From: Elusimicrobiota bacterium
Lineage (GTDB): Bacteria > CAYTYR01 > UBA6262
Length of the DNA: 64,000 bases
Assembly (NCBI GenBank): GCA_003153935.1
Contig: PMCA01000011.1
Span: forward strand, 68,670-132,669
Direction of reading: 5' to 3'
The translations under genes were made by a program, and so were the position numbers. Shown here piece by piece: positions 1 to 64,000 of the stretch; the first letter of the stretch is position 1, and each line of letters begins with the position of its first letter. The notes below the pieces were generated by a model. That model saw only the letters and a list, made by a program, of their open reading frames with translations. It was not told the origin of the DNA and made no database searches.

Positions 1-895
1 GTCCTTTAACGCCGTCACGGCCCATGCCGCTCAACAGGACGCCGATGGCTTTCGCTCCGTATACTTGCGCCGCGGCTTCCATCATCGCGTCAATGCAAGG
101 TTTTACCCGGTGAATGGAGGGTTCACTTGATAAAGTAATTGCTCCGCCTTTCTTTATTCTTTCCACCTTTATAGTATAGCTTTCGGGCGCTAAAAAGGCT
201 GTAGAGGAGGGGACAATATCCCCGATCTTGGCCTCCCGTACGCCGATCTTGGAAATATTGCTTAAACGTTCGGTGAAAGATTTGATAAAAAATGATGGCA
301 TATGTTGCGCCACCAAAACTCCGCTGGGCAGGTCATAAGGGAATAAGGGCATGATCTCCATCAGCACTTTCGGCCCTCCGGCTGAAGATCCGATGCAAAT
401 TACCCGGTCAGACGGTTCCGCCACTCCGGTCACTCTCTCCCGGATACGGGTGGTGGGATATAAAACTTTCAATTTATTGCGGTCGATGCGGGCAGCGATC
501 TTGATCTTGTCGATTAATTCGTTCTTGACTTTATCAATCTCCATTTTGATACTGCCCAGATCAGCGTCTTGGGGCTTGGTAACAAAATCTACGGCACCGA
601 ATTCCAGCGCTTTTAGCGTGGCCTCCGCTCCATCCCTGGTAACCTTGCTGAACATAACTACCGGCGTCGGATTGGTCTTCATCAACATCTCCAGGGCAGT
701 CAAACCATCCATTTCCGGCATAATAATGTCCAGGGTGATAACGTCGGGATTAAGATTTTTGACCTTCTCTACCGTTTCCCGGCCGTCACTGGCGGTACCT
801 ACCACGGTTATCTGCGGGTCAGAATTAAGCATATCCGTGATGATTTTGCGCATAAAGTTGCTATCATCAACAACCAGTACCTTTATCTTTTCCAC
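1..895 (-). CDS. cheB: CheB, protein-glutamate methylesterase/deamidase (3' end cut by window edge)
   Basis: Chemotaxis methylesterase that removes methyl groups from (and deamidates) chemoreceptors, antagonising CheR; cytoplasmic. I translated this partial gene by hand. The start is a GTG at 893-895, seven bases behind a strong AGGAAAGGGG ribosome site. The N-terminal receiver has the DD pair at residues 8-9, phospho-acceptor Asp in LDIIMPEMDG and Lys in TKPQ. A linker leads to the esterase domain with the catalytic Ser motif GSSAGG, the His motif AQHMP and, at the very edge, GMGRDG carrying the catalytic Asp. About 298 codons are visible; roughly the last 50 residues of a normal CheB lie outside. 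It is the last visible gene of cheW-cheR-cheY-cheB. Confidence 0.95.
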   Translation of the reverse strand, partial: MEKIKVLVVDDSNFMRKIITDMLNSDPQITVVGTASDGRETVEKVKNLNPDVITLDIIMPEMDGLTALEMLMKTNPTPVVMFSKVTRDGAEATLKALEFGAVDFVTKPQDADLGSIKMEIDKVKNELIDKIKIAARIDRNKLKVLYPTTRIRERVTGVAEPSDRVICIGSSAGGPKVLMEIMPLFPYDLPSGVLVAQHMPSFFIKSFTERLSNISKIGVREAKIGDIVPSSTAFLAPESYTIKVERIKKGGAITLSSEPSIHRVKPCIDAMMEAAAQVYGAKAIGVLLSGMGRDGVKG

Positions 896-918
896 GCTCA
901 AACCCCTTTCCTCAATGG

Positions 919-1284
919 TTACGTCTTCAAAACTTTTCTAACCGCTTCAATCACCTTTTCCGGCTGGAACGGTTTGATAATGAAATTTTTGGCACCGGCT
1001 TGCATGGCTTCCACGATCAGAGCTTCCTGCCCCATGGCACTGACCATCAGGATCTGGGCGCTGCCATTTACTTTCATGATCTCCTTAACCGCTTTAATCC
1101 CGTTCTCTCCCGGCATGATGATATCCATGGTTACCAGATCGGGTTTTAATTCGGTATACTTGGCCACAGCTTGTTCGGCGTTTTCCGCTTCCCCGGCAAT
1201 TTCATAACCCTCTTTAGAAAGAATGTTCTTGAGGGTCATACGCATGAAAGCTGAGTCATCCACAATCATAATCCTTGTTCCCAT
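919..1284 (-). CDS. cheY: CheY-type single-domain response regulator
   Basis: Receiver-only protein of 121 residues, the normal CheY size, that carries phosphoryl signal from a kinase to an effector. Acidic pocket D9-D10, phospho-acceptor D54 in MDIIMPG, switch residue S82 and K104 in IKPF are all present. It lies between cheR and cheB in the chemotaxis operon, with 46 bases to cheR and 23 to cheB. No CheA or receptor gene is in the window. The target could be a flagellar motor, but with no flagellar genes here and a type IV pilus operon just upstream, control of twitching is as likely; that is inference. Confidence 0.93.
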   Translation of the reverse strand: MGTRIMIVDDSAFMRMTLKNILSKEGYEIAGEAENAEQAVAKYTELKPDLVTMDIIMPGENGIKAVKEIMKVNGSAQILMVSAMGQEALIVEAMQAGAKNFIIKPFQPEKVIEAVRKVLKT

Positions 1285-1330
1285 AATTTATCGCCTCCCC
1301 CTTTTGTTGAGTTCGTTGAAAACCTGAACT

Positions 1331-2146
1331 CTAGCTTTTTTGGAAAATCCGTTCGGTTACATTGAACCTTTCGAATAAACCCTCGTTGACGCTCATTAAG
1401 CTTTCTACTTTCCCCAGGACCAGGAATCCTTTAGGATTCAGGCTTTTGTAAAAATTCACCAGCATCCTGGTCTGCATTTCCTTGGTCAGGTAGATCATCA
1501 CGTTGCGGCAAAAAACAATATCCAGGTTCTTCAGCGGTTCCTCGCGGATAAAATCATGTTTGATGAATTTAACCATCGAGCGGATCTCATCTTTGACCCG
1601 GAATTTGCCGGTTTCCGGTATAAAATACTTGCTTACTACATCCGGCACCGCGTTCTCCAGGGCGGCCGGCCCGTAAATCCCGGCCCGGGCCTTATTCAAA
1701 CTGAAATCATCTATGTCCGTCCCAAAAATAGAAATAGTATACTTGTCCAGGTTGCTTTTGAGCCGGTCCATCAGGCAAATAGAGATGGAATACGGTTCTT
1801 CGCCGCTGGAACAACCGCAGCTCCAAACCCTGATGATATTATTCTGGCTCTTTTTCTTTTCTGCCAGTAGCGAAGGTATCACCACGCTGTCAAAAACCTT
1901 ATACACGGATATGTCCCGGAAGAACTGGGTAACATTGATAGTAATATCGTCAAAGAGCTTAATATACTCTTCCGGGTGGTTATCCAGAACGTTGGCGTAT
2001 TCATTGAAGGTGGACACCTTCCAGGCCCGCATGCGCACGCCAAAGCGTCTTTTCAGGTAACTTTCACGGTACTGCCGGCAATCAAATCCGCGATCCTTAA
2101 AAATTTTCCTGACTAAATATTCAAAATCCGGTTCGCTATATGTCAT
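1331..2146 (-). CDS. cheR: CheR, chemoreceptor glutamate methyltransferase
   Basis: S-adenosylmethionine-dependent methyltransferase that methylates glutamates on chemoreceptors. At 271 residues it has the usual CheR size. An N-terminal helical domain (about 1-75) ends in NVTQFFRD, followed by the SAM-binding signature WSCGCSSGEEPYS near residue 110 and FGTDID near 143. The FCRNVMIYL block near residue 215 is typical of the family. Its ATG is one base after the cheW stop, implying translational coupling. Function is firm at family level; the receptor it acts on is not in the window. Confidence 0.95.
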   Translation of the reverse strand: MTYSEPDFEYLVRKIFKDRGFDCRQYRESYLKRRFGVRMRAWKVSTFNEYANVLDNHPEEYIKLFDDITINVTQFFRDISVYKVFDSVVIPSLLAEKKKSQNNIIRVWSCGCSSGEEPYSISICLMDRLKSNLDKYTISIFGTDIDDFSLNKARAGIYGPAALENAVPDVVSKYFIPETGKFRVKDEIRSMVKFIKHDFIREEPLKNLDIVFCRNVMIYLTKEMQTRMLVNFYKSLNPKGFLVLGKVESLMSVNEGLFERFNVTERIFQKS

Positions 2147-2147
2147 T

Positions 2148-2687
2148 TTATTCCGCTGCCGCCTGGTTTTCTTTTTTGGCGCCAGTGGCTCCCGGACCTT
2201 CCTCCGCAGCCATCTTATTCAATTTTTCCAGGGTGCTCTTCTCCAGGTCAGTCAGGACCTTATCCAGGTCCAGCAATATGATGAGGCGCCGATCCATTTT
2301 ACCCACGCCCTTGAGGTATTCGGCGTCAATATCGGTAATGGTCGGCGGTAAAGGGTCGATCGCATCATTGGCAAGGCGCAGGACTTCACTCACGCTGTCT
2401 ACCACCAACCCGACGGTTTGGCTGGAAACCTCGGCCACTACCACCCGGGTATTGGCGTCATCCTCCTTTTTGGTCAGACCGAAACGGTCCCGCAGGTCGA
2501 TTATGGGGATAATCTTGCCGCGCAGATTGATCACGCCCTCTACAAAAGTGGGCATGCCCGGTATACGGGTGATACCTACCGGGCGAATAATTTCCTGAAC
2601 TTGCGCGATGCCGATGCCATATTCTTCGTTGGACAGGCCAAAGACCACTATTTGGGAGGTGCCTTCTTCTTTCTTCTCCTGGATCAT
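2148..2687 (-). CDS. cheW: CheW, chemotaxis adaptor protein
   Basis: Adaptor that links chemoreceptors to the CheA kinase. The CheW SH3-like double barrel spans about residues 12-150 (QIVVFGLSNEEYGI, VINLRGKIIPIIDLRDRFG). At 179 residues it is a little longer than the usual ~160, through an Ala/Glu-rich tail after residue 150. First gene of the operon; an AAGGAG ribosome site sits seven bases before the ATG, and a sigma70-type promoter lies at 2756-2785. No cheA partner is visible, so the kinase must be encoded elsewhere. Confidence 0.95.
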   Translation of the reverse strand: MIQEKKEEGTSQIVVFGLSNEEYGIGIAQVQEIIRPVGITRIPGMPTFVEGVINLRGKIIPIIDLRDRFGLTKKEDDANTRVVVAEVSSQTVGLVVDSVSEVLRLANDAIDPLPPTITDIDAEYLKGVGKMDRRLIILLDLDKVLTDLEKSTLEKLNKMAAEEGPGATGAKKENQAAAE

Positions 2688-2755
2688 GTTGGTCTCCTTA
2701 AAATTATCCTTGGACCTCGACCATATTTTTGGTAAAGTTAGACTCTATTCAATTG

Positions 2756-2785
2756 ATTTTATTATATATCCGGGCACTTTGTCAA
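2756..2785 (-). promoter_or_regulatory. Predicted sigma70 promoter of the che operon
   Basis: On the minus strand TTGACA (2785-2780) and TAAAAT (2761-2756) are 18 bases apart. It lies between pilQ and cheW, so cheW-R-Y-B probably has its own start besides any read-through from the pilus operon. Confidence 0.55.
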
Positions 2786-2807
2786 GTACATTTATCCGTC
2801 AGGAATT

Positions 2808-4361
2808 TTATTTCCTCTCCTGCTCTATTTTCAACATATTTTCGCGGGAATATTCCTCGATCCGGCTGGAAGTCAGGATATGAGGCGTGACAAAGATCAT
2901 CAGGTCGACTTTCTGAACTGTATCGCTGTTTTGCCGGAACAGGGCCCCCAGCAAGGGAATGCTGCCCAGGATCGGGATCTTATAAGAAACCTTGGATTTG
3001 CGGGTGGTGGTCAAACCTCCGATTACCACGGTTTTGCCGTCGCGCACGTTAACCTTGGTAGAAGCTTTCCGGAGAGATCTTATCGGGATCCCGATGTTTT
3101 CCCCGTTCTGGAAGGATACTTCCGGTTCCAGCTCCAGGTTAACTACGTTACCCTCTTTAATATGCGGCGTAACGCCCAGGATTATACCGACATCCAGAAA
3201 TTCTATGGCGTACTGAGGATTACCCTTGGCGTCATAGCCGGAAAATTGGTTATACGGGAACTTATCGGTTATTTCTATCCTGGCCTTTTCATTGTTGACC
3301 ACCGTAATGGTGGGATTGGACAGGAGTTCGGCCTTATTGGTAGTTACCAGCGCGTTGATCATGGCCCGGAATTTATCTGTTACTTCGCCGTAAACCAGGC
3401 TAGTGCCCAGGCCCTGCGTAACATAACCCAGATTCTGGGTATCCGTAGCTATGGGTGGGGTGTTGTACACGGTATTAAAAGTGAAAGTCTGGCCATGGCT
3501 GCCAGGCTGGTAGATCCACTGGGCGCCGATCTGGCTCAAAACATTGGAATTCACTTCAACTAATTCCGCGCTGATGATAACCTGGGGAGTTTCCCGGTCC
3601 AATTTCAGCACTAGGTCCGCGATCTTATCCAGAATATTATTCTGATCCTTAACTACCAAGGAGTTCAGGCTTTCATCCACATCCGCGGCTCCGTCCGAAG
3701 ACAGGGTCTTGGCGATCTCATCCTTTACTTTGGCCGCGGAGGCGTATTGCAAGGTGAAAACACGGGTTTGAACTTCGGTGCCGGACCCGGCGGGCCGTTC
3801 TGAACCGGCCGATTTCACGTCCAGCGCGTCAATGACATCAATGATACGGTTAAAATTCCTATAGGTATCGGAAACTATCAGAACTTTGGTCTCGCGGTCC
3901 ACGTCGATATTACCTTGCGCGCTTAACACATTGACCACCGTGGTCTTAGCTTGCAGCGGATCCATGTTCTTGATGTTGAAGATCCGGGTATCGATCTGGG
4001 TGGGCAGGAGAGCCGAGATCTCGATAATATTTTTATCCGGGAAAACCTTATAGGCGAAACCGCTGTTGGTGAGAATGGAGGTCAGCACGTCTTCGATCGG
4101 TACATCCTTAAAAAAGAAATTAACCTTGCGGCCCCGAACCTTGTCCACCAGATAAAAATTTATGTTGTTCTGCTGGGACAGGAGTCGGAGAGCATCGTCC
4201 AGGTCGACGTTGCGGAAATCGATGGAGATTTTCTTGGCTCGGACCAGATCCCAAAAATTCGGATTGTCCGCGGCCCAAAGCCGGGCCGTCGGCAGCGGCC
4301 CCGGTACTATCCAGGAAACCGCCAGGAACAGCGCTATTGCCAAGATTATTTTTTTATACAT
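2808..4361 (-). CDS. pilQ: PilQ/GspD-family outer-membrane secretin
   Basis: Multimeric outer-membrane channel through which the pilus (or pseudopilus-driven cargo) passes. A signal peptide covers residues 1-30. An STN-type N0 domain follows at about 45-110 (DFRNVDLDDALRLL, VPIEDVLTSIL), then secretin N1 repeats at about 125-260 and the secretin beta-barrel domain at about 270-505, with SNPTITVVNNEKARIEI and the VGIILGVTPHI block. At 517 residues it lacks the AMIN domains of proteobacterial PilQ. It is the last gene of the pilM/N-O-P-Q block. A PilQ role is favoured over GspD because of the pilM/N/O genes upstream. Confidence 0.92.
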   Translation of the reverse strand: MYKKIILAIALFLAVSWIVPGPLPTARLWAADNPNFWDLVRAKKISIDFRNVDLDDALRLLSQQNNINFYLVDKVRGRKVNFFFKDVPIEDVLTSILTNSGFAYKVFPDKNIIEISALLPTQIDTRIFNIKNMDPLQAKTTVVNVLSAQGNIDVDRETKVLIVSDTYRNFNRIIDVIDALDVKSAGSERPAGSGTEVQTRVFTLQYASAAKVKDEIAKTLSSDGAADVDESLNSLVVKDQNNILDKIADLVLKLDRETPQVIISAELVEVNSNVLSQIGAQWIYQPGSHGQTFTFNTVYNTPPIATDTQNLGYVTQGLGTSLVYGEVTDKFRAMINALVTTNKAELLSNPTITVVNNEKARIEITDKFPYNQFSGYDAKGNPQYAIEFLDVGIILGVTPHIKEGNVVNLELEPEVSFQNGENIGIPIRSLRKASTKVNVRDGKTVVIGGLTTTRKSKVSYKIPILGSIPLLGALFRQNSDTVQKVDLMIFVTPHILTSSRIEEYSRENMLKIEQERK

Positions 4362-4365
4362 TGCC

Positions 4366-4920
4366 TCAACCTCCCCTGACCCTCAAAGTTATAGTTTTCG
4401 CATCGTTTTTTAGCAATACCCGGTTCTTTAAAATACTTATGACCAGGTAAGCTTTTTTACCTTTGATATAAAGATATTCGCCTTCGTGCACTACTTGACC
4501 GTTAATGACCGCCAAGGCTTTATTCTTGTACCAGGCTATGCCTGTAAGCTCCAGCAGGTCTTCCTCTTTAGCGGGAGTTACCGCTACAGGACCGGGAGTT
4601 ACCGTATTATTCTCCGGGCTCGAATCGCCTGCACCGACAAAGGGATCCCGGCCCCAAGCTTGGCCGCTGCTGTCACCAGCCGCTTCCGGTGTTGATCCCA
4701 GTACGGCGAATTCCTTCTCCGTCGTATTGGCCCTGGTCGATGGTACGGACTCAACCGGTACCGCAGTGTCCGTCACTTCTCCCGTCGCCGCGGGCGCGCT
4801 TTCCGGTGCCGGAGTTGGTTTTAATACCATCTGTTTGTAAACAAATAAAATAGCCAGTCCCAGCGCGACCAGGATAATGATTTGCTTTTTGTCGGGTGAC
4901 TTCTTTCCTTCCGGAGCCAT
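4366..4920 (-). CDS. PilP/GspC-like inner-membrane alignment protein
   Basis: Protein of 184 residues with a short basic cytoplasmic start, one membrane segment (about 13-31), a Pro/Ala/Thr-rich low-complexity linker (about 35-110), and a C-terminal beta domain from about 120 (LLELTGIAWYKNKALAVING, VHEGEYLYIKG) that matches the homology-region fold of PilP and GspC. In this position, between pilO and pilQ, it should connect the inner-membrane PilN-PilO complex to the secretin. PilP is usually a lipoprotein; this one has a membrane anchor and no lipobox, more like GspC. Assignment rests on fold-like pattern and position. Confidence 0.75.
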   Translation of the reverse strand: MAPEGKKSPDKKQIIILVALGLAILFVYKQMVLKPTPAPESAPAATGEVTDTAVPVESVPSTRANTTEKEFAVLGSTPEAAGDSSGQAWGRDPFVGAGDSSPENNTVTPGPVAVTPAKEEDLLELTGIAWYKNKALAVINGQVVHEGEYLYIKGKKAYLVISILKNRVLLKNDAKTITLRVRGG

Positions 4921-4922
4921 GG

Positions 4923-5486
4923 TTATCCTTCACTGCTAATGATATACGTATATACCTGCAGGGTAACATCGATATAAGGCAGCTTTTCCGTATTGCGGGT
5001 GATCTTCAGGCTTTCCACCTTGATCAACCGTGGCAGTTTTTTCAAGTTAGCTAAATATTCGCCCAAATTACGGTAACGGCAGCGCATGGTGATCTCGATC
5101 GGCAGCCGGTTATAGGACAAACCTCCCTGCTGTTCCCCTGTTTCCAGGGGTTTAGTATTGATCGAAACATAAGTGATATTAGCCTGGTTGGCCACAGTGG
5201 CCAGGGCTTGCAGCAAGCTGGGGATCTGCTTGGAATCCGGCAGTTTATTCCTAAAGTACTGCCATTGCTGTTCCATCTTACCGGCTTCTTCGCGGATCTT
5301 ATTCAGGTCCCGCAGAAATTCGTAGGCTCGTTGTATCTCATCGTTTATTTGTTGTATCTCCGCTTTTTGCTGCGCGATCTTATCACGGGCCGGCTGGATA
5401 AAGAAATACTGGCTGAAGCCGGCGATACCGGCGAAGATCAGGAAGTATTTCAATAAAGCCTTTTCTTTCGCGCCTATCTTTTTCAT
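4923..5486 (-). CDS. pilO: PilO, type IV pilus alignment subcomplex protein
   Basis: Inner-membrane protein of 187 residues. One membrane segment at about 12-30, a coiled coil at about 33-80 (ARDKIAQQKAEIQQINDEI) and a C-terminal ferredoxin-like domain with the PilO hallmark LGEYLANLKKLPRLIKVESL near residue 145. PilO dimerises with PilN to form the periplasmic alignment complex. It overlaps the upstream pilM-pilN gene by four bases, indicating coupled translation. Confidence 0.92.
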   Translation of the reverse strand: MKKIGAKEKALLKYFLIFAGIAGFSQYFFIQPARDKIAQQKAEIQQINDEIQRAYEFLRDLNKIREEAGKMEQQWQYFRNKLPDSKQIPSLLQALATVANQANITYVSINTKPLETGEQQGGLSYNRLPIEITMRCRYRNLGEYLANLKKLPRLIKVESLKITRNTEKLPYIDVTLQVYTYIISSEG

Positions 5487-7246
5487 GGTTGGCCGCCAAG
5501 CTCGTCTTTTAGTTTACACTGCACCTCGAACGTTATAAAATTTTTATTCTGTCCTGCCGCTTCCTGCTCCTTTTGCAGGGAGATCAAGTCGGTATCCTTA
5601 AAATAGGCCGATTTTTCCAGTGCTTGCAAGAACTGGGCCAGGACCGCCTCCGGCCGGTCTCCTCCCAGCATCACCATGCCTTTTAAATTGAGAATGGGTA
5701 AGAGTGACGGCGGTGTTACTCTCGGAGTGCCAGCAGCTTCGGCTCCGGTGGTCGGCGGCGGAACCGCGGAGGCGTCAATTTTTTCCTTTTCAAAGGAAAG
5801 TTCATCCAAAATTACCCGGCCGGGGGTTATGTTGCTCAGGGACTTGAGCATTTCTACCCATTTAGGATCTCCGACCGTCAATAGGTTGATTAAATTTTGC
5901 CGGGTGGTCATTTTTTCTTTTAATTGCTGCAGTTCATAGGCCTGGGATACCTGCTGTTTAATATCATCCAGGGCCGTCTGGTTGCTGGACACGATCTTCT
6001 GATAAGTCCTGATTTGCATGTACAATGAAATATAGACCATGCCAAAAATGAAAACTATCAGGAAACTGATAATGGCTGTCATAGCGCTGCGGGCAGTCTT
6101 AGAGGCCTGCTCCTTCAGCTCCTGCGGCAACAGGTTGATGCCTTTGGTACCGGTCAGCGCCGCGCCGACAGCAATGGATAATCGCGGGCTCAGTTCGGCC
6201 AGTTCTTTTTGGCGCTCCTCCGGCAAGTCCATCTGTATGTTTTTTAGGGGTTGGCTTACTTCGACGTCCATGCCTAAAGCGCCTTGCAGGAATTCACGCA
6301 ACCCTTTTAATTCCGCGTTGCCGCCCAACAAAACTACTTTGGCCACCCGCCGGCCGCGCGATTCTTCTCGATAATAGTCCAGGGAACGGCGTATTTCGTT
6401 GGCCAACCGCTCCATCACCGGCCGCACTAAAGGCACGATCTGGTTGCTATTGATCTCGGGGGTCAACTGCTGGGGATTTTTTTCATCCGGAATGCCCCAG
6501 TTCTTTTTCAGGATATCCGCCTGATTTATATCTATTTCTATCTGCCCGCTGTCAGAGATCAGGGTGCCAACCATAGCCCGGGTGATGGTGTTGCCGCCTA
6601 GCGGAATCTCCCGGTTAAAGACCAGGGTTTCCCCAAAGAATATGTTGATCGTGGTGGCTTCGGCGCCGGTATTGACCACGGCCAGGGCCTCATCAGCCTT
6701 GAAATAATCATTTTTCTTAAAGATCTCCCGCAGGGCGAAAGGCGCGACAGTGACGCTTTGCGGGCGTATCTGCACGTTCTGCAGCAGGGCCAGGTGCTGG
6801 TCGATAACGAATTTCTCTACGGCTACTACCAGCAGTTCCAGCTTCTTAACATTTTTATCGGTAACTTCTCCCAATACCTGATAATCTACTACCGCGTTCT
6901 CAATAGGGAAGGGGATGTGCTCCTTGGCTTCCCATTTCACCGCCTCCAGCAATTCATCTTTGGGCATGTTCGGCACCAACACTTTGCGTACCGACACGCG
7001 CTGGCCGGAGATCACCGTAACTATTCTGGTTTTTTTAAGATTGATCCCTTCGATACTTTTGCGCAATACCTCCAGGACTACTTCCATGGAAACATTTTCT
7101 TTTTTCTCGGTACTTAAGGGAAATTCACCTATGCGGTAGTCCACTACCGCCAAGCCATTGACGCTTTCTTTCAGCACGATGACCTTAACCGCGGTGGTAC
7201 CGATATCCAAACCCACCAAAGGTTGTATGTTACGGATGAATTTCAC
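5483..7246 (-). CDS. PilM-PilN fusion protein
   Basis: Natural fusion of two pilus assembly proteins in one 587-residue chain. Residues 1 to about 365 are PilM, an actin-like ATP-binding cytoplasmic protein (GLDIGTTAVKVIVLK at the phosphate-1 loop, VVNTGAEATTINIF, VLLGGNAELKG). Residues from about 375 are PilN. At the junction stands GINLLPQEL, the peptide that in free PilN is its cytoplasmic N-terminus and docks onto PilM. A membrane segment (about 395-412), a coiled coil and a PilN periplasmic domain (VEMLKSLSNITPGRVILDEL) follow. The normal two-gene arrangement is expected in most bacteria. There is no internal start needed to explain the reading frame. Confidence 0.93.
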   Translation of the reverse strand: MKFIRNIQPLVGLDIGTTAVKVIVLKESVNGLAVVDYRIGEFPLSTEKKENVSMEVVLEVLRKSIEGINLKKTRIVTVISGQRVSVRKVLVPNMPKDELLEAVKWEAKEHIPFPIENAVVDYQVLGEVTDKNVKKLELLVVAVEKFVIDQHLALLQNVQIRPQSVTVAPFALREIFKKNDYFKADEALAVVNTGAEATTINIFFGETLVFNREIPLGGNTITRAMVGTLISDSGQIEIDINQADILKKNWGIPDEKNPQQLTPEINSNQIVPLVRPVMERLANEIRRSLDYYREESRGRRVAKVVLLGGNAELKGLREFLQGALGMDVEVSQPLKNIQMDLPEERQKELAELSPRLSIAVGAALTGTKGINLLPQELKEQASKTARSAMTAIISFLIVFIFGMVYISLYMQIRTYQKIVSSNQTALDDIKQQVSQAYELQQLKEKMTTRQNLINLLTVGDPKWVEMLKSLSNITPGRVILDELSFEKEKIDASAVPPPTTGAEAAGTPRVTPPSLLPILNLKGMVMLGGDRPEAVLAQFLQALEKSAYFKDTDLISLQKEQEAAGQNKNFITFEVQCKLKDELGGQP

Positions 7247-7270
7247 TCTTTTCCCTTTCGTACCGCAAAC

Positions 7271-8236
7271 TTAATATAAAGCCGCATTGCTGTAAACATT
7301 ACTGCTGATCTGATCCCAGATGGAAGTTATATTGGTATTCGCCAAAGTACTCGGCATCACCCGGAAGATGGTAGCTCCCGGTCCGGGAGTACTGGTCAAC
7401 ACGCAACTGCGCACATATTTCTCGGTGAAACTGGCTCCGGATATGTTGTTAATGCGGCAGCGCGAGCGGATGCGTATCCAGGGCACTTCGATCTCGCTCA
7501 TTTGCACCCGGTTCCCGCTATAACCGGTGATATTACACTGCAAATAATTAACGTCGGTAACAACAGCCGGAAAAATATCGTTCCACTGGTTGGTTCCGGG
7601 ATCAACGGCCCGAGTATATCTAACCGTGTAAGTTACGCCGTCAGTCGAAGTAGACCAGGAATAATTTGTCGGCCGTCCCGCCGCTGCCGCTCCCTGGCGC
7701 CTCATTCTTATTTCATTAACGGCGTAATTAGAGCCGTTGGGGAACTGGATGGTCAAAGTTACCAGCGGGCCGGGGTTATTGACGGTCCGCCAACTGCTCG
7801 CCATATTACCATCCACGGCATTAGCCAGGACATTCGCTCCTTGTACGCCCACATTGGAAGTAATATTAGCGATACCAAAAGGCGCCGGATTAGTACTCAA
7901 AGCCAGATTCCAATTATCAACAAGGAAACTGTAACTTACCGAAAGATTATTTGGCAAATTCTCTGTCTGGGGACCGAAAGTTCCCAGGTTCCCGGCTGCC
8001 GGCTGGATCGTGTTCCAGATATTCAAGGAATTATTCTGTAAATATTGCACCGCGCGGGCCTGGGCCGCGTCGGCGGCATAGAAAGCCTGGATGCCAGCTT
8101 GTTTAACGGCTACGTCCGCCGTACCCCGCCCGGTCAATTCTATATAGGCGACCACTATGCCAGCGACCATGATAACGAAGAAAAATACGAAAATTAAGGC
8201 AAATCCGTTCTTTTTAGTTAATATTTTTAACGACAT
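7271..8236 (-). CDS. PilX/GspK-like pilin-type protein with discoidin (F5/8 type C)-like domain
   Basis: Protein of 321 residues with a class III pilin-like start: KKNG then a hydrophobic helix (about 12-33) without the Glu at +5, followed by AFYAADAAQARAVQYL, the region conserved in PilX-like minor pilins. From about residue 120 to 255 the sequence reads like a galactose-binding, discoidin-type domain: ANAVDGNMASSWRT, NEIRMRRQG, YSWSTSTDGVTYTVRY and a closing strand SEIEVPWIRIRSR. Such domains bind sugars or lipids on surfaces, so a pilus-tip adhesin role is possible but inferred. Four-gene minor pilin cluster between pilM-pilN and the main pilin; it overlaps the upstream gene by one base. 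Confidence 0.72.
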   Translation of the reverse strand: MSLKILTKKNGFALIFVFFFVIMVAGIVVAYIELTGRGTADVAVKQAGIQAFYAADAAQARAVQYLQNNSLNIWNTIQPAAGNLGTFGPQTENLPNNLSVSYSFLVDNWNLALSTNPAPFGIANITSNVGVQGANVLANAVDGNMASSWRTVNNPGPLVTLTIQFPNGSNYAVNEIRMRRQGAAAAGRPTNYSWSTSTDGVTYTVRYTRAVDPGTNQWNDIFPAVVTDVNYLQCNITGYSGNRVQMSEIEVPWIRIRSRCRINNISGASFTEKYVRSCVLTSTPGPGATIFRVMPSTLANTNITSIWDQISSNVYSNAALY

Positions 8237-8772
8237 TATAGATTCCGCGGATGTATTTCAAAACGCAAAGCCAAGTTTTGGGTATTTTTGGTTTCGTCAA
8301 GTGTCACGATTATCTGATTGCCGACACCGGAAAAATTAGTGCTGGGAGGTGGGTTTATACCATAGCAGAGTGAACGCCCCGAACCAAAAACCGGGACGCC
8401 ATTATAGGTCATAAAACGTAATTCATAGGAAGCAAATGGGTAAGTGCTGGGCCAACCGGCATCACTGGGATTATAGAGGTAAAAGATACAGGATTCCGCG
8501 CCCGGAGTGGTCGGATCAACGTTGGCGGTAAAAATAATCCGCCCCGGATTAATGATCGTAAAAGTGCTGGCTTTCACTAAATAATTATTCATCAGGTCCC
8601 GGGCTTGGGATAACTCACCGCGCAGGTTATAAGTATCCTGGCCGCTGTTCCAGATTCTCATAACAGACGGGTAAAAAGAAACAGTTATGGCCAACAATAT
8701 CGACAGGAGCGCTATGGCCACCAATAATTCGACTATCGTGACACCCTTCTGGCTGGGTATAATACTCTCCAC
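8236..8772 (-). CDS. Minor prepilin with class III signal (PilW/GspJ-like)
   Basis: Prepilin-like protein of 178 residues. Prepilin peptidase site SQKG followed by VTIVELLVAIALLSILL, with Glu at +5 of the mature protein. After the helix comes ARDLMNNYLVKASTF, a pattern shared with GspJ/PilW-type minor pilins. The remainder is a small beta-rich head domain. Its stop overlaps the start of the next gene. Role as priming minor pilin is inferred from position and signal only. Confidence 0.8.
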   Translation of the reverse strand: MESIIPSQKGVTIVELLVAIALLSILLAITVSFYPSVMRIWNSGQDTYNLRGELSQARDLMNNYLVKASTFTIINPGRIIFTANVDPTTPGAESCIFYLYNPSDAGWPSTYPFASYELRFMTYNGVPVFGSGRSLCYGINPPPSTNFSGVGNQIIVTLDETKNTQNLALRFEIHPRNL

Positions 8773-8806
8773 CTCTACCTTAAATTATAAGCGCTATATA
8801 TCTAAT

Positions 8807-9187
8807 TTAATAATTTCCAACGTAAGTTTCCAGTCTAGTCACTGGATTGGTCGCCTGTTTAGCGGCCACATAGGAAACGCTGACCACCACGTCTTTTATC
8901 TGCCCGGGCAGGGCGCCGATGGGAGTGACAACTACTTGATATGAATAATCTACATAAGGAGCGGCATAGGATGTCAGAGCCACCGGATTGACATTGGCGA
9001 AGGAGAGATTCTTTATGCTCTCCATTCTTTCCTGCGCCAGGGTAAGCGCTATGGAATTTTTCCCGGATAGCGAGTCATGATATTGTCCTTCACCCATAAT
9101 AACCACTACCTCGGCCAAGCCGACCGCCAGGAGCGCGAAGGCGAAGATTATCTCAACAACCGTAAAACCGTGAGCATTCTTGAACAT
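8807..9187 (-). CDS. Minor prepilin with class III signal (PilV/GspI-like)
   Basis: Prepilin-like protein of 126 residues. Leader MFKNAHG is followed by FTVVEIIFAFALLAVGLAEV with Glu at +5. NSIALTLAQERMESIKN after the helix is typical of PilV/GspI minor pilins. Small head domain with a conserved-looking YSYQVVVTPI strand. Separated from the main pilin gene by a strong hairpin at 9210-9247. Confidence 0.8.
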   Translation of the reverse strand: MFKNAHGFTVVEIIFAFALLAVGLAEVVVIMGEGQYHDSLSGKNSIALTLAQERMESIKNLSFANVNPVALTSYAAPYVDYSYQVVVTPIGALPGQIKDVVVSVSYVAAKQATNPVTRLETYVGNY

Positions 9188-9209
9188 AATCCCTTAAATA
9201 GCAGGTAGG

Positions 9210-9247
9210 GGTGGCTGTTTGAGCTTAATTAGGCCCAAACAGCCACC
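9210..9247. terminator. Stem-loop behind the main pilin gene
   Basis: Twelve perfectly paired bases (GGTGGCTGTTTG at 9210-9221 with its complement at 9236-9247) around a 14-base loop. No U-run follows on the minus strand, so partial termination or transcript stabilisation is more likely than full termination. This would raise main pilin over minor pilin expression. The rest of the 9188-9287 gap is AT-rich and holds nothing else I recognise. Confidence 0.6.
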
Positions 9248-9287
9248 TGTATACCTAAATTAAATTAATTTAATTTGTATCTGCCTA

Positions 9288-9836
9288 CTAGTTGCTCTGA
9301 GGTGTGCCATTGGAAACATAAATCGATGTTCCCGCTGCGGTTACTGCTCCGGTAGCCGCAGTTGTGCACGCCGTGTTCACCCGGCCGGTGCCGTTGGACC
9401 AGATCACGTAATATCCTTGGGCATTGACATAAAAGCCATACTCCACGGCTCCCGCTGCCGGCGAGAACGGATCCATTAATTCCGCGCTCAGCATGATCGG
9501 GCCGTTGGTTCCCAGCACGTTAGTAGTATGGTCAACAGTCAAGTGCGTGGTCATCCAACCCGTACCGGATACTCTTGAACCAGTATACGCCGCCTGTGCG
9601 CCGGTATCGGTATTATCAGGATACTTGGCTAACCCAGTAGAGCGTGGCGCAGCCGCATAAGCCTCTACGGCAGTACGCAGGGTCGCCAGATTTGACCTGG
9701 CCTTGGATTTTGCTCCCTCGTCCTGCATCCCTCTGAAACGTGGCAAACTAATACCGATTAAAATAGCAATGATTGCCATCACTATCAGAAGCTCGATAAG
9801 GGTAAATCCTTCCTTGTTCTTAAAAGCTCTCATCAT
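9288..9836 (-). CDS. Type IV main pilin / pseudopilin (PilA/GspG-like)
   Basis: Pilin subunit. Leader MMRAFKNKEG followed by FTLIELLIVMAIIAILIGIS, Glu at +5, and helix continuation RFRGMQDEGAKSKARSNLAT. The reading frame is open 54 bases further upstream, but the start chosen at 9836 has an AAAGGAGGTG ribosome site eight bases before the ATG and gives a normal ten-residue leader. Mature head about 170 residues, Ala/Thr/Gly-rich, ending SNGTPQSN. YPDNTDTGAQ and AEYGFYVNAQGYYVIW-type strands resemble GspG-like pseudopilins as much as true pilins. First gene of the set after pilC, so likely the most abundant subunit. Confidence 0.88.
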   Translation of the reverse strand: MMRAFKNKEGFTLIELLIVMAIIAILIGISLPRFRGMQDEGAKSKARSNLATLRTAVEAYAAAPRSTGLAKYPDNTDTGAQAAYTGSRVSGTGWMTTHLTVDHTTNVLGTNGPIMLSAELMDPFSPAAGAVEYGFYVNAQGYYVIWSNGTGRVNTACTTAATGAVTAAGTSIYVSNGTPQSN

Positions 9837-9894
9837 TTTTTTCACCTCCTTTCTTTTTGAAATATACCACAATTCACTTACTCTATTCAAGTTT

Positions 9895-11103
9895 TTACTT
9901 AACCACCTTCATCATATCAAACATCGGCAAGAAGACGCTGGCCAGCAGGAAGCCCACGGCCGAGCCCACCAGAATCAGGAACACAGGTTCGATCAGAGTA
10001 GTAAGCTTTTTAACGCTATAACTGACGTTGGTATCATAAAAATCAGCTATCTTGGTGAGCATGGTGTCCAGACTGCCGGATTCTTCGCCGACCGCGATCA
10101 TCTGGATGGTATCCGGCGGGAATTCCTCACTGATACGCAACGGCTCAGCGATCTTGCTACCTTCAGTTACGCCTTCCCTGACCCGCCTGATAACCCGGGC
10201 GATAATTTCGTTGCCTACAACTTTTTCCACTATCTCCAAAGATTCCAGGATAGGTACGCCGCTGGCTGTTAAAGTAGCCAGGGTGCGGGCAAACCTGGCG
10301 ATGGCTATTTTGCGGGCCAGCACACCCACTACCGGGACCTTCAACAGGTATTTATCAAACATCAGGGTGCCGGCGGGAGTGGCAAAATACCATTTCAGCG
10401 TGACCCAGACCCCGATAAAACCGGCGATAATTACATACCAGAATTTCCGGACTATCTGGCTGAAAATAAATACTATCTGCGTCGGCATCGGTAATTTGAC
10501 GCCGGCTTTCAGGAATACATCAACGAACATCGGGATGAGAAAGATGGACAGGAACATGATCACGGAGAACCCGACTATCACCAGGATGATGGGATAAACC
10601 ATCGCGCCTTTTATTTTTTCTTCCAGGTCCGCCTGGTGTTCGGCGAAAATGGCCAGACGGTTCAAGACCGTATCCAGGGTGCCGCTGACCTCGCCGGCAT
10701 GTACCATGTGGATCGTCAATTTATTGAAGACCCGCGGATGCTTGGCCAAGGCGTCGGAAAAAGTGCCGCCGGCCTCGATACCGCGGTAGACGTCCTGGAT
10801 GATCTCCCGGAACTTGCGGTTTTCCACCTGTTTGGTCAAGGTACGCAAACTGGTCAGTAATGACAAGCCCGCACCAATCATATTGGCTAACTGTACGTTA
10901 AAAAGGATCAGGTCCTCGTTCTTTACTTTGACAAACCTGTCGCCAAAACCGAGCTTGATCCCGGATTTTTGTTCCGTGATATCGGTTACAAAATAGCCGA
11001 TGCTTCCTAATTTGGACGCCAAGGCTTCCCGGTTCTTGGCTTCCATCACGCCTTTTATCTGTTTGCCCATTTCGTCCCGGGCTTTATAAACGAAAACTGC
11101 CAT
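9895..11103 (-). CDS. pilC: PilC/GspF inner-membrane platform protein
   Basis: Polytopic protein of 402 residues at the base of the pilus machine. Two GspF domains (about 65-190 and 270-395), each a cytoplasmic helical bundle with membrane helices at about 168-195, 215-240 and 370-395. Hallmarks are GGTFSDALAKHPRVFN and the second copy FPPDTIQMIAVGEESGSLD. It sits directly after pilB with 18 bases between. Function firm. Confidence 0.95.
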   Translation of the reverse strand: MAVFVYKARDEMGKQIKGVMEAKNREALASKLGSIGYFVTDITEQKSGIKLGFGDRFVKVKNEDLILFNVQLANMIGAGLSLLTSLRTLTKQVENRKFREIIQDVYRGIEAGGTFSDALAKHPRVFNKLTIHMVHAGEVSGTLDTVLNRLAIFAEHQADLEEKIKGAMVYPIILVIVGFSVIMFLSIFLIPMFVDVFLKAGVKLPMPTQIVFIFSQIVRKFWYVIIAGFIGVWVTLKWYFATPAGTLMFDKYLLKVPVVGVLARKIAIARFARTLATLTASGVPILESLEIVEKVVGNEIIARVIRRVREGVTEGSKIAEPLRISEEFPPDTIQMIAVGEESGSLDTMLTKIADFYDTNVSYSVKKLTTLIEPVFLILVGSAVGFLLASVFLPMFDMMKVVK

Positions 11104-11121
11104 TAGCTGACCTCGGCTCTT

Positions 11122-12825
11122 TTAATCTTCCTGGGTGGCCCTGATCACCTCGTCCACCGTGGTAACGCCTTGCAGAACTTTCAATATACCGTCATCGCGC
11201 ATGGTTTTCATCCCGGCCAGCACCGCTTCCTTGCGCACTACGTCCATAGAGGTTTTCTGGACGATCAGGCTGCGGATCTTATCATTAGGCAACATAAGCT
11301 CGAAAATACAAATACGTCCCTTGTAGCCGGTACCCATGCAGGTCTTACAGCCTTTGCCATGGTATACCTTCACCCCTTTTTTTGCCGGGTCAATACCGGC
11401 CTGCTGCAATAGTCCGTCCGGTGGTTTGAATTCTTCCTTGCAATTGGGGCAGATCTTGCGTACCAGGCGCTGGCCGATAACCGCCAGCACCGATGAGGAA
11501 ACCAGGAACGGCTCCACACCCATATCTACCAACCGGGTAACCGCGCCCGGCGCGTTATTGGTATGCAGGGTGCTGAAGACCAAATGACCGGTAAGAGCCG
11601 CCTGGATGGCGATCTCCGCCGTCTCCAGGTCTCTGATTTCTCCGACCATCACCACGTCCGGGTCCTGACGCAGAATAGCGCGCAAGCCGGAGGAAAAGGT
11701 CAGCCCGGCCTTAACGTTGACCTGCGCCTGCCGGATAAGTTTTAACCTATATTCCACCGGGTCCTCAACGGTTATGATATTTTTATCGATGGTATTAATA
11801 ACATTCAAGGAGCTGTAAAGGGTGGTGGTTTTACCGCTGCCGGTAGGCCCCGTCACCAAGACGATACCGTAAGATTTTTTAATCGTTTTATTAAATTCTT
11901 CCAGGACATCCGGCGCGAACCCAAGTTGTTCCAGCCCCAGCAGGGCTTTGGATACGTCCAGGATCCTCATGACGATATTTTCGCCGTAAATAGTGGGCAA
12001 GGTAGAGACACGCATGTCCACCTGCCGGTTCTCCACCTTGATGCGGAACCGGCCGTCCTGCGGCACGCGTTTTTCGGCGATATCCATTTCGCTCATGATC
12101 TTGACGCGTGACAAAATAGCGGCCTGGATGTTCTTAGGCGGCGCCGGCACTTCCTGCATCACCCCGTCTATGCGATAACGGATGCGGAGCATGTTCTCTT
12201 CCGGCTCGATATGTATGTCGCTGGCTCCATCCCGGATAGCATTCATGATTAGCAGGTTCACCAGTTTTATGACCGGCGCTTCTTCCGCCAGGTCCTGTAA
12301 TTTTTTAGCCTCGATGTCATGTTCGCCAGTCCCGAGCAGTTCGCCTTCGTCCTCTTCGATCTTCTTGATCACTTCGTCCATGGTGCCGGTGACGCCGTAA
12401 TACTGGTCGATCGCCCTTTTAATATCGCTGTCCGTAGCCAGCGCCGGTTCCACCGTGCAACCCGCTTTCAGGCTGACTTCGTCGATAGCAAAAACGTTCA
12501 GAGGATCCGCCATGGCTACAGTTAAAGTATCGCCGATCTTGAACAACGGCACCAGCTGGTATTTCCTGGCAACGTATTCTGGTACCAGGTTGACCGTTTC
12601 CGGGTCCACCAGGTAATCCTTCAGGTCGACATGCGGTATGCCGAGCTGCTCACCGAGAAAACTGACCAGGGCCTCTTCACTGATCAGGTTCAGCCGCACT
12701 AACACCTTGCCCAGCCTCTCGCCGGATTCATGCTGTACTTTCAAGGCCTCATCGATCTGCTGTTTGCTTACCAGCCCAGCCTCTACCAGTATTTCCCCTA
12801 ATTTTTTCTTCTCGCCTTTTACCAC
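11122..12825 (-). CDS. pilB: PilB/GspE extension ATPase
   Basis: Hexameric secretion ATPase of 567 residues that powers pilus extension. N-terminal MshEN domain (about 1-145; GEILVEAGLVSKQQIDEAL, FLGEQLGIPHVDL), a type that can bind cyclic di-GMP. The core has Walker A GPTGSGKTTT, an Asp box and Walker B DPDVVMVGEIRD, and a His box TGHLVFSTLHTN. A four-cysteine zinc motif follows (CPNC then CKTC). The MshEN domain together with HD-GYP and GGDEF proteins nearby suggests cyclic di-GMP control of extension; that link is inferred. Confidence 0.96.
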   Translation of the reverse strand: MVKGEKKKLGEILVEAGLVSKQQIDEALKVQHESGERLGKVLVRLNLISEEALVSFLGEQLGIPHVDLKDYLVDPETVNLVPEYVARKYQLVPLFKIGDTLTVAMADPLNVFAIDEVSLKAGCTVEPALATDSDIKRAIDQYYGVTGTMDEVIKKIEEDEGELLGTGEHDIEAKKLQDLAEEAPVIKLVNLLIMNAIRDGASDIHIEPEENMLRIRYRIDGVMQEVPAPPKNIQAAILSRVKIMSEMDIAEKRVPQDGRFRIKVENRQVDMRVSTLPTIYGENIVMRILDVSKALLGLEQLGFAPDVLEEFNKTIKKSYGIVLVTGPTGSGKTTTLYSSLNVINTIDKNIITVEDPVEYRLKLIRQAQVNVKAGLTFSSGLRAILRQDPDVVMVGEIRDLETAEIAIQAALTGHLVFSTLHTNNAPGAVTRLVDMGVEPFLVSSSVLAVIGQRLVRKICPNCKEEFKPPDGLLQQAGIDPAKKGVKVYHGKGCKTCMGTGYKGRICIFELMLPNDKIRSLIVQKTSMDVVRKEAVLAGMKTMRDDGILKVLQGVTTVDEVIRATQED

Positions 12826-12844
12826 TTTTATCCCCGCAGATTAT

Positions 12845-13228
12845 TTACTTCTTCATGCCTTGTTCAATGGTTTGGTTAATCTTCCTGATAAGTTCTTCCG
12901 GTTCGAATGGCTTGGTCATATAAACGTCGGCTCCGGTCTTAAAACCAGTCTCCTTATCCACTTCCTGCATGCGCGCGGTCAGCATGATGATCGGAATATG
13001 TTTATATTTGTCGTCAAATTTTAATATCCGGCAAACTTTGAAACCGTCCATTTTGGGCAACATTATATCCAGGACTATCAGGTCCGGGTTTTCCGTCCGG
13101 GCCATTTCCAAGCCCTGGAAGCCATCCATAGCCAAGACAATGGTAAACCCAGCACTCTCCAAATTCATTTTCACTAATTCCCTGATCAAAGCGTCATCTT
13201 CAACTACCAGGATCTTTTTACCGGCCAT
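12845..13228 (-). CDS. Single-domain response regulator
   Basis: Receiver-only protein of 127 residues with acidic pocket E10-D11-D12, phospho-acceptor D54 (VLDIMLPKMDG), T84 and K106 (TKPFEP). It sits between pilB and a second receiver and resembles PilG/PilH-type regulators of pilus motors. A 120-base gap with an inverted repeat separates it from the upstream receiver. Probable input is the hybrid kinase three genes upstream. Confidence 0.9.
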   Translation of the reverse strand: MAGKKILVVEDDALIRELVKMNLESAGFTIVLAMDGFQGLEMARTENPDLIVLDIMLPKMDGFKVCRILKFDDKYKHIPIIMLTARMQEVDKETGFKTGADVYMTKPFEPEELIRKINQTIEQGMKK

Positions 13229-13247
13229 TGCTTCCTCCTCACAGAAT

Positions 13248-13347
13248 ACAGTTGCGAGTTATTAAGTTACGAGTGAGCGAGTTTTGGATTAAATTATTAA
13301 TTTATGAATACCCTAACTCGTAACTCGAAACACGAACTCGTAACTGT
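13248..13347. repeat. Imperfect intergenic inverted repeat built from GAGTTAC-like words
   Basis: The 120-base gap between two receiver genes is almost filled by an imperfect palindrome. Outer arms 13248-13260 and 13335-13347 match in 12 of 13 positions; inner segments share AGTTACGAGT in opposite orientation. The word recurs several times in each arm, as if built from short tandem copies. A transcript could form a long hairpin here within the pilus operon. Confidence 0.65.
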
Positions 13348-13348
13348 T

Positions 13349-13714
13349 TTATTCAAGCAGTTTCGTAATTTTTTCCGCCAGGCTTAACGGATCAAAAGGC
13401 TTGGTTATGTATTCATCAGCACCGGCAGCCAGTCCCTTTTCGATCTCGTCTTTCTGCGCTTTGGCCGAGATCATGATGACCTTGGTGCCCGCGGTCTCCG
13501 GATGGCTTTTTATCTGCCGGCAAACCTCGTAGCCGTTCAGATCCGGCATCATCACGTCCAGCAGGACCAGGTCGGCTTTTACCTCCAGCGCCTTAGCCAG
13601 CCCTTCCCGCCCATTATGAGCGCGAATGATCGTAAACTTGTCTGGTTCGAAACTATATTCGAACAGGTCCAAGATCAAAGGATCATCATCTACGATCAAT
13701 ATTTTTTTTGTCAT
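13349..13714 (-). CDS. Single-domain response regulator
   Basis: Receiver-only protein of 121 residues: DDD at 9-11, phospho-acceptor D53 (LLDVMMPDLNG), SAKAQ switch segment and Lys in TKPF. Four bases separate it from the hybrid kinase stop, so the two are co-translated partners. Paralogous to the receiver at 12845-13228. Likely a phosphorelay output or intermediate for the kinase. Confidence 0.9.
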   Translation of the reverse strand: MTKKILIVDDDPLILDLFEYSFEPDKFTIIRAHNGREGLAKALEVKADLVLLDVMMPDLNGYEVCRQIKSHPETAGTKVIMISAKAQKDEIEKGLAAGADEYITKPFDPLSLAEKITKLLE

Positions 13715-13718
13715 CCTA

Positions 13719-16262
13719 TCAACCCATGATCCTGTCGATTTCCGCTACCAGCTCCTTGACTTTGAACGGCTTGGTTATATAGCGTAAAGCCCCCAATTCC
13801 AGGCCTTTCCTTTTATCTTCATCCATCTTGCGGGCGGAAATAATTATTACCGGTATCCGCTGGATAAATAGGTCCGGATCGGCCTTCAGCTGCTTCAGTA
13901 CTTCATACCCGTCCAGCTTGGGCATCATCACATCCAGCAGGATCAGAGCCGGTTTCAATTCTTTCGCTTTAGCCAGAGCCTCTTCGCCGTCTATGGCCAC
14001 TTTGGTGTTATATCCCTCTTCCGACAGGGTGATCTTGATAAGTTCAACTACGTTAGGCTCATCGTCAGCGATCAGGATGGTGCCGCGCTTCTTGCCGCCG
14101 CGCACACCCAGGGTCTCGCTGACCTTGGATAACAATTGCTTCTTATCTACCGGTTTATTCAGATAATCAACCACGCCCATCTGGCGGGTCTGGCTCTCTT
14201 TATCCTGTAAGATAGAAACTATCATTACGGGAATATCTTTGGTTTGGGTGTCTTCTTTGAGCGCTTTCAATACCTGGATGCCATCCATATCAGGCAATTT
14301 TATATCCAGGAGTATTAAATCTGGTTTGGCTTCCCGCGCTTGCTGTAATGCCTGGTACCCGGTCAGGGCCCAGATAACGTGATAGCCTTCATCCTCCAGG
14401 TATATCTTATGCAGGTTGAGGATGTCCTGTTCGTCGTCCACCAGCAGAATGGTTTTTTGCCCGGGTAGTGCGTGCCGGCCGCGGGCCTCACCCAACAGCT
14501 CGCCTTCACTGGAAACAGGCCGGAAAGCCGGCAAAGTAAAGCAGAAACGGCTGCCTTTGTTGGGCCCGTCACTTTCGGCCCAGACCTTGCCTTCATGCAT
14601 CTCTACGATCCTCTTGACAATGGCCAATCCCAGGCCGGCCCCGCCGGTTTGCCGGGTCGATGATGAATCCACCTGGTAGAATTTTTCGAATATTTTTTCC
14701 AGTTCCTCCGGGGGAATGCCGATACCGCTGTCACTGATGCGCGCTTCCACCTGGTTCTTGTCTTTTTCAAAAATTTCAATGATGACTTTGCCGTTTTCCG
14801 GGGTGAACTTAAAAGCGTTAGTGAGGAAGTTGGCCAGTACCTGCAGCAACTTATCTTTATCGGCGTAGACAAAGGGCAGGTCATCCTGGATGATGGCGGT
14901 CAAACTTATCTTTTTCTGGTCGAAATGGGAACGCATGCGCTCGATCACGGTTTCCGTCAGCGCTTTCAGGCTGATCGAAGCTTTGTTCATCCGGACCTGG
15001 CCGGCTTCGATGCGGGAGAGGTTCAGCAGGTCGGTGATCAAAGTGGTCAAATGGTCGCTTTGCTCTTCCACGATCTTGAGGAATCTTTTCTGGCTATCGC
15101 TGATCTCGCCGGCACGGCCGGCTAGCATCAGGGCGGTATAGCCCTTTATCGAAGTTAAAGGGGAGCGCAACTCATGGGAAACCATGGAGAGGAAATCGCT
15201 CTTGGCCTGGTTTAATTCGCGTAACTTCACCACTAACTGCTGTTCCTGGGAATAAAGCCGGGCGTTTTCCAGCGCTACTGCGGCCTGGTCGCCAAAAGCC
15301 CGTACCAGGTCGATCTGGTGCTGCGTGAATTGTCCGGGATTCTTGGTGTAAAGGCAAAAAGCGCCTTTAGCCATGTTCTTTACTATCAGGGGGACGCAAA
15401 GCAGGGAAGCCATTTTTTCTTGCTGGACGATGGGATTGGACTGGTACGCCTCATCCCGGTTTAACTCCGGGATGATGACCACGCGTTTTTCCTGTATGGT
15501 CTTCCCGGTAATACTGTTATCTACCCGGACAGACTGGGGGTGAAGGTTGGTATCAACCCCGTAGCTGGCGCTGAGGATCAACTCCTGGCCGGTTTCGTTG
15601 AGCAGCCGCAAAGTACAGGCATCCGCCCTGGCAAATTCGGTTATGGACCTGACGATAAAATCCAGCACTTCTTTCAAGTCCAGGCTGGCGCCCATCAAGG
15701 TGCATAATTTGATCAGTGACTGCAATTCTTTTTGCTGTAACCAATTCTCTTTTTCCACTTGTTTGAGAATGGTTATATCGGTGAAAAGGTAGATAGAGCC
15801 GGCTATTTTGTTCTGGCGGTAGAGAGGCAGGACCTTAACCATGGTTTCCATGATGTGACCGCTCTTAGACCGGATGGTGGTTTGGATGAGGCGTTGCTCA
15901 GCGGCTTTGCGGTAATTGATCTCTGTTTTAAGCTTATCGCGTTCGGATTCAACTATCAATTCGGACAGGTTTTTGCCCCGCAACTCGGACGCGGTAAATT
16001 CCAGGAATCTTTCGCCGCTGTAATTGACAAAGGTGATGCTCTCAGTCAGATCGCAGGCAACAACGGCGTCCACTCCTTCGGTCAGAACGCTGGTGGCGAT
16101 CTCTCTTTCCCCGTCCATGTCGCCGAAATCAAGATCAGGGTCCTCAGTGCGCAGGGCCAGCTTTCTTATGCCCCTGTTCTGCCAAAAAATACCGGCCAAT
16201 AACACTGTGATGATACCGATGAAAACGAGCAAGAAGACATTGAAGACTTGATTGATGGTCAT
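13719..16262 (-). CDS. Membrane-anchored hybrid histidine kinase (PAS-GAF-HisKA-HATPase-REC-REC)
   Basis: Signal-transduction kinase of 847 residues. One membrane segment (about 6-26), PAS domain (about 53-165, FLEFTASELRGKNLSEL), GAF domain (about 190-335), HisKA with phospho-His in SHELRSPLTS (near 362), HATPase with DSGIGIP and GAGLGLAIVKRI, then two receivers from about 612 (LLVDDEQD, LLDIKLPDMDG) and 733 (IADDEPN, LLDVMMPKLDG). No periplasmic sensor domain, so it senses cytoplasmic or membrane cues through PAS/GAF. Head of a pilus operon with two free receivers behind it; likely controls motility or surface response, by context. Confidence 0.93.
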   Translation of the reverse strand: MTINQVFNVFLLVFIGIITVLLAGIFWQNRGIRKLALRTEDPDLDFGDMDGEREIATSVLTEGVDAVVACDLTESITFVNYSGERFLEFTASELRGKNLSELIVESERDKLKTEINYRKAAEQRLIQTTIRSKSGHIMETMVKVLPLYRQNKIAGSIYLFTDITILKQVEKENWLQQKELQSLIKLCTLMGASLDLKEVLDFIVRSITEFARADACTLRLLNETGQELILSASYGVDTNLHPQSVRVDNSITGKTIQEKRVVIIPELNRDEAYQSNPIVQQEKMASLLCVPLIVKNMAKGAFCLYTKNPGQFTQHQIDLVRAFGDQAAVALENARLYSQEQQLVVKLRELNQAKSDFLSMVSHELRSPLTSIKGYTALMLAGRAGEISDSQKRFLKIVEEQSDHLTTLITDLLNLSRIEAGQVRMNKASISLKALTETVIERMRSHFDQKKISLTAIIQDDLPFVYADKDKLLQVLANFLTNAFKFTPENGKVIIEIFEKDKNQVEARISDSGIGIPPEELEKIFEKFYQVDSSSTRQTGGAGLGLAIVKRIVEMHEGKVWAESDGPNKGSRFCFTLPAFRPVSSEGELLGEARGRHALPGQKTILLVDDEQDILNLHKIYLEDEGYHVIWALTGYQALQQAREAKPDLILLDIKLPDMDGIQVLKALKEDTQTKDIPVMIVSILQDKESQTRQMGVVDYLNKPVDKKQLLSKVSETLGVRGGKKRGTILIADDEPNVVELIKITLSEEGYNTKVAIDGEEALAKAKELKPALILLDVMMPKLDGYEVLKQLKADPDLFIQRIPVIIISARKMDEDKRKGLELGALRYITKPFKVKELVAEIDRIMG

Positions 16263-16298
16263 CTGTAATTATTACCTGCTTTTGAGAAAATTTTCGTT

Positions 16299-17732
16299 CT
16301 AGAAAATTTCCGAATACAGAGTCACCTGATTGCGTCCGTGAGCCTTGCCCCAGTTCAGCGCTTCCTCACTCATCTTCAAAAGTTCTTCCTTGTCATCCGT
16401 ATCGCCGGGGAAAGTACCCAACCCCATGGTTATGGTAATGTTGATCACCCCGTTGGGAACAACAAACCCGTGATTTTCCACCAACTGCCTGATACGCCCG
16501 GCCACGGCCCGGGAGCCGTCACGCGGCGTGTTTGGCAGGATCATGGCTATGCCGTCACCCTCAAAACGGGCGGCGAAATCGACTTCTCGGGTATTATGCA
16601 TGCAGATCTTGGCCAGTTCACACAGGATTGTGTCGCCCACCGGATGGCCGTAGGTATCATTGTATACTTTAAAATGGTCCACGTCGAGGATCAGCAGTGA
16701 CATTTCCTGCTTAAAGCGCTTGGCCCGTGCCAGTTCTTCGCCTAGTCTCTGGTTAAAGTATTTCTGCACGTACAGTTTGGTCAGGCTGTCAACGATGGTG
16801 GCCTCTTCCATTCTCTTGGCCAGGCGGATACTCTGGATCGCTGTGGCCATCTGATTGCCGAACAGCAATAAATACTTTTCGTCTTCAGCGGACAGCAATT
16901 GTTTGGAAAAAACGTTATCGATAGTCAGGACGCCAAGGTATTCGTCTTTGGTCTTAATCGGCAGGTTAATTATGGGTTTGTGGCGGATATCGTCTACCTG
17001 TTTGGAAAATAATGTATCGACTACTTCATTTATGCCGGGGCGGAGAGGATACTTGTACTCCTCTATCGAACGGACAGTGCCGCCGGCATCCACGGCCATT
17101 TTGCCGTTAAGCATATTCTTATCCTGGTCGATCAGGAACAGCTTGGCCCGATCCACTCCCAGGTGCTTGACGATATTCTTCAGGATTATTTCCAGCGCTT
17201 CGCCCAGGTCCATGGTGCGTACGATCGAATTATTGATCCGGGACAAAACTAATAGTTCATCGGTCAGGTTCTGGTTCTTCTCTTGCAGGGAGGCGCCTTC
17301 GATGCCAATCTCGAATTTACCCACGAATTCCTGCGCCCGTTTCGTTTGTTCGTCGCTAAAAGGCGTTTTGGATACCATCATATCCGCCCGCAGGATAGCA
17401 ATCACGCCGCTGTCATTCCTGATGGGCAGATAAAGGGTCAACCCGTTATCGGCGAGCACGCATTCTTTTTTCCCCAAAGCCAATTCGCTGAGGCCAAGAT
17501 CGCCGCTCTCGGTGGAGATCTTTTCTTCCAGGTTAAGCAGGCCCTTGCCGTCAATGATAAATCGGCTTTTAAAAACTTGCTCGTTCTTATCCAGGAGAAA
17601 GACCGTGGCCCGGTCGCAGTTTACATAGTTCAGGAGGGCTTGTAATCCTTTCTTCAATACCGCGTCTAATCCATTTTTGATATCTTTGAAGGCTTCTACC
17701 AGTTCTTCCCAGACCTTTTTCTGCTCGGCCAT
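16299..17732 (-). CDS. GAF-GAF-GGDEF protein with degenerate active-site signature
   Basis: Cytoplasmic protein of 477 residues: an N-terminal GAF (about 15-150), a second GAF (about 165-300) and a GGDEF domain (about 315-475). The GTP-site motif DVDHFKVYNDTYGHPVGD is intact, but where GGDEF is expected the sequence reads EGDGI (context RFEGDGIAMILP). Two of five signature residues are kept, and the metal-binding acidic residue at position four is Gly. It is therefore likely a poor or inactive diguanylate cyclase, possibly a GTP sensor. First gene after the promoter at 17774-17802, heading the pilus operon. Confidence 0.88.
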   Translation of the reverse strand: MAEQKKVWEELVEAFKDIKNGLDAVLKKGLQALLNYVNCDRATVFLLDKNEQVFKSRFIIDGKGLLNLEEKISTESGDLGLSELALGKKECVLADNGLTLYLPIRNDSGVIAILRADMMVSKTPFSDEQTKRAQEFVGKFEIGIEGASLQEKNQNLTDELLVLSRINNSIVRTMDLGEALEIILKNIVKHLGVDRAKLFLIDQDKNMLNGKMAVDAGGTVRSIEEYKYPLRPGINEVVDTLFSKQVDDIRHKPIINLPIKTKDEYLGVLTIDNVFSKQLLSAEDEKYLLLFGNQMATAIQSIRLAKRMEEATIVDSLTKLYVQKYFNQRLGEELARAKRFKQEMSLLILDVDHFKVYNDTYGHPVGDTILCELAKICMHNTREVDFAARFEGDGIAMILPNTPRDGSRAVAGRIRQLVENHGFVVPNGVINITITMGLGTFPGDTDDKEELLKMSEEALNWGKAHGRNQVTLYSEIF

Positions 17733-17773
17733 TTGCTACCTCCTCGCCGAAATCACCTTTTCCAATTCATCTT

Positions 17774-17802
17774 AATTTAACATATCTCGACAATTTTGTC
17801 AA
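17774..17802 (-). promoter_or_regulatory. Predicted sigma70 promoter of the pilus operon
   Basis: Minus-strand TTGACA (17802-17797), 17-base spacer, TAAATT (17779-17774). It starts within one base of the terminator U-run of the upstream operon and precedes the GGDEF gene, so it probably drives the whole 17.7-2.8 kb unit. Confidence 0.65.
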
Positions 17803-17841
17803 TAAAAACCCCTAGCCAAATTTAAGCATTTTAGCTAGGGG
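17803..17841 (-). terminator. Rho-independent terminator
   Basis: On the minus strand CCCCTAGC pairs with GCTAGGGG (17841-17809), followed by TTTTT. It closes the long operon that starts near 29.5 kb. Confidence 0.85.
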
Positions 17842-17873
17842 AAAATTACTATCGGGTCTATAGGACAAACGGG

Positions 17874-18647
17874 CTAATTACCCGCTTCGTAAGTCTCTAT
17901 TTTTTGGAAGCGTTTGTTCATTTCGGCGAAGGTAGCGTCCATGTCCTCAAAAATGCGTTTCAGGTCGTTGATCTGGTCTTCGTGCTCTATCATCTTATTA
18001 TGCATATGTTCGACGTCGGTGCTTACCTTATGCAGATAGCGGCTGGTTTCTTCCACATTTTTGGCAAATTTTTCCACGTCAGGAGACTTGGCTTCCTTGG
18101 GCATCTTCGCCAGTTCCGTCATACTGCCCTGCACCTTGACAACGTTCTTGCCCATTTCCTCTACCTGCCGCTGGTTGCCGGCCAGCGCGTCGTTGAAGCG
18201 GTGAGTCTTCTCATACAGGTCTTCGATCCTCTTATTCAGGTTGCTCAATAATTCTTTGTTGCTATCCTGTAATTTAGCCAATACTTCGTCAGCCTTGATA
18301 CCGGGCCCGCTCTTCTGGGCGGTTTCCACCTGTTTTTTCATATCGTCCAGACCCTTCTGGAAGGTGCTGATCTGGGCGTCCCATTTGTTCAGCCGGGCGT
18401 ACAGGTCCTCCACTTTGCGGTTCAGGGTCGCGCCGATGTTCTTGCTTTCGGCGAACATGGCGTCAATGTCCTTGGAAAATTTCTTGAAGGCTTCGGGATC
18501 GCCGCTAGCCAGGTTCCCCGACTCCAGGGCCTTGTAGGCCTTGCCTAACCAGCGGATCAGGACGATGACCATGACTCCCATGACGAGCATCATGATGTTG
18601 TAAATTATCTCATGCCGTTCCACGAAAATCATTTTTAAAAATTCCAT
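17874..18647 (-). CDS. Membrane-anchored coiled-coil protein, function unknown
   Basis: Protein of 257 residues with one N-terminal membrane helix (about 14-33, IIYNIMMLVMGVMVIVLIRW) and a cytoplasmic part that is almost entirely heptad-like coiled coil: LNRKVEDLYARLNKWDAQI, a repeat-like LNKRIEDLYEKTHRFNDAL about 75 residues later, and VEHMHNKMIEHEDQINDL. The pair of similar segments suggests an internal duplication. The start has a good GAGGTG ribosome site. Last gene before the terminator at 17.8 kb. I recognise no family; a scaffold or cell-envelope spacing role would be speculation. Confidence 0.8.
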   Translation of the reverse strand: MEFLKMIFVERHEIIYNIMMLVMGVMVIVLIRWLGKAYKALESGNLASGDPEAFKKFSKDIDAMFAESKNIGATLNRKVEDLYARLNKWDAQISTFQKGLDDMKKQVETAQKSGPGIKADEVLAKLQDSNKELLSNLNKRIEDLYEKTHRFNDALAGNQRQVEEMGKNVVKVQGSMTELAKMPKEAKSPDVEKFAKNVEETSRYLHKVSTDVEHMHNKMIEHEDQINDLKRIFEDMDATFAEMNKRFQKIETYEAGN

Positions 18648-18661
18648 CTATTCACCTCTTT

Positions 18662-19510
18662 TTATTCTTCGAAAATAACGTTATCTATATATAAGGTGCT
18701 GTTAGTAGGCGTACCTAAATATTGCTCGAATACGACGGCGTAATTACCATTCATCTGCGTCCAGTTCTTAACATCGGTAAAAGCCTTTAAGGGGATAGAA
18801 ACTCTCTGCCAGGTGGTGCTGGCGCCGTATGGCAGATATTCCCGGATATCAACCTTGGAGGCGTTTTCACCGTCCCCCAGCTCGATCTCGAACACTTCGC
18901 CGCCTTTGGCGCCTTTTACGTAAAAGCTTACCCGGCGGAATTTGGTCAGGTCCACTCCGTTCAATTTGCTGTAATAACCGGCATAGCCGTTATTAACGTT
19001 GTACACCAGTTTCAGGATATATCCGCCTTCTTCATAAACATTCGAAGCGTTGCCTTTTTGGTAAGACTCCAGGCAGAAACCGCCGGTGCCGCCGAAGGTG
19101 CCGGTATAGCCGCCTAATATATTCCGTTTGGATGAATCGTTAAAATTATCCAGGATCAATTTAGCCGAAGGCGCCGGTTTGGGCGGAGCAACCGGTTCCG
19201 CGGGTTTTACCGCCACTGGCTGTGGTTCCAATTTAGGCGCCGGTTTGGGCGTTACTTTCGGCAAAGGCGGTATAGGCGTAGGTTTAGGCTTAATGACCAC
19301 CTGTTCTATAGGCAATGGTTCTGGCACCTGTATAACTTTCGGCGGGGGCGTTGGCTCCTCCACCTTGGCCTGTTGGATTATCGGAGCGTTCTGGCTGGTC
19401 GAGACGGCCGTAGTAAAGAATATCTGTTGCACGAGGAAACGAGCGGCCTCCAGCATTACCAGCGAGTTGATGATAAATATGATTACTAACATGTTCCTGC
19501 GCGTAGGCAT
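18662..19510 (-). CDS. Membrane-anchored jelly-roll (carbohydrate-binding-like) protein with Pro-rich stalk
   Basis: The ATG at 19510 is preferred over the one six bases upstream because AGAGG lies seven bases before it; this gives 282 residues. A membrane anchor (about 7-29) is followed by a Pro/Lys/Val-rich, TonB-like stretch (about 48-112, PTPIPPLPKVTPKPAPK) that could span the periplasm. The C-terminal domain (about 117-282) begins LILDNFND and ends STLYIDNVIFEE, with FRRVSFYVKGAKGG and WQRVSIPLKAF between. This is the pattern of galactose-binding-like carbohydrate modules such as CBM11-type or CIA30-like domains. Ligand unknown; a cell-wall or polysaccharide anchor is possible. Confidence 0.75.
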   Translation of the reverse strand: MPTRRNMLVIIFIINSLVMLEAARFLVQQIFFTTAVSTSQNAPIIQQAKVEEPTPPPKVIQVPEPLPIEQVVIKPKPTPIPPLPKVTPKPAPKLEPQPVAVKPAEPVAPPKPAPSAKLILDNFNDSSKRNILGGYTGTFGGTGGFCLESYQKGNASNVYEEGGYILKLVYNVNNGYAGYYSKLNGVDLTKFRRVSFYVKGAKGGEVFEIELGDGENASKVDIREYLPYGASTTWQRVSIPLKAFTDVKNWTQMNGNYAVVFEQYLGTPTNSTLYIDNVIFEE

Positions 19511-19576
19511 TCGCATACCTCTAATAATAAATATGCCCTAATTTTGTTAATCAGTCAATAATAATTTTAGCTTTTT

Positions 19577-20407
19577 TTACCATTTTTCTGCTCTATCCAG
19601 GACGTAAACCTTCATTGCCCTTTTGCCAAAACGGTCACATTCGGCCTCGTTATCCACAGCCAAGTCAATTCGTTTCCCCTTAATGGCGCTACCCGTATCG
19701 GCTGCATAAGCATACCCGTAACCCGGGATATACAACCTGGTGCGCAGGGGAATAACCCGGGGATCAACCGCCACAAAACCGCGCCGCAAAACCAGCCCCA
19801 GGCAGGTATGGATACCGTCTCCCCCCGGATAACACAGCGGATCATAAGGATAATACGAGGTCGCCACCACCCGGATGCTTTTAGCTTTGGTCAGGTCATA
19901 TTCCCGGGCGATCTTCCCCTTGCTGTTTTTCAAGATCAGTTTATAGACCGGCTTCTTTTCTATTTTTTCGGCCACGATCTGCCTCGTATATTCTACCTGG
20001 TCATGATAATTTATCTTGATTTGCCGGCGACGGTTACCGACATAACCGCGCTGTATTTCCACCAGCCGCAGGTTACGGCGGGATTCGTCCCGTTGAGTGA
20101 CAGTGTACGGCAGGTTATCCTGACTGTTAATAATTTCCTCAGTAACTTTTACTATGCTTATATCCTGCCCCGGCGGCAGGCGCTGTTCAAGTTCCGGAGT
20201 GATGATATCGTTAGGTCCGTATTCTATCCGGTTAGCTTCCAGGATATGGGCCACCTGTCGGTCAATAGCCCGGACGTTGATCACCTTGCCGTCCACTTTA
20301 ATATTCACTTTGGCGTAGATCCAGTAATAGGGGATCAGGACCATGCTGCAAAACACCGCGGTGACAGTCCAGAAATTCGGCAGTTTTTTTTGTCCGTTAT
20401 TTACCAT
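19577..20407 (-). CDS. DUF348-G5-3D domain protein (YabE-like, likely murein-active)
   Basis: Protein of 276 residues with an N-terminal membrane anchor (about 12-30), a DUF348 unit (about 33-75), a G5 domain (about 85-160, containing QRGYVGNRRRQIKINYHD) and a C-terminal 3D domain (about 180-276). The 3D domain keeps its three Asp positions (VAVDPRVIPL, AADTGSA, RIDLAV) in an MltA-like barrel. Relatives such as Bacillus YabE are cell-wall lytic or wall-associated proteins. It overlaps the radical SAM gene by 11 bases. Its place behind metG and tatD matches the Bacillus metS-yabD-yabE order. Confidence 0.88.
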   Translation of the reverse strand: MVNNGQKKLPNFWTVTAVFCSMVLIPYYWIYAKVNIKVDGKVINVRAIDRQVAHILEANRIEYGPNDIITPELEQRLPPGQDISIVKVTEEIINSQDNLPYTVTQRDESRRNLRLVEIQRGYVGNRRRQIKINYHDQVEYTRQIVAEKIEKKPVYKLILKNSKGKIAREYDLTKAKSIRVVATSYYPYDPLCYPGGDGIHTCLGLVLRRGFVAVDPRVIPLRTRLYIPGYGYAYAADTGSAIKGKRIDLAVDNEAECDRFGKRAMKVYVLDRAEKW

Positions 20408-21011
20408 AGCTCTTTTCTTTCATGATATCGTCATTATGACGCAACCGGAAGGTCACTCCCAGCTCCCCGGTCACTATTTGTTCCATTTTTTTCACGTCCA
20501 TCTCCGGCAGGGCTACGGCCGTGACGGTTACCCGGCGAATGTATTTTTTGCACTCCAGTATGAACTCTTTCACTTTTTGATAAGTGTCCGGACCGAATTC
20601 CGGTTGGCATAGTTCCTGGTACTTCTCGGCGTTCTCCGCGTTCAGGCTGACGCTGACCGCGTCAATATACGGGGCCAGTTCCGGTACGATATTGCGCTTA
20701 TATATAAGATTTCCATGCCCGTTGGTATTCAGCCGGACGGTTACTTTTTTTTCTTTTAGGTACTTAGCCACGGCCAGCACTTCGGGTAGTCGCAGCAGCG
20801 GTTCGCCATAGCCGCAAAAAACCACTTCCCGATACTGGTCCGGATCGCCTATGGCGGCGATCAATTCTTCCATCGTCGGTTCAGCTGCCAGTTTTAAATT
20901 ATACCCCTGCAATTGATCAGTTTTAAAGCGCACGCAAAAACTGCAGGTATTGGTGCAGCGGTTGGTTATATTTAAGTATAGAGAGTGTCCGATACGGTAA
21001 ACTATATCCAT
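20397..21011 (-). CDS. TatD-associated radical SAM protein
   Basis: Radical SAM enzyme of 204 residues. The iron-sulfur motif CTNTCSFC (CxxxCxxC) is near residue 18, followed by FCGYGEPLLR as the SAM-binding GGE-like motif, and RLNTNGHGN and VSLNAENAEKY strands of the partial barrel. A family of small radical SAM proteins is known to be encoded next to tatD in many anaerobes; the gene follows tatD with no gap here. Substrate unknown. It has no additional Cys-rich SPASM domain. Confidence 0.88.
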   Translation of the reverse strand: MDIVYRIGHSLYLNITNRCTNTCSFCVRFKTDQLQGYNLKLAAEPTMEELIAAIGDPDQYREVVFCGYGEPLLRLPEVLAVAKYLKEKKVTVRLNTNGHGNLIYKRNIVPELAPYIDAVSVSLNAENAEKYQELCQPEFGPDTYQKVKEFILECKKYIRRVTVTAVALPEMDVKKMEQIVTGELGVTFRLRHNDDIMKEKSYGK

Positions 21012-21785
21012 TTAAACCCCGGCTAACGGTAATTTAAAAAGCCGCGCGGCGTTGGCGGTAGTCTGCCGGGCGATGGTAGCGCTATCCGTGTTCCTTAACT
21101 CGGCTACTTTGGCCGCCATGTGCACCAGGTAGCTGGGCTCGTTGCGCCCGCCCCGATGCTGTTGCGGGGCCAGATAAGGAGCGTCTGTTTCCAGCAATAA
21201 TTTGTCGGCTGGCAAATACTTTACCGCATCCTGCAGGACCAGTGAACGGGGAAACGTAACTACGCCGGTAATGCCGATCAAATAACCCAGCCCGACTAGC
21301 TCCTCCGCTTCGGAGCGGTTACCGGAAAAACAATGGATAACCCCGGTCAGACCCGTATATTTTCTTAAAATATCTATTACCTCGTTGGTGGCTTCACGGC
21401 TATGGACCACCACCGGCAAGCCCAATTCCCGGGCCAAGTCCAGCTGGGCGATAAAAGCCTGGCGTTGTACGTCTTTAGGGGAAAGGTTGCGGTAATAATC
21501 CAAACCGATCTCCCCGATAGCTACCACTTTCTTTTCTGCCGTTAACTGTTTAATGACTTGCGCCGTGGCCGGAGTAAAGTTACAAGCGTCGTGGGGATGA
21601 ACCCCGACGACGGCAAAAATACAGTCGTGCTGAGCGGCCAGGGATACGGCTTGCCAGCTGGACGATTCGTCGTAACTGACCACAATGATCAGCTCCACCC
21701 CGGCATTTTTAGCCCTGGTCATGACCGCCGCCTGGTCCTGGCTGTAGACCTTATCCTGCAAATGAGCGTGAGTGTCTATGAGCAA
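21012..21785 (-). CDS. tatD: TatD-family metal-dependent DNase
   Basis: Metal-dependent nuclease/hydrolase of the amidohydrolase fold. The start is taken as a TTG at 21783-21785 because it places the metal ligands at the usual position (LIDTHAHLQ) with a GAAGAGGG ribosome site just before it. A longer frame exists, but it would overlap metG by 150 bases. The protein has 257 residues, the normal size. Further ligands are in GEIGLDYY, VVHSREA, GVIHCFSGN and LLETDAPYLAP. It overlaps metG by ten bases. Known members have 3'-5' exonuclease or DNA-repair activity. Confidence 0.93.
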   Translation of the reverse strand: MLIDTHAHLQDKVYSQDQAAVMTRAKNAGVELIIVVSYDESSSWQAVSLAAQHDCIFAVVGVHPHDACNFTPATAQVIKQLTAEKKVVAIGEIGLDYYRNLSPKDVQRQAFIAQLDLARELGLPVVVHSREATNEVIDILRKYTGLTGVIHCFSGNRSEAEELVGLGYLIGITGVVTFPRSLVLQDAVKYLPADKLLLETDAPYLAPQQHRGGRNEPSYLVHMAAKVAELRNTDSATIARQTTANAARLFKLPLAGV

Positions 21786-23332
21786 CGCGCGCCCTCTTCG
21801 TTTATTTCCAGTTTGGGGAATAAGGGTTGGCCCTTGAGTATGCGTGTTTTGCCCGGGAACTGGTTGAGGCTGGTTTTTGTAATTTCCAGCTCTGCCGGCG
21901 TTCCGGGTAATCCCAGCTGTTCCCACATCAGCTGGCTGATCTTGGGCATGAACGGGGAAAGATAGACGGCGACCAGGCGCAAAATATCCACCAGGTTATA
22001 GAGGACAGCGGCTAATTCTTCCTTATCCGTTTTGGCTAATTTCCACGGTGCTTTATTTTCAATATACCGGTTAGCGGCGTCAATTATCTCCCAGATCCTT
22101 TCCAACGCTAAACTAAAAGCCAGCTCGCTTAAATGCTGCTCGATCCTGGCCGGCAAGGCCTGTGCCAGCCGGGTTAAAGTCTCGTCCGTTTTTCGCCCTG
22201 GAGCTGGATCCGGCACGATCCCTGCAAAATATTTTTCCAGCATGGTCAGGGTACGATTGAGCAGGTTGCCGAGATTATTGGCCAGGTCCGCCTGGTAACG
22301 CGCGGACAAAGCGGTCTCGGAGAAATCCCCGTCCTGGCCAAAGGGCACTTCCCGCAGCAGGAAGTAGCGATAACTATCCACGCCGAACTGCGCGCTGATC
22401 TTAAGCGGGTCCACTACGTTGCCACGCGACTTGGACATCTTCTCTCCGGCGATGGTCCACCAGCCATGGGCAAATATCTTTTTCGGCAGCTCGATCCCGG
22501 CCGCCAGCAGCAGCGCCGGCCAAATTATCGCGTGGAACTTCAAGATATCCTTGCCGATCACCTGCACATCGGCGGGCCAGACCCGGCCGAAGCGTTCCGG
22601 TTCTATTCCGTATCCCGGCGCGCTGATGTAATTAAGGAGCGCGTCGAACCAGACATAGATCACCTGTTCCTGGTCGAAGGGACAGGCAATGCCCCACCCT
22701 CCGATCCGGCTGCGGGGACGGGAAACGCTGAGATCCCTTAACCCGCTTTTGACAAAATTTACGATCTCATGATAGCGGCCCAACGGCTGCACAAAATCCG
22801 GATGGCTTTCTATATAAGCCAGCAACTGATCCTGGTATTTGGACATGCGGAAGAAATATGTATTCTCTTTAAGTTTTTCCAGGGGACGCCCGCAATCCGG
22901 GCACAGTCCTTTTTCTATCTGCGTCTCCAGGTAGAAGGTCTCGCAGGGAACGCAATACCACCCTTCATACTGGCCGGGATAGATATCACCTTTGGCATGC
23001 AGATCGGCAAATAACTTCTGCACCACCTTTTCATGCCGGGGATCGGTAGTGCGGATAAAATCATCGTTACCGATATTAAGGGCTTTCCACATGGCTTTGT
23101 ATTTTTCCACTACTTCGTCCACTAATTGCTGTGGTTCTTTACCGGCCGCCTTGGCCGCCTGGCTGACTTTCTGCCCATGCTCGTCGGTGCCGGTCAGGAA
23201 ATAGGTCTCCCGCCCGTTCAGTCGCTGGTAGCGCGACAGCACATCGCAGGCAATCGTGGTATACGAATGCCCGATATGGGGCGTATCGTTTACGTAATAG
23301 ATCGGGGTGGTAATATAAAAAACCTTGTTCAT
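21776..23332 (-). CDS. metG: Methionyl-tRNA synthetase
   Basis: Class I synthetase that charges tRNA-Met, 518 residues when started at the ATG at 23332 (MNKVFYITTPIYYVND). This ATG overlaps the ricT stop as ATGA. HIGH motif HIGHSYTT, KMSKS motif in GEKMSKSRGN, and a connective zinc knuckle with CVPC and CPDC. The anticodon-binding helical domain follows at about 350-500. It ends without the C-terminal tRNA-binding (Trbp111-like) domain that many bacterial enzymes carry. Within the tmk-holB-ricT-metG-tatD run. Confidence 0.96.
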   Translation of the reverse strand: MNKVFYITTPIYYVNDTPHIGHSYTTIACDVLSRYQRLNGRETYFLTGTDEHGQKVSQAAKAAGKEPQQLVDEVVEKYKAMWKALNIGNDDFIRTTDPRHEKVVQKLFADLHAKGDIYPGQYEGWYCVPCETFYLETQIEKGLCPDCGRPLEKLKENTYFFRMSKYQDQLLAYIESHPDFVQPLGRYHEIVNFVKSGLRDLSVSRPRSRIGGWGIACPFDQEQVIYVWFDALLNYISAPGYGIEPERFGRVWPADVQVIGKDILKFHAIIWPALLLAAGIELPKKIFAHGWWTIAGEKMSKSRGNVVDPLKISAQFGVDSYRYFLLREVPFGQDGDFSETALSARYQADLANNLGNLLNRTLTMLEKYFAGIVPDPAPGRKTDETLTRLAQALPARIEQHLSELAFSLALERIWEIIDAANRYIENKAPWKLAKTDKEELAAVLYNLVDILRLVAVYLSPFMPKISQLMWEQLGLPGTPAELEITKTSLNQFPGKTRILKGQPLFPKLEINEEGARCS

Positions 23333-24150
23333 TTTTTGATTTCCTTGGCCACCGGTTTGGCGCCGCTGATGTCGGCCAGGCTGCACTCACGCACCGTGCC
23401 GTCTTCCATCTCGATAATGATCTTCTGGCATAATATATTTACGCTTCTAACCCGGCCGTTGCCTTCTTTGATCTTGATCCGGGAGTCAACTTCCGGATAT
23501 TTTTTTCGCTCTTCCTGGTAAAAATTATATTCGTAGGACAGGCAGCACATCAGACGGCCGCAAACCCCGGATATCTTGCTGGACGCCAGGGATAATTCCT
23601 GTTCCTTGGCCATGTCTATGGTTACCGGTTTGAAATCCTTGAGAAAAGTAACGCAGCATAGGCGGCGCCCGCAGCAGCCGAAACCGCCAACCATTTTGGC
23701 TTCGTCCCTGACCCCGACCTGGCACATCTCGATGCGCGTCTTGAATATATAGGCCAAATCCTTTACCAACTCCCGGAAATCCACCCTTTCCGGCGCCGTA
23801 TAATAGATAAATAATTTACTGCGGCTGAAGGTGTATTCAACTGTGACCAGTTTCATATTTAATTCCCGGTCTTCCACTTTCTCGACGCAGCTTTTGAACG
23901 CCTCTTCCTCTTTTTTCTGGTTAACGCTTACCTGGTTGCGGTCTTCATTGTTCAACCGCCGCACCAGCTTTTTTATATCGGCCGGCGGAGAGTCGCTGTT
24001 TTTCGGCAAAGCTACGACCTGACCTGCTTCCAGGCCATTTTCCGTTTCCACCAGGCATTCCTCGCCGACGTTCAGCTCCAGCTGTTCCGGCATGATAAAA
24101 TAACTGATCTCTTTCAGTTTGCGATATGAAACATGCACTATTTTAGGCAT
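23329..24150 (-). CDS. ricT: RicT/YaaT, PSP1-domain protein
   Basis: Protein of 273 residues with a PSP1 domain in the C-terminal two thirds. Cysteine-rich hallmark FGCCGRRLCC and SGVCGRLMCCLSYEY match RicT, which in Bacillus forms an iron-sulfur-containing complex that directs mRNA processing by RNase Y. The N-terminal part (QLELNVGEECLVETENGLE) is typical. Overlaps holB by eight bases and metG by four. RicA and RicF partners are not in the window, so the role here may differ. Confidence 0.92.
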   Translation of the reverse strand: MPKIVHVSYRKLKEISYFIMPEQLELNVGEECLVETENGLEAGQVVALPKNSDSPPADIKKLVRRLNNEDRNQVSVNQKKEEEAFKSCVEKVEDRELNMKLVTVEYTFSRSKLFIYYTAPERVDFRELVKDLAYIFKTRIEMCQVGVRDEAKMVGGFGCCGRRLCCVTFLKDFKPVTIDMAKEQELSLASSKISGVCGRLMCCLSYEYNFYQEERKKYPEVDSRIKIKEGNGRVRSVNILCQKIIIEMEDGTVRECSLADISGAKPVAKEIKK

Positions 24151-24973
24151 TTTTTATCCTTAAGAAAATGTTTTCCAGGGTTAACCGGAGATTTATATTT
24201 CTGAACATGTTTTGTTTGGCCTGCAGGATACTGTCCACGATATCCTGCCGCACTGGCGCCGAGCCACGGGCATAATGATACAACATCAGATCCAGGATTA
24301 AATTTACTCCTTCTTTATCCCAGGACAGTTTTTGCGTGGCGTTAAAGATATTTTCCCAACTCTGCCCAGGCAAGCCTTGGACGAATTCATCCCATTCTTT
24401 CTTCTTGGCAAAGATATCCGCCTGCAGATAGTGTTCGGCTAGGCCCATGCTGCCCTGGGCGAAAGTCGCCAGGAAACTTAATTGCTCCTTATCTAACCCG
24501 TCGCGGTTCGGCAGTAAACCGGCCATTTCTTCCGCGGTTAACGGCAGGAAATTTATCCGCTGGCACCGGGACAGGATAGTGGGCAACAGGGCCGCGGGAT
24601 TGGCGCTGACCAGCACCAAAACTGAATCCCCCGGCGGTTCTTCCAGTGTCTTAAGCAAACAGTTAGCGGCGTCCTTGGTTAAAATATGCGCGTTATCAAT
24701 GATAAAAACCTTATATTTAGCTACCAGGGGCCGCAGCATTATTTCTGCCTGCAATTCCCGTACCTGCTCTATTTTTATAGCGTTGGTTTTTTCTTCCTTG
24801 CTGATGATTCGGACATCCGCCTGCAGCGCCCGCGCGAATTCCAGCGCCACCAGCTTTTTGCCTACGCCTTCCGGACCGGCAAACAGATAGGCCGAAGCGA
24901 CTTGCCCGTTCTTGACCGCCTGCCGCAACCTGGTTCTTATTTCCTTATGCCCTACTATGGGCGCTGTTTCCAT
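24143..24973 (-). CDS. holB: DNA polymerase III delta' subunit
   Basis: Clamp-loader subunit of 276 residues. AAA+ domain with a degenerate Walker A (GPEGVGKK), the DNAHIL sensor segment and the SRC motif in LSRCQRINF that provides the arginine finger. The zinc-binding Cys cluster present in many delta' and gamma subunits is absent; ARALQADVR passes directly to the next helix. Overlaps tmk by 19 bases. Its partner gamma/tau is dnaX at 58.3 kb. Confidence 0.92.
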   Translation of the reverse strand: METAPIVGHKEIRTRLRQAVKNGQVASAYLFAGPEGVGKKLVALEFARALQADVRIISKEEKTNAIKIEQVRELQAEIMLRPLVAKYKVFIIDNAHILTKDAANCLLKTLEEPPGDSVLVLVSANPAALLPTILSRCQRINFLPLTAEEMAGLLPNRDGLDKEQLSFLATFAQGSMGLAEHYLQADIFAKKKEWDEFVQGLPGQSWENIFNATQKLSWDKEGVNLILDLMLYHYARGSAPVRQDIVDSILQAKQNMFRNINLRLTLENIFLRIKNA

Positions 24974-25599
24974 GATCGTATTTTCTTTTCCAGTAGTTTA
25001 ATTATCAGTTGATGCGTTTTCTCAATTGATTGTTTGGCCGTGATTATTTTGATGCGGCCCGGTTCCCGCCTGGCCAAGGCCAGGTACCCATTACGGACCC
25101 GGCGGTGAAAAGCCAGCTTTTCTCTTTCAAACCGGTCCTTGGTCCCTTTAGCTTGGAGCACTTTTCTCAGTCCCCGCGCCGGGTCTATGTCCAGCAGGAA
25201 GGTCAGATCCGGGGCCAACCCCTGGGCTGCCAGGTTATTCATTTGGCTGATCATCTTCCGGTCCAAGCCGCGTCCATAACCCTGGTAAGCCAGTGTAGCG
25301 TCATTAAACCTCTCACAGACTACTACGCTACCGGCGGCTATCGCCGGCTTGATCAAATGTCCGACATGCTGGGACCGGCAGGCCCAATAAAGGAAAAGTT
25401 CACCCGCGGGGGTGATCTTATTAGCAGGAGCCAATAGGATGCCGCGTAGCTTTTCGGCTACTGAATCACCACCCGGTTCCCGGGTATGCACCGCCTGCCA
25501 ACCGTTCTTCTTCAAATAGTCGACCAATAAAAGGGCCTGGGTGGTTTTGCCACTGCCATCGGGCCCTTCCAGTGTAATAAACAGCCCGGATTTTTTCAT
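24955..25599 (-). CDS. tmk: Thymidylate kinase
   Basis: Phosphorylates dTMP to dTDP for DNA synthesis. 214 residues, normal length. P-loop EGPDGSGKTTQ near residue 11, DR[EY] motif REPGGDSVAE at about 42, and LDIDPARGL. The lid region GTKDRFEREKLAF is recognisable. Follows a prepilin gene by five bases and overlaps holB, as in the Bacillus tmk-holB order. Confidence 0.96.
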   Translation of the reverse strand: MKKSGLFITLEGPDGSGKTTQALLLVDYLKKNGWQAVHTREPGGDSVAEKLRGILLAPANKITPAGELFLYWACRSQHVGHLIKPAIAAGSVVVCERFNDATLAYQGYGRGLDRKMISQMNNLAAQGLAPDLTFLLDIDPARGLRKVLQAKGTKDRFEREKLAFHRRVRNGYLALARREPGRIKIITAKQSIEKTHQLIIKLLEKKIRSWKQRP

Positions 25600-25604
25600 T
25601 TTAT

Positions 25605-26099
25605 TTACTCGTTTTTAAGGTGGGTGTAGCTTTCCAGAGTTACCATTTGCTCGTTCTTAGCTAAAACCAGCTTGATATAGATGCAGCGCGGATCCTCATC
25701 CGGGGGAATAGTGGCCGGATTGCTTTTGGCGAAATATATCTGATTTAAATTGGCGGTAACGGTGCTTTCCACTCCATTCAATTGACGCCATAAGGTCGTG
25801 CCGTTTAAATAATAGCTCACGTTGAAGGTCCCGGTATCCTTTACCATAGTGAAAGATATTTTGCTGTTGGCCGGCGTAGCTCCAGTATATACTACGACTG
25901 TGGACGCTTGCGCTTGCCGGATATACTGGGTCATTTCGTCCATAGCTACCCGGGCGCCCTGCTGTACTTCTACCTGGGAATAATTCTTCTTCCAGCTTTT
26001 GGCAGTGTTTTCAAAAAATCTAGCACCAGCTATAACCAGCACCCCCATTATCATGACTACCATCATGATTTCTGTGAGGGTAAACCCTTTATCCTTCAC
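25605..26099 (-). CDS. Minor prepilin with class III signal
   Basis: Prepilin-like protein of 164 residues starting at a GTG six bases behind GGGGGA. Leader MKDKG followed by FTLTEIMMVVMIMGVLVIAG with Glu at +5. VAMDEMTQYIRQAQAS after the helix resembles PilW/GspJ-type minor pilins. It forms the end of a four-gene pilin-like block and runs straight into tmk. The head domain has a plain beta pattern with no recognised ligand site. Confidence 0.8.
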   Translation of the reverse strand: MKDKGFTLTEIMMVVMIMGVLVIAGARFFENTAKSWKKNYSQVEVQQGARVAMDEMTQYIRQAQASTVVVYTGATPANSKISFTMVKDTGTFNVSYYLNGTTLWRQLNGVESTVTANLNQIYFAKSNPATIPPDEDPRCIYIKLVLAKNEQMVTLESYTHLKNE

Positions 26100-26149
26100 G
26101 CTGTCCCCCGAGAGCCTAAACTTTCTTCCCTACGGACATATTATACTGA

Positions 26150-27562
26150 TTATTTCACTTCTTGCCAAGTAATAATTTTAAATGGGTACAAGCTGTCGGC
26201 ATTGCTTATGGCGGTGGGGTCGTAAAGTATATCCGCAGTGCCAAGGATAGCCGCCACATCAACCATGGATTGGGTCAAGATACTACCGCGAATTAAGGCA
26301 TGCCCGGCCATATGAAAACTGCCTAAGACATAGATAACGCCGTCGAATTGTCCGCCGCCATTCATGTCAAAATCGCCATTTACTATCAAGATCCCGCTGC
26401 CCGACCAGCCCGCATTGACATGAAAATTACCCTCGATCCAGGTGATCCCATGGCAAGCCACGTTATTGGCCGGGTTATAATATTTAGCATTGGCAAACCC
26501 AACTAATTGCGCCTGGGTCAAACCGAAAACATCTTCAAAACTGGGGAAGGGAGCGTTCCCTGTGGGAGGATTGCCGGCGACTGAACCGCTGCCAAAGGTG
26601 TTGACATTGTTGCCCACAGGCACCAGCACCCCGGTTATAGAACCGCCGCCAATATGGGCGTTACCGCCTATGTTAACGTTACCGCCGCATGTCAACGCGC
26701 TGTCCACGGAGATATTGCCCGCTAATTTTTCGACGGTTGCTTTTATCTTCTTGGAATATACGCTTACTTTACTGGTAGACAATATGTCCCGTTTATTGGG
26801 AAAGCCGGCCGGCGTGGAAACAACCACAGTAAATTGGCCCTCTCCTAACGAAGTCCCGTCCTCTCCGGCATAGCTGGCGTCTCGGTTCAATTCCCACATC
26901 GCTTTTTCTATCCCGGCGTCAGCTACATAAAGAGCGCTATTCCCCTTACTGCTTTTTACGGTTTTTTGGCTTTCGCTCCTGGTAACATAAACCAAGGAAG
27001 TGCCTATACCTAAAACAATGATCAGTACGCCTACGGCAAATAGCAGGGTATTACCTCGGTTATCTTTGACCTTCATTTTCCTGACTAGGATGAAGATCCC
27101 AAACCCTAACAGGACTAAAAGCATCGCTCCCGGCAGCCAGATAGGCCAGCCAGAGCCACTTTCTTCATTGGCCAAGGCTTTTTCTCTGGCTTGCGCTGCT
27201 TCTTTATTAATCATGACCATTGATGGTGCTGGTTGGCTGCCTATAGGGGATACCGTGTTCGTATTTTGGTTAGCTGGTATATTAAGCTTGTCACTGTTGG
27301 CCTTCTTCCTGGCAATTTCCTCTTTGGAAGGCATGGGATAGGACCTGGGCGCCGGCTTAACCAGGGGAACCTTGATACCTGATAAGGCTTTGGCTTTCTT
27401 TTCAGTAAGGATCTGCTGTTTCATGGCATCTTCGCGAGCTACAGCGCTACTCAAGTCCGGGACGCCATCAGCCACGTTCCGTAAAGCAAACACCTGACTG
27501 CAAACCGTTATTAACATTAATGTCATTATTACTGAAGTTAATAAAACCTTATGTTTCGACAT
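26150..27562 (-). CDS. PilX-like surface protein with internal pilin-type helix and beta-helical C-terminus
   Basis: About 470 residues. A signal-like segment (7-27) and a charged/Pro-rich region (30-135) precede a membrane helix (about 141-161). A second pilin-type start (KDNRG then NTLLFAVGVLIIVLGIG) lies near residue 171, followed by the PilX-type ALYVADAGIEKAMWEL. From about 275 repeated short strands (GGNVNIGGNAHIGG, IEGNFHVNAGW, VNGDFDMNGGGQFDG) suggest a beta-helical polymer-forming domain. It ends in ITWQEVK, like its neighbour. The second ATG (27562) is chosen because GGAGG is only one base from the first. The internal pilin segment looks like a fusion of a membrane protein to a PilX-like protein. 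Confidence 0.7.
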   Translation of the reverse strand: MSKHKVLLTSVIMTLMLITVCSQVFALRNVADGVPDLSSAVAREDAMKQQILTEKKAKALSGIKVPLVKPAPRSYPMPSKEEIARKKANSDKLNIPANQNTNTVSPIGSQPAPSMVMINKEAAQAREKALANEESGSGWPIWLPGAMLLVLLGFGIFILVRKMKVKDNRGNTLLFAVGVLIIVLGIGTSLVYVTRSESQKTVKSSKGNSALYVADAGIEKAMWELNRDASYAGEDGTSLGEGQFTVVVSTPAGFPNKRDILSTSKVSVYSKKIKATVEKLAGNISVDSALTCGGNVNIGGNAHIGGGSITGVLVPVGNNVNTFGSGSVAGNPPTGNAPFPSFEDVFGLTQAQLVGFANAKYYNPANNVACHGITWIEGNFHVNAGWSGSGILIVNGDFDMNGGGQFDGVIYVLGSFHMAGHALIRGSILTQSMVDVAAILGTADILYDPTAISNADSLYPFKIITWQEVK

Positions 27563-27574
27563 CATCCCTCCGGA

Positions 27575-29005
27575 CTATCTAACTTCCTGCCAGGAAACCA
27601 GGTATACGCCCCGCACCCGTGGCAACCCCAGATCAATAAACCTGTTCGGATCGCTATTATAACGGCTGTGCGCGCGTTCATCATAGTTGAACGTCAGACC
27701 GCTGCGATATATTATGGCTTCATCTTTGGAGATAATTGAACCGTTAAACTGGACGTCGTAACCAGAGCGGCCGGCCCAGGCATGATTGGTGTAAAACAGG
27801 CCTTCAATTTTAGAGGTATAGTTTGAAGCTAAATCGCTATAATTGTTCACTCCCGCAGGCAAATTGCCAAAGGTAGTTACCGGCGTCTGTGTTTCCACGT
27901 CGGTCCAATTATAATTGCGCTCAATCACGCCATCTTCATTGGGGTCCGCACCCATATCAAATAAATATTGATCAGAGTACCACTGATCAGACCCGTTATA
28001 TCCGTAATGATTATCCTTGGTATAATCGCCTAATATGATGTTACCCCTGGCGGCATAAGCCACCATATCGCAATTTTTATTAGCATCTACCCATTGGTCT
28101 TCGGTTTGGCCTGCCGCCGGCCGCGGGGTAGCGGGCGCGTTTTTGTATCCCAAATTATCGGCAACATAAATGTTCCTACCGGTATATAAGGTCCCTTTAC
28201 CGGTAACCACTCCTTTAAGGATAACATCTCCTCTCACCACTACAGTACCGGTTATCTCAATAGGATGAGCAGAAGTGCCAACAAGTACTATGTTGCCGCT
28301 TTCACCGGCATCATCACCATAAACCTTGTCGATTACCGTGGCTCCGTTGATTGTCACCGTACCACTGGAAGTAAAAGCCTTGGATTCATAATAATCCAGA
28401 GACTGGAGATTAGGCATTGGTAACTGTTCAGAAAATTCATGTTGATGCGCCGGATTCCCACCCAGACCGCGGACTGGAGTACCATGGTCATCTATTTCTG
28501 CTCCGGCATAGATATCCCCTTCCACCTTGGGCCCATCAACAAAATCAAAACGCCCGTTGGAACGAACGTCGCCATAGGCTGTAATATCATGGCCCCAATA
28601 CCAGCCCCAGTTATTAATGAAGTAACAATAATCAAAGACCCGCGAAATAGGATCTTTTTCAATTACCGCTTTTATCTTCTTCGTAACATTAATGCTGGTA
28701 CTGTTCATTAAGGCGGTAGAAAAGAGTTGGTAGCGGCTGCTGGTTAGCTGGGTAACTGCCACGCTGAATGACCCTACGCCTAACGGAGTATTATTCTCTC
28801 CTATATAGGCATCATTATTGGTGAACTCCCAGATGGCTTTTTCAATGCCACCGTCGGCGATATAAAGAGCTTCTACTGATTTTTGGCTACGCAGGGTGTT
28901 TTTGCTGTTGCTGTGGGAAAGAAAAACCAGGGTACTTCCTATCATAAAGATCAGCAGTAAAAACCCAAGCATGTAAACTGTGGTGAACCCTTTATTTTTT
29001 TTCAT
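27575..29005 (-). CDS. PilX-like surface protein with beta-helical domain
   Basis: Protein of 476 residues with a pilin-type start (KKNKG then FTTVYMLGFLLLIFMIGS). Tyr rather than Glu stands at +5. ALYIADGGIEKAIWEF marks the PilX N-terminal family. The rest is rich in short strands of the type found in bactofilin-like or beta-helix proteins: VEGDIYAGAEID, VVVRGDVILKGVVTGKGTLY, GRNIYVADNLGY. It ends YLVSWQEVR, the same C-terminal motif as the protein at 26150-27562, so the two are distant paralogues. A strong AAGGAGGTGG ribosome site precedes the ATG. Confidence 0.75.
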   Translation of the reverse strand: MKKNKGFTTVYMLGFLLLIFMIGSTLVFLSHSNSKNTLRSQKSVEALYIADGGIEKAIWEFTNNDAYIGENNTPLGVGSFSVAVTQLTSSRYQLFSTALMNSTSINVTKKIKAVIEKDPISRVFDYCYFINNWGWYWGHDITAYGDVRSNGRFDFVDGPKVEGDIYAGAEIDDHGTPVRGLGGNPAHQHEFSEQLPMPNLQSLDYYESKAFTSSGTVTINGATVIDKVYGDDAGESGNIVLVGTSAHPIEITGTVVVRGDVILKGVVTGKGTLYTGRNIYVADNLGYKNAPATPRPAAGQTEDQWVDANKNCDMVAYAARGNIILGDYTKDNHYGYNGSDQWYSDQYLFDMGADPNEDGVIERNYNWTDVETQTPVTTFGNLPAGVNNYSDLASNYTSKIEGLFYTNHAWAGRSGYDVQFNGSIISKDEAIIYRSGLTFNYDERAHSRYNSDPNRFIDLGLPRVRGVYLVSWQEVR

Positions 29006-29021
29006 AGGCCACCTCCTTAGG

Positions 29022-29468
29022 TCAAATGCCCCTGGCGACCAAGCTAACGTATTCCATGTTGCGCTGGGCGCCGCGTTCTTCCCACACCACTTTTACCGAT
29101 ACCTGCTTCAATCCCTGATCTATAGCCGAAGCGGTTAATACTCCGCCCACCGTCTGCATATAAGTGACTTTAACTTGCCGGTTAAACATCAAGGACCCCT
29201 TCTGGGTTAATCCCTTGGTAACATCAACCGCCCAGACATCGGAGGTCCAGACCCCTTCCGGCAAAGAGTCATAATCCCGGTTCTTCAAGTCCTCCATTTT
29301 CGCCCTGGCAAAGTTACTGGCCAGGGTTTCAAATTCACTGGCTTTGGCCGACATGGTAACTGAGCCGAACAATTTCGCTACTACGATCATAGAGTAGCCA
29401 AGAAGCAGGATACCCAAGCAAATTTCTATCAGGGTGAAACCACGTTTATTTTTGAAGCATTTTAACAT
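29022..29468 (-). CDS. Minor prepilin with class III signal (PilV-like)
   Basis: Prepilin-like protein of 148 residues; leader MLKCFKNKRG followed by FTLIEICLGILLLGYSMIVV with Glu at +5. NFARAKMEDLKNRDYDSLPEG after the helix matches PilV-type minor pilins. It is the first gene of the operon behind the promoter at 29504-29532 and has AGGAGG four bases before the ATG. Confidence 0.82.
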   Translation of the reverse strand: MLKCFKNKRGFTLIEICLGILLLGYSMIVVAKLFGSVTMSAKASEFETLASNFARAKMEDLKNRDYDSLPEGVWTSDVWAVDVTKGLTQKGSLMFNRQVKVTYMQTVGGVLTASAIDQGLKQVSVKVVWEERGAQRNMEYVSLVARGI

Positions 29469-29503
29469 ATATCCTCCTGCCGATCAACTACTCCCCTAAT
29501 ATA

Positions 29504-29532
29504 AATATACCACTAAATCTCGTCTATATCAA
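29504..29532 (-). promoter_or_regulatory. Predicted sigma70 promoter of the pilin-tmk-holB-metG operon
   Basis: Minus-strand TTGATA (29532-29527), 17-base spacer, TATATT (29509-29504). It stands 35 bases before the first prepilin ATG. With the terminator at 17.8 kb it would define a 12-kb unit of 13 genes. Confidence 0.6.
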
Positions 29533-29612
29533 TGTATCATTTACGGGGTATTGTACTCCAAGTAGAGGCTAAAAAGCAAGGATAATTGATAAATAAAATG
29601 GACAAAAAAATA

Positions 29613-29699
29613 CGGAGAGACAGGGATTCGAACCCTGGGTGAGGTCACCCCCACATACGCTTTCCAGGCGTACGCCTTCAACCACTCGGCCATCTCTCC
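29613..29699 (-). tRNA. tRNA-Ser(GGA)
   Basis: Class II tRNA of 87 bases. Acceptor stem GGAGAGA pairs with TCTCTCC, discriminator G, anticodon loop CTGGAAA with GGA, long variable arm (GTGGGGGTGACCTCAC region) and T-loop TTCGAAT. No CCA is encoded. Followed downstream by the pilin promoter region. Confidence 0.96.
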
Positions 29700-29727
29700 A
29701 TTTAGGATATTGGTATTATATTATTGG

Positions 29728-29814
29728 CGGAGGCGGAAGGATTTGAACCTTCGGTCCGGTTACCCGGACTCCGGTTTTCGAGACCGGTGCACTCAACCAC
29801 TATGCGACGCCTCC
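29728..29814 (-). tRNA. tRNA-Ser(CGA)
   Basis: Class II tRNA of 87 bases. Acceptor GGAGGCG pairs with CGCCTCC, discriminator G; anticodon arm CCGGT-CTCGAAA-ACCGG with anticodon CGA; long variable arm; T-loop TTCAAAT. The two palindromic elements upstream carry copies of this kind of anticodon arm. Confidence 0.96.
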
Positions 29815-29825
29815 AAAGTTATTAT

Positions 29826-29909
29826 CCAGTTTTCCCTCCCTTGAAGTCTTCGACTTCATACAGGGAGGACAGGCGAGACTGGCGCCTTCAACCACTCGGC
29901 CACCCTTCC
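29826..29909 (-). repeat. tRNA-Ser 5' half with palindrome inserted in the anticodon (copy B)
   Basis: Read on the minus strand, 29909-29874 is a tRNA-Ser-like 5' half: acceptor strand GGAAGGG, D-arm GGCCGAGTGGTTGAAGGC and anticodon 5' arm CCAGTCTCG. A 40-base palindrome follows (CCTGTCCTCCCTGTATG to GGGAGGG), then AAAACTGG, the 3' side of the same anticodon arm. The variable arm, T-arm and 3' acceptor strand are missing; 11 bases later the intact tRNA-Ser(CGA) begins. Inner stem is seven paired bases TGAAGTC/GACTTCA with loop GAA; outer stem CCTCCCT/AGGGAGG. Not a working tRNA. Either a mobile tRNA-derived palindrome or a structured RNA. Confidence 0.8.
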
Positions 29910-29918
29910 AACTCTACT

Positions 29919-29978
29919 CCGGTTTTCCCCCCGTTGAAGTCTGTCGACTTCAATACACGGGGGACAGGCGAGACCGGT
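29919..29978 (-). repeat. Palindrome in tRNA-Ser anticodon arm (copy A)
   Basis: On the minus strand the flanks ACCGGTCTCG and AAAACCGGAGT equal the anticodon arm of the nearby tRNA-Ser(CGA), split by a 42-base palindrome between positions 35 and 36. Inner stem TGAAGTC/GACTTCA with loop GACA, outer stem CCCCCGT/ACGGGGG, conserved CCTGTCC at the entry. The tRNA 5' half is absent here; only the arm remains. It starts three bases after the tadA stop, so it lies in the same likely transcript. Confidence 0.8.
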
Positions 29979-29980
29979 AA

Positions 29981-30436
29981 CTATTTTCGTTTTTCTTTAA
30001 AAAACTCTTTTATTAACTCTCTGCATTCTTTTTCTAAAATACCAGCATGAACCTTAATGCGATGGTTTAATTTTTTATTACCGGTCACATTTAATACACT
30101 GCCGCAAGCCCCGGCTTTCGGGTCTTTGGCTCCAAAATGCAGTTCCCTGACCCTGGCGTTTACCAATGCTCCTGCGCACATGGCGCAGGGCTCGATGGTT
30201 ACATAAAGGATGACCTCGGGGAGACGGTAATTGCCGATCTTTTTGGCCGCTCTACGCAAGGTAACTATTTCCGCATGGGCAGCGGGGTCCGTTGTCATGA
30301 TCGGGCAGTTATGCCCACGGGCGATTATTTTCCCGTCGAGAACTGCCACTGCCCCAATTGGGACCTCATTTTTTCGCTTCGCTTTGCGGGCTTCTTTAAG
30401 CGCTGCTTGCATGAAATATTCATTTGTTCTTATCAT
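29981..30436 (-). CDS. tadA: TadA, tRNA-specific adenosine deaminase
   Basis: Converts A34 to inosine in tRNA-Arg(ACG). 151 residues from the ATG at 30436; the open frame continues back into the tRNA-Arg gene, so any longer start is false. Zinc and catalytic motifs AAHAEIV and PCAMCAGAL, plus RNCPI-like HNCPIMTTDPAAHAE. C-terminal helix ECRELIKEFFKEKRK matches TadA rather than other cytidine/guanine deaminases. No clear ribosome site; translation probably relies on the transcript leader from the tRNA 14 bases upstream. Its only known bacterial substrate is that adjacent tRNA. Confidence 0.95.
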   Translation of the reverse strand: MIRTNEYFMQAALKEARKAKRKNEVPIGAVAVLDGKIIARGHNCPIMTTDPAAHAEIVTLRRAAKKIGNYRLPEVILYVTIEPCAMCAGALVNARVRELHFGAKDPKAGACGSVLNVTGNKKLNHRIKVHAGILEKECRELIKEFFKEKRK

Positions 30437-30449
30437 CGAATAAAAAAAG

Positions 30450-30523
30450 CGCGCCCTACAGGATTCGAACCTGTGGCCTACTGATTCGTAGTCAGTCGCT
30501 CTATCCAACTGAGCTAAGGGCGC
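30450..30523 (-). tRNA. tRNA-Arg(ACG)
   Basis: 74-base tRNA: acceptor GCGCCCT/AGGGCGC, D-loop AGTTGGATAGA, anticodon arm ACTGA-CTACGAA-TCAGT with anticodon ACG, T-loop TTCGAAT. Discriminator G; no CCA encoded. It is the substrate class of TadA, encoded immediately downstream on the same strand. Confidence 0.96.
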
Positions 30524-30550
30524 ATGGAAAGTCCCCTATGGGACTAGTAC

Positions 30551-30579
30551 ATTATATATTGTTTCGTGGCAGGTTTCAA
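30551..30579 (-). promoter_or_regulatory. Predicted promoter of the tRNA-Arg(ACG)-tadA unit
   Basis: Minus-strand TTGAAA (30579-30574), 17-base spacer, perfect TATAAT (30556-30551), about 28 bases before the tRNA. A small hairpin (30530-30545, stem AGTCCC/GGGACT) lies between promoter and tRNA. Confidence 0.75.
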
Positions 30580-30587
30580 GGAGAATT

Positions 30588-31262
30588 TCACGGTTTATAG
30601 GCAGGATTAAACAAGACTACGATCTCTCCTTTTAGCGGCCTGACAGTGATTTTATCGATCAGCTCTGTCAGGGTTCCACGTAGAACTTCCTCGAATTGCT
30701 TGGTTATTTCCCTGGCTATCACTACGTAAATATCTCCCAGGGTCTCGCGCATGATCTTCAAGGTTGCCAGGATCCGGTAAGGCGATTCATAGAAAACCAC
30801 GGTTCTTTCCAACTGCCCCAGGCCGGCCAGGGTTCTGGCCAATTTGCCCTTTTTACGCGGCAAGAATCCCTCAAAGACAAAACTGTCGGTCGGCAAGCCC
30901 GACAAAACCAGCGCGCTTATAACAGCGGAGGGACCAGGGATCACCGTAATCTGTATATTCCGTTTGACCGCTTCCTTTATGATCAGGAACCCCGGGTCGG
31001 ATATCCCTGGGGTGCCGCTATCTGAAACCAGGGCGATCTCCTTACCCAGCTCCAATTCCTCAAGAAGGTAATCCAGTTTTTTTACCTTATTATATTCGTA
31101 GAAACTGGTGGTCGGAGTGTGAATGTCAAAATGCGCCAGCAGTTTCCTGGTGTACCGGGTATCTTCACAAGCGATCAGAGATACTTGTTTCAGCGTCTCT
31201 ATCGCCCTAAAAGTAATATCCCCCAGGTTGCCAATGGGGGTCGCTACGATAAATAATGCCAT
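30588..31262 (-). CDS. rsmI: RsmI, 16S rRNA 2'-O-methyltransferase (C1402)
   Basis: SAM-dependent tetrapyrrole-methylase-fold enzyme that methylates the ribose of C1402 in 16S rRNA. 224 residues. Motifs FIVATPIGNLGDIT at the start, CEDTRYTRKLL, ALVSDSGTPGISDPG and VIPGPSAVISAL are diagnostic. It is shorter than the ~280-residue E. coli protein because the C-terminal extension is absent, as in several other phyla. Follows a small Cys-rich gene in the HD-GYP transcript. Confidence 0.95.
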   Translation of the reverse strand: MALFIVATPIGNLGDITFRAIETLKQVSLIACEDTRYTRKLLAHFDIHTPTTSFYEYNKVKKLDYLLEELELGKEIALVSDSGTPGISDPGFLIIKEAVKRNIQITVIPGPSAVISALVLSGLPTDSFVFEGFLPRKKGKLARTLAGLGQLERTVVFYESPYRILATLKIMRETLGDIYVVIAREITKQFEEVLRGTLTELIDKITVRPLKGEIVVLFNPAYKP

Positions 31263-31274
31263 CTATGGTCCTGT

Positions 31275-31421
31275 CTACTTTTTTTCTCTCAAGGTAGGGC
31301 AGAATATATAATCCTTGCTTTCGCAATATTTAATCTTATATTGGTCGTCAACTACCAGCGGGCGATCGGGATAAGCGACGCAACAATCAGTGTCGGTTTT
31401 TTTCAAGAAAGGGCAAGCCAT
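31275..31421 (-). CDS. Small Cys-rich conserved-looking protein, 48 aa
   Basis: Short open frame of 48 residues in the gap between rsmI and the HD-GYP gene, with a GGGGGTGG ribosome site four bases before the ATG. It begins MACPFLKKTDTDCCVAYPD and ends YCESKDYIFCPTLREKK, with Cys at 3, 13, 14, 33 and 41. The layout C-x9-CC-x18-C-x7-C ending in CP resembles small metal-binding proteins seen near signalling genes in environmental bacteria. This is from memory of the pattern, not a search. Start 16 bases from the HD-GYP stop supports co-translation. Function unknown. Confidence 0.7.
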   Translation of the reverse strand: MACPFLKKTDTDCCVAYPDRPLVVDDQYKIKYCESKDYIFCPTLREKK

Positions 31422-31437
31422 AAAACCACCCCCGGTA

Positions 31438-32670
31438 CTATGTCATCTTAGCTTTTTTATCGCGAATTATTTTCAAAAATATCGTTACCAGGTCAGGATC
31501 GAACTGGGTCCCGGAACACCGTTTCAATTCTTTAAGCGCCGTCTCTTCAGGTAATCCTTTCCGGTAAGGCCGATCGCTGACCATCGCGTCGTAGGAATCA
31601 GCTACGGTGATCATCCTGGCCACTAAAGGTATGTCTTCTCCCGTGATCTTATCCGGATAGCCGCCACCGTTATAATGCTGGTGATGGTAATAAATCAACG
31701 GAGCCAGGGCGCTCAGGAATTCTATCGGCTTTACCATGTCGCTGCCGGTAACCGGATGTTTCTTGATCTCGGTAAATTCATCGTCAGTTAGGCGTCCGGG
31801 CTTTAACAGGATCTCTTCCCTGATACCGATCTTTCCTATATCATGGATAACCGCTGCGGCTTCGGCTACTTTCTTCATTTCCGGGTCAAGCCGCATTTCC
31901 TCCGCCATACTTATCACATATTCGGTAACCCGTTGCGAATGTCCATAGGTGTAGTGATCCTTGGCATCTACGGCCATAGACAAGGTTTTAATTACACCCA
32001 GGTAGACTTGCTGTAAATTTTTGTACAGGTTCAGGTTTTCCAGGACGATCGCGGTCTGGTCGGCCAAAGTAGCCAACACCCTTAAATCTTCAGGGGCGAA
32101 CTGACCTTCGCCAATTTTATCATTAACATTTATAATGCCGATAACTTTGTTTTGGATCTTCAACGGCACGCTGATAAAGGAGCCTTGGTTAAAGGGGGTG
32201 ACCTCTCCCAAGGCGAGTTTTATAAACTCTCCCGAAGATAAGTGGTCTCCTTTTTGCCCGCTTTCGTTGAAAATCCTCTGGCTTATAGGTAAATTCGCCC
32301 CATTTGTATCTACGCCATCAAACCCGAGAACCGCTCGCAGCTCCAGGTGATTGGTTTTATTGTCAAATAAGAATAAAGATCCTCGTTTGGCCCCTAATAT
32401 CTTAATGGCGTTAGCCAGGGCTAACTTAGCGATCTCGCCCAACTCCAAAGTGGTCGGAGTGATATTCAGTTGATGGAAAGAGCTCATCAGCCCCAGCAAA
32501 CCGTTAAGTTCATCGGAATAATTCCGCAGTTTGCCCTGGGCGTCCTTTAATTGGGATAGTATCTGGTCAGTTTCTTCCGAGGCTTCTTTTTTCCATAAGG
32601 AATTAAAGATAATGAAAGAAGCTATTACTACCCCGATCACGATAATGAAATTATAAATAACAGAGGACAT
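31438..32670 (-). CDS. GAF/HD-GYP cyclic di-GMP phosphodiesterase-like protein
   Basis: Protein of 410 residues: membrane helix (about 8-25), coiled-coil linker (30-60), GAF domain (about 70-215) and HD-GYP domain (about 225-400). Metal ligands are in HSQRVTEYV, VIHDIGKIGI, KKHPVTGSD and YHHQHYNGGGYPD, and the full GYP signature is present, so hydrolysis of cyclic di-GMP is expected. With the MshEN-containing PilB and the broken GGDEF protein it suggests a cyclic di-GMP circuit around pili; inferred. A promoter is predicted at 32724-32752. Confidence 0.93.
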   Translation of the reverse strand: MSSVIYNFIIVIGVVIASFIIFNSLWKKEASEETDQILSQLKDAQGKLRNYSDELNGLLGLMSSFHQLNITPTTLELGEIAKLALANAIKILGAKRGSLFLFDNKTNHLELRAVLGFDGVDTNGANLPISQRIFNESGQKGDHLSSGEFIKLALGEVTPFNQGSFISVPLKIQNKVIGIINVNDKIGEGQFAPEDLRVLATLADQTAIVLENLNLYKNLQQVYLGVIKTLSMAVDAKDHYTYGHSQRVTEYVISMAEEMRLDPEMKKVAEAAAVIHDIGKIGIREEILLKPGRLTDDEFTEIKKHPVTGSDMVKPIEFLSALAPLIYYHHQHYNGGGYPDKITGEDIPLVARMITVADSYDAMVSDRPYRKGLPEETALKELKRCSGTQFDPDLVTIFLKIIRDKKAKMT

Positions 32671-32723
32671 AGGGTAGAACCTCTTTCTTGAGGCATATTG
32701 ACTTTCAACATTACCCCAATATA

Positions 32724-32752
32724 AAAGTAACTCTACTTTACATCCCTGTCAA
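32724..32752 (-). promoter_or_regulatory. Predicted promoter of the HD-GYP-rsmI unit
   Basis: Minus-strand TTGACA (32752-32747), 17-base spacer, TACTTT (32729-32724). It diverges from the ndk promoter 58 bases away. Confidence 0.5.
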
Positions 32753-32809
32753 TGGGTTTATGTACCACAACCGCGCCCTTTTAGTCAACCCAAAATTACG
32801 TCATTCTCC

Positions 32810-32838
32810 TTGACAAACAGCCACTTTTATGTTAAAAG
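32810..32838 (+). promoter_or_regulatory. Predicted promoter of the ndk operon
   Basis: TTGACA at 32810-32815, then TTAAAA after 16 bases (32832) or TAAAAG after 17. The ndk ATG follows at 32876 behind GAGGG. Confidence 0.6.
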
Positions 32839-32875
32839 TTCATTTCACTGAAAATCCTGAATAGCGAGGGATCCC

Positions 32876-33361
32876 ATGGTACAAAAAACACTGGTTTTGA
32901 TCAAACCGGATGGATTGCAAAAATCACTTACCGGTAATATTCTTACCAAATTATCCGAGGCCAAGCTGGATATAGTGGGAGCCAAGGTAGTTCGTGTTTC
33001 TAAAGAACTGGCGGAACAACATTATCAACACCTTAAGGATAAGCCCTTTTTTACTGAATTAGTAAGATATATACAGGGGAAATTGCATGGCCCGCACTAT
33101 GAGCGGGTCCTGGCCCTGGTATACGAAGGCGAGGATGCCATTAACCGGGTGAGAAAGATAGCGGGGGCCACTAATCCTGAAGAGGCCGATCCTACCACCA
33201 TCCGTGGCGCTTATGGCCGTATCACTACCAAAGGCGTTTATGAGAACGTTATACACTCTTCCAGCGACCCTAAAGACGCTGAGAGGGAGATCGCCTTATG
33301 GTTCAAGCCTGAAGAAATTGTCGTCTCATCGGCCGAACCGAAGAAAGAGGACCAGGCATAA
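32876..33361 (+). CDS. ndk: Nucleoside diphosphate kinase
   Basis: Transfers phosphate from NTPs to NDPs through a phospho-histidine. 161 residues, about 20 longer than the common bacterial form because of an acidic/Lys-rich tail (about 140-161) and a small insert near residues 63-72. Active-site His127 stands in ENVIHSSSD; the KPDG start motif and IRGAYGR are present. The HGSD of most relatives reads HSSS here. Its stop overlaps the start of the aminotransferase (TAATG). Confidence 0.94.
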   Translation: MVQKTLVLIKPDGLQKSLTGNILTKLSEAKLDIVGAKVVRVSKELAEQHYQHLKDKPFFTELVRYIQGKLHGPHYERVLALVYEGEDAINRVRKIAGATNPEEADPTTIRGAYGRITTKGVYENVIHSSSDPKDAEREIALWFKPEEIVVSSAEPKKEDQA

Positions 33362-34554
33362 TGGTATTAGCTAAACGGGCCACCTTAATAAGCCCCTCCT
33401 TGACCCTGGGCATAACCGCTAAAGTTAACCAGCTTTGCTCCCAGGGCATTGATGTGATAGGGTTTGGAGCCGGCGAACCTGATTTTGACACTCCCGTTTA
33501 TATAAAGGAGGAGGCGATCAGGGCCCTTAATTCCGGTTTTACTAAATATACCGCTACTTCGGGTATCAAGGAGCTTAAAGAAGCTATCATCGCCAAATTC
33601 CAACGGGATAATCGGTTGGTTTATACTCCCGAAGAGATCATTGTTTCCTGCGGCGCTAAGCATTCTTTATATAACGCTATACAGGTGCTGTGCGAGAAGG
33701 GTGATGAGGCCATTTTGGCCTCACCGTACTGGAACAGCTATCTGGAAATGATCAAGCTCAGCGGCGCTAAGCCGGTTATCATTAAGACCAAAGAAAAAGA
33801 TGGCTTTAAGATACTACCGGAAGCGCTGCAGCAGAAAATTTCTCCTAAGACCAAACTGTTGATCCTGAACAGCCCATCCAACCCCACCGGCACGGTTTAT
33901 ACCCCGGTGGAGATCAAGGCCCTGGGCCGGATCATCGCCGATAATAATATAATGACGATCTCCGACGAAATCTACGAAAAGCTGATCTACAGCGATGTCG
34001 TGCCGGTCAGCCTGGCTTCCTTAAGCGACAAATTAAAATCCTTGACCTTGGTGATTAATGGGGTCAGTAAAACTTATGCTATGACCGGCTGGCGGATCGG
34101 CTACGCAGCCGGGAGCAAAGAGATCATAAAAGCCATGACGAACCTGCAGGACCATTCTACTTCCAACCCGGTTTCTTTCGTGCAAAAGGCGGCGGTCGTC
34201 GCCCTGAACGGGCCGCAGAACGAGCTGGAAACAATGCGCCAGGAGTTCAAGAAAAGACGGGATTATATGGTAGCCAGGGTAAATTCCTTAAAAGGATTAT
34301 CCTGCCTTAACCCCGATGGCGCTTTTTACGTGTTTGCCAACGTAAAAAAGCTTTTTAATAAGAATATCAAAGGCCTTGAGGTAAAAGATTCCTTGTCTTT
34401 AGCGGAATGCTGGTTGAACGAGGCTCGGGTAGCAGTGGTCCCGGGGGCCGCATTCGGTGCAGATAATTATGTAAGATTTTCCTACGCCACCAGTTTTGAG
34501 AAAATCAAGACCGGGCTGGACAGGATTGAAACACTGATCAATAAATACTATTAA
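33361..34554 (+). CDS. Class I pyridoxal-phosphate aminotransferase, aspartate aminotransferase type
   Basis: Aminotransferase of 397 residues. PLP-lysine in SKTYAMTGWRIGY (Lys near 240), NSPSNPTG substrate/cofactor loop, FGAGEPDFDTP at the start and the C-terminal Arg in YVRFSYATS. This is the AspB-type of subgroup Ib, which normally makes aspartate from oxaloacetate. The coupling with a citrate/homocitrate synthase-like gene fits an oxaloacetate/2-oxoglutarate node. Exact substrate cannot be fixed. Confidence 0.92.
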   Translation: MVLAKRATLISPSLTLGITAKVNQLCSQGIDVIGFGAGEPDFDTPVYIKEEAIRALNSGFTKYTATSGIKELKEAIIAKFQRDNRLVYTPEEIIVSCGAKHSLYNAIQVLCEKGDEAILASPYWNSYLEMIKLSGAKPVIIKTKEKDGFKILPEALQQKISPKTKLLILNSPSNPTGTVYTPVEIKALGRIIADNNIMTISDEIYEKLIYSDVVPVSLASLSDKLKSLTLVINGVSKTYAMTGWRIGYAAGSKEIIKAMTNLQDHSTSNPVSFVQKAAVVALNGPQNELETMRQEFKKRRDYMVARVNSLKGLSCLNPDGAFYVFANVKKLFNKNIKGLEVKDSLSLAECWLNEARVAVVPGAAFGADNYVRFSYATSFEKIKTGLDRIETLINKYY

Positions 34555-34567
34555 GGAAGAGGAGCCT

Positions 34568-35812
34568 ATGCGGCAAAAACAAAATAAGATTTATATTATC
34601 GATGTGACCAATCGTGACGGCGTGCAGACGGCGCGCCTGGGATTGGCCAAGTTACAGAAAACCATATTGAATATCTACCTTAACGAGATGGGCGTATTCC
34701 AGTCCGAATTTGGCTTCCCGGTAACGCGCCATGAAACTAATTACCTGAACGCCAACCTGGACCTGGCAGCCAAGGGGTACCTGGCGCCGATCCGCCTGAG
34801 CGGCTGGATCAGGGCGACGGTAGAAGACGTAGAGAACGCTTTCTCCAAAGTTCATAAGACAAAATACCTGAATCTGTCCATTTCTACCAGCGACCAAATG
34901 ATCGTCAATAAATTTAAGGGTAAACTCGATCATAAGGGTATATTGAAGGAAATGACCGCGGCCGTGAAGCGCGCCCGTAAACTTGGGGCGGAGGGAATCG
35001 GCGTTAATGCTGAGGACGCGTCACGCACCAGGATGGATTATTTATTGGAATTCGCCTATGCCGCCAAGCTGGCCGGCGCTGATCGACTGCGTTACTGCGA
35101 TACATTGGGGTATGATGACCCCTTTTCTATATATGAGCGCATTAAGAAACTAGCCCTGGCCACAAAAATGCCGATTGAATTACATTGTCACAACGATCTG
35201 GGTATGGTGGTAGGAACTTCCGTTGCCGGAGCTAAGGCGGCCATTGACGCCGGGGTTGACGCTTATATTAATACCACGGTAAATGGCATGGGCGAACGGG
35301 CAGGTAATGCCGACCTGGTTTCTGTCCTATTGGCGATCAAATATGCCAGCAGTTTCAGCGAAAAATACCGCTTGAGTGACGGTATCAATCTTTCCAAGGC
35401 CTGGAAGATAGCTAAATACGCTTCTTACGCTTTTGGCGTTCCTATACCGATCAACCAACCTGGCGTAGGAGCCAATGCGTTCGCTCATGAATCAGGCATA
35501 CACGCGGACGGCGCCTTGAAGGACCGCCGCAATTATGAATTGTACGACTATGAGGTTTTGGGTCGCGGCGAACCGGAGATAATAGAGACCGGACGCCAGA
35601 TAGTCGCCGGGGAATATAGCGGTATTAAAGGCTTCCGTAACGTCTACGGCAAATTGGAAGTAGAATTCAAGGATGATAAGGAAGCGACCAAGATATTGGA
35701 GATGGTCCGCTATGCAAATGTCCATACGCAGAAACCATTAACCAATGATGAACTTATATTCATAGCCAAATATCCGGAGCAAGCCAGGCAAATAATTACC
35801 GTAACACCTTAG
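34568..35812 (+). CDS. DRE-TIM metallolyase: homocitrate synthase-like, candidate (Re)-citrate synthase
   Basis: Acetyl-CoA-dependent condensing enzyme of 414 residues. Metal/catalytic residues: NRDGVQT (DRE-type loop, here NRDG) near residue 16, ELHCHNDLGM (metal His pair) near 216, and NTTVNGMGERAGNAD near 238. C-terminal part ANAFAHESGIHADG is shared with isopropylmalate and homocitrate synthases. The segments NEMGVFQSEFGFP and HETNYLNANLDLA resemble what I remember of the (Re)-citrate synthase clade of anaerobes. No leucine or nitrogenase genes are nearby, which favours citrate over isopropylmalate or NifV roles; that is inference. Confidence 0.85.
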   Translation: MRQKQNKIYIIDVTNRDGVQTARLGLAKLQKTILNIYLNEMGVFQSEFGFPVTRHETNYLNANLDLAAKGYLAPIRLSGWIRATVEDVENAFSKVHKTKYLNLSISTSDQMIVNKFKGKLDHKGILKEMTAAVKRARKLGAEGIGVNAEDASRTRMDYLLEFAYAAKLAGADRLRYCDTLGYDDPFSIYERIKKLALATKMPIELHCHNDLGMVVGTSVAGAKAAIDAGVDAYINTTVNGMGERAGNADLVSVLLAIKYASSFSEKYRLSDGINLSKAWKIAKYASYAFGVPIPINQPGVGANAFAHESGIHADGALKDRRNYELYDYEVLGRGEPEIIETGRQIVAGEYSGIKGFRNVYGKLEVEFKDDKEATKILEMVRYANVHTQKPLTNDELIFIAKYPEQARQIITVTP

Positions 35813-35813
35813 C

Positions 35814-35947
35814 GAGTTGATAGTTGATTGTTGATAGTTAATAGAATAAGCAAAAAAATAAAGCGCTAGTCTTTTCGATTAGCGCTTCGTTTTTTCTATC
35901 AACTACGAGTCCCGATCAGATCGGGACGGACTATCAACTATGAACTG
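35814..35947. repeat. Nested intergenic inverted repeats with AGTTGATAGT words
   Basis: The 138-base gap between convergent genes carries AGTTGATAG-type words on its left side (35815-35850) and their complements CTATCAACTA on the right (35896-35947). Inside sits a separate perfect palindrome with nine paired bases (GTCCCGATC, 35909-35917, with 35919-35927). The style resembles the repeat at 13248-13347: short words reiterated in both orientations. Confidence 0.6.
35851..35895. terminator. Bidirectional Rho-independent terminator
   Basis: Stem AAGCGCTAGTC (35861-35871) with GATTAGCGCTT (35877-35887), 11 pairs including one G-T, loop TTTTC. T-run after it (35890-35895) and A-run before it (35852-35858), so it can stop both the plus-strand ndk operon and the minus-strand parA-parB operon. 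Confidence 0.85.
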
Positions 35948-35950
35948 TTT

Positions 35951-36802
35951 TTATCTAACGCCCTTCATTACGTTCATTATTCTTTGCAGATCGTCATCGG
36001 AATAGAATTTCACTTCAATCTTGCCTTTTCCCCGACGGTATTTAATATTGACATGGGCGCCCAAAATGCGCTGCAATTCTTCCTCCGCCTCCAGCACATG
36101 GACATTTTTGTGCTTGGTGGTGGTAATATCTATTTTCCTGAGTTTTTTTACCACTTCCTCGGTGTCCCGCACGCTCAGTTTTTCACCGAATATTCTTTTG
36201 GCCATTGATTCCTGGTCCTCAAAGCTTTCCAGCCCCATAATCGCTTTGGCATGTCCTGCTGAAAGATTCCCGTTCAGGATCTGGCTTTTAACTTCGCTGG
36301 GCAACTTAAGTAAACGCAACATATTGGCAACCGATGAACGATCTTTGCCTATCCTCTTGGACAGGTCTTCCTGGCTCAGATTGAAATTATCCATTAACTG
36401 CTTATAGGCTTCGGCTTCCTCTAAAGGATTCAGGTCTTCGCGCTGGATGTTTTCCACTAATGATAATTCGAACATTTCCGCGTCGTTGACGTCTTTAATT
36501 ATGGCTGGCACATCTGACAACCCGGCCGCCTTGGCCGCCCGCCATCTGCGTTCCCCGGCGATCAGTTCGTATCCGCCTTCACACTTCCGCAGCAGTAAGG
36601 GATGGACCAGGCCGCTGGTCTTTATGGAATTGGCCAGTTCGGTAATTTTCTCTTCATTAAAATAATGCCTGGCCTGATATTTGTTAGGTATGATATTGTC
36701 CAGCCTGACATGGCTGATACTATCATTAATAATTACATCGCCATCGCTTAGCGTTACTCCCGGTATTAGCGCTTCCAATCCCTTACCCAGAGCTTTATGC
36801 AT
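35951..36802 (-). CDS. parB: ParB/Spo0J chromosome-partition protein
   Basis: CTPase and DNA-binding protein of 283 residues that loads on parS sites and organises the origin. N-terminal ParB domain (about 30-120) with the CTP motif AGERRWRAAK and SLVENIQREDLNPLEEA; helix-turn-helix at about 138-175 (LSKRIGKDRSSVANMLRLL); C-terminal dimerisation domain ending NVMKGVR. Four parS or parS-like sites lie at 38.7-39.6 kb. Downstream of parA with 28 bases between. Confidence 0.96.
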   Translation of the reverse strand: MHKALGKGLEALIPGVTLSDGDVIINDSISHVRLDNIIPNKYQARHYFNEEKITELANSIKTSGLVHPLLLRKCEGGYELIAGERRWRAAKAAGLSDVPAIIKDVNDAEMFELSLVENIQREDLNPLEEAEAYKQLMDNFNLSQEDLSKRIGKDRSSVANMLRLLKLPSEVKSQILNGNLSAGHAKAIMGLESFEDQESMAKRIFGEKLSVRDTEEVVKKLRKIDITTTKHKNVHVLEAEEELQRILGAHVNIKYRRGKGKIEVKFYSDDDLQRIMNVMKGVR

Positions 36803-36830
36803 CTTTGCCTCCTCAATTTATTTTCCTGAA

Positions 36831-37715
36831 TTATTCCTGGTGATTTTCTCCGGTAACTGCCGGCACCGCCTCTGCGGTAGCATCCTCGTCAACGCCCTCG
36901 GATATTGCTTCAGAAGTTTCCTCAATGGTCGGACTCTTTACCTGTTCTTCCCCATGCCTGTGGCCGATAACTTCTTTGGCCAGTTCGGCATACGCCACCG
37001 CCCCCTTAGAATGAGGGTCATACAGCAAAATAGGTTTCCCGTGGCTGGGAGCTTCCGAGAGCCTGACCGTCCTGGGGATTACTGTGGTATAAACCTTGCT
37101 CTTGAGATATTTCCGCACCTCATCCACTACTTGCCCGGATAGGTTAACCCGTGAATCATACATAGTTAACAAAACCCCTTCCACTTTAAGATCCGGATTC
37201 AGGTTCTTCCTGATCAGTTCAATGGTGTTGAGTAGCTGCCCCAGCCCCTCCAGCGCGTAATATTCGCATTGCATCGGAATTATCACTGAATCAGCAGCGG
37301 TTAAACTGTTAACGGTCAATAACCCCAGTGAAGGCGGACAATCTATGATTATGTACTTGTATACGCTATTTAGTTTTTCCAGAGCCTTACGCAGGCGGGT
37401 TTCACGGGCCAGAACGTTTACTAATTCAATCTCTGCCCCAATCAGGTGTATATTTGCGGGAACGACGTCCAGCCAATCGACATCGCTTGGCACAATTGCA
37501 TCTTCGATGAGGGTTTCTTCTATTAGTACGTTATATATGGTGCTTTTCAAGTCATTTTTATCAACGCCTACACCAGCGGTGCTATTACCCTGTGGATCCA
37601 TATCAATCAGTAGTGTTTCCTGTCCCTGCTGCGCAAGGTAGGCGGATAGATTAATAGCGGTTGTTGTTTTACCTACCCCACCTTTTTGATTGGCTACAGC
37701 AATAACCTGGCTCAT
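36831..37715 (-). CDS. parA: ParA/Soj chromosome-partition ATPase
   Basis: Deviant Walker ATPase, KGGVGKTTTAINL near residue 11, LIDMDPQGN and IIIDCPPSLGLLT. ATG at 37715 is preferred to the GTG six bases upstream because AGGGG lies five bases before it; 294 residues. It carries an unusual acidic Glu/Ala/Val C-terminal tail of about 35 residues (KSPTIEETSEAISEGVDEDA) after the normal end of ParA. Promoter predicted at 37753-37781. Confidence 0.95.
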   Translation of the reverse strand: MSQVIAVANQKGGVGKTTTAINLSAYLAQQGQETLLIDMDPQGNSTAGVGVDKNDLKSTIYNVLIEETLIEDAIVPSDVDWLDVVPANIHLIGAEIELVNVLARETRLRKALEKLNSVYKYIIIDCPPSLGLLTVNSLTAADSVIIPMQCEYYALEGLGQLLNTIELIRKNLNPDLKVEGVLLTMYDSRVNLSGQVVDEVRKYLKSKVYTTVIPRTVRLSEAPSHGKPILLYDPHSKGAVAYAELAKEVIGHRHGEEQVKSPTIEETSEAISEGVDEDATAEAVPAVTGENHQE

Positions 37716-37752
37716 TACCACCCCTGTAAATTACTCTGATCGATTCGTGTTC

Positions 37753-37781
37753 ATTTTAACAAACACCAATAAATAATGCAA
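37753..37781 (-). promoter_or_regulatory. Predicted promoter of parA-parB
   Basis: Minus-strand TTGCAT (37781-37776), 17-base spacer, TAAAAT (37758-37753), 38 bases before the parA ATG. Confidence 0.55.
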
Positions 37782-37795
37782 GCAAAATTTTATGC

Positions 37796-38731
37796 TTACC
37801 GCTCTTTTATGTACCTATACCATTGATCCTGGAAATCATCCAGGCTTTTAAACTGGTTTTTGTAGGTGCTCAGTAGTGCCTTCTCCACATTGTCTTCTTT
37901 TTTTAAACTTAGGCAGAATTCGTTAAATTTAGCCCTCCCCAGCTTATGTATCATAAATTCAACAGTACTAAGAGATTGCGCGTACCACAGGTTGATCATG
38001 GTCGTCTTGCCTTGCTTCAAAATATCCGCCTTAATAAGCTCTCTGAAAGGAAAGTATCCACCATTTCTTAACTCCGTCATCCTATTTTCCAGGCTGATGA
38101 TAAGACTACTATGAACTACTTTGCGTTCTTCATAGGTAGCTAGCCCTTCGGACAACCACCTCATGGTTATTGGGTCGTATTGCCTACCCATATAATTATA
38201 CAGCAACATATGTGTTATCTCATGAGGTATCAGGCCAGTTAAGTTCACCCCTTCAAATGAATAGAAGCTATTCTTATTATAGATGGCCCTGCCCACTGAC
38301 CACATGGGTTGTCTGATCTTTGACCTGTATTCGTCCTCGTTCTTAAATATAAATATCTTTATCTTTTTATTGGCCTGAATTTTGAAACTAAGATCTTCGA
38401 TTATTCTATCATAGACACCCTCAATAGAATCTCCTATGTCTTCGCAAACTTCATTATTATGGGCATATATCTTGAAGTGGTCGGTTTCCTTACTGCAATA
38501 GCTTGCCTCGCTGATCTCCGGGACTTCCATCCCAAAGTTAGAATCCACATTGAATTCCGCGTGTTTCTCCAACTCATACAGAATCCTCATCTGATCCATG
38601 ATCTCCATATTCTGGGCTTGCATTTCCTTTATGCGGTTGTTAAGGTAGGCTATATGGCCAATATAAACCAATAGAATGCTTACTAAAACTATGAGCAGTA
38701 GGATTTTGACCCGTTCTTTACGTGATTTCAT
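37796..38731 (-). CDS. Membrane-anchored gluzincin metallopeptidase (peptidase MA-like)
   Basis: 311 residues from the ATG at 38731, which has AGGAG five bases before it; the longer frame would run through a parS site. Membrane helix at about 10-28, coiled-coil region 30-60, then a peptidase domain with HEITH zinc motif (GLIPHEITHMLLYNYMG) near residue 180 and the third ligand in WLSEGLATYEE. This is the pattern of peptidase MA family proteins in the envelope. Placed between parA and rsmG where no gene normally stands. Base composition is more AT-rich than its neighbours, hinting at later insertion. Target unknown. Confidence 0.82.
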   Translation of the reverse strand: MKSRKERVKILLLIVLVSILLVYIGHIAYLNNRIKEMQAQNMEIMDQMRILYELEKHAEFNVDSNFGMEVPEISEASYCSKETDHFKIYAHNNEVCEDIGDSIEGVYDRIIEDLSFKIQANKKIKIFIFKNEDEYRSKIRQPMWSVGRAIYNKNSFYSFEGVNLTGLIPHEITHMLLYNYMGRQYDPITMRWLSEGLATYEERKVVHSSLIISLENRMTELRNGGYFPFRELIKADILKQGKTTMINLWYAQSLSTVEFMIHKLGRAKFNEFCLSLKKEDNVEKALLSTYKNQFKSLDDFQDQWYRYIKER

Positions 38732-38747
38732 TATGGCTCCTATAGTT

Positions 38748-38763
38748 TGTTGCACGTGAAACA
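38748..38763. promoter_or_regulatory. parS-like site, one mismatch
   Basis: TGTTGCACGTGAAACA differs from the consensus TGTTTCACGTGAAACA at one base. It lies 16 bases before the peptidase start codon. Confidence 0.7.
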
Positions 38764-38780
38764 TGGCTTTTAGCACATAT

Positions 38781-38796
38781 TGTTTCACGTGAAACT
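38781..38796. promoter_or_regulatory. parS site
   Basis: Perfect 14-base core GTTTCACGTGAAAC, with the last base of the 16-mer changed. ParB binding expected. Confidence 0.9.
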
Positions 38797-38823
38797 ATGA
38801 TTTGCACTTAGAACAGCCAAAAA

Positions 38824-38839
38824 TGTTTCACGTGAAACA
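38824..38839. promoter_or_regulatory. parS site, perfect
   Basis: TGTTTCACGTGAAACA, exact match to the bacterial consensus. It lies just after the rsmG stop codon. Confidence 0.95.
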
Positions 38840-38848
38840 TTTTTTGGC

Positions 38849-39574
38849 TTATAATGGCCTTTTTTGTGGAATCCCTGACTTTCTTGGATACTTTTGAGGG
38901 GTGGACTGCTTTTTTCTAATGAAAATGAAGGTCCGTATAAAATCCTTTATACCAATCTCTATGAACCTTTCTTCCTCTCCTCCCAACTCTATTATAGCTT
39001 GCCTAGCTCCTTCCAGCTCTTGTTTTCCTTTAGGTCCTTTGTAAGCAACAAAATATCCATCAGACTTAATAAAAGGTAACGCTAACTCAACCAATGTATT
39101 CATCTCGGCTACTGCCCGGCTAACTACTATATCAAACTTCTCCCTGTACACTGGATGGTGAGCATATTCCTCTGATCTACCCCAAATTACGCTTACTTTG
39201 TCCAACATTAGCTTTTCAACTATTTCCTGAAGAAATTCTGTTTTCTTCTTGGTCGCCTCTATTATAACCAGCTGAAGATCAGGAAAGACTATCTTTATCG
39301 GTATCCCGGGGAATCCAGCTCCTGAACCTATATCAAGCAGCGTAATATCCTTACTCCCAGATATAGTTTCTTTAAATTGTTGGTGCACCGCTAAGGAGTC
39401 TATAAAGTGCTTCCATATAATTTCTTCGGTTTCGCTATTGGAAATAAGATTAAATTGGCTGTTCCTTTCCTGTAAAAGACCTAAATAGTCCATGAACGCT
39501 CTTTCCTGTTCATTTGTTAGGCTCAAGCCTATAGACTTTATTGCCTCCCTAAGCATTTCCTGCTCTGTTCCCAT
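38849..39574 (-). CDS. rsmG: RsmG, 16S rRNA m7G527 methyltransferase
   Basis: SAM-dependent methyltransferase of 241 residues. SAM loop DIGSGAGFPGIPIKI near residue 76 and LVIIEATKKKTEFL after it are diagnostic; VSRAVAEMNTL and YKGPKGKQEL complete the fold. C-terminal basic tail PRKSGIPQKRPL is a common extension. Flanked by parS sites on both sides, as in several origin regions where rsmG neighbours parA-parB. Usual neighbour mnmG is absent. Confidence 0.95.
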   Translation of the reverse strand: MGTEQEMLREAIKSIGLSLTNEQERAFMDYLGLLQERNSQFNLISNSETEEIIWKHFIDSLAVHQQFKETISGSKDITLLDIGSGAGFPGIPIKIVFPDLQLVIIEATKKKTEFLQEIVEKLMLDKVSVIWGRSEEYAHHPVYREKFDIVVSRAVAEMNTLVELALPFIKSDGYFVAYKGPKGKQELEGARQAIIELGGEEERFIEIGIKDFIRTFIFIRKKQSTPQKYPRKSGIPQKRPL

Positions 39575-39591
39575 TGAAATTACCCCAAAAA

Positions 39592-39607
39592 TGTTTCACG
39601 TGAAACA
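39592..39607. promoter_or_regulatory. parS site, perfect
   Basis: TGTTTCACGTGAAACA between rsmG and the patatin-like gene, 770 bases from the other cluster. Confidence 0.95.
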
Positions 39608-39618
39608 TTTTTTACCCA

Positions 39619-40518
39619 TTATTTGAATATTTGGCCTATAAACCTCTTGAATCTTGCCTTCCTGATAGTTTCTTTGATCTGCTCAAGCTTTGACCATACT
39701 GCCCTTTCCCCTCTTTTGGCGCAATAGTCAATTCTCTTAAAATTAGCCCAGTGAATATTACCTACTGCCGGGTTTATTACTATATCCGCGGCTAACAGGT
39801 TAAGATCGTTCAGCTTAGTACCAGTTATATAGTTGGCCCTGGATATAACCTCCAGGCCATTATCGAGTTTGTCTAGATATCGCTTCCTGCTCTTTACATT
39901 TACCGCAATGACTATATCTGCCCCAAGCTTGCGACACCCGTTAATGGGACACTCGCTTACTGAACCGCCATCTGCTATCAGGTCCCCGTTCCATTCCACA
40001 GGAGGCAATATCCCTGGGATACTGGCACTGCCAAGTACAGCCTTTCTTAATGGGCCGTCTTCTATGACGATTTCTTCACCTTTGAAAAGATTGGTTGCAG
40101 TGGCGGCAAAGGGAATGCCCAGCTTTCTTATCTCTATATCGGGTAGTAATTCATTAATGACGTTTTCTATCCTATCCTTCGAAATTACGCTCAACCTGGT
40201 TTTAATGATCGTGCTTAAATACGCTCTCTTTATGAAACCGCTAAACTTATATAAAAGACCTTCCCGGTCTTTCTCCTTATTCAGGTCAAACATTAATGCC
40301 CGGAATGATCCGGTCTCTACGCAAGCTCTAACCTTAGTCATAACAGTGTTAATATCAGGATTATACGCGTACAGAGCCCCGATTATTGCCCCCATGCTTG
40401 TACCGGAAATTACATCTATGGGAATCTTTTCCTCCTCAAGAACCTGCAGTACTCCAAGGTGTGCAAGCCCCCTGGCCCCTCCTCCGCCCAAAGCCAACCC
40501 AACTTTTACCTTTGCCAT
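39619..40518 (-). CDS. Patatin-like phospholipase (RssA-like)
   Basis: Lipid acyl hydrolase family protein of 299 residues. Oxyanion loop GGGGARGLAHLGV near residue 11, nucleophile Ser in SGTSMGAIIGALY, and catalytic Asp in IADGGSVSECP, giving the Ser-Asp dyad. No signal peptide, so cytoplasmic or membrane-peripheral. It sits between mnmE and rsmG where mnmG is normally found. Substrate unknown. Confidence 0.9.
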   Translation of the reverse strand: MAKVKVGLALGGGGARGLAHLGVLQVLEEEKIPIDVISGTSMGAIIGALYAYNPDINTVMTKVRACVETGSFRALMFDLNKEKDREGLLYKFSGFIKRAYLSTIIKTRLSVISKDRIENVINELLPDIEIRKLGIPFAATATNLFKGEEIVIEDGPLRKAVLGSASIPGILPPVEWNGDLIADGGSVSECPINGCRKLGADIVIAVNVKSRKRYLDKLDNGLEVISRANYITGTKLNDLNLLAADIVINPAVGNIHWANFKRIDYCAKRGERAVWSKLEQIKETIRKARFKRFIGQIFK

Positions 40519-40545
40519 ATTGCCTCCTGATATTTCAAGCGCAAA

Positions 40546-41952
40546 TCATTTGCCAATACAGAACCTGGAAAATATTATATTTAATACGTCCTCGCCTATA
40601 CGTTCCCCGGTTATTTCTCCCAAGTTTTCAATACTCGCTCTTAAGTTCGGGGCTATAAACTCCTCCCCTGCATCCCTGCCGGCATCAATTAATGCTTCTG
40701 CAAGGCGTTTAATTGCCTGTTTCAGCGCCAAAAAGTGTCTTTGGCTGGTAATGATGCTGTTTTCCGGTAAACCACCACCTACCCGGCTTTTTAGCGCTTG
40801 TTTGATTATCGCCTGTTCCAGGGCGCCCAGTCCTGTGCCTTTTAATGCACTGAACCCTATGGCTTTATCAACGCCAAGAGCCTTGAGCTCAGGCCCTTTT
40901 ATCACGGCGGGGAGATCTCTCTTGTTCAAGATGGCTATATAATTTTTACCTATAAGCTTTGGGCCTATGGCTTTGTCTTCTTTTGACAGCGGCCTATTAC
41001 CGTCGACAACCCAGAGCAATATATCCGCTTTCTCTATCGCTCTTTTGGTTCTCTCCTGGCCAATCTTTTCTATTTTATTGTTTGAGCTTCTTAGTCCAGC
41101 CGTATCCATCAGCCGTATCAGATGCCCTTTTATACTAATTACATCCTCTACTATATCCCTGGTGGTTCCAGGCAGCTCCGTAACGATGGCCTTTTCTTCT
41201 CTCAACAGGCAATTAAGCAGGCTGGATTTGCCCACATTTGGCTTGCCGATAATAGCGACTCGTATCCCCTCTTTAATTATCTTGCCCTTATCATACGTTT
41301 CAATTAGCTTTTCTAATTCCGCCTTGTTGTTTTTTATGCGGGTTACCACTTCATTTCTCGTCATGGTTTCCAGTTTTTCTTCCGCATAATCTATATTTGC
41401 CTCCATTTGCGCCAATATTTCCGTTAAATCGCCCTTTACTTCTTTTATCTTGTTAGATAATTTCCCCTCTAGCTGCTCCAGCCCTATTTTTAGCGCGGCC
41501 TCCGTCTTGGCAGATATAATATCGGCTACGGCCTCCGCCTGGCTCAGGTCAATTCTACCGTTCAGGAATGCTCTTTTGGTGAATTCACCTGGTTCGGCCA
41601 GCCTGGATCCGGCCGCGGTTATCGCCCCGAGTATGCTTTTTAAGATCAGGGACCCGCCATGGCCATAGAGCTCTACTGTTTCTTCCCGGGTATAAGAATG
41701 AGGCGCGCGCATGATGACCGCTAAGACCGCTTCGCCAGCGGCCGCGCCCTTATTTATCTTACCGTAATATAATTTATGTGTAGCCATATTGGCCACAGAT
41801 ATTCTGTCGGTGGTTTCAAATATTTGCGCCAATATTTTAGGCGCTTCGGGGCCGCTGATCCTGATCACGCCCAGCCCGCCGCTGCCAGAAGGCGTGGCAA
41901 TGGCCGCGATAGTGTCCGACAGGTAAGTTATAGCCTTTGGTGTTTTCTTCAT
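40546..41952 (-). CDS. mnmE: MnmE (TrmE), tRNA wobble-uridine modification GTPase
   Basis: GTPase that with MnmG adds (carboxymethyl)aminomethyl groups to U34 of certain tRNAs. 468 residues. N-terminal formyl-THF-binding domain (1-120, TIAAIATPSGSGGLGVIRIS), helical domain, G domain with GKPNVGKSSLLN, DTAGLR and NKRDLP, and the invariant C-terminal FCIGK. The frame begins shortly behind the jag terminator. Its obligate partner mnmG is not in the window. Confidence 0.96.
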   Translation of the reverse strand: MKKTPKAITYLSDTIAAIATPSGSGGLGVIRISGPEAPKILAQIFETTDRISVANMATHKLYYGKINKGAAAGEAVLAVIMRAPHSYTREETVELYGHGGSLILKSILGAITAAGSRLAEPGEFTKRAFLNGRIDLSQAEAVADIISAKTEAALKIGLEQLEGKLSNKIKEVKGDLTEILAQMEANIDYAEEKLETMTRNEVVTRIKNNKAELEKLIETYDKGKIIKEGIRVAIIGKPNVGKSSLLNCLLREEKAIVTELPGTTRDIVEDVISIKGHLIRLMDTAGLRSSNNKIEKIGQERTKRAIEKADILLWVVDGNRPLSKEDKAIGPKLIGKNYIAILNKRDLPAVIKGPELKALGVDKAIGFSALKGTGLGALEQAIIKQALKSRVGGGLPENSIITSQRHFLALKQAIKRLAEALIDAGRDAGEEFIAPNLRASIENLGEITGERIGEDVLNIIFSRFCIGK

Positions 41953-41991
41953 TAGTAAAATATCTTATACCAAATATGCCTTAAAAGCAAT

Positions 41992-42025
41992 AAAAAAACC
42001 CTTGCAGCATATTCTGCCGCAAGGG
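41992..42025 (-). terminator. Rho-independent terminator after jag
   Basis: Minus-strand stem CCCTTGCGGCA with TGCTGCAAGGG, loop GAATA, then TTTTTTT (41998-41992). It separates rpmH-rnpA-yidD-yidC-jag from mnmE. A second small palindrome (CTGACTA/TAGTCAG, 42043-42060) overlaps the jag stop. Confidence 0.85.
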
Positions 42026-42052
42026 CCATTTATATATGGTCCCTGACTATTT

Positions 42053-42727
42053 TTAGTCAGGTATGATAACGATCCTTCTAAAGGCGCCTTCCCCTTCGCT
42101 CTCTGTGCGCACCCCGGTGGTTTCTTTTAAGGCCAGGTGCACTATTCTCCTGTCATGCGCGCTCATCGGCTCCAGGACATCCTTGGCGCCGGACAGGCGT
42201 ACTTTTTCCGCCCGGCTAAGAGCCAGTTTTATTAAAGCCTCTTCACGACGGCCACGGTACCCTTCGGTGTCTACCACTATCTTATATTTATCTTCAATAG
42301 CTACGTCTTTAACCAGTCCGGCCTTGATCATCCGGTTAGCCATCAGGTTAACAATATACTGCAGAGCTTCCAGGGTCTGCCCTTTCTTCCCTATCAGCAG
42401 CGCGCTGTCGAGGCTTTCTATGCTGATAACAATATGCTCCGGCTTATGTTCAATGCAGGTGTCTCCGTCTATTTCCATCTTGGTTAATATATTATTAACG
42501 ATTTCGCGCGCCTTGATCGCCAGTTCGCCGCCACCCGCCTTAATTTCTTCCGTTTCTTTCATTATAACCTTCACTCGGGCCGGCGCTCCACCCATCAAGC
42601 CGAATAATCCCGCCTTGCCCTCGTCAATGATTTTTACCTCTACATCGTCCTGCTTGGCTTTTAGTTCGGTTAAAGCTTTTTGTATTGCTTCCTCTACGGT
42701 TTTCCCTTCTACTTCGATCTCTTTCAT
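42053..42727 (-). CDS. jag: Jag/KhpB, RNA-binding KH-R3H protein
   Basis: RNA-binding protein of 224 residues: Jag-N domain (about 1-52, VEGKTVEEAIQKALTEL, GLFGLMGG), KH domain (about 75-150, ALLIGKKGQTLEALQYIVN) and R3H domain (about 155-220, LEPMSAHDRRIVHLAL). It stands immediately behind yidC, as in most bacteria. Relatives affect cell division and small-RNA biology. Confidence 0.94.
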   Translation of the reverse strand: MKEIEVEGKTVEEAIQKALTELKAKQDDVEVKIIDEGKAGLFGLMGGAPARVKVIMKETEEIKAGGGELAIKAREIVNNILTKMEIDGDTCIEHKPEHIVISIESLDSALLIGKKGQTLEALQYIVNLMANRMIKAGLVKDVAIEDKYKIVVDTEGYRGRREEALIKLALSRAEKVRLSGAKDVLEPMSAHDRRIVHLALKETTGVRTESEGEGAFRRIVIIPD

Positions 42728-42751
42728 TTTAACCGCTCCTCGTATGCCTGC

Positions 42752-44314
42752 TTATTTTACCACTTCAACTTTGGCTTCCCGCTTATGGATAAAAAGGTAC
42801 TGCCCAGCCATGGAAACAATACTGTTGATGAACCAGTATAAAACCAGGCCGCTGGGCACGTTCCAAAAGAAAAACGTAAAAATTATCGGCATAAACATTA
42901 CCATCTTGGCCTGCTGAGGATCCACGTTGGACATCTTCTGTTGCAGCAGCATGGAAATACCCATCACCAGTGGCAGGATGTTTATATTAATACCGGCAAT
43001 AGCCGTCACTGTATCCGGCAGAGACAAGTCTTTTATCCAGAAAATAAAGGGGGCTTGACGCAGCTCAATCGTATATCTAATGGTGTTATATAAGGCGAAC
43101 AGGATGGGCATTTGCAGCAGCATCGGCAGACAGCCGCCAAAGGGATTGACTTTATGCGCCTTATACAGGTTCATTATCTCTATATTTAGTCTTTTGGCGT
43201 CATCTTTATACTTTTCCTGCAATTGCTTCATTAAGGGTTGCACACGCTGCATTTCTTTCATGGAGCGATAGCTCTTTAAAGTCAGGGGCAGCAATATTAT
43301 CTGCAGGATCAGGGTCAATATTACTATCGCCCAGCCATAATTGTGCACCATACCGTTAATGCCGTTAAGCACGTAATAGCAGAGCTTTTCACTGGGGCCA
43401 AAGCCGACGATACGTTCCAGATTGGGTGCTATTGTCTTCAGGGTCTTATATTCCTTAGGGCCGATATACAGGTCAACCGCATCTTTCTTGGTTTCTCCCG
43501 GCGCCAGGATGTATTCTTTTTGCACTAGTCCGACGCTAATCTTTTTGTCCTGGTTTTTATCGCTTACCACACCCTCGAAAATAGTTTGCGCGGGTAACAA
43601 GGTCGCGGCAAAATACTGGCTGCTCAAGGTGACCCAGGAAACCACGCCATTCTGCCCGGCGGGTTTTACGCCTTTTTGGAATTTCCCGTCGATCCAGGCC
43701 TCGGCATTATTGGTTTCGGCTTTGCTATTTAAGGGGTTTAGTCCCGGGCCCCAGCTTAAAGTATATCCCGGGATTTTGATGGGAGCGTTCCCTTTATTCT
43801 GAAAAATAGCGACGGTGCTGTGTAAATAACCTTCGCCCTTGAAAATATATTGCCTGGTGATCTCCAAGCCATTGGCTAATTGGATAGTCAGGGACAGGGT
43901 CTTGGTTTCGCCAGCTGAGACCTGCAGGCTTTCCTGGCCCGTATTATATTCCATCTCTGACAAGAATGGTTCCTGGCCAGTCAGTAAAGCCAGCGGTTTT
44001 TTCCCATTCAAAGTGTTGCTGGAGATCATGGTCAGCCATTTATTATCTTTATCTTTGATCTGCCAGCTCAGCAGGGAAGCTCCTCTGGTGCTGATGGCGA
44101 CCTTATTATTAGGAGTGTCAATTAAGATTGTTTTTTCACCGGTATTTTTAGGCGTAACCGGGGTACTGATAGCCTCGGGGGCGAGATTGGAGCTGGTCGC
44201 GGTCGCGGCAGGCGTCTTGGTGGCAGGGGGCGGTGTGCCAGCGGGCATTAAATACATAAAGGTCACGATAACCAGCATTGATAAAAACGTTGCTATTAAA
44301 GCTCTTTTTTCCAT
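42752..44314 (-). CDS. yidC: YidC membrane-protein insertase
   Basis: Insertase of 520 residues. Membrane helix 1 (about 5-23), a large periplasmic beta domain (about 50-320), typical of diderms, then the conserved five-helix core with WGWAIVILTLILQ-like NYGWAIVILTLI, RSMKEMQRVQPLMKQLQEKYK (the coiled cytoplasmic loop), GGCLPMLLQMPILFALY and QKMSN near the end. C-terminal tail basic. Followed by jag. Confidence 0.96.
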   Translation of the reverse strand: MEKRALIATFLSMLVIVTFMYLMPAGTPPPATKTPAATATSSNLAPEAISTPVTPKNTGEKTILIDTPNNKVAISTRGASLLSWQIKDKDNKWLTMISSNTLNGKKPLALLTGQEPFLSEMEYNTGQESLQVSAGETKTLSLTIQLANGLEITRQYIFKGEGYLHSTVAIFQNKGNAPIKIPGYTLSWGPGLNPLNSKAETNNAEAWIDGKFQKGVKPAGQNGVVSWVTLSSQYFAATLLPAQTIFEGVVSDKNQDKKISVGLVQKEYILAPGETKKDAVDLYIGPKEYKTLKTIAPNLERIVGFGPSEKLCYYVLNGINGMVHNYGWAIVILTLILQIILLPLTLKSYRSMKEMQRVQPLMKQLQEKYKDDAKRLNIEIMNLYKAHKVNPFGGCLPMLLQMPILFALYNTIRYTIELRQAPFIFWIKDLSLPDTVTAIAGININILPLVMGISMLLQQKMSNVDPQQAKMVMFMPIIFTFFFWNVPSGLVLYWFINSIVSMAGQYLFIHKREAKVEVVK

Positions 44315-44325
44315 TTTTTTTCCTT

Positions 44326-44538
44326 TTATTTTACTGGATCATGACCACCTGGATGAAAAGGGTGGCATTTCAGGATCCGTTTCACCCCTAAAAAACAACC
44401 TCGGGCGACCCCGTATTTTTCCACCGCCTCCAGGCAATATTGCGAGCAGGAAGGGGTGAACCGGCACGCTCGAGGGAAAAAGCGAGAAAAAGCTTGATAT
44501 ATCTTAATTAGGGCAATAACTGTTTTTCTGGCTAGCAT
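44326..44538 (-). CDS. yidD: YidD membrane-insertion factor
   Basis: Small protein of 70 residues from the ATG at 44538 (two bases after the rnpA stop). Amphipathic N-terminus, then the family signature [19 protein letters not shown] and [12 protein letters not shown]. Normal length for YidD. Sits between rnpA and yidC as is usual. Confidence 0.95.
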
Positions 44539-44540
44539 GC

Positions 44541-44900
44541 TTATATTAGATGCGCTTTCTGGCAAAGGTCGATAAATGCCGGCTGGAGCATGGCTCCGGT
44601 AATTTTCCGCGCCGCCGGTTTCAGGACTAAAACTATCAGGGTGGGACTTTTTAGCCGGTGTTTATTCTGCCGGTAGGCCTCACGCAAGACCCGTTTCAGG
44701 TAATTTCTCTGAGGGGCCGAGCCAACCTTGCGCGAAGCTACGATTCCAAGCTTAGAACCTTCCGGGCCAGGCCCCGGGGCTTTTTTAAAATACATGATAA
44801 ACCAGGGCGCGCTATAACGCTTGCCTGTATTATATACATCGCTGAATTCTTTTTTCTTTTTGAGCCGTTCCAGACGGCTTAGGGTAAAAGCAAGGGACAT
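44541..44900 (-). CDS. rnpA: Ribonuclease P protein component
   Basis: Protein subunit of RNase P, 119 residues. The RNR motif region reads [20 protein letters not shown]; the N-terminal [15 protein letters not shown] and the CPxx-like [12 protein letters not shown] strand are typical. ATG is one base after the rpmH stop. The RNA subunit gene rnpB is not in the window. Confidence 0.95.
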
Positions 44901-44901
44901 T

Positions 44902-45036
44902 TTATACCGTTAATTTTTTTCTTCCTTTTTGTCGACGAGCTTTCAGGACCCGGCGTCCGCCGCGGGTTTTCATCCGCTTCCTGAAACCGTGGGTTTTTTT
45001 GCGTTTACGATTATTGGGTCTAAATGTAGGTAGCAT
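44902..45036 (-). CDS. rpmH: Ribosomal protein bL34
   Basis: 44 residues from the ATG at 45036 (ribosome site AGGAGG four bases before it). [19 protein letters not shown] and [15 protein letters not shown] are the L34 hallmarks. Start of the origin-left cluster; promoter at 45076-45104. Confidence 0.97.
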
Positions 45037-45075
45037 TGTTCCTCCTAAGAAGTAACTTGCTTTTAACAATGTGCT

Positions 45076-45104
45076 AATATACCCCATTTAGCATTAATTG
45101 TCAA
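45076..45104 (-). promoter_or_regulatory. Predicted rpmH promoter
   Basis: Minus-strand TTGACA (45104-45099), 17-base spacer, TATATT (45081-45076). Near-consensus, as expected for a ribosomal protein gene. Confidence 0.8.
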
Positions 45105-45160
45105 GCGATAATCTGCATATTTATGCTCTTTATATGGTTATTATTCACATTATTTTTTTC

Positions 45161-45189
45161 TTGACTTATTATTGCTTTTTTAGTAAAAT
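45161..45189 (+). promoter_or_regulatory. Predicted dnaA promoter
   Basis: TTGACT at 45161-45166, 17-base spacer, TAAAAT at 45184-45189, 143 bases before the dnaA ATG. It diverges from the rpmH promoter across an AT-rich stretch. Confidence 0.75.
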
Positions 45190-45274
45190 ATGCCTGTGCT
45201 GAGAATAGCGCGTTCCATTTACCCTACAATTAGGATTTGGCCAAAAGCACTACATTATATAGAAAAGAACCAAC

Positions 45275-45306
45275 TTATCCACAATTGTGAATAATTCTGT
45301 GGATAA
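45275..45306. promoter_or_regulatory. Inverted pair of perfect DnaA boxes
   Basis: TTATCCACA at 45275-45283 (plus) and TGTGGATAA at 45298-45306 (minus orientation), 14 bases apart, between the dnaA promoter and start codon. Expected role is origin function and/or autoregulation of dnaA. The rest of 45105-45274 holds AT-rich sequence and no further exact box that I can see. Confidence 0.85.
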
Positions 45307-45331
45307 CATTTTTTATAGGGGCTCCTTTAGT

Positions 45332-46699
45332 ATGGCAATAACTCCGCAAGAAGCTTGGGAATCGACAATAAATGATCTAAAAGGCTCTTTGGAAGAAGAG
45401 GTTTTTGATCTGTGGGTAAAGCCTACAAAGTACGTCTCTTTTGAGGGTGGGGTGCTGAATCTGGAGGTACCTAACAAGTTTTTCCAGGAATGGCTGACAG
45501 AACACCTTTTACGGCAAACCGTCGATGTTTTTTCGAAACATATCGACGCTGAAACCCAGGTTTCTTTAAAATTTAATATTTCTTCCGCTTACCAGGACCC
45601 GGCGGGCCAGATCAAAAAGGAAGCTATTGAGCCTTTGCCGACCACTAACACGGAAACAAAGTTCGATGATCCGCGTTTTAATCCAAAATATACTTTTGAG
45701 ACTTTTGTTATCGGTCCCAGTAACCGTTTTGCCCAGGCGGCCTCACAAGCTGTGGCCAAAGAGCCCGGTAAAGCTTATAATCCGCTATTTATTTATGGCG
45801 GCGTAGGGTTAGGAAAGACCCATTTGTTACACTGTATAGGCCATTTTATTAAGACCAATTATCCTAATTTACGCCTTCTATATATCACCAGCGAACATTT
45901 CGTTAATGAATTCATCGATTCTATCCGGTATTCCAAGCCAACCGAATTCCGGACCAAATACCGCAATGTGGATGTGCTGCTGGTTGACGACGTACAGTTC
46001 TTTGGCGGTAAAAATAGTTCCCAGGAAGGGTTTTTTCATACTTTTAACGCTCTTTATGAAACCCATAAGCAGCTGGTGTTTTCCAGCGACCGGCCGCCTA
46101 AAGAGATTCCAGATCTGGAAGAACGGCTCACCTCGCGTTTTGAATGGGGCCTGGTTACCGATATCCAGCCGCCTGACCTTGAAACCAGGATAGCTATATT
46201 GCGCCGTAAGCTGGAAGTGGAGAAGGTTAGCGTTCCGGATGATGTCTTAATGTTCATTGCTACCAGGATCAAATCTAATATTCGCGAGTTGGAAGGGGCT
46301 TTGATCAGGATCGTAGCCTTTTCCTCTCTTACCGGCAGGCGGATTAACCTGGATCTGGCGGAAGAAATCCTGCGGGACCTGGTCCCGGCCAGAGAATTAG
46401 AGCCGAACGTGACCATTGAACAAATTCAAAAGGTGGTCGCGCGCCAGTTCAACATCGACATCCGGGATATGGTAAGCAGAAGAAGAACCGATGCCATCGC
46501 TTATCCCCGTCAGATCGCCATGTATTTAGCTCGCAGCCTGACTGAGTTGTCTTTGCCTGAGATCGGAGCGGCTTTTGGCGGTCGTGATCATACCACCGTA
46601 CTGTATGCGTACGAAAAAATCAGCGGGAAGGTCAACACTGACCCGTTTTTCGCGGCTTTGATAAATAAGATCATAATGGAGATAAAGAATAAGATATGA
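45332..46699 (+). CDS. dnaA: Chromosomal replication initiator DnaA
   Basis: AAA+ initiator of 455 residues from the ATG at 45332; the open frame extends 45 bases upstream through a DnaA box, which argues against the longer start. Domain I (1-75), linker II, AAA+ domain with Walker A YGGVGLGKTHLL and Walker B LLVDDVQFF, and C-terminal DNA-binding domain with GRDHTTVLYAYEKI for DnaA-box recognition. Domain I motif WESTINDLKGSL is normal. Confidence 0.97.
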   Translation: MAITPQEAWESTINDLKGSLEEEVFDLWVKPTKYVSFEGGVLNLEVPNKFFQEWLTEHLLRQTVDVFSKHIDAETQVSLKFNISSAYQDPAGQIKKEAIEPLPTTNTETKFDDPRFNPKYTFETFVIGPSNRFAQAASQAVAKEPGKAYNPLFIYGGVGLGKTHLLHCIGHFIKTNYPNLRLLYITSEHFVNEFIDSIRYSKPTEFRTKYRNVDVLLVDDVQFFGGKNSSQEGFFHTFNALYETHKQLVFSSDRPPKEIPDLEERLTSRFEWGLVTDIQPPDLETRIAILRRKLEVEKVSVPDDVLMFIATRIKSNIRELEGALIRIVAFSSLTGRRINLDLAEEILRDLVPARELEPNVTIEQIQKVVARQFNIDIRDMVSRRRTDAIAYPRQIAMYLARSLTELSLPEIGAAFGGRDHTTVLYAYEKISGKVNTDPFFAALINKIIMEIKNKI

Positions 46700-46903
46700 G
46701 TAACTTGGCTTTTCTGTTAGTAAGACGGTTTATTTGGTTTTTTTTCTAACAGTGTTCATAAAACAGGTCTTTATCAACTTTTTAAAACTAATGTCTTTTG
46801 TATATTTATCAAAGCTTTTGCCGCTTATCAACATATTTGAGCGCTTATTAATATTATTGTTACTGCTTTGTATATAAGTTATATATATTAAAAGGAGGAA
46901 AGT
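46700..46903. other. AT-rich dnaA-dnaN intergenic region, candidate oriC module
   Basis: 204 bases without a gene, strongly AT-rich, with three or four same-direction near-DnaA boxes: TTATCAACT (46771), TTATCAAAG (46806), TTATCAACA (46825) and the weaker TTATTAATA (46845), the last three about 19-20 bases apart. A run TTTTTTTTC near 46739 follows dnaA without a good stem. AT-rich unwinding sequence continues to the dnaN ribosome site at 46892. With the box pair upstream of dnaA this would be a two-part origin as in Bacillus. Confidence 0.65.
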
Positions 46904-48019
46904 ATGAAGATCGTATGCTCCCAGGCAGATTTACTAAAAGGGGTTCAAAGCGTCCAAGCGATCATCTCATCACGAGCTAGTTTACCGGTATTATCAAATA
47001 TTTTATTAGAAACCCAAAAAGATAAATTAAAATTAGCCGCCACAGACCTTGAAGTTGGTATTAAAACGGAGATCCCCACAGAAATACTAAAAGAAGGCTC
47101 TATTACCATACCAGCCAAGATATTATTTGATATAGTAAGGGAATTACCCAACCAGGATATACAGCTGGAAGTGACCAATGAATATAAGATCATACTATCC
47201 TGCGGCAAAATAATCTTTAAGATAATGGGCTTGCCAAAAGACGAATTCCCTATTATTCCTGATTTTAAAGAGGATAATGCTTTCACTATTTCCGCCGGGT
47301 TGCTTAAAGAAATGATCCAAAAGACAATTTTTGCCATCTCTAATGATGAAACCAGGTATATTTTAACCGGGGTCCTGGTACAAACCAGCAACGGCAATAT
47401 GGAAATGATAGCTACGGATGGGCGCCGGTTATCCTATATTAATGGTGGCAAACTGGATAAACAGGGTAAAAACAAACTGGATGTTATAGTGCCGTCTAAG
47501 GCCTTGCGTGAAGCCAGCCGCCTGATAGGGGAAAAGGAAACCGGGGATAAGGACCTGGTGAAAATAGAGCTTACGGAAAACCAGATCGCTTTAAAATTAG
47601 ATTCTACCGTGTTGGTATCGCGCCTGGTGGAGGGGAAATTCCCCAATTATAAGCAGGTTATTCCCAAAGATCACAGCACCAGCGTGACCTTGGATACGGA
47701 AAAACTGTTAAATGCGGTGAAAAGAGTATCCCTGTTGTCTCCGGAAAAGGCGGAGTCGGTGAAACTGCAGTTTATCAAAGAGAAATTAATTATCTCTTCC
47801 ATGGCCCAAGGATTAGGGGAGGCGCAAGAAGAACTCGAGATCGATTATAAGGGCGCGAACCTGGAAACAGCGTATAATCCCAAGTATTTAATGGATGTGC
47901 TCAAAGTTATCAAAGCCGGACAGATAGAAGTTGAGCTAAGCAATGCCATGAGCCCCGGCGTGATCAAACCCAAGAGCGGGGAAGAGTACCTCTATGTCAT
48001 AATGCCGATGCGGCTGTAG
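46904..48019 (+). CDS. dnaN: DNA polymerase III beta sliding clamp
   Basis: Clamp of 371 residues, three similar domains of about 120 residues each (first: MKIVCSQADLLKGVQSVQ; second from about 128; third from about 250). C-terminal VIMPMRL is the normal end. AAAGGAGGAAAGT ribosome site. Follows the candidate origin and precedes recF by two bases. Confidence 0.97.
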   Translation: MKIVCSQADLLKGVQSVQAIISSRASLPVLSNILLETQKDKLKLAATDLEVGIKTEIPTEILKEGSITIPAKILFDIVRELPNQDIQLEVTNEYKIILSCGKIIFKIMGLPKDEFPIIPDFKEDNAFTISAGLLKEMIQKTIFAISNDETRYILTGVLVQTSNGNMEMIATDGRRLSYINGGKLDKQGKNKLDVIVPSKALREASRLIGEKETGDKDLVKIELTENQIALKLDSTVLVSRLVEGKFPNYKQVIPKDHSTSVTLDTEKLLNAVKRVSLLSPEKAESVKLQFIKEKLIISSMAQGLGEAQEELEIDYKGANLETAYNPKYLMDVLKVIKAGQIEVELSNAMSPGVIKPKSGEEYLYVIMPMRL

Positions 48020-48021
48020 GT

Positions 48022-49123
48022 ATGTATTTAAAATCATTGGGGTTACAGAATATACGCAACTATGAAAAAATTGAATTAAACTTTGCTCCGGGGATCAATC
48101 TCTTTATCGGGCCTAACGGTTCCGGCAAGAGTAATTTACTGGAAGCTATATATTTTTTGCACACGGGACGCTCTATCCGGGTGATGAACGAGCAGGAGAT
48201 CATTCGTTGGGGCGAAACTGAGGCCTATATCAGGGGAGAAGTGGATAATGGCAACGGCCTCCGGCGCGTAGGGATCGGGCTGAACTCAGACCGGGATAAA
48301 GAGATACAACTGGATAAAAAAAATCTCAACGGGCCGGGCGAACTCAGGAATGCTGTCCCGGAAGTGCTGTTAACCAATAAAGACGGGGAACTGATAAGCG
48401 GCGAACCGGTACTGCGGCGAGCCTATTTAAATCAGTGCCTGTTGGCCATCGAGCCGGAATACAGCTATCAACTGCTAAAACTGAAAAAGATACTGATCTC
48501 CCGGAACGAGATCCTACGGCAGATAAGGGATGAGAGACAAAAACAGGACACCCTGACAGTCTGGAACCAGAGTCTGGAGGAAGTTTCCGGATTCATCACA
48601 AAAAAACGCCGGGAAATAATACAGCGGCTTCAGGAAATAGCTAACGGGCTGTTGCAGAGACTTAATCCTGACAGCGTAAGAAATATAAAACTGGATTATA
48701 AGACTAATTGCCCGGAAGACCCGAAAGCCTGGGCCAACTTGTGGCTGATGATACAGGGCGAGGAAGTAAAACAGGCCCGCACATTGGTGGGGCCGCAGCG
48801 CGACGACGTGGAGATCGGGGTGGAAAAGGACAAGAAGAACGTGCACCTGCGGTTATTCGGGTCCCAGGGAGAACAAACCCTTACCGCCTATGTGCTAAAA
48901 TTGAGCCAGGCAGAGATCATAAAAGAAGACAAGAAGCAGAAACCGATAATCCTGGCCGATGATATCTTCGCGGAAATAGATGAAAACACTCAGCGCAAAG
49001 TGCTGAGTTATTTCCAGGAAACGGAGCAGGTGTTTTTGACTGCGACCGATCTGGACAGGATAAAGAACCTGCCGACGCCTAACCAGGTGTTCCGGGTCAG
49101 CGGCAATGAATGCGTGCGGGTCA

Positions 49124-49146
<23 letters not shown>
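48022..49146 (+). CDS. recF: RecF recombination mediator ATPase
   Basis: SMC-like ATPase of 374 residues acting at single-strand gaps. Walker A GPNGSGKSNLLEAIY near residue 32, signature region RTLVGPQRDD, and Walker B PIILADDIFAEID. Overlaps the following DciA-like gene by 23 bases. dnaA-dnaN-recF order is conserved. Confidence 0.95.
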
Positions 49147-51935
<2,789 letters not shown>

Positions 51936-51965
51936 ATATTATTAATTTCGAGGAGAAGAGATTAA

Positions 51966-54440
51966 ATGGCGGAAGCATTTAAGGAAAATATCGTACCCCG
52001 TAATATAGAAGAGGAGATGAAATCCTCCTACATAGATTATTCCATGAGCGTGATCGTCGGACGCGCCCTCCCGGACGTGCGGGACGGTTTAAAGCCGGTC
52101 CATCGGCGCATTTTATACGCCATGAAAGAATTGGGGCTGGTCCATAATAAGGCCTACCGCAAAAGCGCTACGGTCGTCGGTGACGTGCTCGGTAAATATC
52201 ACCCGCACGGGGATATGGCGGTCTATGATTCGATCGTACGCATGGCCCAGGATTTTTCGCTGCGCTATCCTTTAATAGATGGGCAAGGGAATTTTGGATC
52301 CATCGACGGTGATCCGGCGGCGGCTTACAGATATACGGAAGTTCGTATGGCCGCGCTGGCGGAAGAATTACTGAAGGATATTGATAAGAATACGGTGGAT
52401 TTCGCGCCGACCTTTGACAACTATAGGGAAGAACCACTGGTATTGCCGGCGGCTTTCCCCAATCTGCTGGTCAACGGCTCCAGCGGTATCGCAGTGGGCA
52501 TGGCCACGAATATCCCGCCGCATAATTTAGGCGAAGTGATCGATGCGATCATTTGCCTGATCGAAACTCCGGAAGCGGATATAAAAGAATTGATGAAGTA
52601 TATTAAAGGGCCTGATTTCCCGACTGCGGCCACTATCCGCGGTAAAGGAGGTATCCGGGACGCTTATATGACCGGGCGCGGCTCGGTTATGTTGCAGGCT
52701 GTGGTGGAGACCGAGGACATAGGTAACGGTAAAGAAGCTATTATTGTTAAGGAGCTGCCGTACCAGGTAAACAAAGCCACTTTGCTCGAAACTATCGCCG
52801 ACCTGGTCAAGGACAAGAAGATCGAGGGCATTTCCGATCTGCGCGATGAATCTGACCGCGAAGGCATCAGGGTAGTTATTGAGCTGAAACGCGATGCCAA
52901 CACCGAACTTATCCTGAACCAGCTCTTCAAGCATACCCAGTTACAAACTTCATTCGGCATCATCATGCTGGCCCTGGTCAATAACCGGCCGCGTGTACTT
53001 AACCTTAAAGAGATGCTGGTTTATTACCTGCGCCACCGGCAGGAAGTAACGATACGGCGCACCAAGTTCGATTTGGCAAAAGCCGAGGCACGGGCGCATA
53101 TTTTGGAAGGCTTGAAGATCGCCGTTGACAATATTAATAAAGTAGTCAAGATCATAAAAGAATCTAAGGACGTGGATGAGGCGCGGGAAGGGCTGATGAC
53201 TACTTTTGGCTTATCCAAGATACAGGCCCAGGCTATTCTGGACATGCGCCTGCAACAGCTGACCGGACTGGAACTGGAAAAACTGGAACGTGAATACCTG
53301 GAATTATTAAAAACCATCGAACGGCTGAAAGCTATTCTGGCCGATCCTAAAAAAGTGCTGGCGTTGATAAAGGAAGAATTGCTGCAGATCAAGGAAAAAT
53401 ATGACGACAAGCGCCGGACCAAGATCATCGCCCAGGAAGCGGAAGATCTTTCCATGGAGGACTTGATCGAAGAGGAATCCGTGGCTGTGACCATCTCGCA
53501 CGCCGGCTACGTTAAGCGTATACCGGCCTCCACTTACCACGCCCAGAATCGCGGCGGTAAAGGCGTAACCGGGGTCACTACGCGCGAGGATGATTTCATC
53601 GAGGACGTGTTTGTCACCTCCACGCACGATTATATGCTGCTCTTCAGCAATATCGGGAGGGTTTATTGGATAAAGGTATATGAGATCCCGGAGGGCGGAC
53701 GCGTGGCCAAAGGCAAGGCCATAGTCAATTTGGTCAAGCTATCCAAGCCCGATGAAATGGTGACCGCGGCTATTACCATTCATGATTTCAACAAGGAGAA
53801 CGTTTTCCTGATGATGATAACCAAGCAAGGGACGGTAAAAAAGACACCCTTGAGCGAATACAGCAATCCACGGGCCGGAGGCATTATCGCCATTAATCTG
53901 GAAGACAGCGATGAACTGATGGGCGTTAAAATGACTGACGGCTCTCAGGAGATAATTATCGGCACGCGCGACGGGCTGGCCATCCATTTCAAAGAAGAAG
54001 AAGTCAGGCCGATCGGCCGGGTGGGTAAGGGAGTGCGGGGTATAGAACTGCGCAAAGAAGACCAGGTCGTCGGCATGGAAGTGGTGAAAAAAGAAGAGAT
54101 CATCCTGGTAGCAACGGAAAATGGCTACGGCAAAAAAACCAAGGTTAAGGAATACCGGATACAAAGCCGCGGCGGCAAGGGCGTGATCAATATTAAAGCT
54201 AACGAGCGTAACGGCAGGGTTATCAGCATTAAGAGGGTTTCCGATAACGACGATATCATGGTCATCACCCAAAAGGGTGTCGTGAACCGTCAGCCGGTAA
54301 AGGCTATCTCCACGATGGGTCGTAATACTCAAGGGGTAAGGCTCATTAAATTGCAGGAGGGGGACAGGCTGGTATCCGTAGCCAGAATGATACACGAGTC
54401 GGAAGTGCCTAAGGACGAACAGGATGATAAAAAAGTTTGA
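51966..54440 (+). CDS. gyrA: DNA gyrase subunit A
   Basis: Gyrase cleavage subunit of 824 residues. N-terminal breakage-reunion domain with catalytic Tyr in [10 protein letters not shown] near 123, six-bladed C-terminal pinwheel with the GyrA-box-like QSRGGKGV at about 737. Residue equivalent to E. coli Ser83 is Met84 ([10 protein letters not shown]) while the Asp87 equivalent is kept. Ends in an acidic DEQDDKKV tail. Overlaps the archease-like gene by 17 bases. Confidence 0.97.
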
Positions 54441-54867
54441 GCCGATCGACCAATACAGCGATTCCGAGCTGGGCCTGATAGTTAACGGTGATGACCTGCA
54501 GCAGCTGTATTACCATGCGACCATCGGGATGCTGAAGATGATCTCCGATACCAACAAGGTCAGAGAGTTGACCAAGGTTAAGATCCAGGCCCAGGGCTCC
54601 AGCAAAGAAGAAACCCTGGTTAATTTCCTGAACGCGGTCCTGAACCAGGTCAATAATAATGATATGCAATTCGCCGCGGTTATGATAACCTACGCCGATT
54701 TGAACAGCATCGAAGCGGAGTTAAAGGGCGAAGAATATAACCGTAATAAACACGATAAAAAAGGAACTATTAAAAGAGTGATCTTTCGCGATGTAACCAT
54801 TAAAAAAACCGCCCAGGAAGTCAACGGACCGCTGGTATGGCACACCGAATTACATTTCGCAGTATAA
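54424..54867 (+). CDS. Archease-like protein with altered acidic residues
   Basis: 147 residues with the archease fold pattern: a start [39 protein letters not shown], a linker with [23 protein letters not shown] and [11 protein letters not shown], closing HTELHFAV. Archease activates the RtcB RNA ligase in other organisms. The usual HTAD(I/V)G metal motif reads SDSELGL here and the final Asp of the family is Ala, so canonical metal binding is doubtful. No rtcB in the window. It overlaps gyrA by 17 bases and precedes serS by 13. Confidence 0.8.
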
Positions 54868-54880
54868 AGAGGGCAAGACC

Positions 54881-56155
54881 ATGTTAGATATTAAGAAGAT
54901 CAGAGAAAACGCTGCACAGATGGAAGAAAGATTGACCAAGCGCGACCCCAGGATCAACCTGAAACAATTACAGACCAAAGATACGAAGCGTAAAGCGCTC
55001 CTGCTGCAGGTGGAGGAATTAAAAGCTAGGCGTAATAAGGCCAGCGATGAGATCGCGGTCCTGAAAAAAGATAAAAAAGACGCTTCCGCCCTGATCCAGG
55101 ATATGCAGACAGTATCCGCCCAGATAAAAGCCCTGGACCCTGAATTAAAAACGCTGGAAGAGGAAATCGATGCAGAACTATTAAACATCCCTAATACCCC
55201 GGATGATACTGTGCCCGTCGGGAAAGACGAAAAGGATAATAAGATTATCCGGGAATGGGGGAAAAAACGGATTTTTGATTTCACCCCCCGGGATCATACG
55301 GATGTCGGCGAAATCTTGGGGATATTGGATTTTAAAACCGCGGCCAAGATCAGCGGCGCCAGGTTTGCTTTGCTTAAGGGGCCAGGGGCGATGCTGGAAA
55401 GGGCGATCATTTCATTCTTTTTAGAAACCCATATTCAAAAACACGGCTACCAGGAAGTCTGGGTCCCGTTCCTGGTTAATCCGCAAAGCATGCAAGGGAC
55501 TGGACAATTACCTAAATTTGAGGCAGAGTTATTTAAGTGCCGTGACGATGAATACTACCTGATCCCCACTGCGGAGGTCCCAGTGACCAATATCCACCGC
55601 GATGAGATCATGGCTGAGGCGGACTTGCCCCGGAAATATGTTTGTTATACAGCTTGCTTCCGGAGAGAATCCGGCTCATACGGTAAGGATACCAGGGGGC
55701 TGATACGCAATCACCAGTTCAATAAAGTGGAGTTGGTAAAATTCGTAAAACCGGAAGAATCGTTTAAGGAATTAGAGGTACTGACCGGAGACGCCGAAGA
55801 GGTTCTGCAATTGCTGGGGTTGCCCTACCGGGTGGTGGCCTTATGCACAGGGGACCTGGGTTTTTCCAGCGCCAAAACATACGACCTGGAAGTCTGGATG
55901 CCGGGCGAGAACCGGTACCGGGAAATATCTTCCTGCAGCAACTTTACCGATTACCAGGCGCGCCGGATGAACATAAAATATCGCGGCCAGGATAAGGGTA
56001 TTAACTTTGTCCACACCTTGAATGGTTCTGGCGTCGCGGTGGGCCGGACGTTTGCGGCTATATTGGAGAATTACCAGCAAAAAGACGGTAGCCTGGATAT
56101 CCCGGCGGCTCTGCAAAAATATATGAACGGCCTGATGGCGATCAGCAAATTATAA
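54881..56155 (+). CDS. serS: Seryl-tRNA synthetase
   Basis: Class II synthetase of 424 residues. N-terminal long antiparallel coiled coil (about 1-100) that grips the tRNA-Ser variable arm. Class II motif 2 [22 protein letters not shown] and motif 3 [18 protein letters not shown] are complete. Followed within 700 bases by a BON gene, a tRNA-Ser-like palindrome and two intact tRNA-Ser genes. No T-box can fit in the 13-base upstream gap. Confidence 0.97.
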
Positions 56156-56165
56156 GAGGTGACCT

Positions 56166-56471
56166 ATGCCAATAGCCAAGATCAAAGACTGGGAACTGAA
56201 CACCAAGGCCAACGCGGAGTTTGTTAAAAAATCTATTGATACGCAACACTTGAAAATAGGCACCACTAACGGTATTGTACAGGTAGCCGGGGAAATAGTA
56301 TTTACCGGCGCGAAGATTGACGCCAGTATAGACGCGGAAGTTATCAATGTGCTAAAATCGGTGGACCGTATGATCAAGACGATCAACGGGGTAAAGGATG
56401 TTAAATACTCGTTAACTAACTGGCAGAAAACCGGCGGCAACTGGGGCCGTCGCGCCAAAGAAGTAGGCTGA
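56166..56471 (+). CDS. Small BON-domain-like protein
   Basis: 101 residues with no signal peptide. ELNTKANAEFVKKSIDTQHL, then VQVAGEIVFTGA and INVLKSVDRMIKTINGVKDVKYSL give the alpha-beta-beta-alpha-beta pattern of a BON domain with the usual Gly near the centre. BON domains bind phospholipid or protein surfaces. Ribosome site GAGGTG seven bases before the ATG. The stop is five bases before a tRNA-Ser-like palindrome. Specific role unknown. Confidence 0.72.
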   Translation: MPIAKIKDWELNTKANAEFVKKSIDTQHLKIGTTNGIVQVAGEIVFTGAKIDASIDAEVINVLKSVDRMIKTINGVKDVKYSLTNWQKTGGNWGRRAKEVG

Positions 56472-56476
56472 TAATT

Positions 56477-56555
56477 GGAGGCGTCGCATAGCGGTTGAAC
56501 CGGTCTTGCCTGTCCCCCTGTCCTGAAACCGTAGGTTTCAAGGGGGGAAAACCGG
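56477..56555 (+). repeat. tRNA-Ser 5' half with palindrome inserted in the anticodon (copy C)
   Basis: GGAGGCGTCGCATAGCGGTTGA (22 bases, 56477-56498) differs at one base from the 5' end of the tRNA-Ser(CGA) gene at 29.8 kb. It continues as ACCGGTCTTG, then a 39-base palindrome, then AAAACCGG. The 3' half of the tRNA is missing and the intact tRNA-Ser(UGA) starts eight bases later. Inner stem TGAAACC/GGTTTCA with loop GTA differs from copies A and B (TGAAGTC/GACTTCA) by paired changes; outer stem CCCCCT/AGGGGG. Confidence 0.82.
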
Positions 56556-56563
56556 AAAGCAAT

Positions 56564-56650
56564 GGAGGGGTGACCGAGTGGTTTAAGGTGCTGGTCTTGA
56601 AAACCAGTGTGGGCTAACGCTCACCGGGGGTTCAAATCCCTCCCCCTCCG
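56564..56650 (+). tRNA. tRNA-Ser(UGA)
   Basis: Class II tRNA of 87 bases: acceptor GGAGGGG/CCCCTCC, discriminator G, anticodon loop CTTGAAA with TGA, long variable arm, T-loop TTCAAAT. It directly follows palindromic copy C and lies downstream of serS. Confidence 0.96.
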
Positions 56651-56695
56651 ATTAAAACAAAAACATAATAGTAATGATTTTTTAACCGATAATTT

Positions 56696-56786
56696 GGAGA
56701 GGTGGCCGAGTGGTTGAAGGCAGCCGCCTGCTAAGCGGTTGTACGGGTGAAAACCTGTACCCTGGGTTCGAATCCCAGCCTCTCCG
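56696..56786 (+). tRNA. tRNA-Ser(GCU)
   Basis: Class II tRNA of 91 bases: acceptor GGAGAGG/CCTCTCC, discriminator G, anticodon loop CTGCTAA with GCT, long variable arm GTACGGGTGAAAACCTGTAC, T-loop TTCGAAT. With GGA, CGA and UGA it completes the usual bacterial serine set within the window. Confidence 0.96.
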
Positions 56787-56823
56787 TTTTAATTTTTAAT
56801 CCACCCGAACATAGGGAGCCGGA

Positions 56824-57192
56824 ATGCCGGATTATTCCAGAGTAATGTTCATACGCCATAAGGGCAAAGAGATCTTGCAGCTGGACTTTTCCAAGTGCAA
56901 GTATGAAGAATTCCTGGTAGAAGTGGAAAAAGCCAGGGGTATTGTAACTGAGCAGGCGCCTAAGTCCCTGTTGATCCTTAAGATCGTGCAGGATTTCAAT
57001 TTTAATAAGGAAATTACCAGGTCAATGAAGGAGTTCGCCACCCATAACCTGCCTTTCGTAAAAGCCGCCGCGGTGGTGGGAGTTACGGGACTGAAAAAGA
57101 TCATTTATGACGCTATTGAACGATTAACCGGCAGCGAATTCAGGTATTTTAACGATGTAGATACGGCTAAAGACTGGTTGGCCGAACAATAA
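56824..57192 (+). CDS. STAS/SpoIIAA-like protein, first of tandem pair
   Basis: Cytoplasmic protein of 122 residues: RHKGKEILQLDFSKCKYEEF, a linker, KSLLILKIVQDF, and KAAAVVGVTGLKKIIYDAIER near the end. This is the alternating strand-helix pattern of the STAS/SpoIIAA-like (CRAL-TRIO-related) families. It shares about a third of its residues by eye with the next gene, for example VGVTGLKKIIYDAI versus IGATGVLKVIFDAI. No phospho-Ser motif of anti-anti-sigma factors is obvious. Function unknown. Confidence 0.72.
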   Translation: MPDYSRVMFIRHKGKEILQLDFSKCKYEEFLVEVEKARGIVTEQAPKSLLILKIVQDFNFNKEITRSMKEFATHNLPFVKAAAVVGVTGLKKIIYDAIERLTGSEFRYFNDVDTAKDWLAEQ

Positions 57193-57203
57193 AGGGGTGG
57201 ATA

Positions 57204-57566
57204 ATGGATAAAATAAATTATATCGATTATAAAGGCAAAACCATATTATATATTAATTTCTCCAAATGCCATCCGCGGGATATTCAGCCGATAATAGAAG
57301 AGGCTAAAAAAGTGGCGGCGCATCAATCTCCGGGCACAGTTCTTACTCTGACCAATGTCGCGGATATGATGTTCGACAAAAAGACCAATGACAAAATGAA
57401 AGACTTGGCTACGCATAACCATCTTTTTACCAAGGCGGAAGCGGTGATCGGGGCGACCGGGGTATTAAAGGTCATCTTTGACGCCATCGTCCTGTCAGGC
57501 AAGGGCAAGGTTAAGCTGTTTGACGATATGTTGTCTGCCAAAGAATGGCTGGCCGGGCAGAAATAG
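57204..57566 (+). CDS. STAS/SpoIIAA-like protein, second of tandem pair
   Basis: 120 residues, paralogous to the preceding protein and separated by 11 bases: DYKGKTILYINFSKCHPRDI, TVLTLTNVADMMFD, AVIGATGVLKVIFDAI, closing DMLSAKEWLAGQK (first protein: DTAKDWLAEQ). Same length and ends, so a simple tandem duplication. AAGGGGTGG ribosome site. Followed by tRNA-Ala. Confidence 0.72.
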   Translation: MDKINYIDYKGKTILYINFSKCHPRDIQPIIEEAKKVAAHQSPGTVLTLTNVADMMFDKKTNDKMKDLATHNHLFTKAEAVIGATGVLKVIFDAIVLSGKGKVKLFDDMLSAKEWLAGQK

Positions 57567-57578
57567 GTTTTGTTATAC

Positions 57579-57651
<73 letters not shown>

Positions 57652-57689
57652 TATTTTTCCTCAAAGATGCGGCCAATAGAGGTATTTCC

Positions 57690-58310
57690 ATGGGTACTAC
57701 TGATAACGTCAAAGAGAAGCAGTTCAGATTTCTTTACCGGTTGTACCAGTTAAGCGAAGGCGATGAAAACCATCCGGTAGAGGTCGGTAAGATCCGCGAA
57801 GAGATCGGCGCAAGCAATACCTTTGCCAAAGATATAATCGACTATCTGGAAACAGAGGGCTTGCTAAATTTCCAACCCGGCAGTGACACGGTCAGCATTA
57901 CTCCCGGCGGCGATGACGAGATCGAAAACGCTTTGATCAATTCCGACAAAGCCACCGCTCATTTCCCTCCCATGGATAAAATTTATACCACCAGGAAAAT
58001 GGAAATGGATATGTCCGCCGCCAGCATTTCAGATCTGCAGCTGGTCACCATCGGCAGTAATAAGCACCGTGAACTTAAAGAAGTGATCGGCCTACTGAAA
58101 GAGGCCGCGGATCAACTGGGTCTCGACACCCAACAGAATAATACCCTGCAGGTAGAGATAAACACCATCGAAGGACAACTGCTTTCTTCCAAGCCCAAAG
58201 CCAACCTGATTCCCAAAAGCCTGGACTCAATCAGGAGAATTTTGGAAGGCAGTTCAGGCAATCCCCTGGGCAGCAGCATCCTGACCAAGATCATGTCCAT
58301 TATAAGTTAA
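57690..58310 (+). CDS. Hypothetical protein with winged-helix-like N-terminus
   Basis: 206 residues from the ATG at 57690, seven bases behind AGAGG; a longer frame runs back through the tRNA-Ala gene and is an artefact. The first 75 residues (FRFLYRLYQLSEGDENHPV, IREEIGASNTFAKDIIDYLETEGLLNF) look like a winged helix used to sense or bind DNA. Then a polar linker and a helical C-terminal half (LKEVIGLLKEAADQLGL, LIPKSLDSIRRILEGSS). No family recognised. Stop lies 14 bases before dnaX, so probably co-transcribed. Confidence 0.72.
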   Translation: MGTTDNVKEKQFRFLYRLYQLSEGDENHPVEVGKIREEIGASNTFAKDIIDYLETEGLLNFQPGSDTVSITPGGDDEIENALINSDKATAHFPPMDKIYTTRKMEMDMSAASISDLQLVTIGSNKHRELKEVIGLLKEAADQLGLDTQQNNTLQVEINTIEGQLLSSKPKANLIPKSLDSIRRILEGSSGNPLGSSILTKIMSIIS

Positions 58311-58326
58311 CCCCAAAGGAGAAATA

Positions 58327-60021
58327 GTGGCATATTTAGTCTTAGCGAGAAAATACCGGCCGCAAAATTTTGCCGAGGTTATCGGACAGGAGCCGGTGGT
58401 CCAAACCCTGCAAAACGCCATTACCAGCGGCAAGATCGGGCATGCTTATTTATTCAGCGGCCCGCGCGGCGTCGGTAAAACTACGGTTGCCAGGATATTT
58501 GCTAAAGCGGTTAACTGCGATAAGGGACCCAGCGCCGAACCATGCGGCAAGTGCAGTATCTGCGCGGAGATCGCAGCTGGCACCGCTTTGGATGTATTGG
58601 AGATTGACGGCGCTTCCAACCGCGGCATTGAGGAAATACGGACTCTGCGGGAAAATGTGAAATTTGCCCCGGCCTACGCCCGTTATAAAATATATATTAT
58701 AGATGAAGTTCACCAGGTGACCGATGCCGGGTTTAACGCCCTGTTAAAGACCTTGGAAGAGCCGCCGGAGCAGGTTATTTTTATCTTCGCTACTACTGAA
58801 CCGCAAAAGATCCCGGAGACTATTCTATCCCGCTGCCAGAGATATAATTTCCGCTTGATCACGATAGAACAGATTGAAAAACAATTAAGCGCGATCACCA
58901 AAAAAGAGAAGATCGATATCTCCCGGGAGGCCTTGCTGCTGGTCAGCCAGGCCGCTGAAGGCAGCATGCGCGACGCCCAGAGTATTCTGGACCAGGTTAT
59001 ATCCTTTATCGGCCCCGGCCAAAAGATAGACGAAGCCAAGGTCCGGTCCATTCTCGGCTTTACCGGTCAGGGGCTGCTGTTGAAATTTGGCCAGGCTATT
59101 TTAGCTAACCAGCCGCAGGAAACGCTGGACCTGGTTAAGGAAGCGCAGGCCTCGGGTTTGAACCTGCACCAGTTAACCAAAGACCTGGTGGAACATTTTC
59201 GCAACTTGTTGATAGCCAAGATAAGTTCGACGCCGCAGGAATTGATCAACCTGTCGCAGGGATCCATCAAGGCGCTTAAAGACCAGGCCGCTAACAGCAG
59301 AGAAGACGCTTTGTTGAATTATATTGAAAAAGCCAGTGATTTGGAGAACCAGATGAAATACACCGATCAACCGCAGATAGTGCTGGAGATCGGATTAGTA
59401 AAGCTGTCCCAACCGTACTTATCCGTCGATGAAATCCTGCAGCGGTTAGAAACCTTGGAGCAAAAACTGTCCGGCACCCCGATTCGATCCGGTCCGGACA
59501 GCGCTCCTGCCCCGGGGGTTAGTCCCGGACGGAAAATTATAGAGAATGACCGCGGGCTTAAGGTTGACTCCAGCCTGCCCTTGGCCAAGCAATGGAAGGT
59601 GATATTGGAGGAAACAGGGAAGCAAAAACCGGTATTAGCGGTATCATTACAGGAGGCCAGGCCCTCTAACCTGCAAGGGAATATATTAACGCTGGAGTTC
59701 GGACAACAGGCTAAGTTCCAGAAGAGCACCCTGGAGAGAGCGGAGAACTTGAAGCTGGCGGAGGAGATAGCCAGCCGGGTTTTTAACGCCAAGATCAGGA
59801 TAAAAAGCGTGTTTGGCACAGGGATGGAAGAGATCCCGGCAGCGCTGGAAGAAGGCATAGAGATAGAAGAAACGGAAGTGATATTGCCTAACGGCGACGA
59901 CCTGAAACAGGTTGCAACCGGGCCAACCACAGCGGCCAATGACCCAATGGTACAGAAAGTCCTGGATATTTTTGAGGGCGAGATAATGCCAAAAACAAAA
60001 GACCAAGGGAGGAACGCGTAA
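58327..60021 (+). CDS. dnaX: DNA polymerase III gamma/tau subunit
   Basis: Clamp-loader ATPase of 564 residues, GTG start behind GGAG. Walker A GPRGVGKTTVARIF, zinc knuckle CDKGPSAEPCGKCSIC, Walker B IYIIDEVHQ and SRC motif LSRCQRYNF. Domain III at about 215-360, and a C-terminal tau-like region from about 420 that ends acidic and Lys-rich. I see no slippery run that would make a separate gamma form. dnaX-ybaB-recR order is conserved in bacteria. Confidence 0.95.
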   Translation: MAYLVLARKYRPQNFAEVIGQEPVVQTLQNAITSGKIGHAYLFSGPRGVGKTTVARIFAKAVNCDKGPSAEPCGKCSICAEIAAGTALDVLEIDGASNRGIEEIRTLRENVKFAPAYARYKIYIIDEVHQVTDAGFNALLKTLEEPPEQVIFIFATTEPQKIPETILSRCQRYNFRLITIEQIEKQLSAITKKEKIDISREALLLVSQAAEGSMRDAQSILDQVISFIGPGQKIDEAKVRSILGFTGQGLLLKFGQAILANQPQETLDLVKEAQASGLNLHQLTKDLVEHFRNLLIAKISSTPQELINLSQGSIKALKDQAANSREDALLNYIEKASDLENQMKYTDQPQIVLEIGLVKLSQPYLSVDEILQRLETLEQKLSGTPIRSGPDSAPAPGVSPGRKIIENDRGLKVDSSLPLAKQWKVILEETGKQKPVLAVSLQEARPSNLQGNILTLEFGQQAKFQKSTLERAENLKLAEEIASRVFNAKIRIKSVFGTGMEEIPAALEEGIEIEETEVILPNGDDLKQVATGPTTAANDPMVQKVLDIFEGEIMPKTKDQGRNA

Positions 60022-60022
60022 A

Positions 60023-60325
60023 GTGGACATGTTCAAACTTTTAAAGCAAGCTAAAGAAATGCAATCACAGATGAAGAAAATGCAGGACGAATTAAAAGAC
60101 AAAACTGTCGAAGCGGATTATCAGGGCGTAAAAGTAGTCATGAACGGGAAATTGGAAGTGCTTTCCCTGAAGATTGATCCTGCTGTGCTAGCCGGCAACC
60201 AGGCGGATAAGGTAGAAAGAATTGTCTTAAGAGCGGTTAATGACGCGATCGGGAAAACCCAGGCCTTGATGGCCGGTGAAATGAAAAAAATATCCGGCGG
60301 GATGAATATACCGGGATTAACCTAG
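60023..60325 (+). CDS. YbaB/EbfC nucleoid-associated protein
   Basis: DNA-binding protein of 100 residues, started at a GTG one base after the dnaX stop (GGGAGG ten bases before). FKLLKQAKEMQSQMKKMQDEL forms the N-terminal coiled coil; VVMNGKLEVLSLKIDPAVL and VNDAIGKTQALMAGEMKKI are typical. Conserved between dnaX and recR. Confidence 0.93.
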   Translation: MDMFKLLKQAKEMQSQMKKMQDELKDKTVEADYQGVKVVMNGKLEVLSLKIDPAVLAGNQADKVERIVLRAVNDAIGKTQALMAGEMKKISGGMNIPGLT

Positions 60326-60335
60326 GATAAAATAG

Positions 60336-60935
60336 ATGGTTTACCAGATACAGAGCTTGCAAAAGTTAGTGGACGCCTTGCACCGTTTGCCGGGGATAGG
60401 CCCGAAATCGGCGGAGAGGCTGGCCTATTATATATTGAAAACAAATAAAGAAGAGGTAATAGACCTGGCGGAGGCGATCAAGCTGGCCAAAGAGAGCATT
60501 AGGTATTGCTCGATTTGCAGTAATGTGACTGATTTCGACCCTTGCTCCATTTGCGCTAATGAGAACCGCGACCATACCCAGATCTGCGTAGTGGAAGAAC
60601 CCTTTGACGTTATCGCCCTGGAGAAGACCAAGGGTTTTAAGGGCGTATATCACGTTCTATTAGGAGTGCTTTCGCCGATCGAAGGTATCGGGCCGGACGA
60701 CCTAAAAATAAAGGAATTGTTGGCGCGCATAGAAAAGGACAAGGTCACAGAAGTTATCATCGCTACCAATCCTAACGTTGAGGGTGAGGCTACGGCCATG
60801 TACCTGTCGAGGCTGATCAAACCCCTGGGGGTAAAGGCCGCCCGTATTGCTTATGGCTTACCAATCGGCTCCAGTCTCGAATTCGCTGACGAAGTGACCT
60901 TAGGTAAAGCACTGGAAGGAAGAAAAGAAATTTAG
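60336..60935 (+). CDS. recR: RecR recombination protein
   Basis: Clamp-like recombination mediator of 199 residues. Helix-hairpin-helix LHRLPGIGPKSAERLAYYIL, four-Cys zinc finger CSICSNVTDFDPCSIC, TOPRIM domain with VVEEPFDVIALE, and GTYHVL-like GVYHVLLGVLSPI. Normal length. Acts with RecF/RecO at gaps; recF is at 48 kb. Confidence 0.96.
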   Translation: MVYQIQSLQKLVDALHRLPGIGPKSAERLAYYILKTNKEEVIDLAEAIKLAKESIRYCSICSNVTDFDPCSICANENRDHTQICVVEEPFDVIALEKTKGFKGVYHVLLGVLSPIEGIGPDDLKIKELLARIEKDKVTEVIIATNPNVEGEATAMYLSRLIKPLGVKAARIAYGLPIGSSLEFADEVTLGKALEGRKEI

Positions 60936-60956
60936 CGTTTTGGATAAGAGGTTGTT

Positions 60957-62405
60957 ATGAAAAGAACGGCATTACTCCTGGCAATTTTACTTAGCACATT
61001 GACTATTAAAACCACCTTGGCAGAAGAAATTTATGCTAAACCGGACCAGGAATTTATGAGCGGTGACTTGCAAGATAAATATGATGACATCAAAACTGGC
61101 ACTTTGCGTTTCCTTGATAGCTTAAGATCACCCGAAACAGGATTATTGCAAAGCTACAAAAGCAGCAGCTTATACTACTACATACCTTCCTCTAATACCT
61201 TTGAAAAAGGTCAGGAACCCTACCTGGACAATCAGGCGTATACCTATGATATGGCTACGGCCATCATGATTTATGCTGCTACGGGCCAGGCAGAAAAAGC
61301 CAAACGTATAATTGAAGTTCTTAATAAGGAATTTTACCGGGAGAAGAATGGGCAGATCGGGTTACTGACTTCTTATCGTTGCGACCATTTTGCCAGCGAC
61401 AAAACGCTGATCATGGGTGATGACGGTGACCGCATCCATGTCGGTCCGAGCATGTGGGTCGCGTTAGCCTGTTTGCAGTATACCCGTATAACCGGTGACG
61501 GGAAGTACTTCCCCTTTGTCGTAGATATCGCCAAGTGGGCTTCGGCTTTACCGCATTATAAATATCCAGACGGTAAATTAGGAGGGGTTTCGATGGGCTC
61601 CGGCTGGGGGCCGGACTGGAGTCGGGTTTATTCTACGGAAAATTGTAAGGATTATTACTCTATCTTAGTAATTTTATCGCGTATGTACTCACAATGTTCA
61701 GATAAAGTCAGACAAGTTTTTATAGATAAAAAATTTACCGATAAAGAAATGAACAGGGAAATGGCCGGAATGGAGCGGTGGTTTAAGGAAATTGCCTATA
61801 ACAAGGAAACTGGCGGCTTCAATTGCGGCTATAATGAAGATGGACTGGATACCTGTAAGGCCCTGGATACCATTAGCAATAGTATCTCGGTAGTGGGGCC
61901 GGAAAAACTTAAGAAGTGGGGCATAGATCCTTTTGGCTTGATAGAATTCGCGGAAAAATATCTCCAGGTAAAAGACACTATTAAGGGACAATCCGTGGAA
62001 GGATTTGATTTTACGGTTCCGGAGGAAATAGGGAATAAGCGCCGCAGAGTTATCTGGATAGAAGGAACAGCCCAAATGGTTCTGGCCTATAAGATCATGT
62101 CACAATATAGTGCTTCGATCGGGGATACAACCAAGGCTAAGGACTATAAAGATAAAGCCGTCAAATTCAGCGGACAGCTGGATAAGATCGCAGAGCTGAT
62201 AAACTTACCGGATCAGGCTTTGCCCTACGTAACCTATAACCCGGGCGACCAGGAGAGAATAATGACCCTCCGTTCGGAATGGGAGATTCCCAGGGCGCCA
62301 ACGGGCCGCTGGGTAGGGTGCATTGCCAGCACGGCCTGGCGGTTCTTCAGCTTAACCTATTACAATCCCATGATGATGGGATCCTTTTCCTTCTGTTTTG
62401 AGTAG
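60957..62405 (+). CDS. Secreted alpha/alpha-barrel (six-hairpin glycosidase-like) protein
   Basis: 482 residues with a cleavable signal peptide (1-22, site near LAEE). The mature protein has repeated paired helices with aromatic-rich loops, such as DNQAYTYDMATAIMIYAATGQAEKA, GPSMWVALACLQYTRITGD, GSGWGPDWSRVYSTENCKDYY, RVIWIEGTAQMVLAYKIM and GRWVGCIASTAWRFF. This is the layout of (alpha/alpha)6-barrel glycoside hydrolases and related proteins. WIEGTAQM resembles a substrate-loop motif of such enzymes. Catalytic acids cannot be assigned. Sits 21 bases after recR, so in the same transcript though unrelated in function. Confidence 0.7.
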   Translation: MKRTALLLAILLSTLTIKTTLAEEIYAKPDQEFMSGDLQDKYDDIKTGTLRFLDSLRSPETGLLQSYKSSSLYYYIPSSNTFEKGQEPYLDNQAYTYDMATAIMIYAATGQAEKAKRIIEVLNKEFYREKNGQIGLLTSYRCDHFASDKTLIMGDDGDRIHVGPSMWVALACLQYTRITGDGKYFPFVVDIAKWASALPHYKYPDGKLGGVSMGSGWGPDWSRVYSTENCKDYYSILVILSRMYSQCSDKVRQVFIDKKFTDKEMNREMAGMERWFKEIAYNKETGGFNCGYNEDGLDTCKALDTISNSISVVGPEKLKKWGIDPFGLIEFAEKYLQVKDTIKGQSVEGFDFTVPEEIGNKRRRVIWIEGTAQMVLAYKIMSQYSASIGDTTKAKDYKDKAVKFSGQLDKIAELINLPDQALPYVTYNPGDQERIMTLRSEWEIPRAPTGRWVGCIASTAWRFFSLTYYNPMMMGSFSFCFE

Positions 62406-62408
62406 GGC

Positions 62409-62437
62409 TTGACAAAGGCGGTCAAATCTGATATTAT
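62409..62437 (+). promoter_or_regulatory. Predicted por operon promoter
   Basis: TTGACA at 62409-62414, 17-base spacer, TATTAT at 62432-62437. Near-consensus and directly behind the glycosidase-like gene. Confidence 0.8.
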
Positions 62438-62453
62438 TAATCAGTAAGTTGGG

Positions 62454-62478
62454 GGTCTCTGGTGATATATCAGAGGCC
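62454..62478 (+). promoter_or_regulatory. 5' leader hairpin before porG
   Basis: GGTCTCTG (62454-62461) pairs with CAGAGGCC (62471-62478), eight pairs including one T-G, loop of nine. It starts near the expected transcript start and has no U-run, so it may stabilise the leader rather than end transcription. Confidence 0.5.
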
Positions 62479-62507
62479 TATTTCATTGATATAAAAGGAG
62501 CAAAAGA

Positions 62508-63089
62508 ATGGGCAAGTTAACAGAGATTCGCTGGCATGGCAGGGGTGGCCAGGGAGCGAAAACGGCCGCGCTATTGTTCGCCGATGCCGCCTTAGGAGAG
62601 GGTTTATATATCCAGGCTTTTCCGGAGTATGGCCCGGAACGCATGGGCGCGCCTGTGCAGTCCTTTGACCGCTTGAGCGATGAGCCGATAACTATTCATT
62701 GCGGGGTCACTAATCCCAGTGTCGTAGTAGTGCTGGACCCTACTTTGATCGGCACCGTAGATGTCACCCAGGGATTACCGGAAAACGGGGCGATCATTAT
62801 CAACACCAGCGAAACAGCAAAGAATATCAAAGCTAAGCTGGGATTGACCAAAGGGAAAGTCTATACTGTAGATGCTTCGGCTATTTCCCGCGATACCATT
62901 GGCAAGGATATTCCTAATACTCCGATGTTGGGGGCGCTGGCCAAGGTAACCGGCCTCATCAATTTTGAGCGTATGGTGGAAGATAACCGCAAAAAACTAA
63001 CCTTGAAGTTCAAAAACAAGCCAGAGGTCATTGAAGGTAATATTAAATCCATTCAACGTGCTTATGAAGAAGTAAAAGGCGAGGAGTAA
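62508..63089 (+). CDS. porG: Pyruvate:ferredoxin oxidoreductase gamma subunit
   Basis: Gamma chain of the four-subunit enzyme that oxidises pyruvate to acetyl-CoA with ferredoxin as acceptor. 193 residues. EIRWHGRGGQGAKTAALLFA near residue 5 and AFPEYGPERMGAPVQSF near 37 are diagnostic. First gene of the operon with AAAGGAG before the ATG. A related 2-oxoacid oxidoreductase is the main alternative; RGGQG and gene order favour Por. Confidence 0.93.
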   Translation: MGKLTEIRWHGRGGQGAKTAALLFADAALGEGLYIQAFPEYGPERMGAPVQSFDRLSDEPITIHCGVTNPSVVVVLDPTLIGTVDVTQGLPENGAIIINTSETAKNIKAKLGLTKGKVYTVDASAISRDTIGKDIPNTPMLGALAKVTGLINFERMVEDNRKKLTLKFKNKPEVIEGNIKSIQRAYEEVKGEE

Positions 63090-63093
63090 AATA

Positions 63094-63402
63094 ATGGCAG
63101 AAATTAAAACAGAAAAGAAAAAAGGCTGGAAGGATCTACCCGCCTGCGACTATCTGGAAGCGGGCAGCGCAACAGCGTTCGAGACTGGGGACTGGCGCAG
63201 CGAAAAACCGGTATGGATACCGGAAAATTGCATCCAATGCTTATTTTGCTGGGTCTATTGTCCGGATTCATCCGTAGTGGTTAAAGATGGCCAGATGACC
63301 GGATTCGATTACAAACACTGCAAGGGTTGCGGTATATGCGCCACAGAATGCCCGGGGAAAAAAGGCAATAAAGCTATTAAGATGGAAGCCGAGAAGAAGT
63401 AA
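63094..63402 (+). CDS. porD: Pyruvate:ferredoxin oxidoreductase delta subunit (2[4Fe-4S] ferredoxin)
   Basis: Electron-transfer subunit of 102 residues. Two four-iron cluster motifs CIQCLFCWVYCP and CKGCGICATECP, 28 residues apart. The N-terminal 45 residues are the delta-chain extension. Four bases after porG. Confidence 0.94.
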   Translation: MAEIKTEKKKGWKDLPACDYLEAGSATAFETGDWRSEKPVWIPENCIQCLFCWVYCPDSSVVVKDGQMTGFDYKHCKGCGICATECPGKKGNKAIKMEAEKK

Positions 63403-63419
63403 ATGGAGGAAATAATATA

Positions 63420-64000
63420 ATGCCAGAAAAAAAGAATTTAAAAGCAAAAACAGGTAATGAAGCCATGGCTGAAGCCATGCGCCAGATCAATCCTGATGTA
63501 GTAGCGGCGTATCCGATTACCCCGGCTACTGAAATAGTGCAGATATTTTCGCAATTCGTGGCTGACGGACTGGTCAATACTGAATTTGTGGCTGTGGAAA
63601 GCGAACACAGCGCCTTGAGCGCTTGTATCGGCGCGTCAGCTGCCGGAGCCAGAGCCATGACCGGAACCTCCAGCCAGGGATTAGCCCTGATGTATGAAAT
63701 GATGTATATTGCCTCCGGGTTAAGGTTGCCGATCGTGATCGCTGAAGTGAACCGCGCTTTATCCGCGCCTATTAATATTCACGGGGACCAGAGCGACACT
63801 ATGTGCGCCAGGGATTCCGGGTTCCTGCAGATATATTGCGAAAACTCCCAGGAAGCTTATGACAGCATGATCCAGGCCGTAAGAATATGCGAGCACCCGG
63901 ACGTTTTATTACCGGCCACCGTATCTACGGACGGATTCATCATCAGCCATTGCATGGAAGCTATTGAAATGCTGAAAGACGAACAAGTAAAAGAATTTGT
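63420..64000 (+). CDS. porA: Pyruvate:ferredoxin oxidoreductase alpha subunit (3' end cut by window edge)
   Basis: Alpha chain, 193 codons visible of about 390. GNEAMAEAMRQINPDVVAAYPITPATEIV at the N-terminus and EFVAVESEHSALSACIGASAAGARAMTGTSSQGLALM are the pyrimidine-binding part of the enzyme; VNRALSAPINIHGDQSD follows. GGAGGA ten bases before the ATG. Beta subunit porB is expected outside the window. Confidence 0.94.
   Translation, partial: MPEKKNLKAKTGNEAMAEAMRQINPDVVAAYPITPATEIVQIFSQFVADGLVNTEFVAVESEHSALSACIGASAAGARAMTGTSSQGLALMYEMMYIASGLRLPIVIAEVNRALSAPINIHGDQSDTMCARDSGFLQIYCENSQEAYDSMIQAVRICEHPDVLLPATVSTDGFIISHCMEAIEMLKDEQVKEF

Follow-up and report, generated by a model that had tools for sequence, protein, structure and literature searches.

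A CCTG-tagged palindrome has very probably broken tRNA-Ser genes repeatedly at one anticodon nucleotide in Elusimicrobiota

What would split a tRNA-Ser anticodon arm twice at exactly the same nucleotide, next to an intact gene with the same anticodon? The question arises from a 64,000-nucleotide stretch of an Elusimicrobiota genome (contig PMCA01000011.1, positions 68,670 to 132,669), hereafter the window. On its minus strand two palindromes, of 42 nt (copy A) and 40 nt (copy B), interrupt the arm at CTCG^AAA (the caret marks the junction), that is, between positions 35 and 36 of a CGA anticodon. The sequence-only reading had described this arrangement, with a whole tRNA 5' half in B, the arm alone in A and a 3' half in neither, and the sequence bears it out. 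It had also dismissed a group I intron, rightly so: the inserts measure 39-42 nt, the 3' exon is missing and no Rfam intron matches.

Read along the minus strand, copy A consists of ACCGGTCTCG, CCTGTCCCCCGTGTATTGAAGTCGACAGACTTCAACGGGGGG and AAAACCGGAGT in succession. The first (29969..29978) is the 5' side of the tRNA-Ser(CGA) anticodon arm, letter-identical to the intact gene nearby; the remaining 5' half is missing. The second (29927..29968) is the 42-nt element, a bulged hairpin with a CCTG tag in front, and the third (29916..29926) is the 3' side of the arm. Copy A has the tadA stop codon on one side and copy B on the other, and is trimmed almost to the arm at both ends. Copy B reads GGAAGGGTGGCCGAGTGGTTGAAGGCGCCAGTCTCG, CCTGTCCTCCCTGTATGAAGTCGAAGACTTCAAGGGAGGG and AAAACTGG, its 40-nt element (29834..29873) being preceded by a tRNA 5' half (29874..29909) that looks undamaged. 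After the element, AAAACTGG (29826..29833) forms the 3' strand of the anticodon stem by pairing with CCAGT of the copy's own 5' half. Nothing further of the 3' half survives; relatives keep it in full. The region of both copies folds with a z-score of -3.9, and none of 200 shuffles folded as well.

Upstream of copy A lies a tadA-like deaminase gene (29981..30439, minus strand, with Pfam deaminase domains), preceded by tRNA-Arg(ACG) (30449-30523). Downstream of copy B, also on the minus strand, follow an intact tRNA-Ser(CGA) (29725..29814, found by ARAGORN and Rfam) and an intact tRNA-Ser(GGA) (29612..29700).

Covariance models were used to look for further copies. R1 describes both arms of A and B together with their hairpins, R2 the hairpin only; copies A and B were used in building both models, and their bit scores (A, 93.5 with R1 and 62.3 with R2; B, 59.8 with R2) are thus not independent. 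Across the 1.75-Mb genome R1 finds exactly one copy beyond A and B. This copy C, which had escaped the sequence-only reading, lies in the window on the plus strand (56477-56555) and splits CTTG^AAA of a UGA anticodon (R1 E = 8.7e-15). It comprises a tRNA-Ser(UGA) 5' half with a 4-nt deletion (56477..56508), a 39-nt element (56509..56547; 61.7 bits with R1, which was built without C, and 53.2 bits with R2) and AAAACCGG (56548..56555), which supplies the 3' strand of the anticodon stem and is all that is left of the 3' half. After a gap of 7 nt follows an intact tRNA-Ser(UGA) (56563..56651, plus strand). R2 returns the same three copies from this genome plus one match at chance level. A CCTG hairpin-like match at window position 9246 is AT-rich and missed by the covariance model, and was taken as chance. 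All three convincing copies thus lie at the identical nucleotide of tRNA-Ser anticodon loops, and all three sit within tRNA gene clusters.

Comparison with relatives tells what B and C once were. In two relatives, G001 and G003, the order tRNA-Arg(ACG)-tadA is conserved; the next two genes are an intact tRNA-Ser(CGA), immediately behind tadA, and tRNA-Ser(GGA), which matches the order in the window. The 5' half of copy B matches this intact post-tadA gene of G001 and G003 at 34 of 37 positions, the CCAGT/ACTGG arm included. At the UGA locus, G001 and the more distant G004 have a conserved gene with no Pfam match and after it a tRNA-Ser(UGA) that is intact and carries no insert; the half in copy C matches the G003 tRNA-Ser(UGA) of its locus at 32 of 36 positions, the single 4-nt deletion being the difference. 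Each half thus resembles the intact gene that relatives carry at the same locus, which identifies B and C as the interrupted ancestral genes of their loci. In G002 neither tadA nor the neighbour gene of the UGA locus was found, and the comparison at the two tRNA loci covers G001, G003 and G004.

In both cases a tRNA-Ser of the same anticodon but another sequence type lies intact 7-11 nt downstream of the broken gene. The one after copy C has only 68-70% identity to the relatives' gene. The one after copy B has 96% identity to the relatives' tRNA-Ser(UGA), differing at 4 of 90 positions, the wobble base among them; the window's tRNA-Ser(CGA) is therefore a recruited tRNA-Ser(UGA) whose anticodon was switched. 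A search of the assembly with the arm pattern GTCTYGAAAAC yields a single intact tRNA gene per anticodon, CGA and UGA.

Is the element found elsewhere? The sequence-only reading had proposed searching the genome and its relatives for further copies tied to tRNA-Ser arms. The search did add the third tRNA-Ser copy, but most copies in relatives turned out to lie outside tRNA genes. R1 first found such hairpins in G002 and G003, of the same family, and nearly all dispersed copies inspected in relatives lie outside tRNA genes and carry no tRNA part. With R2, matches at E<=10 number 49 in G002, 10 in G003, 3 in G001, 2 in G004 and 25 in G042. Under stricter filters, six of 386 sampled genomes have matches at E<=0.001. 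Among these six are G118 and G255, of a distant family, with TCCCCCCTGT...GGGGGGA hairpins of the same layout; their common descent with the CCTG element is not proven. A GTDB-wide pattern scan for copies inserted in tRNA-Ser genes gave one real match, UBA6262, which is G003; the other three lie away from any tRNA sequence and are probably chance matches. Viral contigs contained no match to the element.

An alignment of eight sequences resolves the element into the CCTG tag and a hairpin whose outer stem has about 7 pairs and whose inner stem has 7; a TGTA-like bulge on the 5' side separates the two stems, and the loop is short. In this alignment 97% of the cells are paired, and 8 of the 14 pairs show two-sided, compensatory changes, a covariation that fits a palindrome acting as DNA and one acting as RNA equally well. 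Elements measure about 39-46 nt. The tag is CCTG in confident copies, rarely CTTG or CCGG. The last base is ambiguous by one, as the 5' T of the outer stem stands opposite G in the window copies and A in many relatives.

A dispersed repeat of G002 records how the element enters DNA. The repeat exists in a filled form, aaaatctagg^CCTG...GGGGGGA^taatcttcg (L081, L083), and in an empty form, aaaatctgtgtaatcttcg (L103, L105, L110). Comparing the two demonstrates precise insertion without target-site duplication, and thus without this hallmark of MITEs. The target consensus over 41 sites is YG^WAA, a figure biased by the many sites that come from one repeated G002 context; the tRNA-Ser sequence TCTYG^AAAAC agrees with it. 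A mobile palindrome aimed at the tRNA anticodon arm, one of two uses the sequence-only reading had considered, thus holds as far as precise insertion goes, but the arm is not its exclusive target, since most copies in relatives lie elsewhere. We also considered a general preference for hairpin targets and rejected it: outside tRNA sites, stems spanning the junction are no commoner than in shuffled sequences, and among the 41 sites hairpin character is conspicuous at the tRNA sites only.

Some elements of G002 are also nested in others. In four cases (L072, L087, L089, L100) the junction is the same, CCCGCRTCR^TTGA or a close variant. The host in these four cases is another palindrome subfamily (CCTGTCCCCGCG...TTGATC), entered at the same point of its stem. 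In the same genome a longer dispersed repeat (...aatctgtgtaatcttcgtaataatctgtgtaatcagttagcggaacgaagtggag...; L081-L086, L102-L110) harbours many elements.

The insertion in G003 (Elusimicrobia bacterium UBA6262) splits a tRNA-Ser(UGA) at the identical nucleotide; the intact copy downstream of it has the same 5' half, letter for letter. Its element ends, CCTGTACTCCC...GGGGGTA, are shared with other G003 copies and occur in no window copy, which favours an insertion separate from that of copy C. Judging by these ends, the G003 insertion is probably independent; the alternative is that the UGA locus received one insertion in an ancestor and that G001 lost it. In the G003 copy the arm is directly followed by CCGGGT, perhaps what is left of the 3' half.

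Altogether, we are confident that these hairpins are a non-autonomous mobile palindrome which inserts precisely at YG^WAA and has repeatedly broken tRNA-Ser genes with CGA and UGA anticodons, replacements now standing downstream. The element, a CCTG tag and bulged hairpin, enters after YG and before WAA without duplicating the target. Several such entries into the anticodon loops of the tRNAs for UCG and UCA codons (TCTYG^AAAAC) broke the genes, as synteny with the intact genes shows. At the tadA locus, the sequence shows recruitment of a tRNA-Ser(UGA) and a change of its anticodon to CGA, in an order of events that we can only infer. Loss of the 3' half stops at the base of the hairpin that arm and element form together; replication slippage or hairpin cleavage there is the probable cause. 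Folding of single-stranded DNA makes this combined hairpin the best structure in A and C, though not in B or the G003 copy. Two observations count against this explanation. One is the lack of a transposase next to any copy examined. The other is that B and C retain the 3' side just to the end of the anticodon stem (AAAACYGG), and so clean a cut at the base of the arm, which in A affects both sides, is unlike a product of gradual decay.

This tidiness is what speaks for a structured RNA, in which arm and hairpin would be kept for a role in the tadA-tRNA-Ser transcript, such as RNA processing or protection. Pairing between the two strands of the arm persists in each of the four tRNA-linked copies known (CCGGT/ACCGG, CCAGT/ACTGG) despite the lost 3' half, copy A keeps just the arm, and the copies lie inside tRNA gene clusters. 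However, the structure is absent from relatives with the same gene order (G001 and G003 for tadA, G001 and G004 for UGA), the hairpin family is dispersed at unrelated sites, and Rfam holds no family matching at A, B or C. Of the RNA use that the sequence-only reading had left open, the retained pairing stands, no further positive evidence was added, and we judge it unlikely. Integrases often use anticodon arms, and here a partial tRNA stands beside a whole one, as would be expected of attachment-site remnants from an integrative element using the tRNA-Ser anticodon loop. That origin is very improbable: no large insert or recognisable integrase lies between the copies and the tRNA genes, the palindrome falls inside the putative core, and neither the dispersed copies away from tRNA genes nor the lack of matches in viral contigs agrees with it. 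Least credible of all is a SINE-like element with the tRNA-Ser 5' half as its mobile part. The 5' halves at the start of B and C had suggested this layout to the sequence-only reading, but they differ from each other, each matching the intact gene of its own locus, and the dispersed copies lack a tRNA part; synteny thus refutes the likeness, the tRNA "head" being the broken local target gene.

A closer relative would be the REP elements, moved by the RAYT (TnpA-REP) transposase of the same genomes. REP elements are likewise hairpins of 20-50 nt after a conserved tetranucleotide, with a bulged stem in some, and occur as many dispersed copies in several subfamilies per genome; nesting is shared too, a few REP families being reported in other palindromes (PMC3733652, PMC8266576). 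Size, 5' tag, bulged stem, dispersal and lack of target-site duplication all agree, and Y1 transposase genes are present in the own genome (G000) and in G001-G003. The copy number of RAYT-associated REPs is reached in G002, with its 49 model matches, whereas the own genome has just 3 copies. In the REP literature consulted (PMC3733652, PMC6006769) the tags are GTAG/GTGG or CGTC, and the string CCTG is absent. No CCTG hairpin adjoins any Y1 transposase examined in G000-G003, G042 and G118: none was found within about 1.5 kb of Y1 genes, and wider regions, taken around seven of these genes, contained none either. Similar hairpins occur in G255, where no Y1 gene was found, and insertion into an anticodon loop sets the element further apart. 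Given the different tag and the absence of hairpins flanking Y1 genes, we call it REP-like and do not file it as REP; that these are true REP elements is possible but doubtful. The search of the own genome turned up a single gene for a Y1 (RAYT-like) transposase, at L035 9357-10151 (G000:C24), with no CCTG hairpin near.

For the mobile palindrome that we favour, our best guess at the mover is a single-strand (HUH-type) transposase acting in trans. IS91-type (Y2) transposases were found in G042 only and in none of the four family genomes, and no transposase lies beside any copy examined. The defined hairpin and target motif offer a handle for finding the mobilising enzyme. Rickettsia palindromic elements are known chiefly from protein genes, and they are longer than the CCTG element. 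They too are small palindromes inserted within genes (PMC3733652).

The precise and repeated use of an anticodon loop as a landing site by a dispersed hairpin is unusual. Mobile palindromes are mainly known as intergenic repeats; here the same nucleotide of tRNA-Ser anticodons is struck repeatedly, in two genera, with intact same-anticodon genes adjoining. More tentatively, and with the balance of our judgement against it, the element might prefer the tRNA-Ser anticodon loop and drive turnover of the tRNA set, through gene loss, an arm-hairpin remnant left by processing at the base, and recruitment of the same anticodon downstream. If so, each insertion would have been answered by a same-anticodon tRNA directly downstream, once with an anticodon switch. 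The tadA locus is a natural counterpart of a laboratory case, Pseudomonas fluorescens SBW25, where loss of serCGA is likewise made good through the tRNA-Ser(UGA) gene serTGA (PMC7661048). There, large duplications arose in the laboratory, whereas here a natural UGA-type gene, its anticodon now CGA, stands beside the interrupted one.

Palindromes within other RNA genes were seen in G042. A full-length 16S rRNA gene (182-1752 by its Rfam SSU match) contains one that resembles the element (CCCCCCCGTCTTGCTGTCGCAAGACAGCAGGGGAGG; L015 1501-1536), and a similar one (L067 1472-1507) lies within a 23S rRNA gene.
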